Below are positions 1 to 64,000 of a stretch of 64,000 nt of DNA, piece after piece. This stretch comes from Pseudomonadota bacterium. Its GTDB lineage: Bacteria; Pseudomonadota; Gammaproteobacteria; Xanthomonadales; Ahniellaceae. The stretch lies in assembly GCA_022843465.1 (NCBI GenBank), contig JALHNO010000001.1, forward strand, positions 198,787 to 262,786, read 5' to 3'. The position numbers were made by a program, and so were the translations under genes. A model generated the notes under the pieces. The model searched no databases, had not been told where the DNA came from, and saw only the letters and a list, made by a program, of their open reading frames with translations. The first letter of the stretch is position 1; each line of letters starts with the position of its first letter.

Positions 1-315
1 CATGAGGGCGGCGATGTGGTCGTGCGGGTGGATCTGGATGAGCAGGGCAGGGTCAGCAATCTGGGAATCGAACACAGCGAACTCGGCCGCGCTTTCGAGA
101 AGGCCGCCATCGCTTCGGTGAAGCGCTCCGAGTTTGCACCGGCACGAAAGAACGGGATCGCGGTCAGTTGTACGGCTCTGGTGGCTATCCGCTTCCAGCA
201 GGACGAGCCGACCGATTTCTCGCAGCTGATGGATTTCCCGGTGACCCTGCGCGGCCATCCGCGCCAGCACTACCATGAGCCGCGTTATGTGAACTGGCGG
301 CCGCGCGGCGGCTAA
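1..315 (+). CDS. TonB C-terminal-domain protein, 5' end missing
   Basis: The reading frame is open from the first base and ends in a stop at 313-315, so only the last 104 residues are present. They match the TonB C-terminal fold: a strand with VVVRVDLDEQGRV, then an alternating region ending EFAPARKNG and a final strand LVAIRFQQ. Energy-transducer TonB proteins use this domain to contact the TonB box of outer-membrane receptors, but the same domain is also attached to unrelated periplasmic proteins, so the full gene may be something other than tonB. The tail after the domain is rich in Arg, His and Pro. The N-terminus, including any membrane anchor, lies outside the window. Confidence 0.7.
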   Translation, partial: HEGGDVVVRVDLDEQGRVSNLGIEHSELGRAFEKAAIASVKRSEFAPARKNGIAVSCTALVAIRFQQDEPTDFSQLMDFPVTLRGHPRQHYHEPRYVNWRPRGG

Positions 316-390
316 GGCCTGATCGGCGGCGTGGCAAGCAGCCGCGCCGCCGCTGGACTGAATGGGCTCAGGCCGTGGCGTTGCTGACGC

Positions 391-1380
391 ACGGAGGGCC
401 GCGCTCCCGCGCGGCCGCTCTGGCTTCTGGCCCAAGGCCGCCCTGCTCCATCGCTTCAGCCTGAACTCCCGATGGATTCTTGCTGCTGGCCTGTCGGTAG
501 CCTGCAGGCGTCGCAGGAGCGACGCCCTCCATTCGCAGCGGCCGATGTCGAAGGTCCGACGACTGATCAGGATTGTTGCGAATCGGGAGGGCGCATGGGA
601 CGGAGGGCCGCGCTCCCGCGCGGCCGCTCTGGCTTCTGGCCCAAGGCCGCCCTGATCCCTCGCTTCAGACCGAACTTCCGATGGATTCTTGCTGCTGGCG
701 TGTCGGTGGCCTGCAGGCGTCGCAGGAGCGACGCCCTCCACTCGCAGCGGCCGATGTCGAAGGTCCAACGACTGATCAGGATTGTTGCGAATCGGGAAGG
801 CGCATGGGACGGAGGGCCGCGCTCCCGCGCGGCCGCTCTGGCTTCTGGCCCAAGGCCGCCCAGCTCCCTCGCTTCAGACCGAACTCCCGATGGATTCTTG
901 CTGCTGGCCTGTCGGTAGCCTGCAGGCGTCGCAGGAGCGACGCCCTCCATTCGCAGCGGCTGATGTCGAAGGCCCAGCGACTGATCAGGAATGTTGCGAA
1001 TCGGGAGGGCGCATGGGACGGAGGGCCGCGCTCCCGCGCGGCCGCTCTGGCTTCTGGCCCAAGGCCGCCCAGCTCCCTCGCTTCAGACCGAACTCCCGAT
1101 GGATTCTTGCTGCTGGCCTGTCGGTAGCCTGCAGGCGTCGCAGGAGCGACGCCCTCCATTCGCAGCGGCTGATGTCGAAGGCCCAGCGACTGATCAGGAA
1201 TGTTGCGAATCGGGAGGGCGCATGGGACGGAGGGCCGCGCTCCCGCGCGGCCGCTCTGGCTTCTGGCCCAAGGCCGCCCAGCTCCCTCGCTTCAGACCGA
1301 ACTCCCGATGGATTCTTGCTGCTGGCCTGTCGGTAGCCTGCAGGCGTCGCAGGAGCGACGCCCTACACTCGCAGCGGCCG
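391..1380. repeat. 209-bp tandem array of paired REP-like palindromes, about 4.7 copies
   Basis: The same block recurs with an exact 209-bp period: the motif CGGAGGGCC starts at 392, 601, 810, 1019 and 1228. Each unit holds two perfect hairpins. Hairpin A has stem GGCCGCGC/GCGCGGCC with loop TCCC at 397-416, 606-625, 815-834, 1024-1043 and 1233-1252. Hairpin B has stem GGCGTCGC/GCGACGCC with loop AGGA at 507-526, 716-735, 925-944, 1134-1153 and 1343-1362. B read on the minus strand is a diverged copy of A, so the unit looks like an inverted REP pair (BIME-like). Units 810-1018 and 1019-1227 look identical to me, which suggests recent expansion. Reading frames cross the array in several frames, but I regard them as by-products of the repeat. 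No transposase or RAYT gene is next to it. Confidence 0.9.
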
Positions 1381-1436
1381 AAGGACGGCGCGAATGCCGG
1401 GCAGCGCCAGCTGCCTCGCCGGTGGGCAGTCGGCGA

Positions 1437-3584
1437 TCAGCTGGCCTGCCGATAGCGTTGAATCAGGTATTCGGTTGATCGATGCATCTCAAGCAGGGGC
1501 AGCACGGTTTTCCAGAGCGCATCCGCGCGACCATGTTCGCCGAGTGCACGCAGGGACAGGGCGACGAAACCATTGACCTCGGCGATCAGGCCCATCATCA
1601 GCGGGTTGCCCTGGAACTGTCTGGCCTGGGACAAGGCCTCGCCATAATGCCGCAGCGCCTGCGCGTGTTGTGCGCGCTCACTGGCAACTACGCCGCGGAC
1701 ATAGCGATAGCCGATCATGGCGAGTTCCGAGAGTCCGGCGAGAGGCGCCTGCGCAATCAAGTCCTCGGCGCCATCGGCATCGCGCTGATAGCGCGCCAGT
1801 GACATCGCCAGATCGATCGCCACCAGATGATTGCCGGGATCGAGCGCGAGCTGACGGCGTTGCGTCGCGATCATCCGGGCGTGATCGCCGGCGGCATCGT
1901 GGATGGCAGCCAGCGTGGTCAGATAGGACTCGGGCGATTCACTGGCCTCGTGCTGCTGCCAGAGGCGCAGGCCGGCCTCGGTCTCGCCGCGTGCTGCCAG
2001 GATCTTGCACTGTTCGGCCACCAGCTGCGGCTTGCGGATACCCGGTGGATGCAGCAGGCGCAGCAGGCCCAGGCAGAATTGCGCCGTCGACCAGCGCCCG
2101 AGCGCGCGGGCACGCATCAGCTGATTGAACAGCAACATCGGCCCGATCAGGAACACCAGCACGGCCAGCGCTGCCAGCGCATAGGCAAACCCGAGGTAAT
2201 CGCCCCAGCCGTAGGGCGGACCGGCACGTAGACTGAAAAAACAGATCAGCGCCGGTGGCAGCCAGATCAGTACATTTCCCCAGAGTGCGCGCAGCAGCGA
2301 CAGCAGGATCGGCTCCCGCATCGCGCGCGCGGCCACCTTCGCTGCGGCCGGATCGAGCACCGCGGCGTCGAGCTCGGCGCCCGGGATGTTCTCACTGAGG
2401 ATCCGGCTGTCCTCCAGACCCATCCTGCCCAGTTGCCGCATGGCATCGGCACTGTCGCGCGCCAGTACCGCGCCCTCGCGGGTATGGCCTGCGCCATCGG
2501 TTGCCGAGTAGAGATGCGGCGTCGCCGCACGCGCGTGGGCGGCGGGCGCGTCTTCCTCCGGCACCGGTCCTGCCGTGGTGAACACGAGGGCGGGTAGCGG
2601 TCGCGTGACTTCGCCCAACAACCTGCCTTGCTGCGCCGCCGGCAGCCGCTCCATCACCTGGCGATAGAGGCGGATGCCGGAATACTCCTGCGCCGCAAAC
2701 TGATCAACCAGCGCCGAGGCGGCTTCGACATCATCGAATCTGGCCTTGATGTCCTGCGGACGCAGGCGATCATGGACGATGCGCAGATGCGCGCGGATGC
2801 GTTCCCAGGCGACCGCGTCGAGTCCGCTGCTGCGGCGATAATGATCGCTGACCGCGGCGTCGATCTGTTCCAGCCATTGCCCATGCGAGAGCTCCAGGGC
2901 CTGGTCGATCACCGCGGGCTCGGTATTGCGGTTCAGTTGCCGCGCGCGTTGCTCGATGTCGGCGCGCTGTGGCGCGCGTCCGATGTCGGCATCCATGCGC
3001 GCGGCATAGGCGCGCTCGTGCACGGCCTGCAGCAGGCGCAGATCAAAACTGCGCAATTCCATCGCCGCGCTCAGTTGCTGCAGACGTTCGATCGCCTGTT
3101 CCGGCTGCAGATCCGGTTCGATCAGCCATTGCATCGACGCGGTCTTTGCTGCCGGCTCCGGTCCATTGCCGATCGCGATCAGCTGATTGCCCGTGCTCAG
3201 GGCAAGTAGACTGAATTGCACCGTGGTGGTTTCACTTTCTCCATATTCCTCGGTCAGCAACAGCGCCAGCGGCAGGTGCGAATGGCACGCGCTGCGCACC
3301 ACGACAAAGGCGCCGCCGCTGTCCTCGAGATCCGCAAGCAATTCGAAACCGAGCGCATGGAAACGCGCCCAGGCCTGCTGCATCGGAACGCTCGGTTCGG
3401 CGATGTGCGCGACTACCAGTTCGATCCGTGCCGGGCGCCCGCAGCGCGGGTCCATCAGCTCGGCAGCGGCGAGGTAGCCGCCGAGTTTTTTCCGGAACCA
3501 GCGCTTGGCCCACCACCATCCGGCCAGGCCCAGAATCACCAGGAGCAGGATGCTGCCGAGTGCAATCTTGAGGAACATCACCAT
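1437..3584 (-). CDS. Unknown membrane protein with C-terminal TPR-like region
   Basis: I do not recognise the family. The start is placed at the MVMFLKIALG codon, because residues upstream in the frame have low-complexity noncoding character. A second ATG lies two codons further on. Residues about 1-25 form an N-terminal membrane segment (LGSILLLVILGLAGWWW). A long soluble region follows. Two hydrophobic segments near residues 430-490 (NVLIWLPPALICFF and YALAALAVLVFLIGPMLLF) place a second membrane portion before the C-terminus. The last 150 or so residues are Ala/Leu-rich helical repeats (YQRDADGAEDLIAQAPLAG, ALRHYGEALSQARQF) that resemble tetratricopeptide repeats. The gene is monocistronic and divergent from the FAD oxidoreductase at 3805. 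It may be an envelope scaffold, but that is a guess. Confidence 0.75.
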   Translation of the reverse strand: MVMFLKIALGSILLLVILGLAGWWWAKRWFRKKLGGYLAAAELMDPRCGRPARIELVVAHIAEPSVPMQQAWARFHALGFELLADLEDSGGAFVVVRSACHSHLPLALLLTEEYGESETTTVQFSLLALSTGNQLIAIGNGPEPAAKTASMQWLIEPDLQPEQAIERLQQLSAAMELRSFDLRLLQAVHERAYAARMDADIGRAPQRADIEQRARQLNRNTEPAVIDQALELSHGQWLEQIDAAVSDHYRRSSGLDAVAWERIRAHLRIVHDRLRPQDIKARFDDVEAASALVDQFAAQEYSGIRLYRQVMERLPAAQQGRLLGEVTRPLPALVFTTAGPVPEEDAPAAHARAATPHLYSATDGAGHTREGAVLARDSADAMRQLGRMGLEDSRILSENIPGAELDAAVLDPAAAKVAARAMREPILLSLLRALWGNVLIWLPPALICFFSLRAGPPYGWGDYLGFAYALAALAVLVFLIGPMLLFNQLMRARALGRWSTAQFCLGLLRLLHPPGIRKPQLVAEQCKILAARGETEAGLRLWQQHEASESPESYLTTLAAIHDAAGDHARMIATQRRQLALDPGNHLVAIDLAMSLARYQRDADGAEDLIAQAPLAGLSELAMIGYRYVRGVVASERAQHAQALRHYGEALSQARQFQGNPLMMGLIAEVNGFVALSLRALGEHGRADALWKTVLPLLEMHRSTEYLIQRYRQAS

Positions 3585-3804
3585 GAAACACCGCCGTGGC
3601 AGAGGGATTCTGGCGGCCGGCGTGCCGGTACTCCGGGTACCGAGGTGCAACGGCCACGCGCTTGAGCTACAGGAATGCCGCCAGATTCTACCCTGTGTCG
3701 CGGTAGACACCGGGACGTCGCTCCCCTTACGGGACTGCCAATCGCAAGCGACTTCGGCGCTATCCTGTGCTGGCCCGATCCCGATCCTCGAGGTACGCGC
3801 GACG

Positions 3805-4965
3805 ATGCAGGCGAGCGACAGCAGGTACGACGTGGCGGTGGTCGGTGCCGGTGTGTTCGGGGTCTGGACCGCCTGGCATCTGCATCGTGCCGGACAGAAG
3901 GTGATCCTGATCGATGCCCATGGACCCGCGCATGCCCGCGCCAGTTCCGCCGGCGAGACCCGCGTCATTCGTGCTGCCTATGGACCCGATGAAATCTACG
4001 CGCGCTACGCAATGCGCGCGCTGGCGCAGTGGCGACAAACCCTGCTCGCGCTTGGCTGCGGCGAATTGCTGCGCAGCAGTGGTGTGCTCTGGCTGCAGCG
4101 GCCGGACAGTGTCAGCGGCGCGCAATCGCTGGCGGTGCTGGCCGAACTCGCGATTGCGCACGAGCGACTGGATCCCGCCGCGTTGACTGCGCGCTATCCG
4201 CAGATTCAGCTGCCGCCCGATATCTGGGCGATCCTGGAGCCCGACGCCGGTGCCCTGTTGGCGCGCCGTGCGGTACAAAGGCTGGCGCTGGAACTGCAGC
4301 GCGAGGGCGTCCCACTGCTGCGCGCTGAAATTGCTGCCGTGCGCGGCAGCGGCAGGCTCGATGGTGTCGTCGCCGCCAGCGGCGCCGCGATCCGGGCTCG
4401 CCAGCATGTATTTGCCTGCGGTCCCTGGCTCGGCAAGGTGTTGCCCGATCTGCTTGGCCCGCGCATCTTTCCGACCCGCCAGGAGGTCTATTACTTCGGC
4501 ACGCCCGCAGCCGATCCGCGCTTCATGATCGAGCACCTGCCGGTCTGGCTGGACTACGACCGCGACTACTATGGCATTCCCGATATCGAGGGCCGCGGCT
4601 TCAAGATCGCGCATGATCGCCATGGCGGTGCGATCGATCCCGACGCTGCCGAGCGGGCTCCCAGCCCCGAAGGCATCGAGGCAGCGCGCGCATTCCTCGC
4701 CCGCCGCTTTCCGTTGCTTGCCGGCGCGCCGCTCATCGGCGCTGAAGTCTGTCAGTACGAAAACACCTCCAATGGCGACCTGATCGTCGATCGGCATCCG
4801 GCGCTCGACAATGTCTGGATCGTTGGTGGTGGTTCCGGCCATGGCTTCAAGCATGGCCCGGCGATTGGCGAACATGCGGCGCAGCGGATACTCGACAGCA
4901 CGGCGGCCGAGCCGCGTTTCCTGCTGGCGAACAAATGCAGCACCCAGCAAAGGCAGGTGCACTGA
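3805..4965 (+). CDS. FAD-dependent oxidoreductase, SolA / monomeric sarcosine oxidase-like
   Basis: The protein is about 386 residues, the usual size for N-methyltryptophan oxidase and monomeric sarcosine oxidase. The dinucleotide-binding motif VVGAGVFGVWTAWHL is near the N-terminus, followed by an acidic strand end (LIDAHG) and the family signature SSAGETRVIRAAYG that lines the FAD. A C-terminal segment (DLIVDRHP, then GGGSGHGFKHGPAIGE) is typical of DAO-fold enzymes and contacts the flavin. The start is taken at the ATG before QASDSRYD, since the longer open frame upstream has no recognisable sequence. The stop overlaps the start of the next flavoenzyme (TGATG at 4963), so the two are co-translated. 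The true substrate, a secondary or N-methylated amine, cannot be read from sequence. Confidence 0.85.
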   Translation: MQASDSRYDVAVVGAGVFGVWTAWHLHRAGQKVILIDAHGPAHARASSAGETRVIRAAYGPDEIYARYAMRALAQWRQTLLALGCGELLRSSGVLWLQRPDSVSGAQSLAVLAELAIAHERLDPAALTARYPQIQLPPDIWAILEPDAGALLARRAVQRLALELQREGVPLLRAEIAAVRGSGRLDGVVAASGAAIRARQHVFACGPWLGKVLPDLLGPRIFPTRQEVYYFGTPAADPRFMIEHLPVWLDYDRDYYGIPDIEGRGFKIAHDRHGGAIDPDAAERAPSPEGIEAARAFLARRFPLLAGAPLIGAEVCQYENTSNGDLIVDRHPALDNVWIVGGGSGHGFKHGPAIGEHAAQRILDSTAAEPRFLLANKCSTQQRQVH

Positions 4966-6101
4966 TGAATGCCGTGGTCGACGTAGACAGCATCGTCATC
5001 GGCGCTGGCGTGGTCGGACTCGCGGTCGCGCGGGCGCTGGCACTGGCCGGGCGCGAGGTGTTCGTACTCGAAGCCGAGGATCGCGCTGGCGAGGGAATCT
5101 CCAGCCGCAATTCCGGTGTCATCCATGCCGGCCTGTACTACGCCGAGGGTTCGTTGAAGGCGCGCTGCTGCGTTCGTGGCCGTGCGCTGCTGTACGAGTT
5201 CTGCGCCCGCGCTGGCGTCGCCCACCGGCGCACCGGCAAACTGGTCGTTGCGACCAATGCCGACGAACGCAGCGCGCTGGAAAAGCTGTTGCCGCGTGCG
5301 CTCGCCAATGGCGTCGATGGTCTGCGCTGGCTGGAGGGCGATGCCGCCATGCGGCTGGAACCCGCACTGCACTGCGTGGCGGCGATCGAATCCAGCGAGA
5401 GCGGCATTGTCGATGTGCCCGAACTGGTGATGGCCCTGATTGGCGCACTCGAGCAATCGGGTGGCCAGCTGGTCTGCAATCATCGGGTCAGTCGCATCGC
5501 CCATGAGCAGGGCGTGTTCCGCGTCGAGACCGCAGCCGGCGACTCGGTGCGCTGCCGCCATCTGGTCAATTCCGCCGGTCTGCATGCGACCGAAGTGGCG
5601 GCGATGATCGATGCCCTCGATCCGATCCATGTGCCGCGTCAGTACTACGCCGCCGGACACTACTATCGCCTGCAGGGCTGGCGGCATCCCGATCCGGCCG
5701 CGCCGGCGGGATCGCCGCCGTTCGCGCGCCTGATCTATCCGGTGCCGGTAGCCGCCGGGCTCGGTGTGCATCTGGGTTTCGACGCTGCCGGTCGCTGTCA
5801 TTTCGGCCCGGATGTGCGCTGGATTGCGCAGCCCGACTACCAGTTCGACGACAGTCAGCACGCCCATTTTGCCGACTCGATCCAACGCTGGTGGCCAGCG
5901 CTGCGCGATGACCAGCTGGCGCCGGATTTTGTCGGCGTGCGCCCCAAACTGGTTGGCCCGGGCGAGCCCAGCGGTGACTTCGTGCTGCAAGGTCAGGGCA
6001 CGCATGGGATTGCCGGCCTGGTCAATCTGTTCGGAATCGAATCGCCTGGTCTGACCTCCTGTCTGGCGATCGCCGAACACGTGCGCGATCTGCTGATCTG
6101 A
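4965..6101 (+). CDS. FAD-dependent oxidoreductase, L-2-hydroxyglutarate oxidase (LhgO)-like
   Basis: About 378 residues, with the N-terminal FAD motif IVIGAGVVGLAVARALAL and the stretch SRNSGVIHAGLYY followed by LKARCCVRGRALLYEFC. That stretch is characteristic of the LhgO/YgaF branch of the DAO family. A second conserved element, TGKLVVAT, follows. The C-terminus has FVGVRPKLVGPGEPSGDF and the closing GIESPGLTSCLAIAEHV of this family. These enzymes oxidise L-2-hydroxyglutarate to 2-oxoglutarate and pass electrons to the membrane quinone pool. The ATG overlaps the upstream stop by one base, hence start 4965 and not the ATG at 4935. Pairing with the SolA-like gene suggests a shared amine or amino-acid catabolic role. 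Confidence 0.82.
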   Translation: MNAVVDVDSIVIGAGVVGLAVARALALAGREVFVLEAEDRAGEGISSRNSGVIHAGLYYAEGSLKARCCVRGRALLYEFCARAGVAHRRTGKLVVATNADERSALEKLLPRALANGVDGLRWLEGDAAMRLEPALHCVAAIESSESGIVDVPELVMALIGALEQSGGQLVCNHRVSRIAHEQGVFRVETAAGDSVRCRHLVNSAGLHATEVAAMIDALDPIHVPRQYYAAGHYYRLQGWRHPDPAAPAGSPPFARLIYPVPVAAGLGVHLGFDAAGRCHFGPDVRWIAQPDYQFDDSQHAHFADSIQRWWPALRDDQLAPDFVGVRPKLVGPGEPSGDFVLQGQGTHGIAGLVNLFGIESPGLTSCLAIAEHVRDLLI

Positions 6102-6171
6102 CTGCGGCGCTCGCTCAGCGACGGCCGGACCGGGTTAGAATCGTCCGCTACATCCACTCGGGAGTCTGTCC

Positions 6172-6723
6172 ATGGCCTGGCGTAACAGCACGGATCGCTA
6201 CGGTTCGCTATCGATCGGTTTGCACTGGCTCATGTTGTTGCTGCTGGCCGCGGTCTATGCCTGCATCGAGTTGCGCGAGTTCTATCCGCGCGGCAGCGAT
6301 CCCCGCAATGCCTTGAAGGCCTGGCACTTCATGCTCGGACTGTCGGTGCTGATCCTGGTCGTGATCCGCATCATCGCGCGTCTGCTCGGGCCGACGCCGG
6401 AGATCAAACCACAGCCACCGCGCTGGCAACTGCTGCCCGCGCATGCGGTACATCTTTTTCTGTACGCGCTGATGATCGGCATGCCGATTGCCGGCTGGCT
6501 GATCCTGAGTGCCGAGGGTGCACGCATTCCGTTCTTTGGACTGGAACTTCCGGCGCTGATCGGCGCCGACAAGGACCTGGCCCATGACATCGAGGACTGG
6601 CACAAATTGTTCGGCACTATCGGTTACTACGTGATCGGCGTGCACGCCGCCGCCGCGCTGATCCATCACTATTTCATGCGCGACAATACCCTGCTGCGCA
6701 TGCTGCCCGGTCGCCGTCGCTGA
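6172..6723 (+). CDS. Cytochrome b561-family di-haem membrane protein
   Basis: A protein of 183 residues with four predicted membrane helices: SIGLHWLMLLLLAAVYACI, LKAWHFMLGLSVLILVVIR, HAVHLFLYALMIGMPIAGW and LFGTIGYYVIGVHAAAALI. Each helix carries histidines placed as in bacterial cytochrome b561 (H in GLHW, KAWH, PAHAVH and GVHAAAALIHH), which ligate two haem b groups. The family moves electrons between quinol and superoxide or other acceptors at the inner membrane. A short leader with GTTAGAATCG about 40 bases upstream could hold a -10 element, and GGGAG lies ahead of the ATG. It sits between the flavoenzymes and the phosphodiesterase and may take electrons from the former, which is inference. 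Confidence 0.88.
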   Translation: MAWRNSTDRYGSLSIGLHWLMLLLLAAVYACIELREFYPRGSDPRNALKAWHFMLGLSVLILVVIRIIARLLGPTPEIKPQPPRWQLLPAHAVHLFLYALMIGMPIAGWLILSAEGARIPFFGLELPALIGADKDLAHDIEDWHKLFGTIGYYVIGVHAAAALIHHYFMRDNTLLRMLPGRRR

Positions 6724-6743
6724 ACGTGTTGGCAGCGCGCCGC

Positions 6744-8657
6744 ATGGCCATCAGCCTGCGGCCGCAGCGATGGCTCTGGCTGTGCCTGCTGCTCGCCCTG
6801 CTGCCACTGGGTTGCGGCCAGCAGCCAGAACCGAAGGCAGCGGCGCGGCTGATCGTGCTCGGCTTCGATGGGCTCGATCCGAAACTGGTCGAGCGCTGGA
6901 TGGCCGACGGCAGCCTGCCCGAGTTTGATCGCCTGCGCCGCGAAGGGCACTACCAGACCTTGGCAACCAGCAACCCACCGCAGTCGCCGGTTGCCTGGGC
7001 GAGTTTCGCCACCGGAGAAGGTGCCGGAGCACATGGCATCTTCGACTTCCTGCGTCGCAATCCCGAGACCTATGCGCCGGAGTTTTCCATAGCGCAGTTC
7101 ACGCCACCCGCGCACAGCCTGTCGTTCGGCAACTGGGACCTTCCGTTGGGCGATGGCAGACTGGTCAACCGCCGCCAGGGCGAGCCGTTCTGGCTGCGCG
7201 CGACGGCTCAGGGTCAGCGCGCCACGGTACAACGTGTGCCGGTGACCTACCCACCGGACCTGGTCCAGCGCATGCTGGCCGGCATGGGCGTGCCTGATCT
7301 GCGCGGCAGCCAGGGCACCTATACGCTGTATGCGACGCGCGCCATGGCGGCAGCCGAGAGCGGTGGGCGTGTCGTCAATGTCGCCATGAGCAATCAGGGT
7401 CGCATCGAGACCCTGTTTGAAGGGCCGCAACATCCACTCAAGCCGATGCAGGCACTGAGCCTGCCCCTGATCGTCGACGCACGCGCAGACTCCGCGGCAG
7501 TAACGCTTGGCGATGAGACCCGCGAACTCAAGCTGGGTGTCTGGAGCGACTGGTGGCCGCTGCGTTTCCCGTTCACGCTCGGATCGATTCCGGGCATGGT
7601 GCGCCTGCGTCTGGTCGAGGGCTATCCGCGGCCACTGCTGTATGTGTCACCGGTGCACGCCGACCCGACCGACGTTGTGGTGCCGCTGACCTCGCCGCCG
7701 CAGTATGCGGCAGAGCTTGCCGAGCGCATCGGCCGCTTTCATACCCTGGGCATGCCCGAAGAGACCTGGTCGCTCAACCAGGGCCATCTGGATGAGCAGG
7801 GCTTCATCGACATGGTGCGTACCACCTTGGCCGAAGGCGAGGCGATGCTGTTCGACGCGATGGATCGCCATGACAGCGAATTGGTCATCCACGTTTTCGT
7901 CCAGCCCGACCGCATCAGCCATATGTTCTGGCGCGGACTCGATGCCCAACATCCACTGCATGCCGAGTCCAATGACACCGCACGCGGCGCGATCGGGTGG
8001 ATCTATCGCGAGGCTGATCGCGTGCTCGGCGCGGTGCGGGCACGGATGGGTCCCGATGATCGTCTGGTTGTGCTCAGCGATCACGGTTTCGCTTCGTTCC
8101 GCCGCGCTGTGCATGTCAATCGCTGGCTGGTCGAGCGCGGCTACCTGGTGCTCACTGAAGGCGCAAAGGAATCGGAGCCGCTGTTCGCCCAGGTCGACTG
8201 GTCACGCAGTCGCGCCTATGCGCTCGGTCTGAACGGCATCTTCATCAATCAGGCCGGACGCGAACGTTCCGGCATCGTGACCGCCGACGAACGCGCGGCG
8301 CTGCTGCAGGAAATCATCAAGGGTCTTGCCGATTGGCGTGATGCCGATGGCAGTGTGATCGTGCAGCAGAGCTTTCTTGCCAGTGCAATCTATCCGGGCG
8401 CGCATGCCGAGGATGCGCCCGATCTCGTGCTTGGCTACGCTCCCGGCTACCGCGCGTCCTGGCAGACCACCTTGGGTGGCGCGCCGCGGCTCATGGTGGA
8501 AGACAACCGACAGCCCTGGAGTGGCGATCACTGCATCGACCCGGCAGCGGTACCCGGGGTGCTGTTCACTTCGTTTGAACCCGGGCAATCGCTCGACAAT
8601 ATCGCGGCGATGGCAGATTTTCTGCTGAAGCACACACCGGCTGCGCCGGCACACTGA
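6744..8657 (+). CDS. Lipoprotein of the alkaline phosphatase superfamily (type I phosphodiesterase / nucleotide pyrophosphatase fold)
   Basis: About 637 residues. The N-terminus is a lipoprotein signal ending LLPLGC, so the enzyme is tethered on the periplasmic side of a membrane. The metal-binding start of the fold is LIVLGFDGLDPKLVERW, and the nucleophile region SPVAWASFATGEGAGAHGI follows. Further metal ligands are in HVFVQPDRISHMFW and VVLSDHGFASF, and the last is a C-terminal SGDHCIDP. This set is typical of uncharacterised AP-superfamily hydrolases that cleave phosphodiesters or nucleotide-linked groups. A GTG at 6726, three bases after the upstream stop codon, is an alternative start. 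I prefer the ATG at 6744 because it directly heads the basic signal peptide. The gene converges on the sulfatase-like gene at 8662, which belongs to the same fold superfamily. Confidence 0.85.
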   Translation: MAISLRPQRWLWLCLLLALLPLGCGQQPEPKAAARLIVLGFDGLDPKLVERWMADGSLPEFDRLRREGHYQTLATSNPPQSPVAWASFATGEGAGAHGIFDFLRRNPETYAPEFSIAQFTPPAHSLSFGNWDLPLGDGRLVNRRQGEPFWLRATAQGQRATVQRVPVTYPPDLVQRMLAGMGVPDLRGSQGTYTLYATRAMAAAESGGRVVNVAMSNQGRIETLFEGPQHPLKPMQALSLPLIVDARADSAAVTLGDETRELKLGVWSDWWPLRFPFTLGSIPGMVRLRLVEGYPRPLLYVSPVHADPTDVVVPLTSPPQYAAELAERIGRFHTLGMPEETWSLNQGHLDEQGFIDMVRTTLAEGEAMLFDAMDRHDSELVIHVFVQPDRISHMFWRGLDAQHPLHAESNDTARGAIGWIYREADRVLGAVRARMGPDDRLVVLSDHGFASFRRAVHVNRWLVERGYLVLTEGAKESEPLFAQVDWSRSRAYALGLNGIFINQAGRERSGIVTADERAALLQEIIKGLADWRDADGSVIVQQSFLASAIYPGAHAEDAPDLVLGYAPGYRASWQTTLGGAPRLMVEDNRQPWSGDHCIDPAAVPGVLFTSFEPGQSLDNIAAMADFLLKHTPAAPAH

Positions 8658-8661
8658 TTCA

Positions 8662-10560
8662 CTATCCGCCGCTGGGCTCGGCAAAGCGCTTCGCGTTTTC
8701 GCGCAGCAGCGGGTGTTCCGGATTGATCCTGCGCGCCTGCTCGATCAGGGCCAACGCCCGCCCGCTGTCGCCGCGATGGCGATAGGCGATATAGGCGAGA
8801 TTGTTGAGTGCCAGAATGTCCTTGTCGTTCTGCTCGACCACGGTTTCGAAGCTGCGCTCGGCCGCGTCGACCTGTCCCAGCGCAAGCTGGGCAAGCCCGA
8901 GGTTGTAGCGCGCAATCAGGTGTTCGGGATTGAGTTCGAGCGCCAGCTGGTATTCGCCGATGCTGTCCTCGAAGCGACCGAACTGGTGATAGCCGAGACC
9001 GAGAAACGTATGCAATCGGGGATCCGCCGGTTGCAGTGCGGCGGCGCGCTGCAGATGGTCGATGCCATCCTCATCGCCAGCCAGCACCAGCAATCGACCC
9101 AGATCGCGATGCAGCAGAATCTGATCGGGGTCCTCGCCGAGCATCGCCTGCAGACCCTCGATCAACTTGAACGGGTACTCCTCCTCGAACTGGCGCAGCG
9201 CCTGCAGCCGACGGTAGATGCCGACCGAGTGGCGCGGCGAGGGCAGCAGGAACGGATCCATGCCCGAGGCGACCGCGGAACCACCATCGGCGACATAGCC
9301 GAGGCTGCGCAACATCTCGATGGTGGCCTGGTCGATGCTGGCCTTGGCGCCGGTCTGGGTGGACGAATCCAGTACCAGCTGCACGCGATCGCGGTACAGC
9401 GCGGCCAGATCAGGTTGTTGCTTGACAAGATTGTTGGTCTCGCCGGGGTCGGCCTTTCGGTCGTACAACTCGAGGTCTGAGCTGTAGTAGAACGTGTACT
9501 GCTCGTCCTTCAGCGAATGCACTGGCGCCAGATAGAAATCCTCGCTCGGGATGATCGCCTCGCTGAACACGCTGCGCGCGGCATCGCTCGAAAGCAGCAG
9601 GCCATCAAGCCCGGTCGCTGCCTCCAATCCAAGGGCTTGCAGGATCGACGGCAGCATGTCGACGCTCTGTACCTGATGGGCGTAGCGCTGACCAGGGACA
9701 CCGTAAAGCGGCTGCGACAGGATCAGGGGCACGTGGGTGGTGGCGCCATAACAGAAATAGCCATGGGTCTGCTCGCCGTGCTCGCCGAAAGACTCGCCAT
9801 GATCGGCGGTGACGATGATCAGGGTGTCGTCGTACAAATCGGCATCCTTCAGAAAGCGCACCAGGCGGCCAATCTGCTGGTCCATATAGGCGATCTCGCC
9901 GTGATACGGCGAGTCGGCATAGGCCTGCTTGTAGGGCAGCGGCGGATCGTAGGGATAGTGCGCGTCGTAGAGATGGATCCAGCTGAAGAAGGGCTGGTCG
10001 GACTGCGTCTTCCGCTGTGCTGCGAGCCAGGCCAGCGCGCTGTCGAACGTGCTGCCGGCGCGGCGGGTGACGATGGCCTTTGCGGTCTTCTCGGTGTAAT
10101 GGACGATGTCGTCGTCATAGACGTCGAAGCCCTGATCGAGACCGAAGCGGCTGTCGAGGATCATCGAGCTGACGAAGGCCGAGGTCGCAAATCCCCGCGC
10201 CTTCAGCATCTCCGGCAGGGTCAACTGGTCGGCGGCGAGACGATAGGCGATGTTGTTGCGCACACCGTGGCGTGGCGGCGTCAGCCCGGTCAGCATGCTC
10301 GAGTGCGATGGCAGGGTGATCGGTGCATGCGCATAGGCCTGCTCGAAGACATGGCCCTCGGCCGCCATCCGATCGAGCACGGGTGTCGCGATACCTTTGC
10401 GGCCGTAGGCGCCGAGTGCGTCGGCGCGGGTGGTGTCCAGCGTGATCAGGATGACATTGCGTGGCCGCGCTGGCGACGACCCGTTCCAGACCAGCCAGCT
10501 GGCGAGCGCGATGCCGGCGAGCACGGCGGTGAAGCCCAGCAGGCGTGTCAATGTGTTCAT
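8662..10560 (-). CDS. Sulfatase-fold hydrolase with C-terminal TPR repeats
   Basis: 632 residues. Residues about 5-26 form a membrane anchor, so the catalytic domain should lie in the periplasm. The sulfatase/AP metal motif is NVILITLDTTRADALGAYG (D42), and a downstream metal site reads LIIVTADHGESFGEHGEQTH. The nucleophile region is APITLPSHSSMLTG. Classical sulfatases have Cys or Ser in the C/S-x-P-x-R motif for conversion to formylglycine. Here that position lacks both Cys and the Arg, and Thr82 is the more likely nucleophile, as in phosphatase-like members. Residues about 480-630 are TPRs (DPRLHTFLGLGYHQFGRFED, HLIARYNLGLAQLALGQVDA). It is the last gene of a three-gene minus-strand operon, overlapping the gene before it by four bases. 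It may act on a phosphate or sulfate ester. Confidence 0.87.
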   Translation of the reverse strand: MNTLTRLLGFTAVLAGIALASWLVWNGSSPARPRNVILITLDTTRADALGAYGRKGIATPVLDRMAAEGHVFEQAYAHAPITLPSHSSMLTGLTPPRHGVRNNIAYRLAADQLTLPEMLKARGFATSAFVSSMILDSRFGLDQGFDVYDDDIVHYTEKTAKAIVTRRAGSTFDSALAWLAAQRKTQSDQPFFSWIHLYDAHYPYDPPLPYKQAYADSPYHGEIAYMDQQIGRLVRFLKDADLYDDTLIIVTADHGESFGEHGEQTHGYFCYGATTHVPLILSQPLYGVPGQRYAHQVQSVDMLPSILQALGLEAATGLDGLLLSSDAARSVFSEAIIPSEDFYLAPVHSLKDEQYTFYYSSDLELYDRKADPGETNNLVKQQPDLAALYRDRVQLVLDSSTQTGAKASIDQATIEMLRSLGYVADGGSAVASGMDPFLLPSPRHSVGIYRRLQALRQFEEEYPFKLIEGLQAMLGEDPDQILLHRDLGRLLVLAGDEDGIDHLQRAAALQPADPRLHTFLGLGYHQFGRFEDSIGEYQLALELNPEHLIARYNLGLAQLALGQVDAAERSFETVVEQNDKDILALNNLAYIAYRHRGDSGRALALIEQARRINPEHPLLRENAKRFAEPSGG

Positions 10561-11306
10561 GGCGTTGGCGCCCTGTGCGCGGATGCCGGCAGCGCCGCTG
10601 CGACATCCAGCACATAGCGCTGCAATTCGGGATGCGCGGCCAGCTCCGGGTGCGTCAGCAGCAGTGCGCGGGCGGCATCGTGCTGGCCGAGCCGCGCGTG
10701 CAGGATCACCCGCAGATACTTTAGCCCTTTCAATTCGGGATTCTGCTCCGACTTGCGCTGCAGACGATCGAGCATACCCGCCGCCGTGGCGTCGGTCCGG
10801 GTCAGTGCCCGCAGCAGAAAATTCCAGTCCTGCACGCGTACCGGGCCGCGCTCGATCGCGGCGATCAACAGATTCATCGCCGCCACCTGATTGCCGGCTG
10901 CCTGTTGCACGCGAGCGAGATTGACCCGGATGCTGGGGTGCTCGGGAAATTCGGCGAGTACGGCCTCGCCGATCTGCACCGCGTTCTGGTGCTCGCCATG
11001 GCCACTGAGCAGGATCATCTGCGCCTCACGAAACACCGGCTGCCGTGGCCAGATCTGTTGCAACTGTTCGACCAGGGGGGCAATGGTGTCGAGCTCTCCG
11101 ATCGCGGTGTACAGCGCGATCCGCTGCAGCCACCAGGCTTCATCCGCCCTTCCGCTAGCGTGCTGCCGCTGCAACAGCGCAAGATCGCTGCCGGGATCAG
11201 CCGGCCTTGTGTAGTAGGGCGGGCCGGATGTGGTCGCCGCGCTGGCGATTGTCGTGATTAGCGCAGTCAGGCTCAGGGCAAGCAGAGCTCGACGAAACCT
11301 GCTCAT
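10557..11306 (-). CDS. Periplasmic TPR-like helical repeat protein
   Basis: 249 residues, starting with a Sec signal peptide (RRALLALSLTALITTIASA). The mature part is a string of helical pairs of about 34 residues each, for example LALLQRQHASGRADEAWWLQ, HQNAVQIGEAVLAEFPEHPS and RVNLARVQQAAGNQVAAMNL. These fit tetratricopeptide repeats. There is no catalytic motif, so it probably serves as a protein-interaction partner. Its stop overlaps the start of the sulfatase-like gene by four bases, and its own start overlaps the stop of the upstream lipoprotein gene by four. The three are therefore almost certainly translated together. Its partner could be the TPR region of the sulfatase-like enzyme. 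Confidence 0.8.
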   Translation of the reverse strand: MSRFRRALLALSLTALITTIASAATTSGPPYYTRPADPGSDLALLQRQHASGRADEAWWLQRIALYTAIGELDTIAPLVEQLQQIWPRQPVFREAQMILLSGHGEHQNAVQIGEAVLAEFPEHPSIRVNLARVQQAAGNQVAAMNLLIAAIERGPVRVQDWNFLLRALTRTDATAAGMLDRLQRKSEQNPELKGLKYLRVILHARLGQHDAARALLLTHPELAAHPELQRYVLDVAAALPASAHRAPTP

Positions 11307-11899
11307 GGTTCGGATTTCCGGACCTCACCCTCGCGCACATTCACCCGGGCTGGTCGAAACCAGCGCGCGCGGAAAAATCCTGGCGAGCGTTCGAGGATCG
11401 CCGCTTTCTGCTCGGCGCTCAGGCGATCACGCACCCACACGCGTGCGGCGATGTTCAACTCCAGCGCCTCGGTGGAAAGGGTCTGCAATTGTTCGCGATG
11501 GAAGCGCAGGATATCGGCACCTTCAATATTGACGTCTTCGATCATCCGCGTCTGCGCGCGCCGGGCTTCGCGCAGCCGGGTCTGTGCCAGCTGGTAGGAA
11601 AGCTCGAGATTGCGCAGATGACCGCCGATTTCCCTGGCTTCGGCGTCTGAAAGTTGCAGCACAGCGTTGATGTCCGGGCGCGTCCACCAGGCAACCAGGC
11701 CGGGAATGCGCGGTTCTTCATCGCCGTCGCTGAGGGCGGAAGGCGCTTCCTGCTCGTCATCTGCAGCAGGCGTCGGCTGGGCAATCAGCGCAGGCGGGCG
11801 CTCCGGCGTTGTCTCCGTGGCCGGCTCAGCGCGTGAACAGGCGGCAATCGACGCAGCCAGCAGGCCAGCACCGAGCAGGGCAATCAGCAAACGGTTCAT
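11303..11899 (-). CDS. CpxP/Spy-like periplasmic lipoprotein (heavy-metal-sensor type)
   Basis: 198 residues. The signal peptide ends in a lipobox (SIAAC), giving a lipid-anchored protein. A Pro/Glu-rich linker of about 40 residues follows, then a helical domain, INAVLQLSDAEAREIGGHLRNLE and SYQLAQTRLREARRAQTRM, ending RDRLSAEQKAAILERSPGF. The layout, with a long helix hairpin and LSAEQ-type motifs, is that of the CpxP/Spy/CnrR family, which sense envelope stress or metals or act as chaperones. It is the first gene of the operon with the TPR protein and sulfatase-like enzyme. The assignment rests on overall pattern and not on a catalytic residue, so I hold it loosely. Confidence 0.72.
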   Translation of the reverse strand: MNRLLIALLGAGLLAASIAACSRAEPATETTPERPPALIAQPTPAADDEQEAPSALSDGDEEPRIPGLVAWWTRPDINAVLQLSDAEAREIGGHLRNLELSYQLAQTRLREARRAQTRMIEDVNIEGADILRFHREQLQTLSTEALELNIAARVWVRDRLSAEQKAAILERSPGFFRARWFRPARVNVREGEVRKSEP

Positions 11900-12048
11900 C
11901 GGGTCACTCTGGCGTCAGACCGTACCAGGCGCAGGGCGGGCTGCGTTGCCGGTGTTCGGATTCAATGTACCGCCGGGCGCGGCATGCTCAACGCAGGCAA
12001 TGCGGATAGCGATCTGCAGTTGCGCAGCGAACCGCTCGCCTGACAACG

Positions 12049-12072
12049 CGGCGACCCCCAAGGGAGTCGCCG
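12049..12072 (-). terminator. Weak hairpin downstream of the IPTL-CTERM gene
   Basis: CGGCGAC at 12049-12055 pairs with GTCGCCG at 12066-12072 around a 10-base loop. It lies just after the stop of the minus-strand gene at 12087. There is no U-tract, so intrinsic termination is doubtful. Confidence 0.3.
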
Positions 12073-12086
12073 GAATCGGCCCTGGC

Positions 12087-12869
12087 TCAGACCGCTTCGC
12101 CGGAGCGGCGACGCAGCATCAAGACGCCGCCAAGTACCAGTAGCAAGGCGATTGCCGCGGTCGCAAGGGTGCCCAGTGCCGGCACCGGAATGTTCGACGG
12201 CGTATCGCCGGCCACGGCATTGGAGATGTTGACGCTGAATGGCGTGGCCACGTTGTCAGCCATATTGAAACTGCCGATCAGCGCCGCAGTCCCCGCGAAG
12301 CCGGCTTCCGGCGTATTGAAGGGATCCGGGTTCTCGAAATCCTCGGCATCATAGACATCAATATCGCGTGCACCGGCGCCCTGCGTGAGACCGGTGCCTT
12401 CCAGTGTGCGCACCGAGCCGGCCGATTCCATGCTGACGCCGGAATAGACCACCAGGCTGGAGTTGCCCGCGGCGGGCTTCTGCCGGGCCTCCAGCATGTA
12501 GGCACTCCAGACCGGGCCGGGTTGGGCGATCAGGCTGGAAATATCAAACAGGTACACGGCCCGGATATCGTTGACGAAACCTGCGCTCGGATAATTGAAC
12601 GTGTAGCCGTAGATCGAATTGGTACCGCCATAGGTGAGATCGACCCGGAACGGGTAATAGCCGGTGCCGTACGCCGTGCCGGTGTAGTGCGAAACAAAAC
12701 CCCAGGTGGTCGGAGCCAGGCCGCCGCCATCGGGCGCCTGCGGAATGCGTTGCGGTGTCTTGGCTGTCTGCGTGTTGCGTGCGGGAGCATCGCCGGGCAG
12801 GGCCGCCGCCAGTTCCGCGGCAGGAATCAACAAGGCCAGACTCAATGCCAAGTTTCCGAAAGCTTTCAT
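12087..12869 (-). CDS. Secreted protein with IPTL-CTERM sorting tail
   Basis: About 260 residues. A signal peptide (NLALSLALLIPAAELAAA) is followed by a low-complexity linker and a beta-rich domain with no family I recognise (THYTG-like aromatic strands such as TGYYPFRVDLTYGG). The C-terminus is a classic tripartite sorting signal: NIPVPALGTLATA, a hydrophobic helix (AIALLLVLGGVLML) and an Arg cluster (RRRSG). This is the IPTL-CTERM tail found in many Gammaproteobacteria and thought to direct proteins to the envelope. The start at 12869 has GGGG seven bases upstream. A good sigma-70 match lies about 120 bases upstream. The protein is probably surface-exposed; its function is unknown. Confidence 0.83.
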   Translation of the reverse strand: MKAFGNLALSLALLIPAAELAAALPGDAPARNTQTAKTPQRIPQAPDGGGLAPTTWGFVSHYTGTAYGTGYYPFRVDLTYGGTNSIYGYTFNYPSAGFVNDIRAVYLFDISSLIAQPGPVWSAYMLEARQKPAAGNSSLVVYSGVSMESAGSVRTLEGTGLTQGAGARDIDVYDAEDFENPDPFNTPEAGFAGTAALIGSFNMADNVATPFSVNISNAVAGDTPSNIPVPALGTLATAAIALLLVLGGVLMLRRRSGEAV

Positions 12870-13291
12870 TCTGATGCCCCTGTTCGACAATTCGACTCGG
12901 TGCGGATGGTCCGCTTGCTTCGCGTCCGGCCGCACACGCACACCGTTTCGTTGGCGTGCCAGCGCCCGGATTCGGTCCCGGTTCCGAAAATAGGCGAATT
13001 AACATCCAGCGTCAACGGCTTAGGACGGTTATCTCGCAACAGCCTGCGAATTGGGGGACTTCCGGCGCTGCGAGCGCGCCCAATAAGGCCGAATTGGTCG
13101 TTCATCCAGTTCGGTGTCCAGCCGCCCTTCCGGTCTGGCTTGTGGGCTCGGTCGATCGCGTGCCGGATCGGCGCCGCATGAGCGAACCCTGCGTGCCAGT
13201 GATCGATGACGGTTGCTCGACCACGGACTCCGACGCTTTTGCGCCCCCGTGCTGTTCCTTGGGAGATAGGACCAGAGAGGGGGAAATTGCG
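12870..13291. other. Divergent intergenic region between two secreted-protein genes
   Basis: 422 bases without a convincing gene. The open frame that crosses it on the plus strand upstream of 13292 has no signal peptide and no recognisable sequence. The region is where both flanking genes should be controlled. I can point only to one sigma-70-like element for the minus-strand gene (listed separately) and to a purine-rich ribosome-binding site ahead of 13292. Confidence 0.6.
12987..13015 (-). promoter_or_regulatory. Putative sigma-70 promoter for the IPTL-CTERM gene
   Basis: Read on the minus strand, TTGACG (13015-13010) and TATTTT (12992-12987) are separated by exactly 17 bases. This would give a leader of roughly 110 bases before the ATG at 12869. 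The match is good for a GC-rich background but is unproven. Confidence 0.4.
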
Positions 13292-15388
13292 ATGCGCAAG
13301 ATGATGATCTGCCTGGCAGGGCTGATGGTGTTCAGTATGGCCGCGGGCGCCAATACCTTTGTCGTGGATGCCACCAGCAGCGAGGTCGATGCCAATCCGG
13401 GCGACGGTATGTGCCGGACCGCCGGCGGGCTGTGTACGTTTCGCGCTGCGGTGATGGAGAGCAATGCCCTGGCCGGCGATGACTTGATCCACTTCAATAT
13501 CGCGCCGGGTGGCATTGCGCGCATCCAGCTGGCGCACACCGTGGGTGGGGTGACCTCGTCACTGGGCATCACCGATACGGTCACCATTGATGGCAGCACC
13601 CAGCCAGGATTGGGCGGCCAGCCGCGGATCGAGATCACCTGCTTCAATGCCTTCAACGGCCTGTTGGTGAATGCCCCGAACGTGCAGATCCGCGACGTCG
13701 CGTTCACCGGTTTTCCGATCGCCGGGATTCAGGTGCTCGCCGACCAGGCGCTGTTGCAGCGTGTCTGGTTCGGCAAGCGGCTTGACACCCAGGCCGTGTT
13801 GTCGAATGGCCGCGATGTGATCATCGGTGCCGATGAAACGCGGGTGGAACGCGCGCGCTTTGCCGGCAATGGCGCCGGCATCGAAATGCTGCCACTGGGC
13901 AATTCGAGCTACGTCGTCGATTCCTTCTTCGACGTCTTTGTCGATCCCGGTGCGCTCTGCAGCCCGGTGGCAAACCCGCTTGTGCATGTGCGCGGCAGCG
14001 GGCACGAGATCGGGCCCGGCAATGTGTTCGCGCCTGGCAATGCGCCTGCGGTACTTGCCGAAGGCACCAGCAGCAGCCTGGTCAGCGGCAATCTGTTCGG
14101 CCACGATGCCAGTGGGGCAGCGCTCTGCACAGGCACGGGTGGCGCGATCTTCGTCGTCGATGGCGTCCTCGACATCAGCGCCAACACCATCGGCGGACTG
14201 GGCAATGACGCAGTCTCGCTGCTGCGTGCCGATGGCAGCTACATCCATGGCAACCGGATCGGTGTGAACGCACTGGACGGGGCGGCTCCGATCGACGGCA
14301 GCGGAGTCCGCGTCGAAGATTCGGATGACGTGGTCATCGGCCGCCGTCGCGATGGCAGCGAAGACGGCAACATCGTCGGCCATGCGCTGGAGAGCGCCAC
14401 CATCTGCAACCAGGGCGTGATCGTCCTCACCAGCAACGCCCTGGGAACCGATTTTGGCGGCCTGACTGACCTCGGCAATGCTGGCCCGGCATTGGACATC
14501 AATGATTGCCAGGTGGTGAGCAGCTTCAACCACTTTGCCAACAGCATGATCGGTGTGCGGGTCCTCGGGGACAGCGCCCGATTTGACTCGAGTGGCGATG
14601 TGTTCTCGGGAAACGATGGCCTGCCCGTCGATCTGAATGGCGACGGTCCCACCGCCAACGATCCGGGCGACGTCGATATCGGGCCGAACGGGCTGCTGAA
14701 CACCATCGAGGCCGCGATGGTGGCCGACACCTATATCGAGTTCGATGCGGGCAGCACGCTTGCCGCGGGTACCTATGTCGCCGAATTCTACGGGGCTGAA
14801 AGTTGCGCTCGCGATATCGGTGGCGTGTCCTATGGAGACGGCCGCTATGTCGGCGGCGAGCTGCCATTCACGGTGGACGGTTCCGGCGCGCCCTCCCTGC
14901 TGCGATGGGGCGTCGCGATCCGCTTCGCCTACTGGTTGATCCGCATCCGCCACATTGCCTCTGGGGCCAGTTCGGAGTTCTCGCGCTGTTTCCGTCAGTC
15001 GGGTGGCTATCTGGGCGATCGCGTCTGGCGCGACTACAACCAGAATGGTCTGCAGGATCAGCGCGAGCCCGGCATCCCCGGCATCACGGTGACCTTGATG
15101 GATGGTGCCGGCAACGCACTCGACAGCCGCATCACGGGTGCCGATGGGCGTTACCGCTTTGCCGACCTTCCGACCGGATCCTATCGCCTTGGCTTCGGCC
15201 TGGCCGCAGCCCACAAGTTCACCCTGCTGGATGCCGGCCCGGACGACATCGACAGCGATGTGATCATTGCGCAGGGCCGCACCGCGCCCTTCCTGTATAC
15301 CTTTGGCACGGTCGACGTCAGTCGTGACTGTGGCCAGATTCCGGAACTGTTTCTGCACGACTTCGGAGAGTTGCGCAGTGGGCCATGA
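13292..15388 (+). CDS. Secreted CSLREC / parallel beta-helix protein with SdrD-B-like C-terminal domain
   Basis: About 698 residues. A signal peptide (MMICLAGLMVFSMAAGA) precedes TFVVDATSSEVDANPGDG, then CRTAGGLCTFRAAVMESNA, the CSLREC domain that heads many large bacterial surface proteins. Residues about 60-500 show the short repeating strands of a right-handed beta-helix (IRDVAFTGFPIAGIQVLAD, VEDSDDVVIGRRRDGSEDGN). Near the C-terminus, GDRVWRDYNQNGLQDQREPG followed by GITVTLMDGAGN is an SdrD B-type Ig-like repeat. The start has GAGAGGGGG upstream. Such proteins are secreted or displayed and may bind surfaces or polysaccharide. No sorting tail is visible at the C-terminus. It lies directly ahead of the sigma/CHAT operon but with a separate start. 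Confidence 0.85.
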   Translation: MRKMMICLAGLMVFSMAAGANTFVVDATSSEVDANPGDGMCRTAGGLCTFRAAVMESNALAGDDLIHFNIAPGGIARIQLAHTVGGVTSSLGITDTVTIDGSTQPGLGGQPRIEITCFNAFNGLLVNAPNVQIRDVAFTGFPIAGIQVLADQALLQRVWFGKRLDTQAVLSNGRDVIIGADETRVERARFAGNGAGIEMLPLGNSSYVVDSFFDVFVDPGALCSPVANPLVHVRGSGHEIGPGNVFAPGNAPAVLAEGTSSSLVSGNLFGHDASGAALCTGTGGAIFVVDGVLDISANTIGGLGNDAVSLLRADGSYIHGNRIGVNALDGAAPIDGSGVRVEDSDDVVIGRRRDGSEDGNIVGHALESATICNQGVIVLTSNALGTDFGGLTDLGNAGPALDINDCQVVSSFNHFANSMIGVRVLGDSARFDSSGDVFSGNDGLPVDLNGDGPTANDPGDVDIGPNGLLNTIEAAMVADTYIEFDAGSTLAAGTYVAEFYGAESCARDIGGVSYGDGRYVGGELPFTVDGSGAPSLLRWGVAIRFAYWLIRIRHIASGASSEFSRCFRQSGGYLGDRVWRDYNQNGLQDQREPGIPGITVTLMDGAGNALDSRITGADGRYRFADLPTGSYRLGFGLAAAHKFTLLDAGPDDIDSDVIIAQGRTAPFLYTFGTVDVSRDCGQIPELFLHDFGELRSGP

Positions 15389-15467
15389 TCAGGTCCAGGC
15401 ACTGGCCGCTGGTCCATGCAGGCGGATGCCGCTGCAGTACACTGCGCCCAGCCCTAGGCGCAGTGCG

Positions 15468-16334
15468 ATGCCTGCAATCGAACCCAGCTCCGATCCGGCC
15501 GACCAGATTGCGCTGCCCGTCGAGAACCCCGGGCAGTCGCGCGTACGCCATGATGACCGCGCCTTGCTGGCCGGCTTCGAGCTGGATGTCGACAGCGCCT
15601 GGCGCGCGTTTCTGCAGCGCTATGCGACGCCCATGCTGCGCTGGCTGCAGCGCCGCGAAGATGATGTCGATGCCGCGCATGATCGCTGGCTGGAAGTCTG
15701 CGAGCGTCTGTGCGCCGATCGCTGTGCGCGGCTGCGTCAGGTCCGTCTGCACGAGCAGCAGCCCTGCCTGTGGCCCTGGCTGATGACGGTGATGAACCAT
15801 GGGGTGATCAATGCACTATGGGCCCGGATCGGCCGTGCCCGGGTACCCGCCAAGGTGCGCGCGCTCGGTGACGCGGCCAGTCATCTCTATGCCGCCATGG
15901 TCCACACCGGTGGTGCCGCGCTCACCTGCATCGAGGCCGCTGCGATGCGCTATCCGGGTATCGAGACATCGGCCTGGTTGCTAGCCTGGGAGGAACTGCA
16001 GGCGGTGCTCAATGCTGCTGATCGCGGCTGGATTGCCAGCTATTACGTGCGTCGTCACGGTGCCGAAGACCTGGTCGAAGTGTTCGACAGCCTGGCCGCC
16101 GAGGATGATCCGCAGGACTGGACCGAGCGCAGTCAGGTCGCCGCGCGACTGGGTCGCGGTCTCGCCCTGCTCTCAGCGCGGCAACGGCTTGCGCTGCAGT
16201 TGCGTTTCGAGCAGGAACTTCCGCACGCATCGATCGGTGCCCTGATCGGAACCGGCGGCAGCGGAGCGCGTCATGTGCTGCGCGAGGCGCTGGCACAGCT
16301 GGCGCAGCACATGAATCCGGAGGCGCAGCGATGA
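15468..16334 (+). CDS. Divergent sigma-70-family (ECF-like) sigma factor
   Basis: 288 residues. The C-terminal third, LGRGLALLSARQRLALQLRF followed by ELPHASIGALIGTGGSG and ARHVLREALAQL, fits sigma region 4, the helix-turn-helix that contacts the -35 element. The middle (DSAWRAFLQRYATPMLRWL, DDVDAAHDRWLEVCERL) resembles region 2 but is divergent. A long insert lies between them. The ATG at 15468 is the first in frame followed by plausible protein. The stop overlaps the next start by four bases (ATGA), coupling it to the zinc-finger anti-sigma gene. Together with that partner and the TPR-CHAT gene it forms a tight three-gene operon. Region 2 divergence leaves some doubt whether it acts as a true sigma factor. 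Confidence 0.75.
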   Translation: MPAIEPSSDPADQIALPVENPGQSRVRHDDRALLAGFELDVDSAWRAFLQRYATPMLRWLQRREDDVDAAHDRWLEVCERLCADRCARLRQVRLHEQQPCLWPWLMTVMNHGVINALWARIGRARVPAKVRALGDAASHLYAAMVHTGGAALTCIEAAAMRYPGIETSAWLLAWEELQAVLNAADRGWIASYYVRRHGAEDLVEVFDSLAAEDDPQDWTERSQVAARLGRGLALLSARQRLALQLRFEQELPHASIGALIGTGGSGARHVLREALAQLAQHMNPEAQR

Positions 16335-16885
16335 AACTGGACTGCCTGAGTCGTGAACAGCTGCTGGCCCAACTGGCAGGCATTGCCAGCGACCGCGAAA
16401 CCATCGAAGCGCATCTGGCCGACTGTGCCAGTTGTCGCCAGCGGGCGATGCGCCTCGTGCTGGAGCGCCAGCTGCCGTCCGCGCCCACACCACAGCGTTC
16501 GCGTATGCGGCCGGCGTGGCTTCCGCTCGCTGCGTTTGCCGGCGCGCTGGTGCTCGGCGTCGCTGTCTACTACCGGGAGCCGGCCCGGACTGGAACACAA
16601 TTCCGCGCCGGCGACCCCGGCACCCTCAGCCTTGCCGTCCACGCGACCGATGCGCGCGGCGTGTTGCAACTGGGCTGGACCCTGCATCCCGAGGCCATCG
16701 GATATCGCATTCGCTGCTACGCCGGTGGCGATGTCGCCTGGCTGGATCAGGAAATGCAGGTACCGCTGTTGAATCTGAGCGCACCACAATGGCAGACAGC
16801 CCCAGCGGGAAGCCGCTGTCGCGCGGACGCCCAGATGCCGGCCGGAGACTGGGTGATCGGCAGCGAAGGCATGCTTTCGCCGTGA
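16331..16885 (+). CDS. Membrane anti-sigma factor with zinc-finger (ZAS-like) motif
   Basis: 184 residues. An N-terminal helical segment carries HLADCASC, which fits the HX3CX2C zinc-binding anti-sigma motif (H28, C32, C35). A single membrane helix (WLPLAAFAGALVLGVAVYY, about residues 63-81) follows, with Arg before it, predicting a cytoplasmic N-terminus and a periplasmic C-terminus. The periplasmic part is a short beta-rich domain with fibronectin-like texture (LQLGWTLHPEAIGYRIRCY). It starts inside the stop of the sigma gene and its own stop overlaps the GTG of the CHAT gene (GTGA). It should hold the sigma factor inactive until a signal reaches the periplasmic domain. Confidence 0.78.
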   Translation: MKLDCLSREQLLAQLAGIASDRETIEAHLADCASCRQRAMRLVLERQLPSAPTPQRSRMRPAWLPLAAFAGALVLGVAVYYREPARTGTQFRAGDPGTLSLAVHATDARGVLQLGWTLHPEAIGYRIRCYAGGDVAWLDQEMQVPLLNLSAPQWQTAPAGSRCRADAQMPAGDWVIGSEGMLSP

Positions 16886-19602
16886 AGCGGATCCTGCTGT
16901 GGCTGCCCGGCCTCGGCCTCATCCTGCTGATCTGCTGGGAGCTCGCTGCGTACCGCCATGCCGAGTTGTCGGGTCAGAGCGTGCAATGCCCGCAACAGGC
17001 GCTCGCCCATGCGCAGTCGGCCACGCGCGGCTTCTGGCGACGCCCTCAGCGCATGCAGCACTGGCTGGCGCTGGCCCTGGCGCAGCGTGATTACAGTGTC
17101 CTGGCCTTGCATGGCGATCGGCTCGGTAGCGAGCACCCCGCATTGCAGGCAAGTATTTCGCTCGCGCTGGATAGTGCTGGACATGCGCGCGCGCAGCCGC
17201 TGGATGCCGACATGGTGCGCGCACTCTGCGCTGACGATCCCGGTCACTGCATCGAGCTGCGCATCACCGCCGCGCAGTGGTGGCTGCAGCGCGGCGACCA
17301 GCCCCAGCTTGCGCCGTCAGTGCTCGGCGTGACCGTCGCGGACTGTCTGCGCACGAGGTGCGTGGCTGCCGACGTCCGCCTCATCGACGCCGCCCTGCAA
17401 CTCAGTTGGCGTCTGCGCAGTGCGCGCGGTGAAGTGCATGACTGGCTGGCACAGCCGGATCCGCGGCTGGAGGCCACGGCGCGGACGCTCTGGCAGGCGC
17501 GCGCGGCCCTCGATCGTGATCAACTGGATGCTGCCGAGTCGGCGCTGGCAGCATTCAATGCCGACTGCGCAGGCCCCGACCAGCAGATTTCCGCGGCGCT
17601 GCTGCGCTCTTCGCTGGCCCTGCGCCGGGAGCGCTATCAGGACGCACACCAGGCGCTGTCCAGCGCCCGCCAGCAGATCGCAGGCAGCGGACAGCTGCGT
17701 GGTGCCGGCCAAGTGTTGCCGCACACCGCCTACCTCGCGCTCCGCCAGGGTCACTGGCAGCGCGCCGCCGCCGACTATCGCGCGTTGTCGGCCAGCGACG
17801 ACGCCTGGCAGCGACGCGACGGATGGGCCGGCCTCGGCCATACCCAGATGCACCTCGGCGCCTACGCCGAAGCCGACCAGAGCTATCTGCGCGCGCTCGA
17901 AGAGGATCTGCAGATCGCTGCCGGAGATCCGCGCTTCCGCAGCCGCATCCTGAGCATGCGCGCGCAATCGGCATTGCAGCGACGGAAGCCGGCGCTGGCC
18001 GAAGAGATCGTTGCAGAAGCCCTGCGTTTCGCCGAAACCGGCGACGACCTGGCCGGACGCGTCACCGGCTGGCTGACGGTCGCCGATGTACGGCATCGGC
18101 TTGGCCAGTCAGCGGCCGCACTCGACGCGATCGACTTCGCCTTGTCGCTGCAATGGCAGACCGGACCTGGAGACAGTTCGCCCTTCCTGTCGACCCAGTA
18201 TGTGCAGGCGATTGAACGCGTGCACGCACTGGCCCGTGACGCGCCCGAATTGCGCGCGCGCGCCCTCGGGACCCTCTGGGGGCTGCTCGAGGCGATGCGC
18301 CATCGTCCGCTCTGGCAGAGCCCAGCGGCGCGACCGTCCGCTGGCGCGCGGATGGCTGTCGATCCGGAACTGATGAGTCGCCACCTCGATAGCGATAGCC
18401 AGGTCCTGGTGTTCGGGTTCGCCGGCGAGCAGGCGTTCGTGCTGCGTCTGGATCGAGCTGGACTGGTCCTCACCGATCTGCCCGCAGCGCGCGCCGGGCT
18501 GGAGGAATTGTCGGCACGCTGGCTCGGCGCGATGCGGCAGGCACAGCATGGCGTGTCGCCAGCGCATCTGGCTGGCCTGAGCACGCAACTGCATGCGGCC
18601 CTCATGCAGCCGATCTACGAGGCGGGCTTGCGGCGTGGGACGCGACTCATCGTGCTCGGCAGTGGCGCGCTGCGCAGTCTGCCGTGGCCCGGTTTGCAGG
18701 ATGCCGTCAGCAAACGCTTCCTGATTGAAGACCATGAGGTGCTCCATGTCGATACGCTGTTCTGGTCGCTGCGGCCGGCCTTGCAGAGTACACAGGGTCA
18801 GCTGGTCATCGCTGCGGCGGGCGCACCGCCCGGCGCCCGCGCCGAGGCCGAGTGGCTGGCGGGTCGCCTGGATACACCACTGATCGACGCGGCGCAGACC
18901 GAGCGCGATGACTTGCTGGGCCAGCTGTCCGGGGCCAGCCTGGTCCACTTCGCGGGCCACGCCAATGCCGACGCCGGCAATCCGCTCAACGCCTATCTGC
19001 AACTTGGCGATCCCGGGGGAAAGTCGGGGCGCTACACCGTGGCCGAGATTCTGCGCAGCCGGGTATCGGCACGCCTGATCGTGCTCGGCGCCTGCGAAAC
19101 CAGTTTCACCGGCCAGGCCAGCGACTGGACCCTGCCGGTGCAATCCGACCCGGCCAGTGCCTTCATCCATGCCGGGGCCTTTCAGGTAGTCAGCAGCATC
19201 CTGCCCGCCCACGATGAGACGACTGGTGCCCTGATGCGCGCGTTCTATCGGCATCTGCCCGATCACGATGCGGTCGCGGCGCTGGCCCTGGCGCAACGCG
19301 AACTCGCTGCCACTCAGCCACCCGCACTGTGGGCGGGGTTTCGCATCAGTGGCAGCTTTCTGGAAGATGCCGCGACTGCATCATCGATACCGAGCCTGGA
19401 ATCGCCGGGGTCTGGCCGAAGTCGCCATACTGGTGGCCCCTGGCGCACTGTTGCGCAGGGGATGTTGGCGCTGCAATCGCCAAGGATGGAACGGGTGGAG
19501 CGATCATGGCAGCACAGCGCGATATCGATGTTGACGATGCACTGGAAGACTTCGAGCGCCGCCACATCGCATTCGACGGCAACAGCAAGCGGGTGCTGGT
19601 AG
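16882..19602 (+). CDS. Membrane-anchored TPR-CHAT protein (caspase-like protease)
   Basis: 906 residues as read. The GTG start overlaps the anti-sigma stop and leads straight into KRILLWLPGLGLILLICWEL, a membrane anchor with positive charge on the cytoplasmic side, so the bulk should be periplasmic. Residues about 150-480 are TPR-like helical pairs (DQLDAAESALAAFNAD, EADQSYLRALEEDLQIAAG). Residues about 620-830 form the CHAT domain, with both catalytic residues present: LVHFAGHANAD (H693) and IVLGACETS (C738), then DPASAFIHAGAFQVVSS. CHAT domains are clan CD cysteine peptidases related to caspase and separase. After LWAGFRISGSF the frame continues about 80 residues with no domain and runs 97 bases into the next gene, suggesting a lost stop. 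It may cleave the anti-sigma or another periplasmic target; this is inference. Confidence 0.85.
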   Translation: MKRILLWLPGLGLILLICWELAAYRHAELSGQSVQCPQQALAHAQSATRGFWRRPQRMQHWLALALAQRDYSVLALHGDRLGSEHPALQASISLALDSAGHARAQPLDADMVRALCADDPGHCIELRITAAQWWLQRGDQPQLAPSVLGVTVADCLRTRCVAADVRLIDAALQLSWRLRSARGEVHDWLAQPDPRLEATARTLWQARAALDRDQLDAAESALAAFNADCAGPDQQISAALLRSSLALRRERYQDAHQALSSARQQIAGSGQLRGAGQVLPHTAYLALRQGHWQRAAADYRALSASDDAWQRRDGWAGLGHTQMHLGAYAEADQSYLRALEEDLQIAAGDPRFRSRILSMRAQSALQRRKPALAEEIVAEALRFAETGDDLAGRVTGWLTVADVRHRLGQSAAALDAIDFALSLQWQTGPGDSSPFLSTQYVQAIERVHALARDAPELRARALGTLWGLLEAMRHRPLWQSPAARPSAGARMAVDPELMSRHLDSDSQVLVFGFAGEQAFVLRLDRAGLVLTDLPAARAGLEELSARWLGAMRQAQHGVSPAHLAGLSTQLHAALMQPIYEAGLRRGTRLIVLGSGALRSLPWPGLQDAVSKRFLIEDHEVLHVDTLFWSLRPALQSTQGQLVIAAAGAPPGARAEAEWLAGRLDTPLIDAAQTERDDLLGQLSGASLVHFAGHANADAGNPLNAYLQLGDPGGKSGRYTVAEILRSRVSARLIVLGACETSFTGQASDWTLPVQSDPASAFIHAGAFQVVSSILPAHDETTGALMRAFYRHLPDHDAVAALALAQRELAATQPPALWAGFRISGSFLEDAATASSIPSLESPGSGRSRHTGGPWRTVAQGMLALQSPRMERVERSWQHSAISMLTMHWKTSSAATSHSTATASGCW

Positions 19603-20336
19603 CGGGCAGCGGGCCTGCCGTCATCGTGATGACCGAAATGCCCGGCATCACGCCGCAGGTCGCGCGCTTCGCGCGCTGGGTCCGCGACGCCGGATTCACC
19701 GTCTACCTGCCCTCGCTGTTTGGATGCGATGGCGCCGTGCCCACTGCCGAGGAGGGGTTGGCGGTGCTCAAGCGTGCCTGCGTCAGCGCCGAGTTTCGCG
19801 CCTTTGGCGCCAATCACTCGAGCCCGGTGACCCAGTGGCTGCGCGCGCTCGCGCGACTGGCGCACGCACAGTGCGGTGGTCCCGGCGTGGGCGCGATCGG
19901 CATGTGCTTTACCGGAAATTTCGCGCTGACGATGATGCTCGAAGCCTCGGTTCTGGCCCCTGTGCTGGCGCAGCCCTCGCTGCCGTTCGACGAGCCCGGT
20001 GGGTTGGAAATCGCGCCGACCGAACTGCAGGAAGTCGCAGCCCGCCTGCATCGCGAGGACCTCTCCGTACTGGCGTACCGCTTTGACGGCGATCGTTACT
20101 GCAGGGCGGAGCGATTTGCCGCCTACCGCGATGCACTGGGCGAGCGCTTTGTCGCGCATGTACTGCCCGACTCTGCTGCCCGCTGCAGCGGCCTGCCGCC
20201 CTTCACCGATCGCGTAGTCGCCAGCCCGCACAGCGTGCTGACTGCACATCTGATCGATGAGGCCGGACAGCCGACCGTGGCGGCCCGCGATGAGATCCTG
20301 GCGTTCTTTGCAGGCAGACTGCACCCGCCCACTTGA
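19506..20336 (+). CDS. Dienelactone hydrolase-family alpha/beta hydrolase
   Basis: 276 residues. GMCFTGNFA places a cysteine nucleophile (C134) at the G-x-C-x-G elbow, as in dienelactone hydrolases. EMPGITP near the N-terminus and the final PHSVLTAHLIDE, with the likely catalytic His, complete the family pattern. These cytoplasmic enzymes open lactone rings; many homologues are carboxylesterases of unknown substrate. The ATG at 19506 is preceded by a weak GGAGCG, and the start lies inside the extended 3' end of the CHAT gene in another frame. I regard this start as real because the protein begins with normal family sequence. A functional link with the CHAT operon is not evident. Confidence 0.83.
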   Translation: MAAQRDIDVDDALEDFERRHIAFDGNSKRVLVAGSGPAVIVMTEMPGITPQVARFARWVRDAGFTVYLPSLFGCDGAVPTAEEGLAVLKRACVSAEFRAFGANHSSPVTQWLRALARLAHAQCGGPGVGAIGMCFTGNFALTMMLEASVLAPVLAQPSLPFDEPGGLEIAPTELQEVAARLHREDLSVLAYRFDGDRYCRAERFAAYRDALGERFVAHVLPDSAARCSGLPPFTDRVVASPHSVLTAHLIDEAGQPTVAARDEILAFFAGRLHPPT

Positions 20337-20393
20337 GTCTCTGCTACCACTTAGGGTCGCGATCGACCATTCGCCGTCGTGTGCGCGCGTCGA

Positions 20394-20843
20394 TCACGGC
20401 TCGGCGGGAAAGTAATAGACACGACGGATCCGTCCCTGCTCGAATTCGTAGACAGAAAGACTGCGTTGGCTACGGGTGCCGGCTTTTCCGCGCCAGCTTG
20501 CCACTTCGACTGCAGATACCCGCTGCGCGCTGCTGCGCACCTCAGTCAGCCGCGATCGGCAACTCGGGCAGGACGCGAAGTATTTTCGCATGCTGTCGCC
20601 CAACGCGTTGCGCCCCTGGGTCTCGATGCTGATGCGGGTGCCGTCGATGCTGAGCCATTCGATGTCGATGTGTGCCAGCGACAGCATCGCCTCGATGTCA
20701 CGCTTGTTGAATGCGGCCACGAACTTGCGCACCAGGGTCCGCTGGTCGCCGCGCTCGGACGCTGCCGCGGCGGTGAACGGAATCAGTAGCGCCAACAGGA
20801 TCAGCATCAGCCTGTGGGCAGTACCCTTCGTGGCGGTCCTCAT
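20394..20843 (-). CDS. Secreted SnoaL/NTF2-like protein
   Basis: 149 residues from the ATG at 20843, with a signal peptide (LMLILLALLIPFTAAAA) in the first 30. The mature part is the cone-shaped NTF2 fold: TLVRKFVAAFNKRDIEAMLS, then HIDIEWLSIDGTRIS, GDSMRKYFASCPSCRSRLTE and a closing strand YEFEQGRIRRVYYFP. SnoaL-like domains bind or isomerise small hydrophobic ligands, but many family members have no known activity. An earlier in-frame ATG (20975) would add 44 residues of noncoding character, so I prefer 20843. Two nearby cysteines (CPSC) are unusual and might form a redox pair or metal site. Confidence 0.72.
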   Translation of the reverse strand: MRTATKGTAHRLMLILLALLIPFTAAAASERGDQRTLVRKFVAAFNKRDIEAMLSLAHIDIEWLSIDGTRISIETQGRNALGDSMRKYFASCPSCRSRLTEVRSSAQRVSAVEVASWRGKAGTRSQRSLSVYEFEQGRIRRVYYFPAEP

Positions 20844-20953
20844 TCCAGTGGTCCTGCGCAGTGTGCCGAACGCGATGGTAGAGCATGCCTGGATCATGTC
20901 GACACGGCTGGCGCAAACGCCCAGCCTGTCCTGGGGTGCAACAACACACCAGG

Positions 20954-21424
20954 ATGCAGACACGGGCATGGCCAAATGGGAAGCGGCATGTGCTCGGGAC
21001 CGCCTCAGCGGCCGATCTGCTGTTCACTTCGGCGTGCGATGGCAAGGCCGAAATTTTCCTGCTGCCCGTCGGCGTGAGCGAATGGCGCGGTCTGAGCCAG
21101 CACGAAGCCGGCGACAATTGGCCGGTATGGTCTGCCGATGGCCGCTGGATCGCGTTCTATTCCGACAACAACAAGCACGCGCGCCTGCAGATCATCGACG
21201 TCCGCGGCAAGCGCCGGCGCAGCGTTCTTGCCGAGGGCAAGAACTGGTATCCACGCTGGTCCGCCGATGGTCGCTGGCTGATCTATACCGCGCCCGCCGC
21301 CGGCGGTGTCGACGGCAATACCGATGTGCTGGCGGTGCCGGTCAAGGGCAAGCCGACACCGGTACTGCTGACCTCCGGTGCGGCCCGCGATCTGGAGGCG
21401 AGTTGGCGGCCGCGCGGCAACTGA
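20954..21424 (+). CDS. Short PD40/TolB-type beta-propeller protein, possibly a truncated gene
   Basis: The frame encodes about 156 residues. The recognisable part starts at AADLLFTSACDGKAEIFLLP and contains two clear PD40 blades: GDNWPVWSADGRWIAFYSDN and NWYPRWSADGRWLIYTA. It ends EASWRPRGN. PD40 repeats form beta-propellers in TolB, WD40-like lipoproteins and prolyl oligopeptidases, normally with six or seven blades. Only about two are present here. The start is uncertain (ATG 20954; another at 20885), with no signal peptide and no clear ribosome-binding site. I read it as either a small cytoplasmic protein or the remaining 3' end of a larger propeller gene whose front was lost. Confidence 0.5.
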   Translation: MQTRAWPNGKRHVLGTASAADLLFTSACDGKAEIFLLPVGVSEWRGLSQHEAGDNWPVWSADGRWIAFYSDNNKHARLQIIDVRGKRRRSVLAEGKNWYPRWSADGRWLIYTAPAAGGVDGNTDVLAVPVKGKPTPVLLTSGAARDLEASWRPRGN

Positions 21425-21456
21425 ACCAGGGCACGGTAACGCGCAGCTGCAAGGAC

Positions 21457-22587
21457 TCAGGCGCCGTCGATCCAGGTTTCGAGCACGTTCAGTGCGTCGT
21501 CCAGCAGCACCAGATTGGCGCGATAGCCGGGCGCGATATGGCCAACTTCATCGTCGATGCCGAGGAACGCGGCGGGCTGGCTGCTCGTCATCCGTGCCGC
21601 TTCGACCAAGGTCAGATCGAGCATCTGCACTGCATTGCGCAGCGCACTGGCCATATCCAGCGCCGAGCCCGACAGCGTGCCCTGGTCGTCGATGCACTGG
21701 CCGTCGCGTACCAGGATCCGGCGGCCCTGCAACTGGAACTCGCTGGCATCGCTGCCGACGATCGGCATGGCATCGGTGACCAGCATGAAGTGCTCGGGCC
21801 CACGTGCGCGCAAGGCAATCTGCAGCACCACCGGATCGACATGCCAGCCATCGACGATGATGCCGCACCAGGTCGAGCGGGCATGCAGGGCGGCGCCGAC
21901 CACGCCGGGGGTTCGGCTCAGCATCGGCGACATCGCATTGAACAGATGGGTGAAGCCGGTCACGCCGTGCTGCAGTGCTTCGTTGATCTGTGCGTACGAG
22001 GCATTGCTGTGGCCGGCGGCGACCACGACACCGGCATCGGCCAGCAGGCGGATGGTTTCCATGCTGGTGTGTTCCGGGGCCAGGGTCACCAGGGTGCGGC
22101 CGTGCTGCAACGAGGACAACAGGCGAACATGCGTGGGTTCCAGCCTGCGGATGTGCGCTGCATTGTGCGCGCCCTTGCGGGTCTCGCTGATGAAGGGGCC
22201 TTCGATATGAATGCCACTGACGCCCGGCACGCCGGCGACGATGGCCGCATCGACGGCGGCGATGGCGCGTTCGAGCACTGCGAAGTCATCGCTGATCAGG
22301 GTCGGCAGGAAACTGGTCGTGCCAAAGCGTCGATGCGCTGCCGCGATCGCGGCAATCGACTCGACGGTCGGCGCGTCGTTGAACAGCACGCCGCCGCCGC
22401 CATTGACCTGGCTGTCGACAAAGCCCGGCAGCAGCGTTGCCCCACCAAGATCGCGGCCATCATGCGCGCGCGGGTCATCGGCAGCGACGATATCGCTGAT
22501 GCGGCCATCGTCGATCAGCAGCGCTCGATCACGGACGAAGCCCTCGTCGAGCAGCAGTTGCATATTGCGGAGCGCAAGGGTGCTCAC
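21457..22587 (-). CDS. nagA: N-acetylglucosamine-6-phosphate deacetylase
   Basis: 376 residues, the usual NagA length. The amidohydrolase metal sites are visible: LPGFVDSQVNGGGG at the start of the barrel, HIEGPFIS with the metal-binding Glu, VVAAGHSNASYAQI with a His ligand, VDGWHVDP, and the catalytic Asp in LVTDAMP. It removes acetate from GlcNAc-6-phosphate to give glucosamine-6-phosphate in the cytoplasm, the step after PTS uptake. Its start overlaps the stop of the SIS-domain gene by four bases, so the two are co-translated, with the GntR regulator upstream. The gene set at 21457-34589 gives it a clear role in chitin-sugar use. Confidence 0.95.
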   Translation of the reverse strand: MSTLALRNMQLLLDEGFVRDRALLIDDGRISDIVAADDPRAHDGRDLGGATLLPGFVDSQVNGGGGVLFNDAPTVESIAAIAAAHRRFGTTSFLPTLISDDFAVLERAIAAVDAAIVAGVPGVSGIHIEGPFISETRKGAHNAAHIRRLEPTHVRLLSSLQHGRTLVTLAPEHTSMETIRLLADAGVVVAAGHSNASYAQINEALQHGVTGFTHLFNAMSPMLSRTPGVVGAALHARSTWCGIIVDGWHVDPVVLQIALRARGPEHFMLVTDAMPIVGSDASEFQLQGRRILVRDGQCIDDQGTLSGSALDMASALRNAVQMLDLTLVEAARMTSSQPAAFLGIDDEVGHIAPGYRANLVLLDDALNVLETWIDGA

Positions 22588-23648
22588 AGCGTCCGCGTCA
22601 CCTTGCGCAGATGCGGTGGCTGGTCGGGGTCGTGACCGCGCTCGACCGCAAGGGCATTGACCAGCCGATAGAAGCTCTGGATCAGCAACAGGGGCTCGAT
22701 CACCGGGTGCGCCTTCATCGTCGGCAGAACCAGGGCGCCCGGCGCGCTGACGCCGGCGCTGATCACCGCGACATCGCGGCTCAACAGTTCGGCTGCGAGT
22801 GCTGCCACGCCATCACGGGTTTCATCGTGCTGTGCCAGCAGCAGAGCAGGAAAACCGGGGCCGAGCAGGGCCTGTGGTCCATGCAGTACCTCGGCACTGC
22901 TGAAGGCCTCGGCATGCAGACCGCTGGTCTCCTTGCACTTCAGTGCTGCTTCCTGGGCAATGCCCAGTCCCAGTCCGCGGCCGATTACGAACAGATGCTG
23001 GCTTGTGCACAGCGTCGGCAATGCTGCACTCCAGTCCTGCTGCCAGGCGCTTTCGAGCAGGTCTGGCGCAGCGCGCAATTCGGCGAGCAGGGCTTCGTCG
23101 TCGGTCCAGGTCGCGACCAGATGGACCATGGCGGCGAGCGAGGCGATAAATGACTTGCTGGCGGCGACACTGCGTTCGACTCCCGCACACAGCGGTATCG
23201 TGTGCTGGGCCACGCGTGCCAGCGGAGCGTCCTCGCTGTTGATCAGGGCGATCACGGTGGCGCCGGCGCCGCGCGCTGCTTCGGCACTGGCAATCAGATC
23301 CGGGCTGCGCCCCGATTGCGAGATCGCCAGAAACAGCGTGTCGCGAAAATTCTGCCGACCGGGATAGATCGAACTGACCGATGGCGCCGCCGAGGCGGTG
23401 ACCACACCCGCCTGGGTTTCGATCAGGTACTTGGCATAGGTCGCGGCATGATCGGAACTGCCGCGGGCGCAGGTCACCACCAGGCGTGGCGACTGTTTGC
23501 GCAGCACCGCGCTGATCGCCAGCAGATCGCTGTGATTGCGTGCGTACTGGGTGCGCAGCACCGCTGCCGATTCGGCGGCTTCGGTGAACAGCAGGGTGCG
23601 CGCCGTACGGGCCGTCGTGGTCGCGAAGGACTGATCGCTGGCGATCAT
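22584..23648 (-). CDS. SIS-domain glucosamine-6-phosphate deaminase (NagB-II type)
   Basis: About 354 residues with two SIS domains: VVTCARGSSDHAATYAKYLI and ISQSGRSPDLI in the first, and LFVIGRGLGLGIAQEAALKC plus SSAEVLHGPQAL in the second. The protein resembles the isomerase half of GlmS without its glutaminase half, and such stand-alone forms beside nagA in Gammaproteobacteria deaminate glucosamine-6-phosphate to fructose-6-phosphate. The start at 23648 (MIASDQSF) is preferred over 23684 because the latter would overlap the 3' end of the GntR gene. The gene is followed by nagA with a four-base overlap. Usual symbol nagB-II; I leave the symbol blank because the name is not uniform. Confidence 0.9.
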   Translation of the reverse strand: MIASDQSFATTTARTARTLLFTEAAESAAVLRTQYARNHSDLLAISAVLRKQSPRLVVTCARGSSDHAATYAKYLIETQAGVVTASAAPSVSSIYPGRQNFRDTLFLAISQSGRSPDLIASAEAARGAGATVIALINSEDAPLARVAQHTIPLCAGVERSVAASKSFIASLAAMVHLVATWTDDEALLAELRAAPDLLESAWQQDWSAALPTLCTSQHLFVIGRGLGLGIAQEAALKCKETSGLHAEAFSSAEVLHGPQALLGPGFPALLLAQHDETRDGVAALAAELLSRDVAVISAGVSAPGALVLPTMKAHPVIEPLLLIQSFYRLVNALAVERGHDPDQPPHLRKVTRTL

Positions 23649-23670
23649 GACGCGCACTGACCGCAGCGCG

Positions 23671-24414
23671 TCACGTCGGCACACTTAGTTCGGCAACGAA
23701 GTCGTAGGTGTCGCCGCGGTAGATCGACTGCGAAAACTCGACCGCCGTGCCATCGCGCAGGAAGCCGATGCGCTCGACCAGCAGGCCGGCGTCACCGGGA
23801 CTGGCCTTGAGCAGGTTGGCCTGTTCGGCATTGAGCAGCAGGGCGCGCAATCGCTGCAGCGCGCGCACCGGACGATTGCCGGCGCGTTCCAGCGCTTCGT
23901 ACAGCGACTCGTCGACGCTTTCCAGAGAAGCCAGGCTGGACGCCACCAGGGTGGCGTACTCGATCGACATCGGCGCGTTGTCGGCGTAGCGCACGCGATG
24001 GAAGCGGAACACCGGGGTGCCCGGGCTCAGGCGCAGTACCAGCACTTCTTCGGGCGTCACCGTGCCGGCAGAACGCCGGATCCAGACGCTGTGCGGATTG
24101 CGCCCGCGCGCGCGCATGTCCTCCGAGAACGAAGTGAGCTTGGCGAAATTCTTTTCGATGCGCGCCGAGACGAAATTGCCCGAACCCTGGCGGCTGACCA
24201 GCAGCCCTTCCTTGACCAGTCCATCGATTGCCTTGCGGATGGTGATGCGTGATACCGCGAGTTCCGAGGCGAGATCGCGCTCGGCCGGCAGTGCGTCCTC
24301 GGGGCCAAGGATGCGCTTGTCGATGGCATCACGCAGCACCCGCTGCACCTGCTGATAGAGCGGCTGACTGTTGTTCGGATCGAGCGGCTTGAGCAGTTGT
24401 GCCAGCGCGTTCAT
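23671..24414 (-). CDS. GntR/HutC-family repressor of GlcNAc use (NagQ-like)
   Basis: 247 residues. The N-terminal winged helix reads PLYQQVQRVLRDAI, LPAERDLASELAVSRITIRK and GLLVSRQGSGNFV, the standard GntR signature. Residues about 85-240 are a UTRA effector domain of the HutC subfamily (SPGTPVFRFHRVRYADNAPM, VERIGFLRDGTAVEFSQSIY). The UTRA domain usually binds a phosphosugar such as GlcNAc-6-phosphate. It is the first gene of a minus-strand operon with the deaminase and nagA, and divergent from the TonB receptor. Paired boxes upstream of it (24486-24503) and of the receptor (24850-24878) are its likely operators. The closest named relative I know is NagQ of Xanthomonas. Confidence 0.9.
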   Translation of the reverse strand: MNALAQLLKPLDPNNSQPLYQQVQRVLRDAIDKRILGPEDALPAERDLASELAVSRITIRKAIDGLVKEGLLVSRQGSGNFVSARIEKNFAKLTSFSEDMRARGRNPHSVWIRRSAGTVTPEEVLVLRLSPGTPVFRFHRVRYADNAPMSIEYATLVASSLASLESVDESLYEALERAGNRPVRALQRLRALLLNAEQANLLKASPGDAGLLVERIGFLRDGTAVEFSQSIYRGDTYDFVAELSVPT

Positions 24415-24485
24415 GCGGACGTCCCAGATTGTCGAAACCTCGGGCCGGCCGCGGATGCAAGGTCGGCCGGTCATTGCCTGCAATT

Positions 24486-24503
24486 AGTACCACAACAATA
24501 CCA
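24486..24503 (-). promoter_or_regulatory. Putative NagQ-type operator ahead of the GntR-nagA operon
   Basis: On the minus strand, TGGTATT (24503-24497) and TGGTACT (24492-24486) are direct repeats separated by GTTG, so their starts are 11 bases apart, one helical turn. This matches my recollection of the NagQ box in Xanthomonas: two TGGTATT units separated by four bases. It lies about 70 bases upstream of the regulator's start codon, in position for autoregulation. Confidence 0.6.
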
Positions 24504-24849
24504 AAAAGCTAGAGTGGTCTTTGTAAAGAAACAGCTATTTGGTCAGTTCGCCACACGTCAGTGCACTCGTCGGTCGCCTCACGGCATCTGCGCATGCTGG
24601 GAACTGCGAGCCGCTGCCAATGGTTTTCAGCCTGAAAAGCCCTTCCTTAGTCGTGCAGGTGGGAGCCAGGGCCCCACATCCAGAGCCGTCCACGACCGCG
24701 CGATATGCATCGATCATGCCTCCAAGCGGCGCCAAAGTCGCGCTGGCTGCCCGGTTCTGCCAGGTAAATCCTCGTATAAACAGGATGTTGGGATCATCGG
24801 ACACGGTTTCGCAAAAAAATTGCGATCAGGACTAGCGCTGCCGCGACAT

Positions 24850-24878
24850 TGGTAGCATACTGGCATTGCATTGGTAGT
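24850..24878 (+). promoter_or_regulatory. Putative NagQ-type operator, three tandem boxes, ahead of the TonB receptor
   Basis: TGGTAGC (24850), TGGCATT (24861) and TGGTAGT (24872) are in the same orientation, each spaced by four bases, giving an 11-base period. The units are less perfect than those at 24486-24503 but there are three instead of two. The site is about 160 bases upstream of the receptor's ATG, where it could control the whole plus-strand arm. Confidence 0.5.
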
Positions 24879-25039
24879 GTTGTGAGGATCCTGGAGGGAG
24901 ACCAAACCAGCACCGCTTCCGACCGGTCCGATACTGGATTCTGGCCAGGAGCCGCGCCGGATGGGGGACTGCCCGGCCCAGCTCGAAGCGTCCGCAACAG
25001 GCTGCACATGCATCCACCAGCCACCATTGAGGATGACCC

Positions 25040-27799
25040 ATGAAAGTGAAGCAGACACCGATCGCATCGGCAGTAGCGCTGGTGCTGATGGGCATGGCCT
25101 ACCAGCCGGCCGTGCAGGCACAGCAGTCGGCACAGGAAGAAGCGGCAACGGCCGAGCGGGATGAGGCCAGGGACGCCAAGCAGATGGAAGTCGTGGTCGT
25201 TACCGGCATCCGCGCTTCACTGGAAAAATCGCTCGCGGTCAAGCGCGACTCCGATTCCGTGGTCGAGGTCATCACCGCCGAGGACATCGGCAAGATGCCG
25301 GACAAGAATGTCGCCGACTCGCTCCAGCGACTGCCCGGCGTCACCATCAGCTCGGCCAGCGCCAGCGAGGGCGGCTTCGACGAGAATGATCGCGTCAGTC
25401 TGCGCGGTACCAATCCCAGTCTGACCCAGACCATGATCGATGGGCACATGATCGGCTCCGGCGACTGGTTTGTATTGAATCAGGTCGGCACCGTGGGTCG
25501 CAGCGTGAGCTACTCCCTGCTGCCATCGGAACTGGTCGGCCAGGTGATCGTGCGCAAGAGCGCACAGGCCAATATCGTCGAAGGCGGTGTCGCCGGCACG
25601 GTCGATATCATCACGCGGCAGCCGTTGCAGTTTCAGGAACAGTTGTCGGCCGAAGCCTCATTCGGCATGGTGTATTCCGACCTGCCCGATGAGTTCGATC
25701 CGCAGTTCAGTGCCCTGGTCAACTGGAAGAATCCGGCCGACAGCTTTGGCATCCTGGTGCAGGGCTTTGCCGAGAAGCGCAGCCTGCGCCGAGATGGCCA
25801 GGAGATGCTCGGCTACAGCCAGATTGCGCCGGGAAGTGCGATCGCGCTGTCCAACCCTGATCTCTCCGGTGTCTACTATCCCAATGCGATCGGTTCGGCC
25901 CTGTTCGAGCAGGAGCGCGATCGCAAGGGTGGCCTGATCAATATCCAGGGCCGGCCCAGCGAAGATCTGACGCTCGCGTTCAGCGCGTTCTCCTCGCACA
26001 TGGAGGCGACCAACTTCAATCGCAATTTCATCGTGTGGCCGAGCCGAATTCTCGGCGGTGGTGCCGGCCAGGCGCCGGACCCCGGCTATGTCGTGCGCAA
26101 CAACACCCTGGTCGAAGCCAATTTCAGCAATATCGCCGGCCGCCAATACGCCATCGATGACCAGATCTATCGCCCCGGCGCCAACTCCGAGTCGGAGTTC
26201 TACAATCTTGATATCGAGTTTCTCGCCAATGATCGGCTGACACTGACCGGCAAGATCGGCGCCTCGACCGGTCGCGGCGAAACACCCGAGCAGGCGGTGT
26301 TCGAGGGCGACATCTTCAATACCGGTGCGACCTATCGGCTCAATGGTCTGCGTTCACCCGCCGACGCTTCGATCCCGCTCGGCAATCCGGCGGTATTCAC
26401 CGGCACAACGCTCGACTGGATCTTTGGCGCCAGCCCCGCAACCACCGACGACAAGGAGCGCTGGGCACAGATCGATGGCGTGTTCTCGCTCGACAACGAC
26501 ACCTTCAACAATCTGCGTTTCGGTGCCCGCGCCGCGCAACACGAGCGCGACTCGACCTTTGTCGCCCAGGGACCGTTGTGGTCGGCCGATCCGTTCAATG
26601 TGGCCAATCTGCCGCAGTGGAACGGCGAGACCTATCCCGGCAATTTCGGCTCCGGACTCGGTGGCGGCAACTTCCCGCGCAATGTCTGGCAGCTCGATCC
26701 GCAGATCCTGCGCGACTGGGGCAATATCTATTCCAATCGCGATCCGGTGACGCGACGCTATTTCCCGGCCGAATTCGCGATGGAAGAAAACAATCGCGCC
26801 GCCTACATCATGAGCGATCTCGGCGGCGACAACTGGAGCGGCAATATCGGCGTGCGCGTGGTGCAGACCGAGGAGCGCGTATTGCAGAACGTGCCGATTC
26901 CGGGTTCGGTGTGCCCGGCGCTGGAACCCTGTGCTGCGGTGCCCGGTGCCATCACCACGTCGGCATTCGGCAGCTTCTATCAGCGCCTGGTCGAGAACGA
27001 CTACACCGATGTGCTGCCGAGCGCCAACTTCCGTTTCCAGTTGTCGGACCAACTGGTCGGACGCCTGGCAGCGGCCAAGACAATGGCACGTCCCGACTTC
27101 AGCTCGATCGGCGGCGCGGTCGATCTCAATGACACCCTGTTGACCGGCAGCGGCGGCAATCCCAACCTCAAGCCGATCCGCTCGACCAACTTCGATGCCG
27201 CGCTGGAGTGGTACTACGGTCCGGAGTCCCTGCTGTCGGCCGGTCTGTTCTACATGGATCTGTCGAGCTATGTCAGCTACGGTGTGTCCAATGCGACCTA
27301 CCGCAATATCCGCACCGGTCTCGACGAAGTTTATGCGATCACTTCACCGGTCAATGGCAAGGGTGATATCCAGGGCCTGGAACTGGCCTGGCAGCAGCCG
27401 CTCGGTCACGGCTTTGGCATCATGGCCAACTACACCTATGCCGATGCCGAGGCGCGCAAAGAAGTGCCCACCGATACCGGCGAACTGGTCGGCGCATCGC
27501 GCGATACCTACAACCTCGCCGGCTACTTCGAGAACGAGTGGCTGAACGCCCGCGTCGCCTATACCTACCGTTCCGAGTTCTTCAACGGCCTCGATCGCAG
27601 CACCGCGCAACATCAGGACGAAGTCGGCACGCTGGCGGCTTCGCTCGGCTTCCGGATCAGCGAGCGGATGACCTTGTCGCTGGACGGCCTGAACCTCAAC
27701 CGGCCGGTGCTCAAGTACTACGCCAACAATCGCGATCAGCCGACCGCGTTTTACGACAACGGCCGCCAGTTCTATCTGTCCTTGCGGGTAAAGATGTAG
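25040..27799 (+). CDS. TonB-dependent outer-membrane receptor, probably for chitin-derived oligosaccharides
   Basis: 919 residues. A signal peptide (ASAVALVLMGMAYQPAVQA) is followed by an acidic linker with a TonB-box-like VVVVTGIRASLEKSL. The plug domain holds VVEVITAEDIGKMPDKNVAD, then SLQRLPGVTIS, typical of the large sugar-receptor class in Caulobacter and Xanthomonas. The barrel runs to the last residues, ending in the aromatic-hydrophobic FYLSLRVKM expected for Bam recognition. It should bring GlcNAc oligomers into the periplasm using TonB energy; the ligand is inferred from the genes that follow, a GH20 hexosaminidase and a GlcNAc-type PTS. It is first in the plus-strand arm and preceded by the three-box operator. 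Confidence 0.92.
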   Translation: MKVKQTPIASAVALVLMGMAYQPAVQAQQSAQEEAATAERDEARDAKQMEVVVVTGIRASLEKSLAVKRDSDSVVEVITAEDIGKMPDKNVADSLQRLPGVTISSASASEGGFDENDRVSLRGTNPSLTQTMIDGHMIGSGDWFVLNQVGTVGRSVSYSLLPSELVGQVIVRKSAQANIVEGGVAGTVDIITRQPLQFQEQLSAEASFGMVYSDLPDEFDPQFSALVNWKNPADSFGILVQGFAEKRSLRRDGQEMLGYSQIAPGSAIALSNPDLSGVYYPNAIGSALFEQERDRKGGLINIQGRPSEDLTLAFSAFSSHMEATNFNRNFIVWPSRILGGGAGQAPDPGYVVRNNTLVEANFSNIAGRQYAIDDQIYRPGANSESEFYNLDIEFLANDRLTLTGKIGASTGRGETPEQAVFEGDIFNTGATYRLNGLRSPADASIPLGNPAVFTGTTLDWIFGASPATTDDKERWAQIDGVFSLDNDTFNNLRFGARAAQHERDSTFVAQGPLWSADPFNVANLPQWNGETYPGNFGSGLGGGNFPRNVWQLDPQILRDWGNIYSNRDPVTRRYFPAEFAMEENNRAAYIMSDLGGDNWSGNIGVRVVQTEERVLQNVPIPGSVCPALEPCAAVPGAITTSAFGSFYQRLVENDYTDVLPSANFRFQLSDQLVGRLAAAKTMARPDFSSIGGAVDLNDTLLTGSGGNPNLKPIRSTNFDAALEWYYGPESLLSAGLFYMDLSSYVSYGVSNATYRNIRTGLDEVYAITSPVNGKGDIQGLELAWQQPLGHGFGIMANYTYADAEARKEVPTDTGELVGASRDTYNLAGYFENEWLNARVAYTYRSEFFNGLDRSTAQHQDEVGTLAASLGFRISERMTLSLDGLNLNRPVLKYYANNRDQPTAFYDNGRQFYLSLRVKM

Positions 27800-27999
27800 T
27801 CGCGGCTGAGCGCGGCCGCCAGCGCTGGACAGGCAAGCGCCAGTACAGCGCTGCGCATGGCCTGCAGAAACGATGCGGGTCCGCGCACGTCGCCGGCGGC
27901 CCGCTGCCGGAGGTACATTGATGACGGTGCCGGCCGGCGCGGAAGCTTCCGTGTGGCCCTGACGACCGCGATCGAATTCCAGACTGGAGCTGCGACCCG

Positions 28000-30339
28000 A
28001 TGCCCAATGCGCTGCTGCGAAAATTCTGGAGCCTTCTGGTTTCGGTGCTGCTGACCCTGCTGGGCGCAGCACCGAGCCAGGCGACCGAACCCGGTGTGAT
28101 CCCCAATCCGCTCAGCATCCAGCGCAGTTCGGGTTCGTTCGCCATCGACAGCACAGTCGTCATCCGGGTGCCGACCGATGATGCCGAACTGCAGGCCGCG
28201 GGCGCCTATCTGAACTGGCTGATCGAGCGCGGTCAGGGCGTGCTGCTGAAGGTACAGACGCAGCGATCAACGGGCCGGGAAATCCGCCTGCAGCGGAGTC
28301 GCGGTAACCGCGATGCCGAGTCATACCGCCTGCAGATCAGCGCAAGCCACATCCGCGTCCGCGCGCCGAGCCGTCTCGGCATCCTGCATGCTGCGCGCAG
28401 TCTTGAACAGCTGATCCAGCGCGACCCGCAGGGCGTCCTGAGCGTCGCCGCCTTGCGTATCGATGACGCCCCGCAGTTCGCCTGGCGCGGCCTGATGCTG
28501 GACTCGGCCCGGCACTATCAGTCACCCGCCTTCATCCGCGACTTCATCGACTGGATGGCCCTGCACAAACTCAATGTGCTGCACTGGCATCTCACGGATG
28601 ATCAGGCCTGGCGCCTGCAGATCCGCAAGTATCCAAGACTGACCGAAGTTGGCGCCTGGCGGGTTCCGGCTGGACGCGCTGCGGCCGCCGATCTCGATGC
28701 AGAGCGCGGCATGCCGAACAAATACGGCGGCTACTACAGCCAGCAGGATGTCCGCGCCATCGTGGCGCATGCGACATCGCGCGGCATTCGCATCGTGCCG
28801 GAAATTGAAATGCCTGGCCATGCCAGTGCGGCGCTGGCCGCCTATCCGCAATACGCGGCGCTCGCGCAGCCGCCCGTCGAGGTGCCGGCCGACTGGGGTG
28901 TCTATCCGCATGTCTACGATGTCGACGACGCCACCTTCGGCTTCCTGCAGGACGTGCTCGACGAAGTGATGGAACTGTTCCCCGGCGAATGGATCCATGT
29001 TGGCGGTGACGAGGTGATGACCGCCGAATGGGCGGGGTCCGCGCAGGCGCAGCAGCGCATGCGTGATCTCGGCATCAGCGATCCCGCCGGCCTGCAGGCC
29101 TACTTCACCCAGCGCATCGGGCGCTATCTCAAGTCCAGGGGACGTCGTCTGGTCGGCTGGGATGAGATCCTCGAACCCGGACTCGATCAGGATGCCATCG
29201 TGATGTCCTGGCGCGGTGTCGCTGGCGCACTCGCGGCGACTGCGCGCGGGCATGACAGCGTACTGTCGCCGCATCCCCTGCTGTATCTCGACAATCGACA
29301 GGGCACCGGCAGCGACGAGCCACCCGGACGTTTGCACACGGTACGGCTGGAAGACATCTATCGTTTCGATCCACTGCCGGCAGCACTGACTGCCGATCAG
29401 CGGCGTCACCTGCTCGGCATCCAGGGCAATATCTGGACCGAACATATCCGCACCGAGGAACGCGTCGGCTGGATGACCTTTCCACGCGCGGCCGCCATCG
29501 CCGAACTCGGCTGGTCGGCTCCGGCGCGGCGTGACTGGAAGGATTTCCTGAGCCGCGTGCCGAATCTTCTGCAACGCTATCAGGCGTTCGCCATTCCGCA
29601 CGCCGACAGTGCGTTCGCCGTGCAGGCCGAGACCAGATACCTCGATCAGGGCGGCCGTGCCGAAGTCAGTCTGACCAGCCAGAGCGGGTTCGGAGAAATT
29701 CGTTACACGCTCGATGGCAGCGCGCCGCAGGCGGACTCCACACTGTATCGGGACGCGCTCGCGCTGACGCTGCGGGCACAGCTGCGCGCCAACAGCTTTC
29801 TGGGTGCGCAGGCGCTGGCGCGGGCGCGCCAGTTCGAACTTGCCAGCAGTGTTCAGCAGCGGCGCAGTAGTGCCGAGTTGCGCCGCTGCACGGAAGCCAT
29901 CGCACTGGCATTGGAAGACGAGTCGCCGCTGCGTGGTGAGCGTGCCATCTTTCATCTGGATATCCAGAACCCCTGCTGGATCTTTCCGCAGGCCAGGCTC
30001 GATCGCGTCGCGCGCATCGTTGCCGAAGTCGGCGATGTGCCCTTCAATTTCCAGATCGGCAAGGCGCGTGATGCGATCCGCTTCGCTGCGCCGAAGACCG
30101 CCGATGGCGAACTGCTGGTGCATCTGGATCACTGTGAGGGTGAGCTGATCGCGCGGATACCGCTGGCTGCACTCGGCGCTTCCGCACCGGCAACCCAGGT
30201 CGTCGAAGCAGATTTGAACGCGCCTGGCGGTCATCACGATCTCTGCCTGCGTTTCGCCCAGCTCGCTATCGATCCGATGCGCACGCTGGATTGGGTGCAA
30301 CTGCTCGATCGCGAGCCGACCGGCGAACGGAGACCCTGA
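28000..30339 (+). CDS. Beta-N-acetylhexosaminidase, GH20 family
   Basis: 779 residues. The N-terminal signal (FWSLLVSVLLTLLGAAPSQA) directs it to the periplasm or outside. The GH20b-type domain (about 40-150) precedes the catalytic barrel, whose landmarks are FAWRGLMLDSARHYQ, LNVLHWHLTDDQAWR, RIVPEIEMPGHA and HVGGDE with the catalytic Asp-Glu pair D337-E338. A C-terminal region after residue 540 includes a chitobiase/Fn3-like strand set (EIRYTLDGSAPQADS). The enzyme releases terminal GlcNAc from chito-oligosaccharides imported by the receptor. The 200 bases before it hold no operator I can see, so it probably shares the receptor's transcript. Its stop overlaps the next gene's start (TGATG). 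Confidence 0.95.
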   Translation: MPNALLRKFWSLLVSVLLTLLGAAPSQATEPGVIPNPLSIQRSSGSFAIDSTVVIRVPTDDAELQAAGAYLNWLIERGQGVLLKVQTQRSTGREIRLQRSRGNRDAESYRLQISASHIRVRAPSRLGILHAARSLEQLIQRDPQGVLSVAALRIDDAPQFAWRGLMLDSARHYQSPAFIRDFIDWMALHKLNVLHWHLTDDQAWRLQIRKYPRLTEVGAWRVPAGRAAAADLDAERGMPNKYGGYYSQQDVRAIVAHATSRGIRIVPEIEMPGHASAALAAYPQYAALAQPPVEVPADWGVYPHVYDVDDATFGFLQDVLDEVMELFPGEWIHVGGDEVMTAEWAGSAQAQQRMRDLGISDPAGLQAYFTQRIGRYLKSRGRRLVGWDEILEPGLDQDAIVMSWRGVAGALAATARGHDSVLSPHPLLYLDNRQGTGSDEPPGRLHTVRLEDIYRFDPLPAALTADQRRHLLGIQGNIWTEHIRTEERVGWMTFPRAAAIAELGWSAPARRDWKDFLSRVPNLLQRYQAFAIPHADSAFAVQAETRYLDQGGRAEVSLTSQSGFGEIRYTLDGSAPQADSTLYRDALALTLRAQLRANSFLGAQALARARQFELASSVQQRRSSAELRRCTEAIALALEDESPLRGERAIFHLDIQNPCWIFPQARLDRVARIVAEVGDVPFNFQIGKARDAIRFAAPKTADGELLVHLDHCEGELIARIPLAALGASAPATQVVEADLNAPGGHHDLCLRFAQLAIDPMRTLDWVQLLDREPTGERRP

Positions 30340-32846
30340 TGGCAAACCTTATCCTGCATGCGCCGCTCGCTGGTTGGGCCATGCCGCTGGACGAAGTTCC
30401 CGATCCGGTCTTCGCGCAGCGCATGGCCGGCGATGGCATCGCGATCGATCCGACTGGCGATCTGCTGCACGCGCCCTGCGACGGCCGGATTTTTCCGATG
30501 CCGGGTTCGAGTCATGCATTGACCCTGCGCACTGCCGAGGGCATCGACATCCTGCTGCATCTGGGCATCGAGACCGTCGCGCTTGCCGGTGCCGGATTCG
30601 AACTGCTGGTCAAGGCGGGTGCCCAGGTGTGCCGCGGTCAACCGCTGCTGCGCTTTGATCTCGACCTGATCGCCATGCGCGCGCGCAGTGCGATCACTCC
30701 CATCCTTGTGGTCAGTGGCGGCAGACTGGTGGTCGCTGCGGACAGCTGCCGCGGGCGCAGCATCGCGGTCGGCGATCCGCTGATGGAAGTGCAGGCGGAT
30801 CACTCCACTGCCACCGTCGTCGCTGCGGCGGCAACGGACACGCGGGTCTTCGTCAGGCGTGGCCTGCGGGCTGGTTTCGATCATGGCATCCATGCGCGTC
30901 CGGCGGCCCTGATCGCCGCCGCGCTGAAACCCTACGCAGCCAAGCTCAGCCTGCATGCGCACGGCCGCGCGGCCAATGCACGCAGCGCGGTGTCCCTGAT
31001 GGCCCTGGGTGTCCAGCACAACGAAGCGGTAGAGCTGCAGGCCAGCGGCAGCGATGCCGAGGCAGCGCTGACGGCGGTCGCCGCCCTGCTGATCGCGGAC
31101 GAGCAGGCGCCGCCAGCACAGGATTCCGTTGTCGAAGTCCGGGTTCCGCTGCCGGCCATGCTGTCGGCGCTGATTGCGCATCGCGGGCTGGCGCTGGGGC
31201 GTGCCATCCAGCTGCAGCAGACGCTGCCCGCGTTTGCCGAGTACGCCAGCGATCCGGCCGAGCAAGGGCGCGCGCTGGACGATGCGCTGCTCAAGGTATC
31301 CGCACATCTCGAGTCGCTGATGCAGACCCAGCGCGGAGAACAGGTCGCCATCCTGCGCGCCCACGGCGAACTGCTGCAGGATCCGGAACTGCGCGACGAG
31401 GCAACGCAGTGGATTGCCCAGGGACGCAGCGCCGCCTGGGCCTGGCAGCGCGCGATCACTACGGCGCGCACGGCCCTCGCCGCCGTTGCCGATCCGCATA
31501 TCCGCGATCGCATCGCCGACCTGCAGGATCTCGAACGGCAGGTACTGCGCGTGCTCGCTGGACAGCCGGCGAGTGACGGCATCGCGCTGCCGGAAGCGGC
31601 CATTCTGCTTGCGGACGAACTGCTGCCTTCGCAATTGATGGCGCTGGATCGCAGTCGGATTGCGGGGCTCTGCAGTGCCCGCGGTGGCCCGACCTCGCAT
31701 GTCGCCATCATTGCGGCGGCACTCGGTATTCCCGCCCTGGTCGCCGCCGGTGCGCAAGTGTTGCAGATTGCCGATGGCGCGGAACTGCTGCTGGATGCCG
31801 AGCGCGGCCAACTCCTGATCGCGCCCGATGAAGCGGCGCGGCAGCGCGCGCGTCGAGCAATCAGCGAGCAGCGCGTCCGCCATGCCGAAGACCTTGCCGC
31901 AGCAGCGGCCAGCTCGGCGACACGTGATCGTGTTGCCATTCGGGTCTACGCCAATCTGGGTTCGATTGCCGACGCCACGGTGGCAGTCGGCCGGGGCGCC
32001 GAGGGCTGTGGTCTGCTGCGCAGCGAATTCCTGTTTCTGGAACGCCAGCAGCCGCCGGATGAAGAAGAGCAGCGCAGTGAGTACCAGGCCATCCTCGATG
32101 CCATGGGCAGTCGACCGCTGACCATCCGTACGCTTGATATCGGCGGCGACAAACCCATCCCGTACCTGCCACTGCCGCACGAGGACAACCCTGCGCTCGG
32201 CCTGCGCGGACTGCGGACCAGCCTGGCCTGGCCCGAGCTGCTGAAGACCCAGCTGCGCGCGATCCTGGGTCTGCAACCCTTGAACCAGGTGCGCCTGCTG
32301 CTGCCGATGGTCACCGAGGTCGACGAAATTCGCAGCGTGCGCGCGATGATCAATACCTGCCGGGGCGAGCTCGGTATCAGCGCCACGCCACGGCTCGGCG
32401 TGATGATCGAGACTCCTGCCTCGGCTGTGCTCGCCGATCAACTGCTCGCTGAAGTCGATTTTCTTTCGATCGGCACCAATGATCTCTCGCAGTATGTACT
32501 GGCGATGGACCGTACCCACGCACGGCTGGCGGCGCGTCTGGATGCCCTGCATCCTTCGGTGTTGCGCTTGATCGCGCAGGTCGCGCGCAGTGCCGATGAA
32601 CGCGGCGTCGAGCTTGCCGTCTGCGGTGGCCTCGCTTCCGATCCGGACGCGATTGCCCTGTTGATCGGGCTGGGCGTACGCGAAATTTCTGCCGTCCCGA
32701 CCGCGATCCCCGAACTCAAGCGCGTCATCCGTTCCCTGCACAGTGGCGCCTGCGTGGAACTCGCGCAGCAGGCGCTCAAGCTCGGCAGTGCCCGCGCCGT
32801 GCGCGAGCGCGCCATTGCCAGTCGTCTCGAAGTATCCGGAGCCTAG
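30339..32846 (+). CDS. Multidomain PTS phosphotransferase EIIA(Glc-type)-HPr-EI
   Basis: 835 residues fusing three PTS modules. EIIA (about 1-150) has DILLHLGIETVAL with the phosphorylated His74. HPr (about 170-255) has FDHGIHARPAALI with His185. EI (about 270-835) has GLCSARGGPTSHVAIIAAAL with His454, the PEP-binding GCGLLRSEFLFL and IGTNDLSQYVLAMDR, and C762 in VCGGLASD. Phosphate flows from PEP through EI and HPr to EIIA and on to the EIICB encoded next. Such a fusion is the usual GlcNAc-specific arrangement in several Gammaproteobacteria. Coupled by TGATG to the hexosaminidase and three bases from the next gene. Confidence 0.95.
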   Translation: MANLILHAPLAGWAMPLDEVPDPVFAQRMAGDGIAIDPTGDLLHAPCDGRIFPMPGSSHALTLRTAEGIDILLHLGIETVALAGAGFELLVKAGAQVCRGQPLLRFDLDLIAMRARSAITPILVVSGGRLVVAADSCRGRSIAVGDPLMEVQADHSTATVVAAAATDTRVFVRRGLRAGFDHGIHARPAALIAAALKPYAAKLSLHAHGRAANARSAVSLMALGVQHNEAVELQASGSDAEAALTAVAALLIADEQAPPAQDSVVEVRVPLPAMLSALIAHRGLALGRAIQLQQTLPAFAEYASDPAEQGRALDDALLKVSAHLESLMQTQRGEQVAILRAHGELLQDPELRDEATQWIAQGRSAAWAWQRAITTARTALAAVADPHIRDRIADLQDLERQVLRVLAGQPASDGIALPEAAILLADELLPSQLMALDRSRIAGLCSARGGPTSHVAIIAAALGIPALVAAGAQVLQIADGAELLLDAERGQLLIAPDEAARQRARRAISEQRVRHAEDLAAAAASSATRDRVAIRVYANLGSIADATVAVGRGAEGCGLLRSEFLFLERQQPPDEEEQRSEYQAILDAMGSRPLTIRTLDIGGDKPIPYLPLPHEDNPALGLRGLRTSLAWPELLKTQLRAILGLQPLNQVRLLLPMVTEVDEIRSVRAMINTCRGELGISATPRLGVMIETPASAVLADQLLAEVDFLSIGTNDLSQYVLAMDRTHARLAARLDALHPSVLRLIAQVARSADERGVELAVCGGLASDPDAIALLIGLGVREISAVPTAIPELKRVIRSLHSGACVELAQQALKLGSARAVRERAIASRLEVSGA

Positions 32847-32849
32847 GCC

Positions 32850-34589
32850 ATGATGAAACTGCTGATCCATGCCACCCAGGTGCTCGGACGCGCGCTGATG
32901 CTGCCGATCGCGGTGCTGCCCGTCGCCGGACTGCTGCTGCGCCTGGGTCAGCCCGACATGCTCGATCTTGCGGCGATGGCGGCGGCGGGTGACGCCATCT
33001 TTTCCAACCTCGGTCTGCTGTTCGCGATCGGTGTTGCGGTGGGACTCGCGCGCGAGAATCATGGCGCCGCCGGGCTCGCCGCCGTGGTCGGCTTTCTGGT
33101 CGCCAGCAAGGGCGCCGAGGTGCTGCTCACGGTGCCTGCCGAAGTGTCGGCCGCTGCCGCCGGTGCCCACGAAGCCGTGGTCCTCGCTGCCTACAAGGCA
33201 CGCCAGCTCGGCAAGCTCAGCGTGCCGATCGGCATCCTGTCCGGGGTGATCGCCGGCCTGCTCTACAACCGTTACAGCGATATCCGACTGCCCAGCTATC
33301 TGGCCTTCTTTGCCGGGCGTCGCTTCGTACCGATTGCAGCGGGCTGCACCGGACTGCTGGTTGCGCTGGTATTCGGCTACGGCTGGCCGCTGCTGGAACA
33401 TGGCATGGACCAGTTCAGTCATGCGGTGATCGAGTCCGGCTCGTTCGGGCTGTTCGTCTATGGTGTCCTCAACCGCATCCTGATCATCACCGGCCTGCAC
33501 CATATCCTCAACAATGTCGCCTGGTTCATGGTTGGAGACTTTGGCGGTGTCACCGGCGATCTCAAGCGCTTCTTTGCCGGTGATCCCACGGCCGGAATGT
33601 TCATGAGCGGCTTCTTTCCGGTGATGATGTTCGGACTGCCGGCGGCCTGTCTGGCGATGTATCACACCGCCTTGCCCGCGCGTCGACGCGAGACCGCCGG
33701 CCTGCTGATGTCGATGGGGCTGACCTCGTTTCTCACCGGTGTCACCGAGCCGATCGAGTTCACCTTCATGTTCCTGGCGCCCTTCCTGTATCTGCTGCAT
33801 GCCCTGCTCACCGGCACCGCGATGGTGGTGATGCATCTGCTCGAAATCCGCCTCGGTTTCAGCTTCTCGGCGGGCCTGTTCGATTACGTCCTGAACTTCC
33901 GCAATGCCGGCAATCCGCTGCTGCTGTTGCCGGTGGGGGCGGTCTATTTCGCGCTGTACTACGGATTGTTCCGCTACTTCATCGTCAGGCTGGATCTGAA
34001 GACGCCAGGGCGAGAGGCGCCGGTGCCGGGCACTGCGCCGGCTGCGCCGGATGCGGACCCAGCATCGGATGATATTGGCGGCGCCTACGCAGCCGCGCTT
34101 GGTGGCGCCGCAAATCTGCAGGCGGTCGATGCCTGCACCACACGCCTGCGCCTGCGCATCGTCGACATGAATCGCATCGATGAGGCCAAGCTGCGCACGC
34201 TGGGTGCACGCGGGGTGTTGCGGCTGGGTAGCAGTGATCTTCAGGTCGTCGTCGGTCCAGTCGCCGATCAGCTTGCCGGTGATATCCGCGCGCATCTGAG
34301 CCGGCCACGGCAGTCGGCAAGTCCAGCAAGGGCGCCCGCCGCTGCAGCGACTTCGAAAGTGGCGGGATTGCCGAGTCCCGAACTCGCCCAGGCGCTTGGC
34401 GGCAGTGACCAGGTGCTGTCGATTGCACGGGTCGCTTCGCGCCTGCTGATCAGTCTGCGCGCCGGCAGCGTGATCGACGAGGCTGCTCTGAGCGCGCTTG
34501 GCGTGCGCGCCATTGCGCGACTCGGGCCAGGCCGGATTCATCTATTGCACGCAGAACCGGCTGGATTGCTGCTGCCGGTAAAGGGCTGA
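32850..34589 (+). CDS. PTS GlcNAc-type EIICB permease with extra degenerate EIIB-like domain
   Basis: 579 residues. The EIIC domain (about 1-380) has many membrane segments and the sugar-site signatures NRILIITGLHHILNNVAWF and GVTEPIEFTFMFLAP, typical of the glucose/GlcNAc branch. After a Pro/Ala linker comes EIIB: AALGGAANLQAVDACTTRL with phosphocysteine C429. A second copy follows another linker: QALGGSDQVLSIARVASRL. It aligns well with EIIB, but valine (about residue 528) stands where the cysteine should be, so it cannot carry phosphate in the normal way. The protein imports GlcNAc across the inner membrane as GlcNAc-6-phosphate for NagA. The missing EIIA is supplied by the gene just upstream. 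Confidence 0.94.
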   Translation: MMKLLIHATQVLGRALMLPIAVLPVAGLLLRLGQPDMLDLAAMAAAGDAIFSNLGLLFAIGVAVGLARENHGAAGLAAVVGFLVASKGAEVLLTVPAEVSAAAAGAHEAVVLAAYKARQLGKLSVPIGILSGVIAGLLYNRYSDIRLPSYLAFFAGRRFVPIAAGCTGLLVALVFGYGWPLLEHGMDQFSHAVIESGSFGLFVYGVLNRILIITGLHHILNNVAWFMVGDFGGVTGDLKRFFAGDPTAGMFMSGFFPVMMFGLPAACLAMYHTALPARRRETAGLLMSMGLTSFLTGVTEPIEFTFMFLAPFLYLLHALLTGTAMVVMHLLEIRLGFSFSAGLFDYVLNFRNAGNPLLLLPVGAVYFALYYGLFRYFIVRLDLKTPGREAPVPGTAPAAPDADPASDDIGGAYAAALGGAANLQAVDACTTRLRLRIVDMNRIDEAKLRTLGARGVLRLGSSDLQVVVGPVADQLAGDIRAHLSRPRQSASPARAPAAAATSKVAGLPSPELAQALGGSDQVLSIARVASRLLISLRAGSVIDEAALSALGVRAIARLGPGRIHLLHAEPAGLLLPVKG

Positions 34590-34912
34590 TCGCGCCCAGC
34601 CTCGGCGCGCAGCGGAGTCGAACAAACTGCTGCTGCCTCACGATGGCCATGTGCCGCGTTGACGGAGCAGGCGCGCGGGCGTAGCCTCAGCTCGTCGGTC
34701 CCGGGGGGCGGAATCTATCAGGCTTCTTGTGCCAGTGTGGTCTGTCGCTGCGATGCTGCCACCGACTGTGTTGAACAATCAGTCCATCCCATTCGGGAGT
34801 GTGCCCCGGTGAATTCAACGTATCCTGTTCGTGCCATCCTTGACCATCTGCCGTGGGCAAATGGCTACCGGCGTGCACCAGCGGAACTTCTCCGAGTCGC
34901 CGGAGAGCCGTC
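34590..34912. other. Intergenic stretch after the GlcNAc cluster
   Basis: 323 bases with no gene I can support. No strong terminator hairpin is visible after the PTS stop, and the small open frames are GC-skewed noise. A ribosome-binding site (GGAGAG) near its right end serves the next gene. Confidence 0.5.
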
Positions 34913-35554
34913 ATGAGCGACGCCACCGCGAGCGCCGCTGAGGGCTTCCTGGCCTGGAGTGACGTTGGCAAAGCCCTGCTCGGTTTCCTGATTTCGTTGA
35001 TTCTGCTTTGGGCCAAGGGCGTGATCGAGCGCAGGGCGCAGCTGCGCCAGGTAAAGCGCAGTGCCTGGAACGTCGCCAAGAATCACATCACGTACAAGGC
35101 TCAGCTGGAGTCGCTGAAGCGATTCGAGGAAGCGCTTCAGGCCGGGCGGGCGTGGATATCGAGCGTCGATATTTCAGCACGCTATTCCGAGTTGATCGCC
35201 GATCTCGCCCGTCTCGATCCACGGCGCGCCGAAGTCTATATCGGCCTTCTCGGTGCCGAGGACGTGGTACGTGAAGGCTACCGACGTCTCGACACCTTTC
35301 GCACCGATTTCATCCGGGCGCGCACGGCCGTGCCTTGTCCTGCTGATTGCGCCGTGTCCATCCGGGTGGCCCTGCAGGCGCAGATCCGTTCGCTGCGCGA
35401 GGATCTGCTGACCCTGGCAAAGCGCGAGATCGAAGTGCTTCGATTGCTGCAGATCAAGCGATCCGACGCACTCGATCCGATTACGTTGCTGCAGGAGGAA
35501 ATTGCGGCGATGGAAGAAGCCAAGCGGATTTCCGCCGCCGAGAGCTTGCCCTGA
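34913..35554 (+). CDS. Unknown single-pass membrane protein with helical cytoplasmic or periplasmic domain
   Basis: 213 residues. A membrane helix lies at about 18-36 (VGKALLGFLISLILLWAKGVI). The rest is charged and strongly helical, with heptad-like stretches (HITYKAQLESLKRFEEAL, RSLREDLLTLAKREIEVLRL) that look coiled-coil. I do not recognise a family. A CPADC motif in the middle holds two cysteines three residues apart. Start at 34913 is supported by GGAGAG upstream; earlier ATG at 34853 would add unconvincing sequence. It stands alone between the PTS cluster and the protease. Confidence 0.65.
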   Translation: MSDATASAAEGFLAWSDVGKALLGFLISLILLWAKGVIERRAQLRQVKRSAWNVAKNHITYKAQLESLKRFEEALQAGRAWISSVDISARYSELIADLARLDPRRAEVYIGLLGAEDVVREGYRRLDTFRTDFIRARTAVPCPADCAVSIRVALQAQIRSLREDLLTLAKREIEVLRLLQIKRSDALDPITLLQEEIAAMEEAKRISAAESLP

Positions 35555-35665
35555 ATTGCATGCCGGCGTCAGTCCGGATCGACACAGCTGACGCGGAGGG
35601 GGCCCAGTGAGCGCGCCTTGCAGCCGGGACGTCGGCCGAACGTTCCTGACCAAGCCGTACTGCCC

Positions 35666-35697
35666 AAAGAAAGCGCGCCCCGCGAACGAGGCGCGCC
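35666..35697 (-). terminator. Intrinsic terminator of the metzincin gene
   Basis: GCGCGCC (35673-35679) pairs with GGCGCGC (35690-35696) around a 10-base loop. On the minus strand the stem is followed by TTTCTTT (35672-35666), giving a proper U-rich tail 20 bases after the protease stop codon. Confidence 0.65.
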
Positions 35698-35715
35698 GAA
35701 GAACTTGCAGATGAA

Positions 35716-36975
35716 TCAGCGGAACGCTGCCACAGTCGGCCCGCGGGTGCGCCATACCCGGTTGTTGTCATTGGTGCTGGCGGTTCCGATCGGCACGCCG
35801 CTGATCGTGTAGTTGGGTGACGAGAACGCCCCGACCCGGGTGCACGTGCTGCAGGGACCGTTGTTGACTGCCATCACCGTGCGCCGGTTGATGCTCGACA
35901 TCACATATCCGTGGCCATAGGCGTAAGGCGTGGTCGTCGGGTCATTGTCGTGGCGTGTGCCCACGACATGGCCGGCCTCATGCACGAAGGTGTAATTGCC
36001 CGACAGGCAGGACGGGCTCATCACGAAGTATGCGTTGGCATTGGAGGTCGCAATCCCGGCCGCCTGGCCGCACAGCGTCGAGCTCGCGGGGGCCACATAG
36101 GCCACCATGTCGGCGGTATTGGAGTTGCGCAGGCCGGCAATGGTGTCGTAGTAACCGTCGGCGCCATTGGTCAGTCGGCTCAGCATGGTCGAGTAGTTCG
36201 TGCTCTCGCTCTGCGTGAAGTAACGGATGGCACCCGCCTGCTGGAAACGGATATCGGTATTGGTGGCCGCCAGCGCCTGATTGGATTCGGCAAACGCGAG
36301 ATCCATCGCCTGCTGCTCATTGCCGATGGCGGCTGTCGCCGAAGCACCGAACGCAACCAGGATGCGGATCGTCGAGATCGCCTTGGCGACCGGCGCGGAC
36401 TCGCCGGCGGCCGCCTTGCTGCGTGGCGAATTGCGCAGCATTTCGGCATAGCCGTGCGCATCCTCATCGACCAGGAACTTGCTCTGGTCCACTTCGATCA
36501 GGGCATGTGCGCCGTTGTCGATCGGCACCAGGCGATAGAGCTGACCGGCAACGCGGATGTTCGCCAGGATGGTGTCGCCGGAACGCACCGCGATGATGTG
36601 GTCGAGCGCGGCGTCAAGCGCGATGCCGCCAGCGCCAGCGGCCTTCTCGTCATGTCCCATCTCGATGCGACCGGTCCAGACCTCATTGCCGCTTTCCATG
36701 CGCTCGAACTGGGTCTGCTTGGCATCCAGGCTGATCCCGCCCGGCAGGGTCAGGCGCAGTTCCTTGGCATCGGCGTTGAGCAGCGACGCCCGCGCCGAAA
36801 CGATCTCGATACGTTCATTGGCCGGATCCATCGCGGCCTTGCTCAACAACTCACCGGGTTCCGCGATCTGACTGCGGTTGGGTGCAATGGTAAACAGATC
36901 TTCAGCAGCATGTACCGCGCCAGCAAATGGCGCCAGAGCAAGGCTCACACACACAGCAATACGAGCGAACTTCAT
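35716..36975 (-). CDS. Secreted zinc metalloprotease of the metzincin (M12/reprolysin-like) type
   Basis: 419 residues. The signal peptide is ARIAVCVSLALAPFAGAVHA. Residues about 25-190 look like a propeptide. The catalytic domain begins near TIRILVAFGASATAAIGN and has FVHEAGHVVGTRHD, the HExxHxxGxxH zinc motif of metzincins (H332, E333, H336, H342). A nearby CLSG and CSTC could form disulfides. A Met-turn candidate is RTVMAVN. Enzymes of this type degrade extracellular or envelope proteins. The ATG at 36975 is preceded by GAGGAACG. An AT-rich block with promoter-like texture lies in the shared upstream region. It is followed by its own terminator, so it is a single-gene unit. Confidence 0.9.
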   Translation of the reverse strand: MKFARIAVCVSLALAPFAGAVHAAEDLFTIAPNRSQIAEPGELLSKAAMDPANERIEIVSARASLLNADAKELRLTLPGGISLDAKQTQFERMESGNEVWTGRIEMGHDEKAAGAGGIALDAALDHIIAVRSGDTILANIRVAGQLYRLVPIDNGAHALIEVDQSKFLVDEDAHGYAEMLRNSPRSKAAAGESAPVAKAISTIRILVAFGASATAAIGNEQQAMDLAFAESNQALAATNTDIRFQQAGAIRYFTQSESTNYSTMLSRLTNGADGYYDTIAGLRNSNTADMVAYVAPASSTLCGQAAGIATSNANAYFVMSPSCLSGNYTFVHEAGHVVGTRHDNDPTTTPYAYGHGYVMSSINRRTVMAVNNGPCSTCTRVGAFSSPNYTISGVPIGTASTNDNNRVWRTRGPTVAAFR

Positions 36976-37100
36976 GTGACGTTCCTCATGGAAGAGATGG
37001 ACTTGACGGGTGGTTGACGCGGGCCGGTGATCAGTCGGCGCTGGCGACCCCTGCACAGTAGCTGAATAAAGACCCAAAAATTCATCATTCCGCCACATTT

Positions 37101-37129
37101 TTGTATTGACTTTTGTCTTCACGTAAAAT
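37101..37129 (+). promoter_or_regulatory. Putative sigma-70 promoter for the DNase II-like gene
   Basis: TTGTAT (37101-37106) and TAAAAT (37124-37129) are spaced by 17 bases inside a block that is much richer in A and T than its surroundings. It would give a leader of about 130 bases before the ATG at 37269. Confidence 0.4.
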
Positions 37130-37268
37130 TCACGCCGTTGCGGGCTTGGCAGTGAGACCGTGTCGCGACGCAGCATTCGCCAGCGTGCGGGTCAACCGAT
37201 AGCATCAACCCGCCGTCGACCTTGCTCATGGCCAAGCCTTGCTGAACCCCCACCACCCAGGAGTACCC

Positions 37269-38402
37269 ATGACCATCAGTGCGATCGGTGACAACGGCAA
37301 GGCGGTCGACTGGTGGTTCATGTACAAGGTGGCCGGCAAGTCCACGACGGCGGCAGGCAAGAAGCGGCCGACCCTGAATGGCAAGCCGGTGGTCGGCAGC
37401 GAGTACATCTATTTCGATGCGCGCACACCAGCCAAGGGCAAGCTCGTGCTTTCGCCCAATCAACTCGACAGCAAGGGCGCCCTGCCCAATACCCTGGCCC
37501 AGCTCTATGGCGCCGCGGCGGTGGCCAATCGCGATCTCGGCTGGTTCTTCTACAACGACGAGAATCCGATCGATGGCAAGGTCAATGGCAGCCGCGGACA
37601 CACCAAGGGCGTGCTGGCTTTCGATCTGAAGAGCAATACGGCGTTCTGGCTGATCCAGTCGACGCCGAAGTTTCCGCTCAAGGGCAAGTACGGATTTCCC
37701 AGGACCGGCATGCCCAATGCACAGACCCTGCTCTGCATCAGTCTCAAGGATGCCACGGTCGCCCAGGCGATCGCCAAGCAGATGGTTGTGGCACAGCAGC
37801 CCAATGTCTATCTGGCTTCAAAGATTCCCACCGCGTTGGCAAAGTCGCCGAACGATGCGCGGGTGAAGCTGATGCAGGACCAGGTTGCCAGCGGCAACAC
37901 ACCGGTCCACGTCATCGTGCCGTTCCTGTCGCGCGCCGGGACCAAGTTCATGGCGATCGCAAAGAACCGCACCTGGGGCCTGGACTTCTACAACGATCTG
38001 GTCGGGCCGGCCCTGCACGAGAATCTTGAGGTGGAAACCTGGGAGCACGATCCGGTGCCACCAGCCGCCGACAGCGACAAGACCCACAAGGTGGTCGACA
38101 TGAAAGCGGTCAATCTGTCAGCGCTCGGCATCGATTTGCAATGGCCGGAACCCGATGATCACGCCAAGCTGGCGATCTCGGACCAGGGCGAGAAGCACCA
38201 CTTCGTCTGCGTCGGTGATATCAACTTCACCATCGCCCAGCGCAAGCGCGGCGGCGGCACGGTCGCGTTCCAGTGCGAGGCGCTATGGCAGAGCCTGTAC
38301 AAGATTCTTGTTGCTGTCGATCCGCCAGCCAGGCCGGCCCGCGTCGCGGCGAAAAAGACCGCAGCGCGCAAGCCGTCGACTACGAAGAAAAAATCGGGCT
38401 GA
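37269..38402 (+). CDS. Bacterial deoxyribonuclease II homologue
   Basis: 377 residues. The DNase II hallmarks are in order: NGKAVDWWFMYKV, the family's PNTLAQLYGAAA, SRGHTKGVLAFD (first HxK, H111-K113), DHAKLAIS (second HxK, H298-K300) and VCVGDIN with QRKRGGGTVAF. Both HxK motifs of the metal-independent phospholipase D-like active site are present. DNase II cuts DNA to 3'-phosphate ends without metal and is mainly an animal lysosomal enzyme, with scattered bacterial homologues. There is no signal peptide: the chain opens MTISAIGDNG. The C-terminus is a lysine-rich tail (VAAKKTAARKPSTTKKKSG). It could be cytoplasmic or exported by another route. Start at 37269 follows an AGGAG (37258-37262). 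Confidence 0.9.
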   Translation: MTISAIGDNGKAVDWWFMYKVAGKSTTAAGKKRPTLNGKPVVGSEYIYFDARTPAKGKLVLSPNQLDSKGALPNTLAQLYGAAAVANRDLGWFFYNDENPIDGKVNGSRGHTKGVLAFDLKSNTAFWLIQSTPKFPLKGKYGFPRTGMPNAQTLLCISLKDATVAQAIAKQMVVAQQPNVYLASKIPTALAKSPNDARVKLMQDQVASGNTPVHVIVPFLSRAGTKFMAIAKNRTWGLDFYNDLVGPALHENLEVETWEHDPVPPAADSDKTHKVVDMKAVNLSALGIDLQWPEPDDHAKLAISDQGEKHHFVCVGDINFTIAQRKRGGGTVAFQCEALWQSLYKILVAVDPPARPARVAAKKTAARKPSTTKKKSG

Positions 38403-38423
38403 CGCAACGCAGCTCTGTAGAAG

Positions 38424-38509
38424 GGCGCAATAAGCGTAGCGCATTGCGCCGGATGGCTTGCACTTGCGGTAAAAATCAATGCGGCGCAATGCCCTCCGGT
38501 TGTTGCGCC
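38424..38509. repeat. Pair of GGCGCAA palindromes between convergent genes
   Basis: Palindrome 1: GGCGCAAT (38424-38431) with ATTGCGCC (38443-38450). Palindrome 2: GGCGCAA (38483-38489) with TTGCGCC (38503-38509). The first sits between the stops of the DNase II and methyltransferase genes and could also act as a bidirectional terminator. The second lies within the last codons of the methyltransferase. Confidence 0.6.
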
Positions 38510-39153
38510 CTGCATCCCTGTCTCTGCCAGACGAGGCAGCGATTGTTGGCCGGCATGGCGACATCGGCCCTGAGCTTCAGTCCGATCGCCTGCGCCAGTG
38601 CATCGACCGCTTCGAAATCGCGAATGCCCGAACGCGGATCGCGCAGTTTCAGGCTGGCATCGAAGTCGCGATTGCTGTCGCTGCTGAACCGGCCCGCGTA
38701 GTTGAACGGCCCATAGACGATCAGCAGCGCACGCTCGGCCATAAGCTGCGGCAGGGCATTGAACAGGGCCACGACTTCGGGCCACGCCATGATGTGCAGG
38801 GTGTTCGCGGTGTAGATGGCATCGTAGCCGGCGCTGCCGCCATCGGCTCCCTGCGGAAGCGCGGGTACGGGAACCAGGGCAGGCGGATCGGCCACTACGC
38901 GCAACGACAGCGGCACCGGCATATTGGGCAATCCGGCCTCGTCCAGCCACTGCCTGATGCCCGGCAGGTACTCGGGTTGATCGGCACACTGCCAGATCAG
39001 CCAGGGCATCGCCGCGGCGAAGTGCACTGCATGCTGGCCGGTGCCAGCGCCGATCTCGAGCACGCTCCGGCAATCGCCCAGATGCCCGAGCAGCACTTCG
39101 AGGATAGGGGCGCGATTGCGCTCACTGGCGGCAGAGAAAGGTTTCTCGAGCAT
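38476..39153 (-). CDS. DUF938 class I SAM-dependent methyltransferase-like protein
   Basis: About 225 residues. It opens with FSAASERNRAPILEVLLGHL, the usual DUF938 start, and has the SAM motif VLEIGAGTGQHAVHFA. YDAIYTANTLHIMAWPEV and LLIVYGPFNYAGRFSSDSN are also hallmarks of the family, and RDFEAVDALA lies near the end. DUF938 proteins bind SAM, and their substrate is not known to me. The C-terminal RQGCRAQQPEGIAPH overlaps an inverted repeat and is probably repeat-derived. An alternative ATG at 39183 adds ten residues with no recognisable match. It converges with the DNase II gene. Confidence 0.88.
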   Translation of the reverse strand: MLEKPFSAASERNRAPILEVLLGHLGDCRSVLEIGAGTGQHAVHFAAAMPWLIWQCADQPEYLPGIRQWLDEAGLPNMPVPLSLRVVADPPALVPVPALPQGADGGSAGYDAIYTANTLHIMAWPEVVALFNALPQLMAERALLIVYGPFNYAGRFSSDSNRDFDASLKLRDPRSGIRDFEAVDALAQAIGLKLRADVAMPANNRCLVWQRQGCRAQQPEGIAPH

Positions 39154-39220
39154 GCTCGGATGATGCCATGGACGGCGCAGCATCTCGAAGCCGGCGCGGA
39201 ATCAAGGACGCCTGGATGCC

Positions 39221-40618
39221 TCAGGGACAGGTCGCAAACGCATCGGTATCGAGCACGCGCGGACTCTCCAGACCGCCGCCAAAGATGCGGTTGCCATTGT
39301 TGAGTGCTCGCGGGGTTTGCGCGAGCGCGAAGTCGAGGGTGGTGTTCAGGCTGCCGGTGGCGAGCGACAGGATCGAGTGACCGAAATCGCGGTCGAGGAC
39401 GGTGCAGCCATGGAAGGGGCCGCCGCGGCCCGAATAGGGTGATGTCAGCGCAGAGTCCTGCGCGAAATTGTCGCCGGGTGCGACGTAGAAATAGTCGCCC
39501 CACAGGACATTGGCGTTGTGGGTCTCGGGATCGTGCGTGGTGGAGTAACCGGTCCAGTTGAAGCCATTGCCGCCATTGCTGCTGCCAGCGGGACCCGAGC
39601 TGAGGGTGGGGCTGCAGTTGCCGGCGGGAACCGTCACGAAGTCGGTGGTGCCGTCGTTGTCGAAGTCTGCAACGATCAGCCGCCTTGCCCCGGCACCCTT
39701 GCCCAGCAGTCGGAACCCGCCTTCGCGCGGGCGGGTGAATCCACCTGGAATGGGCGCGCTGGTCAGCGGACAGGGGGTGGCAACCGCGCCGGTAGCCAGA
39801 TCGACCGTGATCATCTGATGGGCTCCGGTATTGCGGGTCACACTCAGCAGCACATCGCCGGCCAGCGGATCCACTGCGATGGCGCTACGCAAGCCGCCGG
39901 AGAACGGCGTGATGACGTTGTTGATGCCGGTCGTGTTCACTGCCTGGAAGCCAGCGCCGTTGTCGCGATATATCTCGACGCGTGACAGGGTGCGATTGCT
40001 GATGACGAAGGCGGTGCCGAGACTGCTCGGCGCGCAGTCGATCGCGTCGTAGAAGTCGTTGCCGGCAATGGTCGGCGTCAGCACGCCGAAGGCGCCGGTC
40101 GCGGCATCAAAACGCGCAATCCGCGGCCGATTGGCATTGATGAAGGGGAAGTCGGTGAAGCCGCCGCGCTGGCAGCCGCCGCCGAGCGAAAATGCGCTGC
40201 CGCTGGCGAGGATCGTGGTGAAGGTCGGTGCCGGACCGCCATTGAACAGGGTGCCGCCGTCGAGCGTGGCGCCAAACAGGCTGGTAGTGCCACTGGTCGG
40301 ACCTGCGGTGAGGACGGTTGCGAGCAGGCCGCCATTGGCAGTGCTGCTGGTCGAGCGCGTCGTCGCGCCCAGTCTGAGTTCAAAGATCTGACGGTTTATC
40401 ACCGGGATCGCATTGCGCTCGCTGAAATCGATGCCGGTGCCGGCCAGCACCTGCACCGAGCCGAGCGCGCCGAGCAAGGTTGCCAACAGGCACAAGGCAG
40501 ATCGGCAAGTGCCACTGTGCGGTTCGCGGTTCGACGTGGGTCTGCGGACGGCTGGTGCCGGTTCGAAAGCAGGAAGGACAGGAAAGGCGGGAACGGGGTG
40601 AACGGCAGCAAGCGGCAT
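39221..40618 (-). CDS. Secreted beta-rich protein of unknown function
   Basis: 465 residues from the ATG at 40618. The signal-like hydrophobic stretch (CLLATLLGALGSVQVLA) begins about 43 residues in, so the real start may be internal or the signal is long. The rest is rich in Gly, Thr, Asn and Ser with strand repeats that resemble propeller blades (GGLRSAIAVDPLAGDVLLSV, GARRLIVADFDNDGTTDFV). The latter contains a DxDxDG calcium-type loop typical of FG-GAP/VCBS repeats. No catalytic motif is seen. Cysteines near the end may form a disulfide. It is probably secreted or surface bound; it is followed upstream by a second secreted protein on the same strand, about 100 bases away. Confidence 0.7.
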   Translation of the reverse strand: MPLAAVHPVPAFPVLPAFEPAPAVRRPTSNREPHSGTCRSALCLLATLLGALGSVQVLAGTGIDFSERNAIPVINRQIFELRLGATTRSTSSTANGGLLATVLTAGPTSGTTSLFGATLDGGTLFNGGPAPTFTTILASGSAFSLGGGCQRGGFTDFPFINANRPRIARFDAATGAFGVLTPTIAGNDFYDAIDCAPSSLGTAFVISNRTLSRVEIYRDNGAGFQAVNTTGINNVITPFSGGLRSAIAVDPLAGDVLLSVTRNTGAHQMITVDLATGAVATPCPLTSAPIPGGFTRPREGGFRLLGKGAGARRLIVADFDNDGTTDFVTVPAGNCSPTLSSGPAGSSNGGNGFNWTGYSTTHDPETHNANVLWGDYFYVAPGDNFAQDSALTSPYSGRGGPFHGCTVLDRDFGHSILSLATGSLNTTLDFALAQTPRALNNGNRIFGGGLESPRVLDTDAFATCP

Positions 40619-40714
40619 GGCAGTCTCCGGTGGCCTGGAAACCCTATGCGACAAACTGCCCGCGATCACGCCACGAGCAGCTGCGACGCCCACCCGACCG
40701 GGATCGCGATGGCG

Positions 40715-41827
40715 CTATTCGAAACCCGAGGCCATCATCCAGTCCTGGTTCTCGAATGCCCCGGCATCCAGCGTGCCATTGCGCACACGCAGGCCGCCAT
40801 CGAGATCGAAGCCGTTGTAGCCATAGAGTGGAATCGGACCGGTGCCGCGGTTGATCAGGGCGGAGTCGTTGCGCAGACGGAAGTCAAAACCTGCGGCGTT
40901 GACGAAACCGGGATTGAGGCTGAGCGGATTGCTGATGGTTGGCGTCAGATTGCCCGACAGACTACCGCCCGAGTTCGCGTTCATTGCCACCGTGCCATCG
41001 CCCATGCCGATGACGCTGCAGCCCTCAAGATTGAGATCGCTGATCTGGTTGTTGGAAAAGATGTTGTTGGAAATCTGCACATTGACGCCGGCACAGGCAC
41101 CGATGCCGACGCCACAGCCGCGACTGCCGTTGCCCGGGCAGGTTCCATTGACCACGGTATTGTTGGCGAAGATCAGGCCAACACTGGCCTGGCTGGCGTT
41201 TGCCCCGAGGTAGATGTGGCCGTAGGCCGAGGTTGGCGCCGCATTGCCTTCGAACCAGCTGTTGGCAACGCGGATCAGGCCGTTGTTGACCGTGGCATTT
41301 ATGCCGCCCGAGAAATAGCCCGAGTTGTTGCGTACCGCCAGGTTGTCGAGAAATATTTCGGCGTAGGCATTGCCATAGCTTGCTATATCCAGCCCGCCAC
41401 CACGCTGGAAGCCGGTGCCCATGCCATTCATCAGAGTCAGATTGTCGACACCAAGTCGCGGACCATTGGTGGTGGCGCCCGGCGGATTGAAGTAGATGCC
41501 GAGCACCTGGTTGTTGCCCTGGCCATCGAGCACGGTGGAAAACGCGCTCAAGGTGCGACCGCCGCAGGGATTGCCGTCGACCGTGTAGTAGCCGCCGAGT
41601 ACGAACAGCCAGCCATTGTTGGGGCTGTTGTACAGCAGCTGCTGGGTCACGCCATAGGCACCGATCCTGACCCGGATCTCGTCATCGGCCTGCGAGGCGG
41701 CGGCGGCCGTCAGCGCATCGCGCAATTCGCTGACGGTAGCGACGCAGTAGGTAGCAGCGTATGCCGATGGCAGGCCCGTCAGCAGCACGAGGCAGGCCAG
41801 ACGACGCAGGGCAGAAGGCAGTTGCAT
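40715..41827 (-). CDS. Secreted parallel beta-helix protein with choice-of-anchor Q-type C-terminus
   Basis: 370 residues. Signal peptide LRRLACLVLLTGLPSAYA, then TYCVATVSELRDALTAAAAS, a common entry into parallel beta-helix folds. The body consists of short Asn-rich strands (VDNLTLMNGMGTGFQRGGG, ANSWFEGNAAPTSAYGH). Toward the end FDFRLRNDSALINRGTG, DLDGGLRVRNG and LDAGAFE form the choice-of-anchor Q signature. The final residues MMASGFE are a short GFE-type tail seen on other secreted proteins of these bacteria. Start at 41827 is supported by GGAG upstream. It may bind or process polysaccharide, but no active site is evident. Confidence 0.8.
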   Translation of the reverse strand: MQLPSALRRLACLVLLTGLPSAYAATYCVATVSELRDALTAAAASQADDEIRVRIGAYGVTQQLLYNSPNNGWLFVLGGYYTVDGNPCGGRTLSAFSTVLDGQGNNQVLGIYFNPPGATTNGPRLGVDNLTLMNGMGTGFQRGGGLDIASYGNAYAEIFLDNLAVRNNSGYFSGGINATVNNGLIRVANSWFEGNAAPTSAYGHIYLGANASQASVGLIFANNTVVNGTCPGNGSRGCGVGIGACAGVNVQISNNIFSNNQISDLNLEGCSVIGMGDGTVAMNANSGGSLSGNLTPTISNPLSLNPGFVNAAGFDFRLRNDSALINRGTGPIPLYGYNGFDLDGGLRVRNGTLDAGAFENQDWMMASGFE

Positions 41828-42094
41828 GAGGGGCTCCGGATGAATACTCACCAATGAGTACGCAGTGGAGCCCTGGATCCTGTCAGCCGCGCCCAGGCCC
41901 AGGCGTTGGCCGACAAACCCGATCCGCCAGCCCGGATTGCCGTTGCCCCTGCGCACCAGAAGCAGAGGCACGCAGCAACGGCGCCGACCTGGGGTCGACG
42001 CCGAGGAAGCTGAGCCTGATTGTTTGCTACAACCAAGGACCAGACCAGTCGCCACCCGGACCGAGTGGCGACCAGCAGGGCCCGCGCTACGGGA

Positions 42095-44020
42095 TCAGCT
42101 TCGGCGCGCCGACACCCGGTACAGGTAAGCGCCAACTGCGGCGAGTACCGCCAGTCCAATCCACTGATTGAAGTGCCAGGCCGCCGGCAGCGCCAGCACG
42201 TCGCCACGGGCACTGATCACGATCGGTATCGCGATCGCGATGCCCATCAGCGCCTCGCCGGTAATCAGGCCAGCGGCGAACAGGGTGCCCGGACGGTGGA
42301 TGCGATCGCGTTCGGCCTCGTCGTGCGGTGCCAGCTTGTGCCTGCGCTCGACCAGATAGCTGAGCAGGCCGCCGAGGAAGATCGGCACCATCAGCTCCAG
42401 CGGCAGATAGATGCCGATGGCGGCGGCCAGCACCGGTACGCGGAAGGTCGAACTGCGCGACTTCAGCCAGGCGTCAAAGGCGATGATCGCGGCACCGACG
42501 ACGGCACCAAGTCCGATCATGTCCCAGGGCAACTTGCCGCCGAACATGCCCTTCGCGACCGAGGCCATCAGGGCCGCCTGCGGCGCATTCAGCGAATTGG
42601 GATGCTCGGCGGTCGGCGGACCGATGCCGTACGCCGTGGCCAGCAGGTTCAAAACCGGTGCCATCACCAGGGCACAGGACAGCGCGCCGATACCGAGCAT
42701 CAACTGCTGCTTCCACGGGGTGGCGCCGACCAGATAGCCGGCCTTGAGGTCCTGCAGATTGTCGCCACCGACTGCCGCCGCGCAGCAGACCACGGCGCCG
42801 ATCATGATGGCGGCGACTGCACCGATTTTCGAGTCCGCTCCCAGCAGGAACATCAGCACGACCGAGGCGAACAGAATCGTTGCGATGGTGATGCCCGAGA
42901 CCGGATTGTTCGATGAGCCGACCAGGCCAGCCAGATACGCAGACACGGAGACGAAGAGGAATCCGGCGACGATCATGATGATCGTCATCGGAATGCTGAC
43001 GCTCCATTGCTGGACGATTGCCTGATACAGCCCGAGCAGGGGCAGGGTGAACAGGACCAGGGCGATCAGCATCCATTTCATCGGCAGATCGCGCTCGGTC
43101 TCGGGCACATTGGCATCGCTGCCCTTGCGCGCGGCGGCGATGCCGCTGCGGACACCCGACATCAGCGAATTGCGCAGCGAAAACAGGGTCCAGATACCGC
43201 CGATCAGCATGGCACCGACGCCAAGGAAGCGGATCTTCTCGGCGCGGATCAGGCCCGCGGCATCGGCCGCACTCAGACCGGCCAGCTGCGCCATCAGCGC
43301 CGGATCGGTCTGCTGGAAATAGGCGTGATAGAGCGGGATGGCGATGTTGTACGAGAGCACGCTGCCCGACAGCACCACGATGCCGATATTGAGTCCGACG
43401 ATATAGCCGACGCCGAGCAGGGCCGGCGACAGGTTCGTGCCCATGTAGCCGAGGTACTTGCCGAAAAACGCGCTGGCACTGGCATTGTCGGGGATCATCC
43501 GCAGCCCGCTCTCGGCCATCAATTTGACGAAGGCGCCGATCGCGGCCGAGATCGCCAGGATGCGCAGCCCGGGCCCGGGATTGTCACCGGCCTTGAGCAC
43601 TTCGGCGGCGGCCTTGCCTTCCGGAAACGGCAGCGGATCCTCGACGATCATCGTGCGGCGCAAAGGAACCGAGAACAGGACGCCGAGCAGGCCACCGAGG
43701 CCGGCGATGGCGAGTACCCAGGAATAGCGGAAGTCCTGCCAGTAGCCGAGCAGCACCAGGGCCGGGATGGTGAAGATGACGCCAGCGGCGATCGACGAGC
43801 CGGCCGAGGCACCGGTCTGCACGATATTGTTTTCCAGAATCGTGCCACCACCCAGCACCCGCAGCACTGCCATCGAGACCACCGCGGCCGGAATCGCCGT
43901 TGCGATCGTCAGCCCGGCGAACAGGCCCAGGTAGGTGTTGGCGGCGGCGAGGATCATCGCCAGCACAATCGACAGGATGATTGCGCGCGCAGAAAGTTGT
44001 CGCGGTGCAGGCGTACTCAT
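42095..44020 (-). CDS. OPT-family oligopeptide transporter
   Basis: 641 residues and about 14-16 membrane segments. Family signatures include NTYLGLFAGLTIATAIPAA near the N-terminus, then VLGGGTILENNIVQTGASAG and PFPEGKAAAEVL. GGDNLQDLKAGYLVGATPWK, in the middle, is highly typical of bacterial OPT proteins. These carriers import peptides or metal-chelate conjugates with protons. The start at 44020 has GGAG upstream. It stands alone, divergent from the potassium channel. The substrate cannot be told from sequence. Confidence 0.92.
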   Translation of the reverse strand: MSTPAPRQLSARAIILSIVLAMILAAANTYLGLFAGLTIATAIPAAVVSMAVLRVLGGGTILENNIVQTGASAGSSIAAGVIFTIPALVLLGYWQDFRYSWVLAIAGLGGLLGVLFSVPLRRTMIVEDPLPFPEGKAAAEVLKAGDNPGPGLRILAISAAIGAFVKLMAESGLRMIPDNASASAFFGKYLGYMGTNLSPALLGVGYIVGLNIGIVVLSGSVLSYNIAIPLYHAYFQQTDPALMAQLAGLSAADAAGLIRAEKIRFLGVGAMLIGGIWTLFSLRNSLMSGVRSGIAAARKGSDANVPETERDLPMKWMLIALVLFTLPLLGLYQAIVQQWSVSIPMTIIMIVAGFLFVSVSAYLAGLVGSSNNPVSGITIATILFASVVLMFLLGADSKIGAVAAIMIGAVVCCAAAVGGDNLQDLKAGYLVGATPWKQQLMLGIGALSCALVMAPVLNLLATAYGIGPPTAEHPNSLNAPQAALMASVAKGMFGGKLPWDMIGLGAVVGAAIIAFDAWLKSRSSTFRVPVLAAAIGIYLPLELMVPIFLGGLLSYLVERRHKLAPHDEAERDRIHRPGTLFAAGLITGEALMGIAIAIPIVISARGDVLALPAAWHFNQWIGLAVLAAVGAYLYRVSARRS

Positions 44021-44194
44021 GAGGACTCCGGATCAGCAGCGGGGAAGTTGAAGCGTGGATCGTGGACGCCACCGGCGGGCGCGTCAAGCCCGGAAGATGT
44101 CTGACCCGTGCGCGCCGCGGCGCGAGCGATGCGACGGCAGAACGGGTCACGCACATGCATAATGCGGCCTGCCCGACCTGCGCCTGGAAGCCCG

Positions 44195-45052
44195 ATGCCG
44201 CGACCCGACTACCAACCCGTCGTTTCCACCGGCTGGCGCTATTACCTGTTCCGGCTGCTGTTCCGCTATCGCGAACGCGATGAGCGGATGTTCGATGTCG
44301 TGCTGCTGGCAGCCATCCTGGCAAGCGTGGTGATCGCCATCCTCGACAGCGTGCAGCCCCTGCATGAGCGCTGGGGTACCTGGTTCTATCTGGCCGAATG
44401 GGTCTTCACCCTGCTGTTCACGGTCGAGTACATCCTGCGGCTGCTGGTGGTGCAGCAACACTGGCGCTATGCCCGAAGTTTCTTTGGCGTGGTCGACCTG
44501 GTGGCCATGCTGCCGACCTATCTGAGTTTCCTGCTGCCCGGCAGCGAGCACCTGATCGTCATTCGCGTGCTGCGTGTGCTCCGGGTGTTCCGCGTTTTTG
44601 AACTCACCGCCTATGTCGGCGAGAGCAGCCAGATGATGGAGGCCCTGCGCCGCAGCCGACGCAAGATCGGCGTGTTCGTGCTCAGTGTGCTGCTGATCGC
44701 GACCGTGTTCGGATCGCTGATGTATCTGGTCGAAGGTCCGGAGCACGGCTACACCAGTATTCCGCGCGGAATCTACTGGGCGATCGTGACCATGGCCACC
44801 GTCGGCTATGGCGACATCACTCCGCAAACGCCGCTTGGCCAGTTCATCACCACCATCATCATCATCATCGGCTACGGCATCATCGCGGTACCGACTGGCA
44901 TCTACACTTCGGAACTGGTGCAGGCTACGATGCCCCATGAGCCACTCCGCTGCGCGCACTGCGGATTTGAAGGCATTGCCCGCGAGGCGCACTACTGTGC
45001 GCACTGCGGAAAGGCGGTCGGCGCACAGCCGGAGTCCAGCGCGAAGGAATAG
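44195..45052 (+). CDS. Voltage-gated potassium channel with C-terminal zinc ribbon
   Basis: 285 residues. Six membrane segments can be drawn. The S4 sensor is RVLRVLRVFRVF with Arg every third residue, and the pore has the filter TVGYGD (residues 202-207) within VTMATVGYGDITPQTP. The S6 helix (ITTIIIIIGYGIIAVPTGIY) follows. The cytoplasmic C-terminus holds CAHCGFEG and YCAHCGK, four cysteines in two CxxC pairs that look like a zinc ribbon; a metal or redox role in gating is possible but unproven. The ATG at 44195 (MPRPDYQP) has GGAAG close upstream and is preferred over 44108. Single gene. Confidence 0.9.
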   Translation: MPRPDYQPVVSTGWRYYLFRLLFRYRERDERMFDVVLLAAILASVVIAILDSVQPLHERWGTWFYLAEWVFTLLFTVEYILRLLVVQQHWRYARSFFGVVDLVAMLPTYLSFLLPGSEHLIVIRVLRVLRVFRVFELTAYVGESSQMMEALRRSRRKIGVFVLSVLLIATVFGSLMYLVEGPEHGYTSIPRGIYWAIVTMATVGYGDITPQTPLGQFITTIIIIIGYGIIAVPTGIYTSELVQATMPHEPLRCAHCGFEGIAREAHYCAHCGKAVGAQPESSAKE

Positions 45053-45158
45053 CGGGCCGGTGCAAGTTGGCCCTCCATGATTTGAATCGGCTACTTCCGC
45101 ATTGCGCACCGAGGCGGCATCGCGGTGGCCAACACCAGAATCAGGCTTCGACCCGGAC

Positions 45159-48164
<3,006 letters not shown>

Positions 48165-48225
48165 AGCGTGCCAGCCCCGGGATTCCCAGTGCTGATGGTA
48201 GTGGCAACGCTGCCCGGACGATCGC

Positions 48226-48260
48226 GTCGGTCCGCGTCGGTTGAACCGACGCGGACCGAC
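48226..48260 (-). terminator. Perfect 15-bp hairpin after the M56 protease gene
   Basis: GTCGGTCCGCGTCGG (48226-48240) pairs perfectly with CCGACGCGGACCGAC (48246-48260) around a five-base TTGAA loop. It is 21 bases after the stop of the minus-strand gene at 48282, where a terminator is expected, but no U-tract follows on either strand. Confidence 0.5.
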
Positions 48261-48281
48261 AACTCAACTCAAGTCAGCGGC

Positions 48282-49865
48282 TCAGACGCCGTCACCAGCT
48301 GCCGATGGCGCTTCCGTCGCACTGCAAGCGTCGCCAGAATCTTCCTGGATACTGAAGCAGATCGGCACCATCACCTCGCCAATGACGGAGCGTCCACCGG
48401 CGCGCGCCGGATTGAATCGCCAGGCACGCGCGGCTTCGATCGAGGCCGCATCGAACACGCCGGGCAGGGTGGCCGAGGCGATGGCGATATCGAGCGGGGC
48501 GCCGTCGGTATCCACCTTGACCCGCAGCACCACTTTTCCACTCTGGCCTGCCTTCAGGGCCGCTTTCGGATAGAGCGGCGGGTGCAGGACCCGGTAGCCG
48601 CTCAACTCGGTTGCGGCGGCGACCGCCTGCGCATCGAGCGCGGCGACGCTGGCTTCGATCTGGAGGTCGCCGGCATCCGCGCCGAGTTCCAGTGGGAATG
48701 CCTTGCCGTACTCGAAGGTCGCAGTCGGACGCGCGATCAGCTCGCCCGCCCGGCGGATGACGGCGGCAATTGATCCGTGCCCGGCATCGATTTCGTCAAA
48801 GGTGAAATCCGCTTCCCAGTCGGCGACCGCGATGCCGAAGGATTGCCCCTCGACAACATGCAGCACGGGGCTGGACGACTCGCCTTCGGCGACGAGCTTG
48901 AAGCTGACCTTGTGGGTAGCGGGTCGTGCAGTGGGCGCACTGCCGCTGCTGGAACCTTCGGCGAGTTGCAACTGGGCAGGTTGTGCGGCCCAGGCCGCCC
49001 AGGCGGTAGCGAGGGCGAGGGCAAATCCGATGGCGATGCCGATGCGGCGGCGTCGGGTTGTCGGTGCGGGTTGTTTGAACATCTGGATGCGTTCCTTCAA
49101 GGGATGGCTGGACTGCCATAGGCAACCGACCGGCAGTCCAGGGACGGCCAGTTGCGTGTTCAGTAGCGCGTCGGCATAGCAGCGCCGAGCATGCGGAAAT
49201 TTCTGCAGCACCGCGGCATCACTGGCCAGTTCGTGGTCGTGACGCATGCGCGCGGCGGCGTAATGGATCAGCGGGTTGAACCAGTAGAGACTGCGCAGCG
49301 CGGTCGCCAGCGCATTGGCGAACAGATCGCCGCGGCGCAGATGGCTGCGTTCGTGGCACAGGATCAGCTCCCGCTGTTCGGTGCTGTAGCGTTGTTCGAA
49401 ATCGGCCGGCACCACGATCGCGGGACGCAGCAGCCCGATCACCGCAGGCCCGGCGACGGTATGTTCGGCGATCCGGAAGCCGCGCCCGCCATCGCGCAGA
49501 TCACCGAGGCTGCGGCGGAATCGGCGCTGCTGCAGCGCGAAGACCAGCACGGCAAGCGCGCTGCCGAGCAACCACAGCAGCATCAGCAGCCGCATTCCGA
49601 AAACGTTTGTCGGTGCAGCAGCCCGCGCGCTGTCGACAGATGTTGCCGTTGCGGTATCGACGACGTGGCTGACTTCGGCAAGAATCTGCACCGGCGCCGG
49701 CAGCATCACCGCGACAAGCGCGAGGGGAACGATCAGCCAGAGCAGAGGCGCGCTGGCGGCGCCGAAACTGCGCCGCCACAGCGGCCGCAACAGCAGGACC
49801 AGAATGATCGCGGCGCTGCTCGCGACGAGACCCTCGATCAACAGGCCAAGCAGTTCACTTGCCAT
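48282..49865 (-). CDS. M56 (BlaR1/MecR1-type) membrane metalloprotease fused to a TonB C-terminal domain
   Basis: 527 residues. Four membrane helices lie in the first 290, and the zinc motif CHERSHLRRGD (H171, E172, H175) sits on the cytoplasmic face between the third helix and the fourth. The periplasmic part lacks the penicillin-binding domain of BlaR1. Instead it has a mid domain (residues about 320-410) and ends with a TonB C-terminal domain (GYRVLHPPLYPKAALKAGQ, GKVVLRVKVDTDGAP). Antirepressor proteases of this kind cleave BlaI-type repressors when the outside domain senses a ligand. The start overlaps the 3' end of the BlaI gene by 11 bases, supporting a joint regulatory pair. Confidence 0.9.
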   Translation of the reverse strand: MASELLGLLIEGLVASSAAIILVLLLRPLWRRSFGAASAPLLWLIVPLALVAVMLPAPVQILAEVSHVVDTATATSVDSARAAAPTNVFGMRLLMLLWLLGSALAVLVFALQQRRFRRSLGDLRDGGRGFRIAEHTVAGPAVIGLLRPAIVVPADFEQRYSTEQRELILCHERSHLRRGDLFANALATALRSLYWFNPLIHYAAARMRHDHELASDAAVLQKFPHARRCYADALLNTQLAVPGLPVGCLWQSSHPLKERIQMFKQPAPTTRRRRIGIAIGFALALATAWAAWAAQPAQLQLAEGSSSGSAPTARPATHKVSFKLVAEGESSSPVLHVVEGQSFGIAVADWEADFTFDEIDAGHGSIAAVIRRAGELIARPTATFEYGKAFPLELGADAGDLQIEASVAALDAQAVAAATELSGYRVLHPPLYPKAALKAGQSGKVVLRVKVDTDGAPLDIAIASATLPGVFDAASIEAARAWRFNPARAGGRSVIGEVMVPICFSIQEDSGDACSATEAPSAAGDGV

Positions 49866-50223
49866 GGTCGAGTTCCTCGATCAACTTGCGCAGTTCATCA
49901 ATGTCATTGCGACTGAGCTCGCCATGCGCGTTGAAGTGCGCGACCAGGGGCGCCAGCCGGCCATCGAACCAGCGATCGAGCAGGCCGCGGCTCTCTTCCA
50001 GTACCCAGTCCGACTGCTTCAGCAGGGGGCGATAGCGATAGCGCCGGCCCTCCGCTTCGGCCGCGATCGCGCCCTTGTTGAGCAGGCGATTGAGCAGGGT
50101 CTTCACGGTGGCATCCTGCCAGTCCGACTGATCCTTCAGTACGCCGATCACCTCTTCGGCAGTCGCGCTTCCGCGTTCCCAGAGGACAGTGATGACACGG
50201 CTTTCGGCTTCGCTGATCTGCAT
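49855..50223 (-). CDS. BlaI/MecI-family repressor
   Basis: 122 residues from the ATG at 50223. The winged helix reads ISEAESRVITVLWERGSATA, EEVIGVL, WQDATVKTLLNRLLNKGAI and GRRYRYRPL, the standard BlaI pattern. C-terminal helices form the dimer part, where the partner protease would cut. The longer frame from 50277 would run across the operator, so I reject that start. It binds the dyad at 50226-50266 and probably represses its own operon. The partner is the M56 protease overlapped at its 3' end. The target signal is not evident; no beta-lactamase gene is nearby. Confidence 0.92.
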   Translation of the reverse strand: MQISEAESRVITVLWERGSATAEEVIGVLKDQSDWQDATVKTLLNRLLNKGAIAAEAEGRRYRYRPLLKQSDWVLEESRGLLDRWFDGRLAPLVAHFNAHGELSRNDIDELRKLIEELDHGK

Positions 50224-50225
50224 AT

Positions 50226-50266
50226 GATTACATCCGTAAACGTGGACATAGATTACGGATGTAATC
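50226..50266. promoter_or_regulatory. BlaI-type operator: perfect 14-bp inverted repeat
   Basis: GATTACATCCGTAA (50226-50239) and TTACGGATGTAATC (50253-50266) are exact reverse complements 13 bases apart. Each arm also contains its own TTAC-N4-GTAA palindrome, so there are two BlaI half-operator boxes 25 bases apart. It starts three bases upstream of the repressor's ATG codon. Confidence 0.85.
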
Positions 50267-50332
50267 GGCAATGTCAAGCATTGCCTGAAATTTTTGCCTA
50301 TGGCGATGCTGCGGCAGCGAAAGCGCCGTGAC

Positions 50333-51088
50333 TTATTCTCGATAGCTGGCGTCGCTGCGCTCCAGATCGCGGATCAGGCTGGGCCAGACGAACTGCGCAC
50401 CGAGTCCAGCCGTCTGCACACGCATCGCATGCGCGGTGCCGGCGACGATCGCGGGCTCAACCATGATCAGTTCACCGCCGGCCTGGGCGCTGATCTGGAT
50501 CTGGCAGGCGCTCTCGAACACATACATCGCCAGAAACGCATCGGCAATCGTGGTACCGACCGTGAGCAGGCCATGATTGCGCAGGCACAGAAAGGTCCGG
50601 TCGCCGAGATCGGCCTGCAGTCGCGGCTTTTCCTCGTCGTGAATCGCGACACCCTCATAGTCGTGATAGGCCAGCGAAGCAAGCACGAAGGTGCTCTGCT
50701 GCGAGATCGGCAGGACGCCGCAGCGCTGTGCCGATACCGCAACGCCGGCACGCGTATGCGTATGCAGTACGCAGCCGACATCGGCGCGGGCGGCGTGCAC
50801 GGCGGAGTGAATGACAAAGCCGGCCTTGTTCACGCCAAACGGCGACGCGTTGAGCGCATTCCCCGATGCATCGACGCGGATCAGGCTGGATGCAGTGATC
50901 TCGTGAAACATCAGGCCATACGGATTGATCAGGAATTCATGGCCCTCGCCGGGCAGGCGTGCGCTGATATGGGTGAAGATCAGGTCGCTCCAGCCATGGC
51001 GCGCGACCAGCCGATAGCAGGCGGCGAGATCGACGCGCAGCTGCCATTCGACGTCGGAAACCTGGCCCTTGAGCGATGGGATATGCAT
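50333..51088 (-). CDS. Class II aldolase/adducin-family protein
   Basis: 251 residues. Zinc-binding histidines are seen in VLHTHTRAG, with the later His in FLCLRNHGLLTVG, and the acidic residue in the region around EEKPRLQADLG is consistent with the fold. The N-terminus has LVARHGWSDLIFTHISAR, the phosphate-binding start of the family. Enzymes of this class are fuculose-phosphate or ribulose-phosphate aldolases/epimerases; this long stand-alone type, like adducin heads, usually has unknown substrate. The ATG at 51088 follows a GGAG; GTG or ATG at 51118 adds ten residues. Transcribed alone on the minus strand. Confidence 0.9.
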   Translation of the reverse strand: MHIPSLKGQVSDVEWQLRVDLAACYRLVARHGWSDLIFTHISARLPGEGHEFLINPYGLMFHEITASSLIRVDASGNALNASPFGVNKAGFVIHSAVHAARADVGCVLHTHTRAGVAVSAQRCGVLPISQQSTFVLASLAYHDYEGVAIHDEEKPRLQADLGDRTFLCLRNHGLLTVGTTIADAFLAMYVFESACQIQISAQAGGELIMVEPAIVAGTAHAMRVQTAGLGAQFVWPSLIRDLERSDASYRE

Positions 51089-51283
51089 GACACAGGCTCC
51101 AGAGATTTGTTCGACCACATCGACCCTGCGGGTGCGATGGCATCGGTGGATGCCCGCCGGGTCCGCACCCAGCCTAGCGCCAGCGCCTGCGGCCGGCCAG
51201 TTCGTACTGCACGAATGCAGGCCACGGGTTCACGGGGATTTGCCCAGCTGATACGTTCGAGGCCCCAACCAAGGAACCCTGCC

Positions 51284-52495
51284 ATGAGCAATGCCGCGCC
51301 ACTCGTGTGGAAAGCCATTCCGCCGCAGACCCCGCAACCGAGTCCGCCGTATTACATCAATACCGTGGCGATCACGGCGAATGGCGAACGCGTTTTCACC
51401 GGCACCTTTTCGCATACCTATGGCGCCAGCGATGTGCGCGGTCCCGGCGTCAGCACGCCGACCACGCAATTCGGCGCCTACTGCTACAGCGCGACCGGCA
51501 GTGTGCTGTGGCAGGACAACTGGTTCGGCTACGAAGGGGTCTACTGGGCTGCGACCACGCCCGGCGGCGACTGGTCGGCCTTCTGCGGCTGGTACTCGGC
51601 CAACCCCTACAACGGATTCGTGTTCATCTACGATCAGGCCGGCAATCGCAATGTCAGCTGGACCGGCAGTCCTTCACGCGTGTCGATAGTTCAGATCTCG
51701 TCCAATGCAGTGACCTGCGCCGCCGGCGGCGATGCCGTCTACATCTTCCGGCGCACCGCCAGTGGTTGGGGCAGTGATCCGCTGGTGATCGATCTGCCCG
51801 CTGGCACGGGTGGCAAAGCCGATTCGGTGCAGGCGCTGGCGATGGATGCCACTGGCGCCCTGATCGCCTTCGGTACCTATCAGGGCCGCATCATGCTCTA
51901 CAGCATCGCCAATGGGCTGCCTGCCCTGATCGGCAACTATGCCGGCGCCCTGTCGGTGCACTCGATCGGCATGAATGCTGCCGGTACCTGTTTTGTCGCC
52001 GGCACTGGCAGCGGTCAGGTGCTGTACTTCAGCGTCAGCAGCTTTGCCAGCAGCAATGCACCGACCTGGTCGGCAACGCTGAGCAATGCCGGCGGCACCC
52101 AGGCGGCTTCGGTCTATGGTGTGGCGATCAACGCGGCTGGAACCGTGGCATCGGCGGTCGGCAATATCGCCAGTGCCGGTGTGCTGGGTCTGCTGCAACT
52201 GGGCGCGACCGCGGGCACCTGGACCTGGACCGCGGACACCGAACACAACCCGAACTCGACGTCGATGAGCAGCGATGGCACCTTGATCTCGGTCGCCGAC
52301 GGCCATCCCGATGGTACGCCGGGCGCCTTCTACGCCTACACCAGCGCAGCGAACACGCCGCTGTGGATCCAGGCCAGCGGCAACATGAGCTGGCCAATGC
52401 AGATTTCGAGCTCGGGCAATGCGGCTGCTGCTGGCAGCGATGATGGCCATGTCTACTACTTCAGTCCGGTCACCGCGACCGGCCAGGGCTGCTGA
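51284..52495 (+). CDS. Beta-propeller (WD40/PQQ-like) protein of unknown function
   Basis: 403 residues with AAGGA well placed before the ATG at 51284. There is no signal peptide. The chain is a string of blades built on the pattern of AVAITANGERVFTGT-like strands: VAITANGERVFTGTFSHTYG, ALAMDATGALIAFGTYQGR, SIGMNAAGTCFVAGTGSG and VAINAAGTVASAVGN. Aromatic-rich segments (YCYSATGSVLWQDNWFGYEG) are inserted early. Gly and Ala are abundant. No catalytic residue stands out, so it is most likely a binding scaffold. It is divergent from the aldolase gene. Confidence 0.7.
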   Translation: MSNAAPLVWKAIPPQTPQPSPPYYINTVAITANGERVFTGTFSHTYGASDVRGPGVSTPTTQFGAYCYSATGSVLWQDNWFGYEGVYWAATTPGGDWSAFCGWYSANPYNGFVFIYDQAGNRNVSWTGSPSRVSIVQISSNAVTCAAGGDAVYIFRRTASGWGSDPLVIDLPAGTGGKADSVQALAMDATGALIAFGTYQGRIMLYSIANGLPALIGNYAGALSVHSIGMNAAGTCFVAGTGSGQVLYFSVSSFASSNAPTWSATLSNAGGTQAASVYGVAINAAGTVASAVGNIASAGVLGLLQLGATAGTWTWTADTEHNPNSTSMSSDGTLISVADGHPDGTPGAFYAYTSAANTPLWIQASGNMSWPMQISSSGNAAAAGSDDGHVYYFSPVTATGQGC

Positions 52496-52626
52496 TTCCG
52501 GACCAGTGTTGCGCGCAACCGGTTGGAGACGGCCAGACCGATGCGTTGGATCGCAGTTCGTCTGCGGTGTGGTCAGCCAATTCGCGCATAATCAAAGCCC
52601 GCACAGCAGAACCAGTGGATCGCCCG

Positions 52627-54300
52627 ATGAGCAAACTGCCGGATCCGAACGCGTCGTCCGTTCTGCGTCAGAGCGATTTTGTCGACATCGCCACAGCAGC
52701 CATCGCCGCCCGGCAGTCGTTGCCGCAATTGCTGATCGCCGCCTGCGCGCGGCACGGCAATCGGCCCGCCTTCAGCAATCTCGGCCAGTCACTGACCTAC
52801 CCGGAACTGGAACGCCGCAGTAGCGACCTGGCCGCGTATCTGCGTGCACATTTCGCGCTGGCGGTCGGCGATCGTGTCGCCATCATGCTGCCCAATCTCC
52901 TGCAGTATCCGGTTGCGGTGCTCGGCGTATTGCGTGCCGATCTGGTGGCGGTGCTGGTCAATCCGATGTACACGGTGCGCGAATTGCGCCACCAGTTGGC
53001 CGACTCGGGTGCCAGCGTACTGATCGTGCTGGACAACTTCGGTGCCGTGGCTGCCGAGGCCATCAGCGGAACCTCGGTGCGCCATGTCATCACCACCCGT
53101 GTCGGCGATGCCCTGTCCTGGCCGAAGTCGCTGCTGGTCGATCTGACCATCAAGTACCGCAAGAAACTGATCCCGAAGTTCGCCATTGCCGGTGCCGTGC
53201 GCTGGCCACGGGCTTTGGCTGAGGGCGCCCGCCTGCCGCGCATCGAGTGCAAGGCCGCGCCGGAAGATCTGGCCCAGTTGCAGTACACCGGCGGTACCAC
53301 CGGTGTCTCCAAGGGCGCCTGCCTGGCGCAGGTGGCCCTGATGGCCAATGTCTCGGCGGCCGAGCAGTGGCTGGGGCGCGCGCTCGATCCGAAGACCGAT
53401 CTCGGCCTGATCTGTCTGCCGCTGTATCACATCGCTGCCTACACCAATATGCTGCATGGCTGGATCCACGGCATCCACAATGTGCTGATCACCAATCCGC
53501 GCGATATTCCGGCGCTGGTGGCGAGTTTCCAGACACATCGGCCGTCGATCTTTTCCGGGGTCAATACGCTCTACGATGCCCTGCTGAATTCGGAAACGTT
53601 CTGCCAGCTGGATTTTTCGCGGCTGCGCCTGTGTGTGCAGGGTGGAAGCGCCTTGCGTCGCGCCACCGCGGAACGCTGGAAGGCGGTCACCGGTCGCGAT
53701 GTCATCGAGATGTACGGGCTCTCCGAGACCAGTGCCGGCATCACCGCCAATCGCTGGGATGGTCCCAATCCGGTCGGATCGATTGGACTGCAGATGCCCG
53801 GTGTCGAGATCAGTCTGCGCGATGAGCAGGGCACCGAGGTGCCGATTGGCGAGTCTGGCGAGTTGTGCGCGCGCGGCCTGCAGATCACCAGTGGCTACTG
53901 GCAGCGTGACGACGAGACCGCAGCCGCCTTCTTTGCCGATGGCTGGTTCCGCACCGGTGATATCGTACGCCGTGGCGAGGGCGGCTATCTGTTTCTGCTG
54001 GATCGCCGCAAGGACATGATCCTGGTGTCGGGCTTCAACGTCTATCCGAACGAGATCGAGGACGTGGTCACCCAGCATGCCGGCGTGCTGGAAGCCGCTG
54101 CCGTCGGCATGCCCGACGAAAAGAGCGGCGAGGCGGTCAAGCTGGTCGTGGTCCGTCGCGATCCTGAGCTCAGCATCGAGGATCTGCGCGCGCACTGCCG
54201 GCAACTGCTGGCCGGCTACAAGCAGCCCAGACTGATCGAGTTCCGTGACAGCCTGCCCAAGACGCCAGTCGGTAAGGTGTTACGGCGCGAATTGCGCTGA
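52627..54300 (+). CDS. fadD: Long-chain fatty acid-CoA ligase (FadD-like)
   Basis: 557 residues. The AMP-binding loop is YTGGTTGVSKGACL, followed by VQGGSALRRATAERWKA and MYGLSETSAGI. The adenylation core closes with DGWFRTGDI, LDRRKDMILVSGFNVYPNEI and the C-terminal lysine in LPKTPVGKVLRREL. All are typical of bacterial acyl-CoA synthetases, and the length fits FadD. The enzyme activates fatty acids with ATP and CoA at the inner membrane. The ATG at 52627 is taken because the longer frame from 52546 is not protein-like. A hairpin after the stop may end the transcript. Related ligases share this pattern, so the exact chain-length class is an inference. Confidence 0.88.
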   Translation: MSKLPDPNASSVLRQSDFVDIATAAIAARQSLPQLLIAACARHGNRPAFSNLGQSLTYPELERRSSDLAAYLRAHFALAVGDRVAIMLPNLLQYPVAVLGVLRADLVAVLVNPMYTVRELRHQLADSGASVLIVLDNFGAVAAEAISGTSVRHVITTRVGDALSWPKSLLVDLTIKYRKKLIPKFAIAGAVRWPRALAEGARLPRIECKAAPEDLAQLQYTGGTTGVSKGACLAQVALMANVSAAEQWLGRALDPKTDLGLICLPLYHIAAYTNMLHGWIHGIHNVLITNPRDIPALVASFQTHRPSIFSGVNTLYDALLNSETFCQLDFSRLRLCVQGGSALRRATAERWKAVTGRDVIEMYGLSETSAGITANRWDGPNPVGSIGLQMPGVEISLRDEQGTEVPIGESGELCARGLQITSGYWQRDDETAAAFFADGWFRTGDIVRRGEGGYLFLLDRRKDMILVSGFNVYPNEIEDVVTQHAGVLEAAAVGMPDEKSGEAVKLVVVRRDPELSIEDLRAHCRQLLAGYKQPRLIEFRDSLPKTPVGKVLRRELR

Positions 54301-54304
54301 ATCC

Positions 54305-54322
54305 GGGGAGGCGCACCTCCCC
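54305..54322 (+). terminator. GC hairpin after the acyl-CoA ligase gene
   Basis: GGGGAGG (54305-54311) and CCTCCCC (54316-54322) flank a four-base loop, five bases after the stop. There is no U-run behind it. Confidence 0.45.
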
Positions 54323-54429
54323 AGGCGGAAAAGCCAACCGGCCCGGCGCCCAGCGCGGACGCATCGAAGTCGACGCGCCCGCAGCCGCAACCGCGAACCG
54401 CGAGCAGGTCCGAGGGCTGTGCCCGCGAC

Positions 54430-55248
54430 TCAGCCCTTGCGGCGGATCAGCAGCAGGCCCGATGCGGCAGCCAGGCCGAGCAGCACCAGCAGTCCGACGC
54501 GGTCGAGCGTCGGGACCGGAATGCCGGGCTCGGGGAACCCGCTGCCGAAACCGAGGTTGTCGACACCTTCGGCCTGATTGTTGTTGGACAGCAGCGAAAT
54601 GCGACCGATGGGCGTGGTCGAGGTGACACCCCAGAAGTTCCCTGGGCCGCTCGCGGCTGCCATGGCATCGGTTCCAAGCAGGGCACCACTGGCATCGAAC
54701 ACCTGGATCGTCAGCACATCGGGCGGGCCCGATCCGGGTGCCGGCGTGCTGTGCAGATCCATGCCCGCGGCATTCACCGGCGGATTGAACAGCATGTCGA
54801 AGGAGTCGGCAAAGGTGTTGGAAACCAGTGCCTGGGTCGGGTTGAGCGACGTGGTTGCGCCGAGCAGGATCAGCGCACCGGCGTCCGGTCCGGGATTGTC
54901 CTGGAAGGTGACGCCGGCTGCGATCGCGCCGGGTGCAAATCCGCAGGTCGCATCGCCGGCAGCGCTGAGTGGGGCGTCGCAGACGCTGAAGCCACCAGAC
55001 GGCGCATTTCCCGCCTCGAAGTCTTCGCTGACCAGACCTGGGTTGGCATTCTCAAATGTGGTGCGGTCGGTGAAGATCGACAAGCCGCCGAGATTGCCCG
55101 GCACGATATTCGGATTGGGATTGACCGCCGCCGGGGTTCCAGGCGAGGCGGCCGCCTCGACATAGCTGCGCGGCTGTGCCGCAGCGGAAATCGCACAAAC
55201 AAGGCCGGCGAAGCCAGCCGCAACACTGAACGCAAGGTCGCGACGCAT
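54430..55248 (-). CDS. Secreted protein with IPTL-CTERM sorting tail
   Basis: 272 residues. Signal peptide AFSVAAGFAGLVCAISAAA, then a beta-rich domain with no family I recognise, containing FTDRTTFENANPGLVSEDFE, a common opening in PEP-CTERM-like sorted proteins. The tail reads PGIPVPTLDRVG, a hydrophobic helix (LLVLLGLAAASGLLLI) and RRKG. This is the same type of sorting signal as in the protein at 12087. It is preceded by a good AGGGGA ribosome-binding site at 55253-55258. Convergent with the ligase gene. Two cysteine pairs in the middle may form disulfides. Confidence 0.85.
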   Translation of the reverse strand: MRRDLAFSVAAGFAGLVCAISAAAQPRSYVEAAASPGTPAAVNPNPNIVPGNLGGLSIFTDRTTFENANPGLVSEDFEAGNAPSGGFSVCDAPLSAAGDATCGFAPGAIAAGVTFQDNPGPDAGALILLGATTSLNPTQALVSNTFADSFDMLFNPPVNAAGMDLHSTPAPGSGPPDVLTIQVFDASGALLGTDAMAAASGPGNFWGVTSTTPIGRISLLSNNNQAEGVDNLGFGSGFPEPGIPVPTLDRVGLLVLLGLAAASGLLLIRRKG

Positions 55249-55679
55249 AAGAGTCCCCTGTTGGAATAATGGTCCGGAAAATCAGAGCAGGTCGCACGGA
55301 CTGGCGGCGCTGTACCGTGGCGACGGCAGAGTCTGGGCAACGCGGCCAGTATCACATGGCGCGATTTGTGGCAGCAAATGCGGCGAAGCACCCCTGGGCC
55401 GGCATCCGATCGCTGGTGATGGCCCAGCCGCGTGCAGAAGGCAAGACAGAAACTCCGCGCTCGTACTGGATACGTGCCCGGTGATCCGCCACAGACTGCG
55501 CAGATTGCAACCAGACGTCAGTCTGGTGACAGCCCCATCGCGAAATGGCGCGATTGCGCATAGTATCCGAGCGCTTCGCGGCAGCCCCGAGTGGCCGCGC
55601 AGCCAGGGGAGTGGCCGCCACGTGCGCACTTCCAGCGCGATCGCAACCCGTTCCGAACCCTCAACCCGGATGCAATGCC
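55249..55679. other. Divergent intergenic stretch
   Basis: 431 bases. A plus-strand frame is open from 55545, but the part before 55680 looks like noncoding sequence. The -10-like CATTATTCC motif on the minus strand near 55267-55275 is the only promoter hint for the IPTL-CTERM gene, and I do not list it separately. Confidence 0.45.
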
Positions 55680-56123
55680 GTGATCAAGAAAATCCGCAAG
55701 TCGCCAACCCGGCGCGCGCCTGAGAAACCCGCCACTGCGGCCAAGTCGATGGCGAGCACGGCGAAAGCGGGCGCAGCCCAGGCCAGAAAGATCATGCCGC
55801 CAAAGGCGCCCAGCTCGGCCAGACCACCGAAGCCGCCGAAGCCCGTGAAGCTGCCGAAGTCGGCAAAACCGGCCAAGCCCGGCAAGAAAGCCAAGGCCGC
55901 CAAGCCGGCCAGCGAAAAGCGGGTGCACGGCAGCTTCAGCATGCCGCGGCGCGACCACGCCCTGATCGCCGCGCTCAAGGCACGTTGCAAGCGCGAGGGC
56001 CGCAGCGTGAAGAAGAACCAGCTGCTGCGCGCGGGTTTGCGCGCGTTGTCGGCGATGGCGAGCGATCAGCTCGCTGCCGCGCTCGCCGAGCTCGATCAAC
56101 CGGTCGCTGCGGCGGGCGCCTGA
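55680..56123 (+). CDS. Lysine/proline/alanine-rich protein, histone H1-like, with possible ribbon-helix-helix end
   Basis: About 147 residues if the GTG at 55680 (VIKKIRKS) is the start; the open frame reaches back to 55545, but that part is not convincing. Residues about 5-80 are low-complexity Lys/Pro/Ala (RPPKPPKPVKLPKSAKPAKP), as in bacterial histone H1-like and AlgP-type proteins that coat DNA. The C-terminus, SMPRRDHALIAALKARCKRE followed by VKKNQLLRAGLRAL, has the spacing of a ribbon-helix-helix DNA-binding fold. It may be a nucleoid or regulatory protein. Codon bias (heavy use of AAG and GCC) is stronger than in the neighbours. Start and function are uncertain. Confidence 0.6.
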   Translation: MIKKIRKSPTRRAPEKPATAAKSMASTAKAGAAQARKIMPPKAPSSARPPKPPKPVKLPKSAKPAKPGKKAKAAKPASEKRVHGSFSMPRRDHALIAALKARCKREGRSVKKNQLLRAGLRALSAMASDQLAAALAELDQPVAAAGA

Positions 56124-56375
56124 TCGTTAGCCGGGTGATCGGACATCGCCGCAAATGATCGCCCGCGTCCAGCTGATTCGCGCGGGCGCGATGCCGTTCA
56201 CGCGTGACGAGCCAGCGGCTTCTGCGCCGGACCCGGCGCATCCTGCCTGCCCCGGAACTGCGGCAGCCAGGCGCGGTCCGAATGACGCCATAACTTCCGC
56301 CACGGAACTTGCTGCCGGACCTTCGGTCTGAGCCAACACGCCGGCATCCCGGTGCGAACCGTCGAAAGGACAACC

Positions 56376-57074
56376 ATGAAGCACACCGCATTCGCTCTAT
56401 TGATCGCCTTGGGCATGACCGCATGCTCGAAGGACGCGCCCGAGACCGAGGCCCTGGCAACGGCGCCTGCGCAGAGCGAAACGGTGGCACCGCCGACGCC
56501 AGCAGCAGTGACAACGGATCCGGCGGTCGCTGGTTCCGTCGCCGACACCTTCATGCAGAACATCGCCGCGCTCTGCGGTCAGGCGTACGCCGGGCGGGTA
56601 CTGGTGGACAAGCCGGAGAGCGCTGACAACAGCTTTGCCGGCAAGCCGCTGGTCATGCATGTGCGGCAATGCGACGACGGTCAGATCCGCATTCCGTTTC
56701 ACGTCGGCGACGATCACTCGCGGACCTGGGTAATCTCACGCCGCGATCAGGGTTTGTACCTCAAGCATGATCATCGCCACGCCGATGGCAGCAGCGATGC
56801 CGTCACCCTTTATGGCGGTGCCAGTGCTGCGCCGGGCACCGCCACGCGTCAGAGCTTTCCGGTCGATGCGCAATCAAGCGCCATGTTCGATCGTGCCGGC
56901 CTGTCCGCTTCAATGAGCAATACCTGGGCTATGGAAATCGAGCCGGGCAAGCGTTTCCTCTACGAACTTTCGCGGCCCGACGGACGCCTGTTCCAGGTCG
57001 AGTTCGATCTCACCACGCCAGTTGCCGAGCCACCCGCACCCTGGGGTGCGGATTCTGGCGGCAGCCCGTGGTGA
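56376..57074 (+). CDS. Lipoprotein of unknown function
   Basis: 232 residues. A signal ending LIALGMTACS places a lipid-anchored cysteine at the mature N-terminus, followed by a Thr/Pro/Ala-rich linker (ALATAPAQSETVAPPTPAAV) of about 40 residues. The globular part (about 55-215) has VADTFMQNIAALCGQAYAGR, the opening of a family seen in proteobacterial lipoproteins, and DHSRTWVISRRDQGLYLKHD. Two cysteines may form a disulfide. AAAGGA lies before the ATG. The same start as a longer frame at 56352 is rejected for lack of a leader. It sits just before the decayed defence patch. Confidence 0.8.
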   Translation: MKHTAFALLIALGMTACSKDAPETEALATAPAQSETVAPPTPAAVTTDPAVAGSVADTFMQNIAALCGQAYAGRVLVDKPESADNSFAGKPLVMHVRQCDDGQIRIPFHVGDDHSRTWVISRRDQGLYLKHDHRHADGSSDAVTLYGGASAAPGTATRQSFPVDAQSSAMFDRAGLSASMSNTWAMEIEPGKRFLYELSRPDGRLFQVEFDLTTPVAEPPAPWGADSGGSPW

Positions 57075-57132
57075 GAACGTGGCAAGGCGGCTGACCTGGC
57101 GCGGTTCGAAACGACAATCCGTAGCCATCCTA

Positions 57133-57431
57133 TCGTCGAGCAGCTCGCGCACGGTCTTCGGCGGATTCGCCAACGAAGCGCGCATCTCCCGCACCGCTGT
57201 GCGCACGACGGCGGGCTTCAGGTCGAATGGATGCGCCAGAAACTCGTCTGGATGCTGTACCGGGATCCCGTAGCGCGACACCACCTCATCGGGGAAGTCG
57301 CGCAGGTTCAGGGTGACGATGACGCCCGCCCGGCAGCGGATGGCCGCAGCCAGCACATGGCGATCATCCGGGTCGGGCAGTGTCAGCTGCTCGATGAAGG
57401 GTTCGTACTCGGTGACGAGGCAGTCCGGCGC
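57133..57431 (-). pseudogene. Truncated PIN-domain toxin gene (C-terminal two-thirds)
   Basis: The minus-strand frame encodes APDCLVTEYEPFIEQLTLPD, DDRHVLAAAIRCRAGVIVTL and NLRDFPDEVVSRYGIPVQHP, followed by DEFLAHPFDLKPAVVR. This is the second part of a VapC-type PIN RNase with its acidic residues (D-D-R-H and NLRDFP). The N-terminal third, with the first catalytic Asp, is missing: before APDC the sequence switches at about 57432-57445 to part of a restriction-modification gene. After residues about PKTVRELLD the frame runs on without a natural stop into the antisense of the lipoprotein gene. No antitoxin gene is left. I regard it as inactive. Confidence 0.75.
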
Positions 57432-57445
57432 CGCGCGGTTCCGGT

Positions 57446-58030
57446 GCGATCCATCGCCGCGTGCAGCTCGCGGAGGTGGAGGATGTCGGGGGCGCGTTCG
57501 TCGGGGTCGTGGAAGCGGTTGTAGGTCTTTGTCAGCCCCTCGTTGGCTTGAACCACAAGCGCCGTACGTTGCTGGAGATAGGTTCTGCAACAGTGCTCAA
57601 AGTTCGGTACTGCATCAGTTTGAATGTTGGCAACGGTCCCCTTCTCCCGCCTGCGGGAGACAGGCCCGCAGGGCCGGATGAGGGGAAACCTTCGATGGTG
57701 TTGGCTACTTGTTGCGATGCGCGCGGCAGCCCCCGAGCGCTATCGCAGGTTTCCCTCATCCGCCTGCGGCTGTCTCCCGTAAACGGGAGAAGGGGTTCAT
57801 CGCCAGAATTTCAAACTGATGCAATGCCCAAAGTTCCGCGTGCCACCGAGTGGAAACGCGAATGTTTCGAAGCCGTCGGACGGGGCATGGCGAGGGTCAT
57901 TCTTCATCGATGACGCGAAGCAGCGTGCCCAACACTTGCGGACACGAGACTGAAGAAGCGCGAAGTAATCTGACGCGCAGAGTGGGAACTGTTGATGGCA
58001 AACACTCTCATCGTCCTGATCCGCAGGTCC
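57446..58030 (-). pseudogene. Remnant of a type IIG restriction-modification methylase, interrupted
   Basis: Several minus-strand pieces in different frames match the C-terminal target-recognition region of Eco57I-like type IIG enzymes. From high to low coordinates: MRVFAIN (about 57990-58020), then FALLQSRVRKCWARCFASS and HAPSDGFETFAFP (57846-57980), then LVVQANEGL, LTKTYNRFHDP and ILHLRELHAAMDR (57446-57572). Intact members have these in the same order in one frame. Here there is at least one frameshift, a palindromic element at 57611-57823 splits the last two pieces, and the gene ends abruptly next to a PIN remnant. No methylase catalytic motif survives. Confidence 0.75.
57611..57823. repeat. 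Long imperfect inverted repeat, MITE-like, about 80-bp arms
   Basis: Left arm 57611-57690 and right arm 57748-57823 are imperfect reverse complements. Both outer ends carry TGCATCAGTTTGAA, both contain CTTCTCCCG and its CGGGAGA partner, and both inner ends are GGATGAGGG followed by AAACC. Within the left arm TCTCCCGC/GCGGGAGA is itself a perfect hairpin. The whole element lies inside the broken restriction-modification gene. The core CTTCTCCCG...CGGGAGAAG resembles a palindrome that is common in proteobacterial genomes. Confidence 0.75.
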
Positions 58031-58281
58031 GGCGCGGCGCTGGCGGCAAACCGGACTGATAGCACCATCGGCGCGCCATCGCGAACGACTTGGCAGTGCG
58101 CGGTCCGGTGCGCTGAAAACAGCGGATGCCGCCTGGCTTGCTGTCCGACTTGCAGCGTCCGCGCCATGCGCGATCTCGCCTACGGCATCGGCGACACCGG
58201 GAACGACCGACTCGCGCCTGCTCGGGATTGCTCCGCGGCACGGGGATCGCGCCACGCTGATTCATCATGCCGACGACTGGC

Positions 58282-59094
58282 TCAGGGCTTGCCCAGTTCG
58301 AGCCGGATTCGCGGCAGCCAGTGCTGCTCGGCGATGCGCTTGAAGCCGGCACGGTTGGGGTGGATCTCGTTGCCCCAGTCGCCGCTCGCCGGCAGGCTGC
58401 CGCGGGCATCGACCACCGCAACCCGTGCGTGTGCCGCGGCCAGCGCGCCAGCCGCCGCCACGAACTGATCAATCAGCCAGCTGGCGACCTTGTACTGGTT
58501 GTCAGGATCGCTCAGGCCGACCTCATTGAAGTGCGGCTTCAGCCAGGGGCCGAGGCGGATCGGCCCGATCTTGTAGGGGCGTCCGCTGGCGAACGGATAG
58601 TCATAGCTGTTGATCAGAACCGTACAACCCGGCGCGACCTGGTTGCGCAGTTCGATCACCCGCGCCAGATCGTCGATCACGAAGCTGAGGGCGCGGCCGA
58701 ACGCCCGCAGCCGGATGTGCCTTCTGACCACCAGCGGAACCGGGCTTGGCCAGTCGGTTCCGGGCGACTGTGGCTCCTCTGCCGGTTTCACGAACTCTGC
58801 CAGTTCGTCGCCGACGATGTCATTGCCTCCCATCGACAGCAGCAGCAGATCAAACTGCCAGGCGCCGAGTTGATCGCGCAGTCGCGGCAGCAGTGCCTTG
58901 ATGGCGGCGCTTTCGCGGCCGGGCACGCTGTTGTTGAAGCAGATCGCCTCGCGCCGCAGTCCGCGTTCGATCTGCTTTTGCAGATCGATCGATTTGACCG
59001 GATACTGGAACCAGGAATCGCCCAGGCAGTAGATGCGCGGCCAGTCCGGGTGCCGGTGCGTGGACTCGATGAATCGGCGGATTTCGTTGGACAT
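58282..59094 (-). CDS. SGNH/GDSL-family hydrolase
   Basis: 270 residues. The nucleophile block is IYCLGDSWFQYPVK (Ser27), the oxyanion Gly/Asn are in LLLLSMGGNDIVGDE, and the catalytic His-Asp end is WGNEIHPNRAGFKRIAE. These are the usual conserved blocks of SGNH esterases/lipases. There is no signal peptide, so it probably works in the cytoplasm. The start at 59094 is set by a strong AAAGGAGG ribosome-binding site; the longer frame to 59214 is rejected. Substrate is unknown. It is a single gene on the minus strand, between the decayed patch and the sigma/kinase cluster. Confidence 0.9.
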   Translation of the reverse strand: MSNEIRRFIESTHRHPDWPRIYCLGDSWFQYPVKSIDLQKQIERGLRREAICFNNSVPGRESAAIKALLPRLRDQLGAWQFDLLLLSMGGNDIVGDELAEFVKPAEEPQSPGTDWPSPVPLVVRRHIRLRAFGRALSFVIDDLARVIELRNQVAPGCTVLINSYDYPFASGRPYKIGPIRLGPWLKPHFNEVGLSDPDNQYKVASWLIDQFVAAAGALAAAHARVAVVDARGSLPASGDWGNEIHPNRAGFKRIAEQHWLPRIRLELGKP

Positions 59095-59372
59095 GGGGCC
59101 TCCTTTGACCGGCGCGCAACAATGGCTCCTTGTAGCGCTTGTTCCGTCTGCAGTTTGAGTGACGGTAGGCACAATTGTCCCAGTGTCGTGTTCGCTGTGG
59201 CCACCGGTTGGCATTCCAGATGCCGTCTATCCGGGAACCAATGGCCATGAACTGCGTCCTCTCCGAGCGTGCGGCGGTCGACACTTTCCACGCGGGGACG
59301 CCAGCCCATGCTGACGCCACGGGCAGGACTGGCAGTATGCTCGCGGTCCATTGCCAGTCAGCGGCCGCAGAC

Positions 59373-59933
59373 ATGAGTGAGGCTACCCTCGGTCAACACA
59401 CGACCGCCCTGCTGCTGGGCCGGATTCGCGATGGCGATCCGGAAGCCCGGGTTGCCCTGGTTGCACGGATCGAGCCACTGCTCAGGCGCTTCGCTCATGG
59501 CCGTGTGCCGCAACTTCTGCGCCACCAGGAGGACACCGCCGATCTGGTGCAACTGACCTGGCTCAAGGTGATCGACAAGCTCGACGTCATCGAGCCGCGC
59601 GAGCCCGGCGCGTTTTTCGCTTATCTGCGTACCGTTCTGCTCAACGCCCTGCGCGAATCACTGCGTCGCCACGGTCGCTCGCCGATCGACGCGGGTTCGG
59701 ATGTCGGTGAGGCAGTGCAGTCGGTGTTGCCGGCCGCCAATGTCGATCCCGACGACTGGGTTGCCTGGGAACAGGCCCTCGCGGCACTGTCGCCTGAGCA
59801 CCGTGGACTGGTGCTGATGCGCTTCGAATTCGGCATGAGTTTCGGCGAGATTGCCGCTGAACTCGGCGAGTCCCCGGATGGCGTGCGCATGAAACTCAAC
59901 CGGGCGCTGGCGCGCATGGCCGGCGCGTCATGA
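59373..59933 (+). CDS. ECF-type RNA polymerase sigma factor paired with a Ser/Thr kinase
   Basis: 186 residues. Region 2: RFAHGRVPQLLRHQEDTADL then VQLTWLKVIDKLD. Region 4: LAALSPEHRGLVLMRF followed by MSFGEIAAELGESPDGVRMK. Both are clear, so this is a better sigma factor than the one at 15468. Its sequence fits the ECF group usually located beside Ser/Thr kinase genes. The start at 59373 (MSEATLGQ) is chosen because the upstream part of the frame is not protein-like; no strong ribosome-binding site is seen. Stop overlaps the kinase start by four bases. It probably drives an envelope- or surface-protein regulon under kinase control. Confidence 0.9.
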   Translation: MSEATLGQHTTALLLGRIRDGDPEARVALVARIEPLLRRFAHGRVPQLLRHQEDTADLVQLTWLKVIDKLDVIEPREPGAFFAYLRTVLLNALRESLRRHGRSPIDAGSDVGEAVQSVLPAANVDPDDWVAWEQALAALSPEHRGLVLMRFEFGMSFGEIAAELGESPDGVRMKLNRALARMAGAS

Positions 59934-62692
59934 CGGCGACTGACGATGCGCTGCAGCAGTTGATTGCGCGTATCGGCGCAGGCGAGTCCGTCGATCTCGA
60001 TCGTATTCCCGTCGAGCTGCGCACCTTGCCGGAAGTGCAGCGGCTGCTGCAGATGGCGCGGGTGGCCGGTGCGCTCGACCGCAATGCCAGCGATGCTGCC
60101 GCTGACGATGTAGCACCGGCACAGCTCGGCAGCTGGCGACTGGTGCGCCTGCTGGGCAGCGGCGGCATGGGCGAAGTCTGGCTCGGCGACCGCAGCGATG
60201 GCGCGGTCGAGCATCGGGTGGCGATCAAGCGACTGCGTATCGACGCCGGTCATTTCCGCGAGCGACTGGCCAGTGAGCGGCGCATCCTGGCTCGCCTGGA
60301 GCATCCGAATATCGCCCGCTTCATCGATGCCGGCGTCGATCCGCGCGGCGCGCCATGGCTGGCACTGGAGTATGTCGATGGTGCGCCGATCAGCGAATGG
60401 TGCAGCCGGCAGTCGCTGTCATTGCAGGCGCGGCTGCAGTTGTTCCAGAAGGTCTGCGCAGCGGTGGGTCATGCCCATCGCCATCTGATCGTGCATCGCG
60501 ATCTGAAGCCGGCAAACGTGCTGGTCAATGCCGAAGGTGAGCCCAAACTGCTCGACTTCGGCATCGCCAAGTTGCTCGACGGCAGCAGCAGTGAACACAC
60601 CAGCAGCGCGTTGACACCCGCCTATGCTGCACCCGAGCAACTGCGTGGCGGCGAGATATCCACCGCTACCGACGTCTACGCCCTGGGCTTGCTGCTGTTT
60701 CGCGTTCTGGCCGGTGTCTTGCCCGATACCCGCACCGGGGATTCGGCGGCGGCGGTGCTGGCGCGACTGGATGAGGAAGAAACCCGAAGGCCGAGTCGGC
60801 ACGCCCTGCGCGCCAGTCAGGCCTTGCCGTATCCGGCGACGGCGCTGAAGGGCGATCTGGACGCCATCGTCGCGCAGGCGATGCGGGCACAGCCGGAAGC
60901 GCGTTACGGATCGGTCGCAGAACTTGCGGCCGATATCGGCCGCTATCTCGATGCGCGTCCGGTGCGCGCGCGGCCGCCCACCCGGCGCTATCGCTTCGCA
61001 CGCTTCGTCAAGCGCAATCGCGGCGGTGTCGCGCTTGCCCTGATTGCACTGTTCGCCCTGGTCGCCGGCACGCTGATCTCGCTCAACCAGGCCATGCGCG
61101 CCGAGCGCGAGTCGGCCGCGGCGCAGCGCGCGCTTGCGCGCGCCGAGCGGGTCTCGGAGTTTCTGGGTTCACTGTACCGCGAGCAGGACCCGCTGCAGCG
61201 CGCTGGCGCCCGCCCGCGCCCGCCCGAAGCATTGATCGCCGATGCGGTGGCCCGTGTGCAGCGCGAGCTCTCCGATGATCCGCTCAGCCAGGCACAACTG
61301 CTGCGCGTGCTGGGCGAGGCGCAACTGAATGTCGCGGCGACGGACGCGGCGCGCGCCACGCTGGAGCTGGCCGGTCGACGCGCACTGGACGGTTCGGCGC
61401 CCTTGCTTGCAGCCGACATCGACAGCGTGCTGGGTTCGCTGGCGTTGCGCGAGCTACGTCTGGACGAAGCGGCTGGCCTGTTCGATCGGGCACTGCAGGT
61501 GGCGGCGGCCGAGCGTGGCAGCGACAGTCTCGAGGTGGCGCGCATTCGCGCGCGCCGGGCCGCCAGCCTGGTGCAAGTCGGGCGATTCGAGGAAGCGCGT
61601 GGTGAACTCGAGTCCGCCTACCGGCAACTGGCACTGCGACTGGGTCCAAACGCCAACGAAACCATCAATGCGCAGCTCTGGCTCGGCGCGGCCCAGGAAC
61701 AGATGCGCGACGATCCGGCCGCCCTGCTGACGTTGCGCGCCAATGCCGCCGCGATCGAATCGGCATTCGGACCCGAAGACGCGAGACTGGTGCGGACGCT
61801 GACTTCGCTCGGAGAAGTGTTGCGCCGAACCCGCGATTTCCCGGCTGCGCGTGCGGTGCTTCAGCGCGCGGCAGTGATCGCACGCCGGCAGTTTGGCGAC
61901 CATCATGTCCACCTCGTCAGTGCCCTGGTACGCATGGCCACTCTGGAGCGCGATGCTGGCGAGTTGCAGCAATCGATCAAGGTGCTGGATCAGGCGGCAC
62001 TCGCCATGTCGTCCGACACCGACACCAGCACGCGGGCACAGCTGTTCGCGACCCGTGGCGGAACCTGGATCGAACTCGGCGACGGCGTGCGCGCCGAGCC
62101 CGACCTGCGCGAAGCGCTGCGGCTGCGCAGCGAGTCCGGTGGCACGCGCTCCGGCCTGGCCTGGTTCACCCAGGTGCAACTCGGGCAGGCCCTGGCCCTG
62201 CAGGGAAAAATCGACGAGGCGCACGCGCTGCAGTCAGAAGCTGCCGAGGAATTGCGCAAGCAACTCGGTCCGGACGCCTACCAGAACGGCATGGTTGCGC
62301 TGCGTCGCGCCCAGACTTATGCGCTGGAGCAGGATTGGTTGCCGGCCGTGGTGCAGATGCGCGAGGCGGTGCGCCTGGTCGAGCGTACCTATGGGCGTGA
62401 ACACTATGGGCACTTCTCGTGGTCGCTGGAACTCGCCAGCTTTCTGGGCCAACTGGAAGACGGCCATGCAGAGGCTGCCGAGTTGATCGATGATCTGCTG
62501 GCGCGCTGGAGCGGCAAGGCCGAGATCGAGGCCGATTACGCGCGGCTGATCGCGTTGCGCTGCGATCTGCATGCGCGCGCCGGAAGACCGGCGGAGGCTG
62601 CGCGGCTGGCACGCAATGCGCTGGCCAGGAAGGAACTGCAGGCCAGCGCTGCGCAACGGCAGGCGCTGGAACGCTACGCCGGGGGCAACTGA
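59930..62692 (+). CDS. Eukaryotic-type Ser/Thr protein kinase with periplasmic TPR domain
   Basis: 920 residues. The kinase domain (about 68-340) has LLGSGGMGEVWLGD, K100 in VAIKRL, HRDLKPANVL with D191 and DFGIAK with D209, all intact. A membrane helix is at about 364-385 (GVALALIALFALVAGTLIS). The C-terminal 500 residues are TPR-like (LRLDEAAGLFDRALQVAAAE, RTRDFPAARAVLQRAAVIAR). Overlap of ATGA with the sigma stop makes these a co-translated pair. In related clusters the kinase phosphorylates and so activates the sigma factor, which I take as a likely mechanism here. Confidence 0.92.
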   Translation: MTATDDALQQLIARIGAGESVDLDRIPVELRTLPEVQRLLQMARVAGALDRNASDAAADDVAPAQLGSWRLVRLLGSGGMGEVWLGDRSDGAVEHRVAIKRLRIDAGHFRERLASERRILARLEHPNIARFIDAGVDPRGAPWLALEYVDGAPISEWCSRQSLSLQARLQLFQKVCAAVGHAHRHLIVHRDLKPANVLVNAEGEPKLLDFGIAKLLDGSSSEHTSSALTPAYAAPEQLRGGEISTATDVYALGLLLFRVLAGVLPDTRTGDSAAAVLARLDEEETRRPSRHALRASQALPYPATALKGDLDAIVAQAMRAQPEARYGSVAELAADIGRYLDARPVRARPPTRRYRFARFVKRNRGGVALALIALFALVAGTLISLNQAMRAERESAAAQRALARAERVSEFLGSLYREQDPLQRAGARPRPPEALIADAVARVQRELSDDPLSQAQLLRVLGEAQLNVAATDAARATLELAGRRALDGSAPLLAADIDSVLGSLALRELRLDEAAGLFDRALQVAAAERGSDSLEVARIRARRAASLVQVGRFEEARGELESAYRQLALRLGPNANETINAQLWLGAAQEQMRDDPAALLTLRANAAAIESAFGPEDARLVRTLTSLGEVLRRTRDFPAARAVLQRAAVIARRQFGDHHVHLVSALVRMATLERDAGELQQSIKVLDQAALAMSSDTDTSTRAQLFATRGGTWIELGDGVRAEPDLREALRLRSESGGTRSGLAWFTQVQLGQALALQGKIDEAHALQSEAAEELRKQLGPDAYQNGMVALRRAQTYALEQDWLPAVVQMREAVRLVERTYGREHYGHFSWSLELASFLGQLEDGHAEAAELIDDLLARWSGKAEIEADYARLIALRCDLHARAGRPAEAARLARNALARKELQASAAQRQALERYAGGN

Positions 62693-62775
62693 CGCCCTGG
62701 TGCAGCGACACCCCGGCGCGTTCGCTTGTCGGGTCCATCGACGTTCGTATCTTCAGCAACCTGGAGAACGTCGTG

Positions 62776-64000
62776 ATGCGCATCTGTCTGTCCGCTCTGC
62801 TCGCCGTGCTGGTCACTGGACCGGTGTTCGCCACCCTGCTGGGCAGTTCGATCAGCGTGCAGGGTGTGCTCAGTGCCAATGGCCAGCCAGCCGATGGTGT
62901 CTACGATCTGCGGATCACACCGTATCCCGATCCGGCCCTCGGCCCCGAGCTGGCTCCCGCGATTGAACTGGACAACGTTTTCTTCCTGGAAGGCGCTTTC
63001 ACAGCGCGCGTCGACTTCGGTCGCAGTCTGTTTCTCGGTGATGAAGTCTACTTCGAGATCGCGATCCGGCCCGGAACCGGTGGTGGCGACTACGAGGTGC
63101 TCAGCCCACGCCAGCTGGTGACCGCTGCTCCCTATGCGATGAAACCGGCAGCGGCCAGTGTGACCGATCTGGAGCTGGCAATGGACGCGGTGGGATCGCC
63201 GCAGATTCTGGATGGCAGCGTGCGCAGCGCGGAACTTGCCGATGCGGCGGTCAGCAGCCAGAAGCTTGTCGATGGCGCGGTCACTTCGAGCAAACTCGGC
63301 GATGGCGCCGTGGGCACGACAAAGCTCTCGGATGCGGCCGTTACCACCAGCAAGATCGATAGCGGCGCTGTGGCGACTGCCGCCTTGGCCGACGCTGCGG
63401 TGACCCAGTCGAAGCTGGCGCCCGACTCGGTGGACAGTGTGCGCATTGTCGATGGCAGCATTGCGGCAGCCGATCTGCAACCCGGCCTGTTGGCGTTGCC
63501 TTCGTGGAATCTCAACGGCAATGCCCTCGCCAGCGGTCAGTTCCTCGGCACTACCAATGCGACCGCGCTGGACTTGCGCAGCGATGCTGGCGTCACCATC
63601 AATGGCAGTCGTTTCAACAACAATACCGAGCTGACCATCCGCGGTTCGCCGACCACGGCGGAGACCAATGCCGATCTGACGCTGTGGCCGCGCGCCGGTA
63701 CGGCGTTCTTCAACCTCTCCGCGGTCGGCAATGATCCGGCCGCCAGCATGCTGGCGGTGAGTTCCGTGGGGACCAGCCCGTTTACCGGCTACGTGGCCCG
63801 GCTGATCCTCAGTTATTCAGGTCAGCTTGGCATCGGCGGCAGCGATCCCACGCCGGTGGCAACCGTGCACGCGACGCGCGCCGATCTCGGCGTCGATATC
63901 GGCGATCTGGCGGACAGCTATGAATTCATCGCCGAAGACGCCGATGCGCAGCTCGCCCTGCTCAGCAATACCAGTGGCGGCAGCGGATCGAGCCTGTTGC
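62776..64000 (+). CDS. Secreted protein with SKL-type pentadecapeptide-like repeats, 3' end missing
   Basis: The frame from the ATG at 62776 stays open to the window's right edge, giving at least 408 residues. Signal peptide: CLSALLAVLVTGPVFA. After a beta-rich domain (about 25-130) ending APYAMKP there is a run of short repeats of the form DGAVTSSKLG, DGAVGTTKLS, DAAVTTSKI (about residues 145-225). A long threonine/asparagine-rich beta region follows. This repeat style occurs in tail-fibre-like and surface-structure proteins. A GTG at 62773 is an alternative start; GGAG lies before it. It follows the sigma/kinase pair by 83 bases and may be their target. Confidence 0.85.
   Translation, partial: MRICLSALLAVLVTGPVFATLLGSSISVQGVLSANGQPADGVYDLRITPYPDPALGPELAPAIELDNVFFLEGAFTARVDFGRSLFLGDEVYFEIAIRPGTGGGDYEVLSPRQLVTAAPYAMKPAAASVTDLELAMDAVGSPQILDGSVRSAELADAAVSSQKLVDGAVTSSKLGDGAVGTTKLSDAAVTTSKIDSGAVATAALADAAVTQSKLAPDSVDSVRIVDGSIAAADLQPGLLALPSWNLNGNALASGQFLGTTNATALDLRSDAGVTINGSRFNNNTELTIRGSPTTAETNADLTLWPRAGTAFFNLSAVGNDPAASMLAVSSVGTSPFTGYVARLILSYSGQLGIGGSDPTPVATVHATRADLGVDIGDLADSYEFIAEDADAQLALLSNTSGGSGSSLL

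Follow-up and report, generated by a model that had tools for sequence, protein, structure and literature searches.

A Predicted Envelope-Signalling Operon of Lysobacterales Encoding an ECF-Like Sigma Factor, a Membrane Anti-Sigma Factor and a TPR-CHAT Protein With an Export Signal

The window, i.e., the whole stretch of 64,000 nucleotides analysed here, carries a three-gene operon that is best explained as an envelope-signalling operon. It encodes an ECF-like sigma factor, a zinc-finger anti-sigma factor and a TPR-CHAT protein with an export signal. The exported CHAT protein very probably belongs to the same signalling unit as the sigma factor and its anti-sigma factor. For the proposal that it is the trigger of this unit and cleaves the membrane regulator, here the anti-sigma factor, we assume a probability of roughly 0.4. 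CHAT proteases are common in bacteria; outside of CRISPR, their substrates are known in few cases. About half of the CHAT genes sampled in this work are part of ECF sigma operons in which the protease is exported and the regulator spans the membrane, which makes the neighboring membrane regulator a concrete candidate substrate. If the proposal is true, a caspase-type first cut would be added to envelope signalling, and it would point to a way in which a pair of CHAT protease and sigma inhibitor could have been taken up by CRISPR systems.

Gene Arrangement and Encoded Proteins

Positions 15468 to 19602 of the window comprise three genes, the frames and coordinates of which were checked against the sequence:

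15468..16334, + strand: divergent sigma factor of the ECF-like type, 288 aa; regions 2 and 4 are separated by a long linker (Sigma70_r4)
16331..16334, + strand: four-nucleotide start/stop overlap ATGA of the sigma and anti-sigma genes (sequence)
16331..16885, + strand: membrane zinc-finger anti-sigma factor, 184 aa (C5-H28-C32-C35; zf-HC2 below cut-off)
16517..16570, + strand: residues 63-80 of the anti-sigma factor, predicted as its single transmembrane helix (helix in model; hydropathy)
16631..16873, + strand: residues 101-181 of the anti-sigma factor, predicted to form an FN3-like beta-sandwich outside the cytoplasm (model, Foldseek, homologues)
16882..16885, + strand: four-nucleotide overlap GTGA of the anti-sigma and CHAT genes (sequence)
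16882..19602, + strand: TPR-CHAT protein (caspase-like) of 906 aa, exported, with GTG as start codon (CHAT PF12770, E=3.7e-33)
16891..16944, + strand: residues 4-21 of the CHAT protein, an N-terminal export signal or membrane anchor following KR (hydropathy, rule-based scan)
17554..18159, + strand: residues ~225-426 of the CHAT protein, TPR solenoid (confident part of model; TPR fold matches; weak TPR_1)
18580..19356, + strand: CHAT peptidase domain, residues 567-825 (PF12770)
18958..18960, + strand: catalytic His, H693 (aligned catalytic column)
19093..19095, + strand: catalytic Cys, C738 (aligned catalytic column)
19380..19602, + strand: end of the CHAT reading frame, probably a run-on tail, which overlaps the following gene (no CHAT-frame codon-usage signal; the next gene's frame takes over)

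A preliminary description of this DNA had named the same three genes in this order, coupled by two four-nucleotide overlaps. Identities and order were borne out by profile matches and sequence, and both overlaps were recovered at the same coordinates. The sigma factor is as divergent as described there: In the Pfam scan Sigma70_r4 (PF04545) was matched above the cut-off (E=3.7e-6), the sigma70-ECF model TIGR02937 spans residues 44-281 with 31.5 bits, which is below its cut-off, and region 2 is too divergent for a Pfam match. Sigma70_r2 was matched by 22 of 23 CHAT-linked sigma factors scanned, with the window sigma counted among the 23.

For the second gene product, zf-HC2 was matched just under the cut-off (E=0.0012). 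In the family alignment C5, H28, C32 and C35 are invariant in five homologues and form a complete C-x22-H-x3-C-x2-C zinc motif, which extends the HX3CX2C motif reported previously; the single membrane helix reported with it was predicted at about residues 63-80. With HX3CX2C plus a fourth ligand, one transmembrane helix and a gene adjoining that of the sigma factor, the protein has the features of a ZAS membrane anti-sigma factor, which presumably binds the sigma factor and holds it inactive at the inner membrane. Its C-terminal domain consists of seven strands in a model of moderate confidence, shows a pattern conserved among the homologues and was matched by Foldseek mostly to FN3 domains.

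The third gene product was described as a TPR protein that ends in a CHAT domain. This holds for the domains, as the CHAT profile is matched with E=3.7e-33 and a TPR solenoid is predicted by the structure model (the repeats are weak at sequence level), but not for the end of the ORF. The CHAT-frame coding signal fades at ~19370-19400 and the next gene is overlapped by 97 nt; therefore, the last ~75 residues, up to 19602, look like a run-on tail. H693 and C738, proposed as catalytic residues, fall on the two catalytic columns of the CHAT alignment. The His column is occupied by H and the Cys column by C in 99 of 104 aligned CHATs each, and in all of the 52 sigma-linked ones. The window protein, a long-branch outlier among the CHATs, thus combines the profile match with the His/Cys pair of the family. 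Its model is confident in the TPR part only; the CHAT part has low pLDDT values and yields no active-site geometry. Candidate PDZ sensor domains on CHAT proteins were restricted to sub-threshold matches in three relatives (L069, L092, and L098), with none in the window protein, and were rejected.

Predicted Topology

An exported CHAT protein opposite the outer part of the membrane anti-sigma factor, as assumed in the preliminary description with the C-termini of both proteins in the periplasm, is well supported on the sequence level, because most sigma-linked CHATs carry export signals: A simple export-signal rule was passed by 42 of 52 sigma-linked CHATs, compared with 2 of 76 sigma proteins. 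The helix and the outer domain of the anti-sigma factor agree with this arrangement, and the membrane regulators of related operons are likewise single-TM proteins with outer C-terminal domains. An envelope location of the TPR-CHAT protein is inferred. Neither export nor an intact catalytic pair is peculiar to sigma-linked CHATs.

Occurrence Among Lysobacterales

The three-gene order was sought in other Lysobacterales, as had been suggested, and recurs there, overlaps included. The sigma subfamily is rare: Among 396 Lysobacterales genomes there are five full-length members, each of which is encoded by the first gene of this type of operon. Each is followed by a zinc-finger membrane anti-sigma factor and then by a TPR-CHAT gene or its start, since two of the operons (G106 and G155) end at a contig edge upstream of the CHAT domain and the contig of a third (G215) ends shortly past the start of the third gene. 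The next-best sigma match after these five has an E-value 100 orders of magnitude weaker. Four named Lysobacterales/Xanthomonadales MAGs were recovered by a sigma-alignment search of genome contigs; a search of the contigs with a single protein found no relatives. Within same-genus and same-family genomes the window operon was not found.

The association of CHAT and sigma genes extends far beyond this subfamily. At 50 of 94 CHAT loci of the order, which were chosen by Pfam match alone, a same-strand ECF-like sigma gene is located at most 2.7 kb upstream, where ~1.2 would be expected from the sigma density in the window's genome. Outside the order a sigma gene is found upstream at 2 of 41 CHAT loci, and at 33 of 99 CHAT loci there is no sigma gene within the fetched stretch. 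The invariable parts of the operons are sigma and CHAT; the membrane regulator varies and is either a zinc-finger anti-sigma factor, another TM protein or a Ser/Thr kinase with DUF4384. About ten related operons encode a membrane Ser/Thr kinase in place of the anti-sigma factor, with CHAT at the same position. The window contains a kinase gene at 59930-62692, and none in the operon itself. DUF4384 was considered as an outer domain common to all regulators and discarded, as it occurs in the kinases and is absent from ten anti-sigma-type regulators scanned. In some operons further exported enzymes are inserted, like a trypsin-like protease (L153) and an animal haem peroxidase (L147), as are small secreted proteins (L061 and L062). 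Genes for large secreted proteins adjoin several sigma operons, namely at 13292-15388 of the window and at loci L059 and L067.

Five CHATs without the catalytic pair are all non-sigma-linked. They form one clade, so that the loss of the pair represents a single event, and its confinement to non-sigma CHATs was dropped as a telling contrast.

Proposed Mechanism and Alternatives

In the proposed mechanism the zinc-finger anti-sigma factor would keep the sigma factor at the inner membrane, while the exported TPR-CHAT protein would be placed on the outer side, opposite the FN3-like domain. The TPR part may sense an envelope signal and thereby activate the CHAT domain, which would then cleave the membrane regulator in its outer part. 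If an anti-sigma factor is the target, this would be the first cut. An M50 site-2 protease, which is encoded in the genome (E=1.6e-64), could cut next, cytoplasmic proteases would then free the sigma factor, and the latter may transcribe its own operon again. In the kinase-type operons, loss of the outer domain could relieve kinase autoinhibition.

This simple cleavage model is weakened by two facts, the kinase-bearing operons, which offer no anti-sigma factor to cut, and the additional exported enzymes within operons. The constant sigma and CHAT genes combined with a variable regulator fit about equally well to CHAT as the output of the system, a serious possibility at less than even odds. 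Here, sigma and anti-sigma factor would sense envelope stress otherwise, e.g., by DegS-like site-1 cleavage, the sigma factor would turn on its own operon, and the exported CHAT would process secreted or surface proteins or attack something foreign in the envelope. Further exported proteins in some operons (L153, L147, L061, and L062), large secreted proteins near sigma operons, that of the window and those of L059 and L067 included, and many exported CHATs without a nearby sigma gene are in line with such a role. However, the neighbors differ and no single shared substrate candidate accompanies CHAT, and the tight overlap with the anti-sigma gene is as typical of a regulator gene as of an effector gene.

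CHAT could also be a non-proteolytic, RseB-like co-regulator, the TPR part of which binds the FN3-like domain and either shields this domain or makes it accessible to a different protease. A binding function is known for TPR domains, the outer domain has a binding fold and the operon position matches that of RseB-type co-regulators; yet the retention of His and Cys in all 52 sigma-linked CHATs suggests a need for catalysis. We regard this role as unlikely. That the genes are functionally unlinked neighbors is very improbable. The operon is missing from genomes of the same genus and family and its exact version is rare, but five genomes with the same sigma subfamily share the order, and around half of the sampled CHAT loci are sigma-linked, compared with ~1% expected. 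Chance is no explanation for the three-gene arrangement, because the same order recurs in other genomes.

Regulator cleavage by CHAT can be put in a general form: The exported TPR-CHATs of Lysobacterales would be caspase-like first-cut proteases acting on the outer domains of interchangeable regulators (zinc-finger anti-sigma factors, other TM proteins, and Ser/Thr kinases), a route to ECF sigma activation apart from DegS and CRISPR. This generalization is tentative and, in our view, possible rather than probable.

Comparison With Known Systems

The earlier remark that no described system with this order was known to its author was too strong as a claim of novelty in view of Csx29 in type III-E CRISPR (PMC10028731) and the CHAT contexts of ECF54 (PMC8999054). 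In type III-E CRISPR the TPR-CHAT protease Csx29 cuts a sigma inhibitor and thereby relieves the sigma factor (PMC10028731). The window operon resembles this Craspase system (Csx29-Csx30-CASP-sigma) in encoding a TPR-CHAT protein together with an ECF-like sigma factor and its likely inhibitor, but its CHAT bears an export signal and its anti-sigma factor is a zinc-finger membrane protein. Type III-E CRISPR membership was ruled out, as the window's genome has no PF03787 match for a RAMP/Cas7-11 partner gene and the window CHAT scores 21 bits with the Csx29-family model NF041237 (cut-off 300). A sequence search of the PDB matched no CHAT chains other than those of Csx29 structures. PADLOC gave no match to anti-phage defence systems for any of the three proteins of the operon.

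For ECF54 sigma factors, neighboring genes with CHAT, subtilase and carboxypeptidase domains have been reported, and proteolytic control was proposed (PMC8999054). Both cases share ECF sigma genes with CHAT-domain neighbors; however, control was proposed there for sigma factors without an encoded anti-sigma factor, whereas the window has a membrane anti-sigma gene (16331-16885) between sigma and CHAT. With the regulated intramembrane proteolysis of RseA/DegS/RseP the operon has in common a membrane anti-sigma factor with an outer domain and an M50 site-2 protease in the genome. The proposed first cut would differ, being made by an operon-encoded, exported caspase-like cysteine protease instead of the PDZ-trypsin protease of the DegS route.

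CalpL/CalpT/CalpS likewise combines protease, anti-sigma factor and ECF sigma factor in one module, but the protease is of the Lon type, is triggered by cA4 and is not a CHAT; an export signal is not described (PMC11417357). Several relatives, in which the sigma and CHAT genes flank a gene for a TM Ser/Thr kinase, recall ECF43 and the TM Hanks-type kinase EcfK/PknS (PMC13147305); in the window operon this position is taken by a zinc-finger anti-sigma factor. In EACC2-caspase systems a caspase-type domain, a TPR protein and an ECF sigma factor occur in one neighborhood and their coupling was proposed; these have, however, been proposed as conflict systems with an EACC2-caspase at their core, and the paper mentions no anti-sigma factor (PMC8195603). 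The transmembrane anti-sigma factor DdvA (PDB 8rot), a Foldseek match to the TPR-CHAT model, also belongs to anti-sigma signalling; it is a single polypeptide, and the match gives no more than a weak lead, the model covered being mostly of low confidence. As far as could be found, the exported version of CHAT and its linkage to ECF operons across the lineage are new.

Organization of the operon

The positions of the sigma, anti-sigma and TPR-CHAT genes in the preliminary description were reproduced exactly, and both overlaps, ATGA and GTGA, are present:

15468-16334, + strand, sigma gene, overlapping the anti-sigma gene by ATGA
16331-16885, + strand, anti-sigma gene, overlapping the TPR-CHAT gene by GTGA
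16882-19602, + strand, TPR-CHAT gene, overlapping the anti-sigma gene by GTGA
19506-20336, next gene, dienelactone-hydrolase-like

The sigma factor has a clear region 4, a divergent region 2 and a long linker. The zinc motif of the anti-sigma (C5/H28/C32/C35) is invariant. In the predicted model, which is of moderate confidence (mean pLDDT 67.5), a single membrane helix precedes a beta-sandwich on the outer side, and the structural matches of this sandwich were mostly FN3 domains. The third protein begins with KR and then a hydrophobic stretch, followed by a TPR solenoid predicted with confidence at about 225-426 and a clear CHAT domain with H693 and C738 on both catalytic columns. In a codon-usage scan the CHAT coding signal ends at about 19370-19400, so that for its final ~75 residues the frame probably runs on into the next gene; this part (19380-19602) extends about 75 codons beyond the signal and shares 97 nt with that gene. 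The overrun likely derived from a lost stop codon or a frameshift.

A gene on the same strand (13292-15388), ending 79 nt before the sigma gene, encodes a secreted protein of the beta-helix type that contains an SdrD_B domain and is possibly a surface protein of the same regulon. The window also contains a second sigma gene with a 4-nt overlap with a TPR-bearing Ser/Thr kinase (59337-62692, ECF43-like arrangement) and a further Ser/Thr kinase-like reading frame (45159-48164, - strand).

Distribution within the Lysobacterales

Among the 10 genomes of the window's family, the sole other match to the CHAT protein was a weak one in genome G003; the other genome of the genus gave no match. The sigma profile identified five full-length members in 396 genomes of the order (E 1e-113 to 1e-149), beyond which matches covered region 4 only (1e-13). 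The three-gene order, for which a wider search had been proposed, recurs in all five: sigma, zinc-finger membrane anti-sigma and the TPR-CHAT gene or its start. The only complete operons are those of the window and genome G170; the other contigs stop within the TPR part (G155, G106) or soon after the third gene begins (G215). Four of the five operons derive from uncultured MAGs of the order (public collection).

CHAT loci were chosen by the Pfam model alone from 219 genomes of the order, and most were annotated with our own gene finder and sigma profiles. A same-strand sigma gene lies at most 2.7 kb upstream in 50 of the 94 loci with enough upstream sequence, with about 1.2 expected from the Sigma70_r4_2 density in the window's genome (47 matches in 5.18 Mb), and 66 of 99 loci have a sigma gene within 3 kb on any side or strand; these counts are not phylogenetically independent. 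Applied to 41 CHAT reading frames from outside the order but within its class, the same method yielded two same-strand upstream sigmas and four in all. An independent check of linked sigmas gave matches to TIGR02937 (23/23) and Sigma70_r2 (22/23). Since the link requires at least 23 changes on the CHAT tree, a quick tree with long branches, it was gained or lost many times.

Catalytic His and Cys are kept in all 52 sigma-linked CHATs. A simple export rule was passed by 42 of these versus two of 76 sigma proteins, and by the window protein from its GTG start; export signals also occur in CHATs without a sigma link. One CHAT clade (loci L164, L165, L168, L169, L170), with no sigma nearby, has lost both residues (P/T or P/S) and possibly represents pseudo-proteases.

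Regulators and inserted genes

Three regulator types occur between sigma and CHAT. The first, to which the window belongs, comprises zinc-finger or degenerate zinc-finger anti-sigmas, and the second comprises further proteins with a single TM segment, after which a small secreted protein is often encoded. In the third type, represented by about ten loci, the regulator is a TM Ser/Thr kinase that carries DUF4384 on its outer side. With start codons taken mechanically, the regulator start lies 1-25 nt ahead of the stop codon of sigma in 24/50 loci. The sigma/TM kinase/CHAT operons (L113, L120, L126, L128, L133, L136, L137, L138, L080, L101; kinase with DUF4384 Pfam-checked for L113, L126 and L080, profile-matched for the others) are a kinase-type version of the window's arrangement.

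Between membrane regulator and CHAT, an animal-haem-peroxidase-like protein is encoded in L147, L130 and L144 (Pfam-checked in L147 only) and a trypsin-like protease in L153. A small secreted-looking protein lies directly 5' of CHAT in L061, L062, L064 and L075-L078; the one tested (L061) had no Pfam match. In two genomes, genes for exported-looking proteins of ~948 aa, likewise without Pfam match, are oriented divergently to the sigma operon (L059:8337-11186, L067:11-2854). Lipoprotein-like CHATs in L063 and L152 show the reversed order with sigma downstream; L063 additionally encodes a small TM protein and a TM protein that resembles anti-sigmas.

Role of the CHAT protein

The anti-sigma would hold the sigma factor, and the CHAT domain is predicted to lie on the outer side of the membrane. 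There it would cut the outer part of the regulator, after which an M50 site-2 protease, present in the window's genome, and cytoplasmic proteases would release sigma. Cleavage of the anti-sigma by CHAT, put forward in the preliminary description, is plausible but unproven; we assign a probability of about 0.4 to CHAT as the trigger. The next most probable reading, itself tentative and held close to the former, is that CHAT is the output of the signalling and that sigma and CHAT are constant for that reason. The exchange of regulators (anti-sigma, other TM protein, kinase) fits CHAT as output too, and the inserted exported enzymes lean towards it.

Comparison with known systems

The closest working precedent for the operon is Csx29/Csx30/CASP-sigma (PMC10028731). 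Membership in type III-E CRISPR itself was rejected: there is no RAMP gene in the genome and no Csx29-family score, and the CHAT is predicted to be exported. CHAT proteins near ECF54 sigmas without anti-sigma (PMC8999054), caspase/ECF/TPR neighbourhoods (PMC8195603) and a Lon-protease/anti-sigma/sigma module (PMC11417357) have been reported. In the literature searched, no description of exported CHATs from ECF operons of Lysobacterales was found; the group tables of the main ECF classification could already note part of this pattern. The operon is real, recurrent and testable, and represents a variant of already known arrangements.
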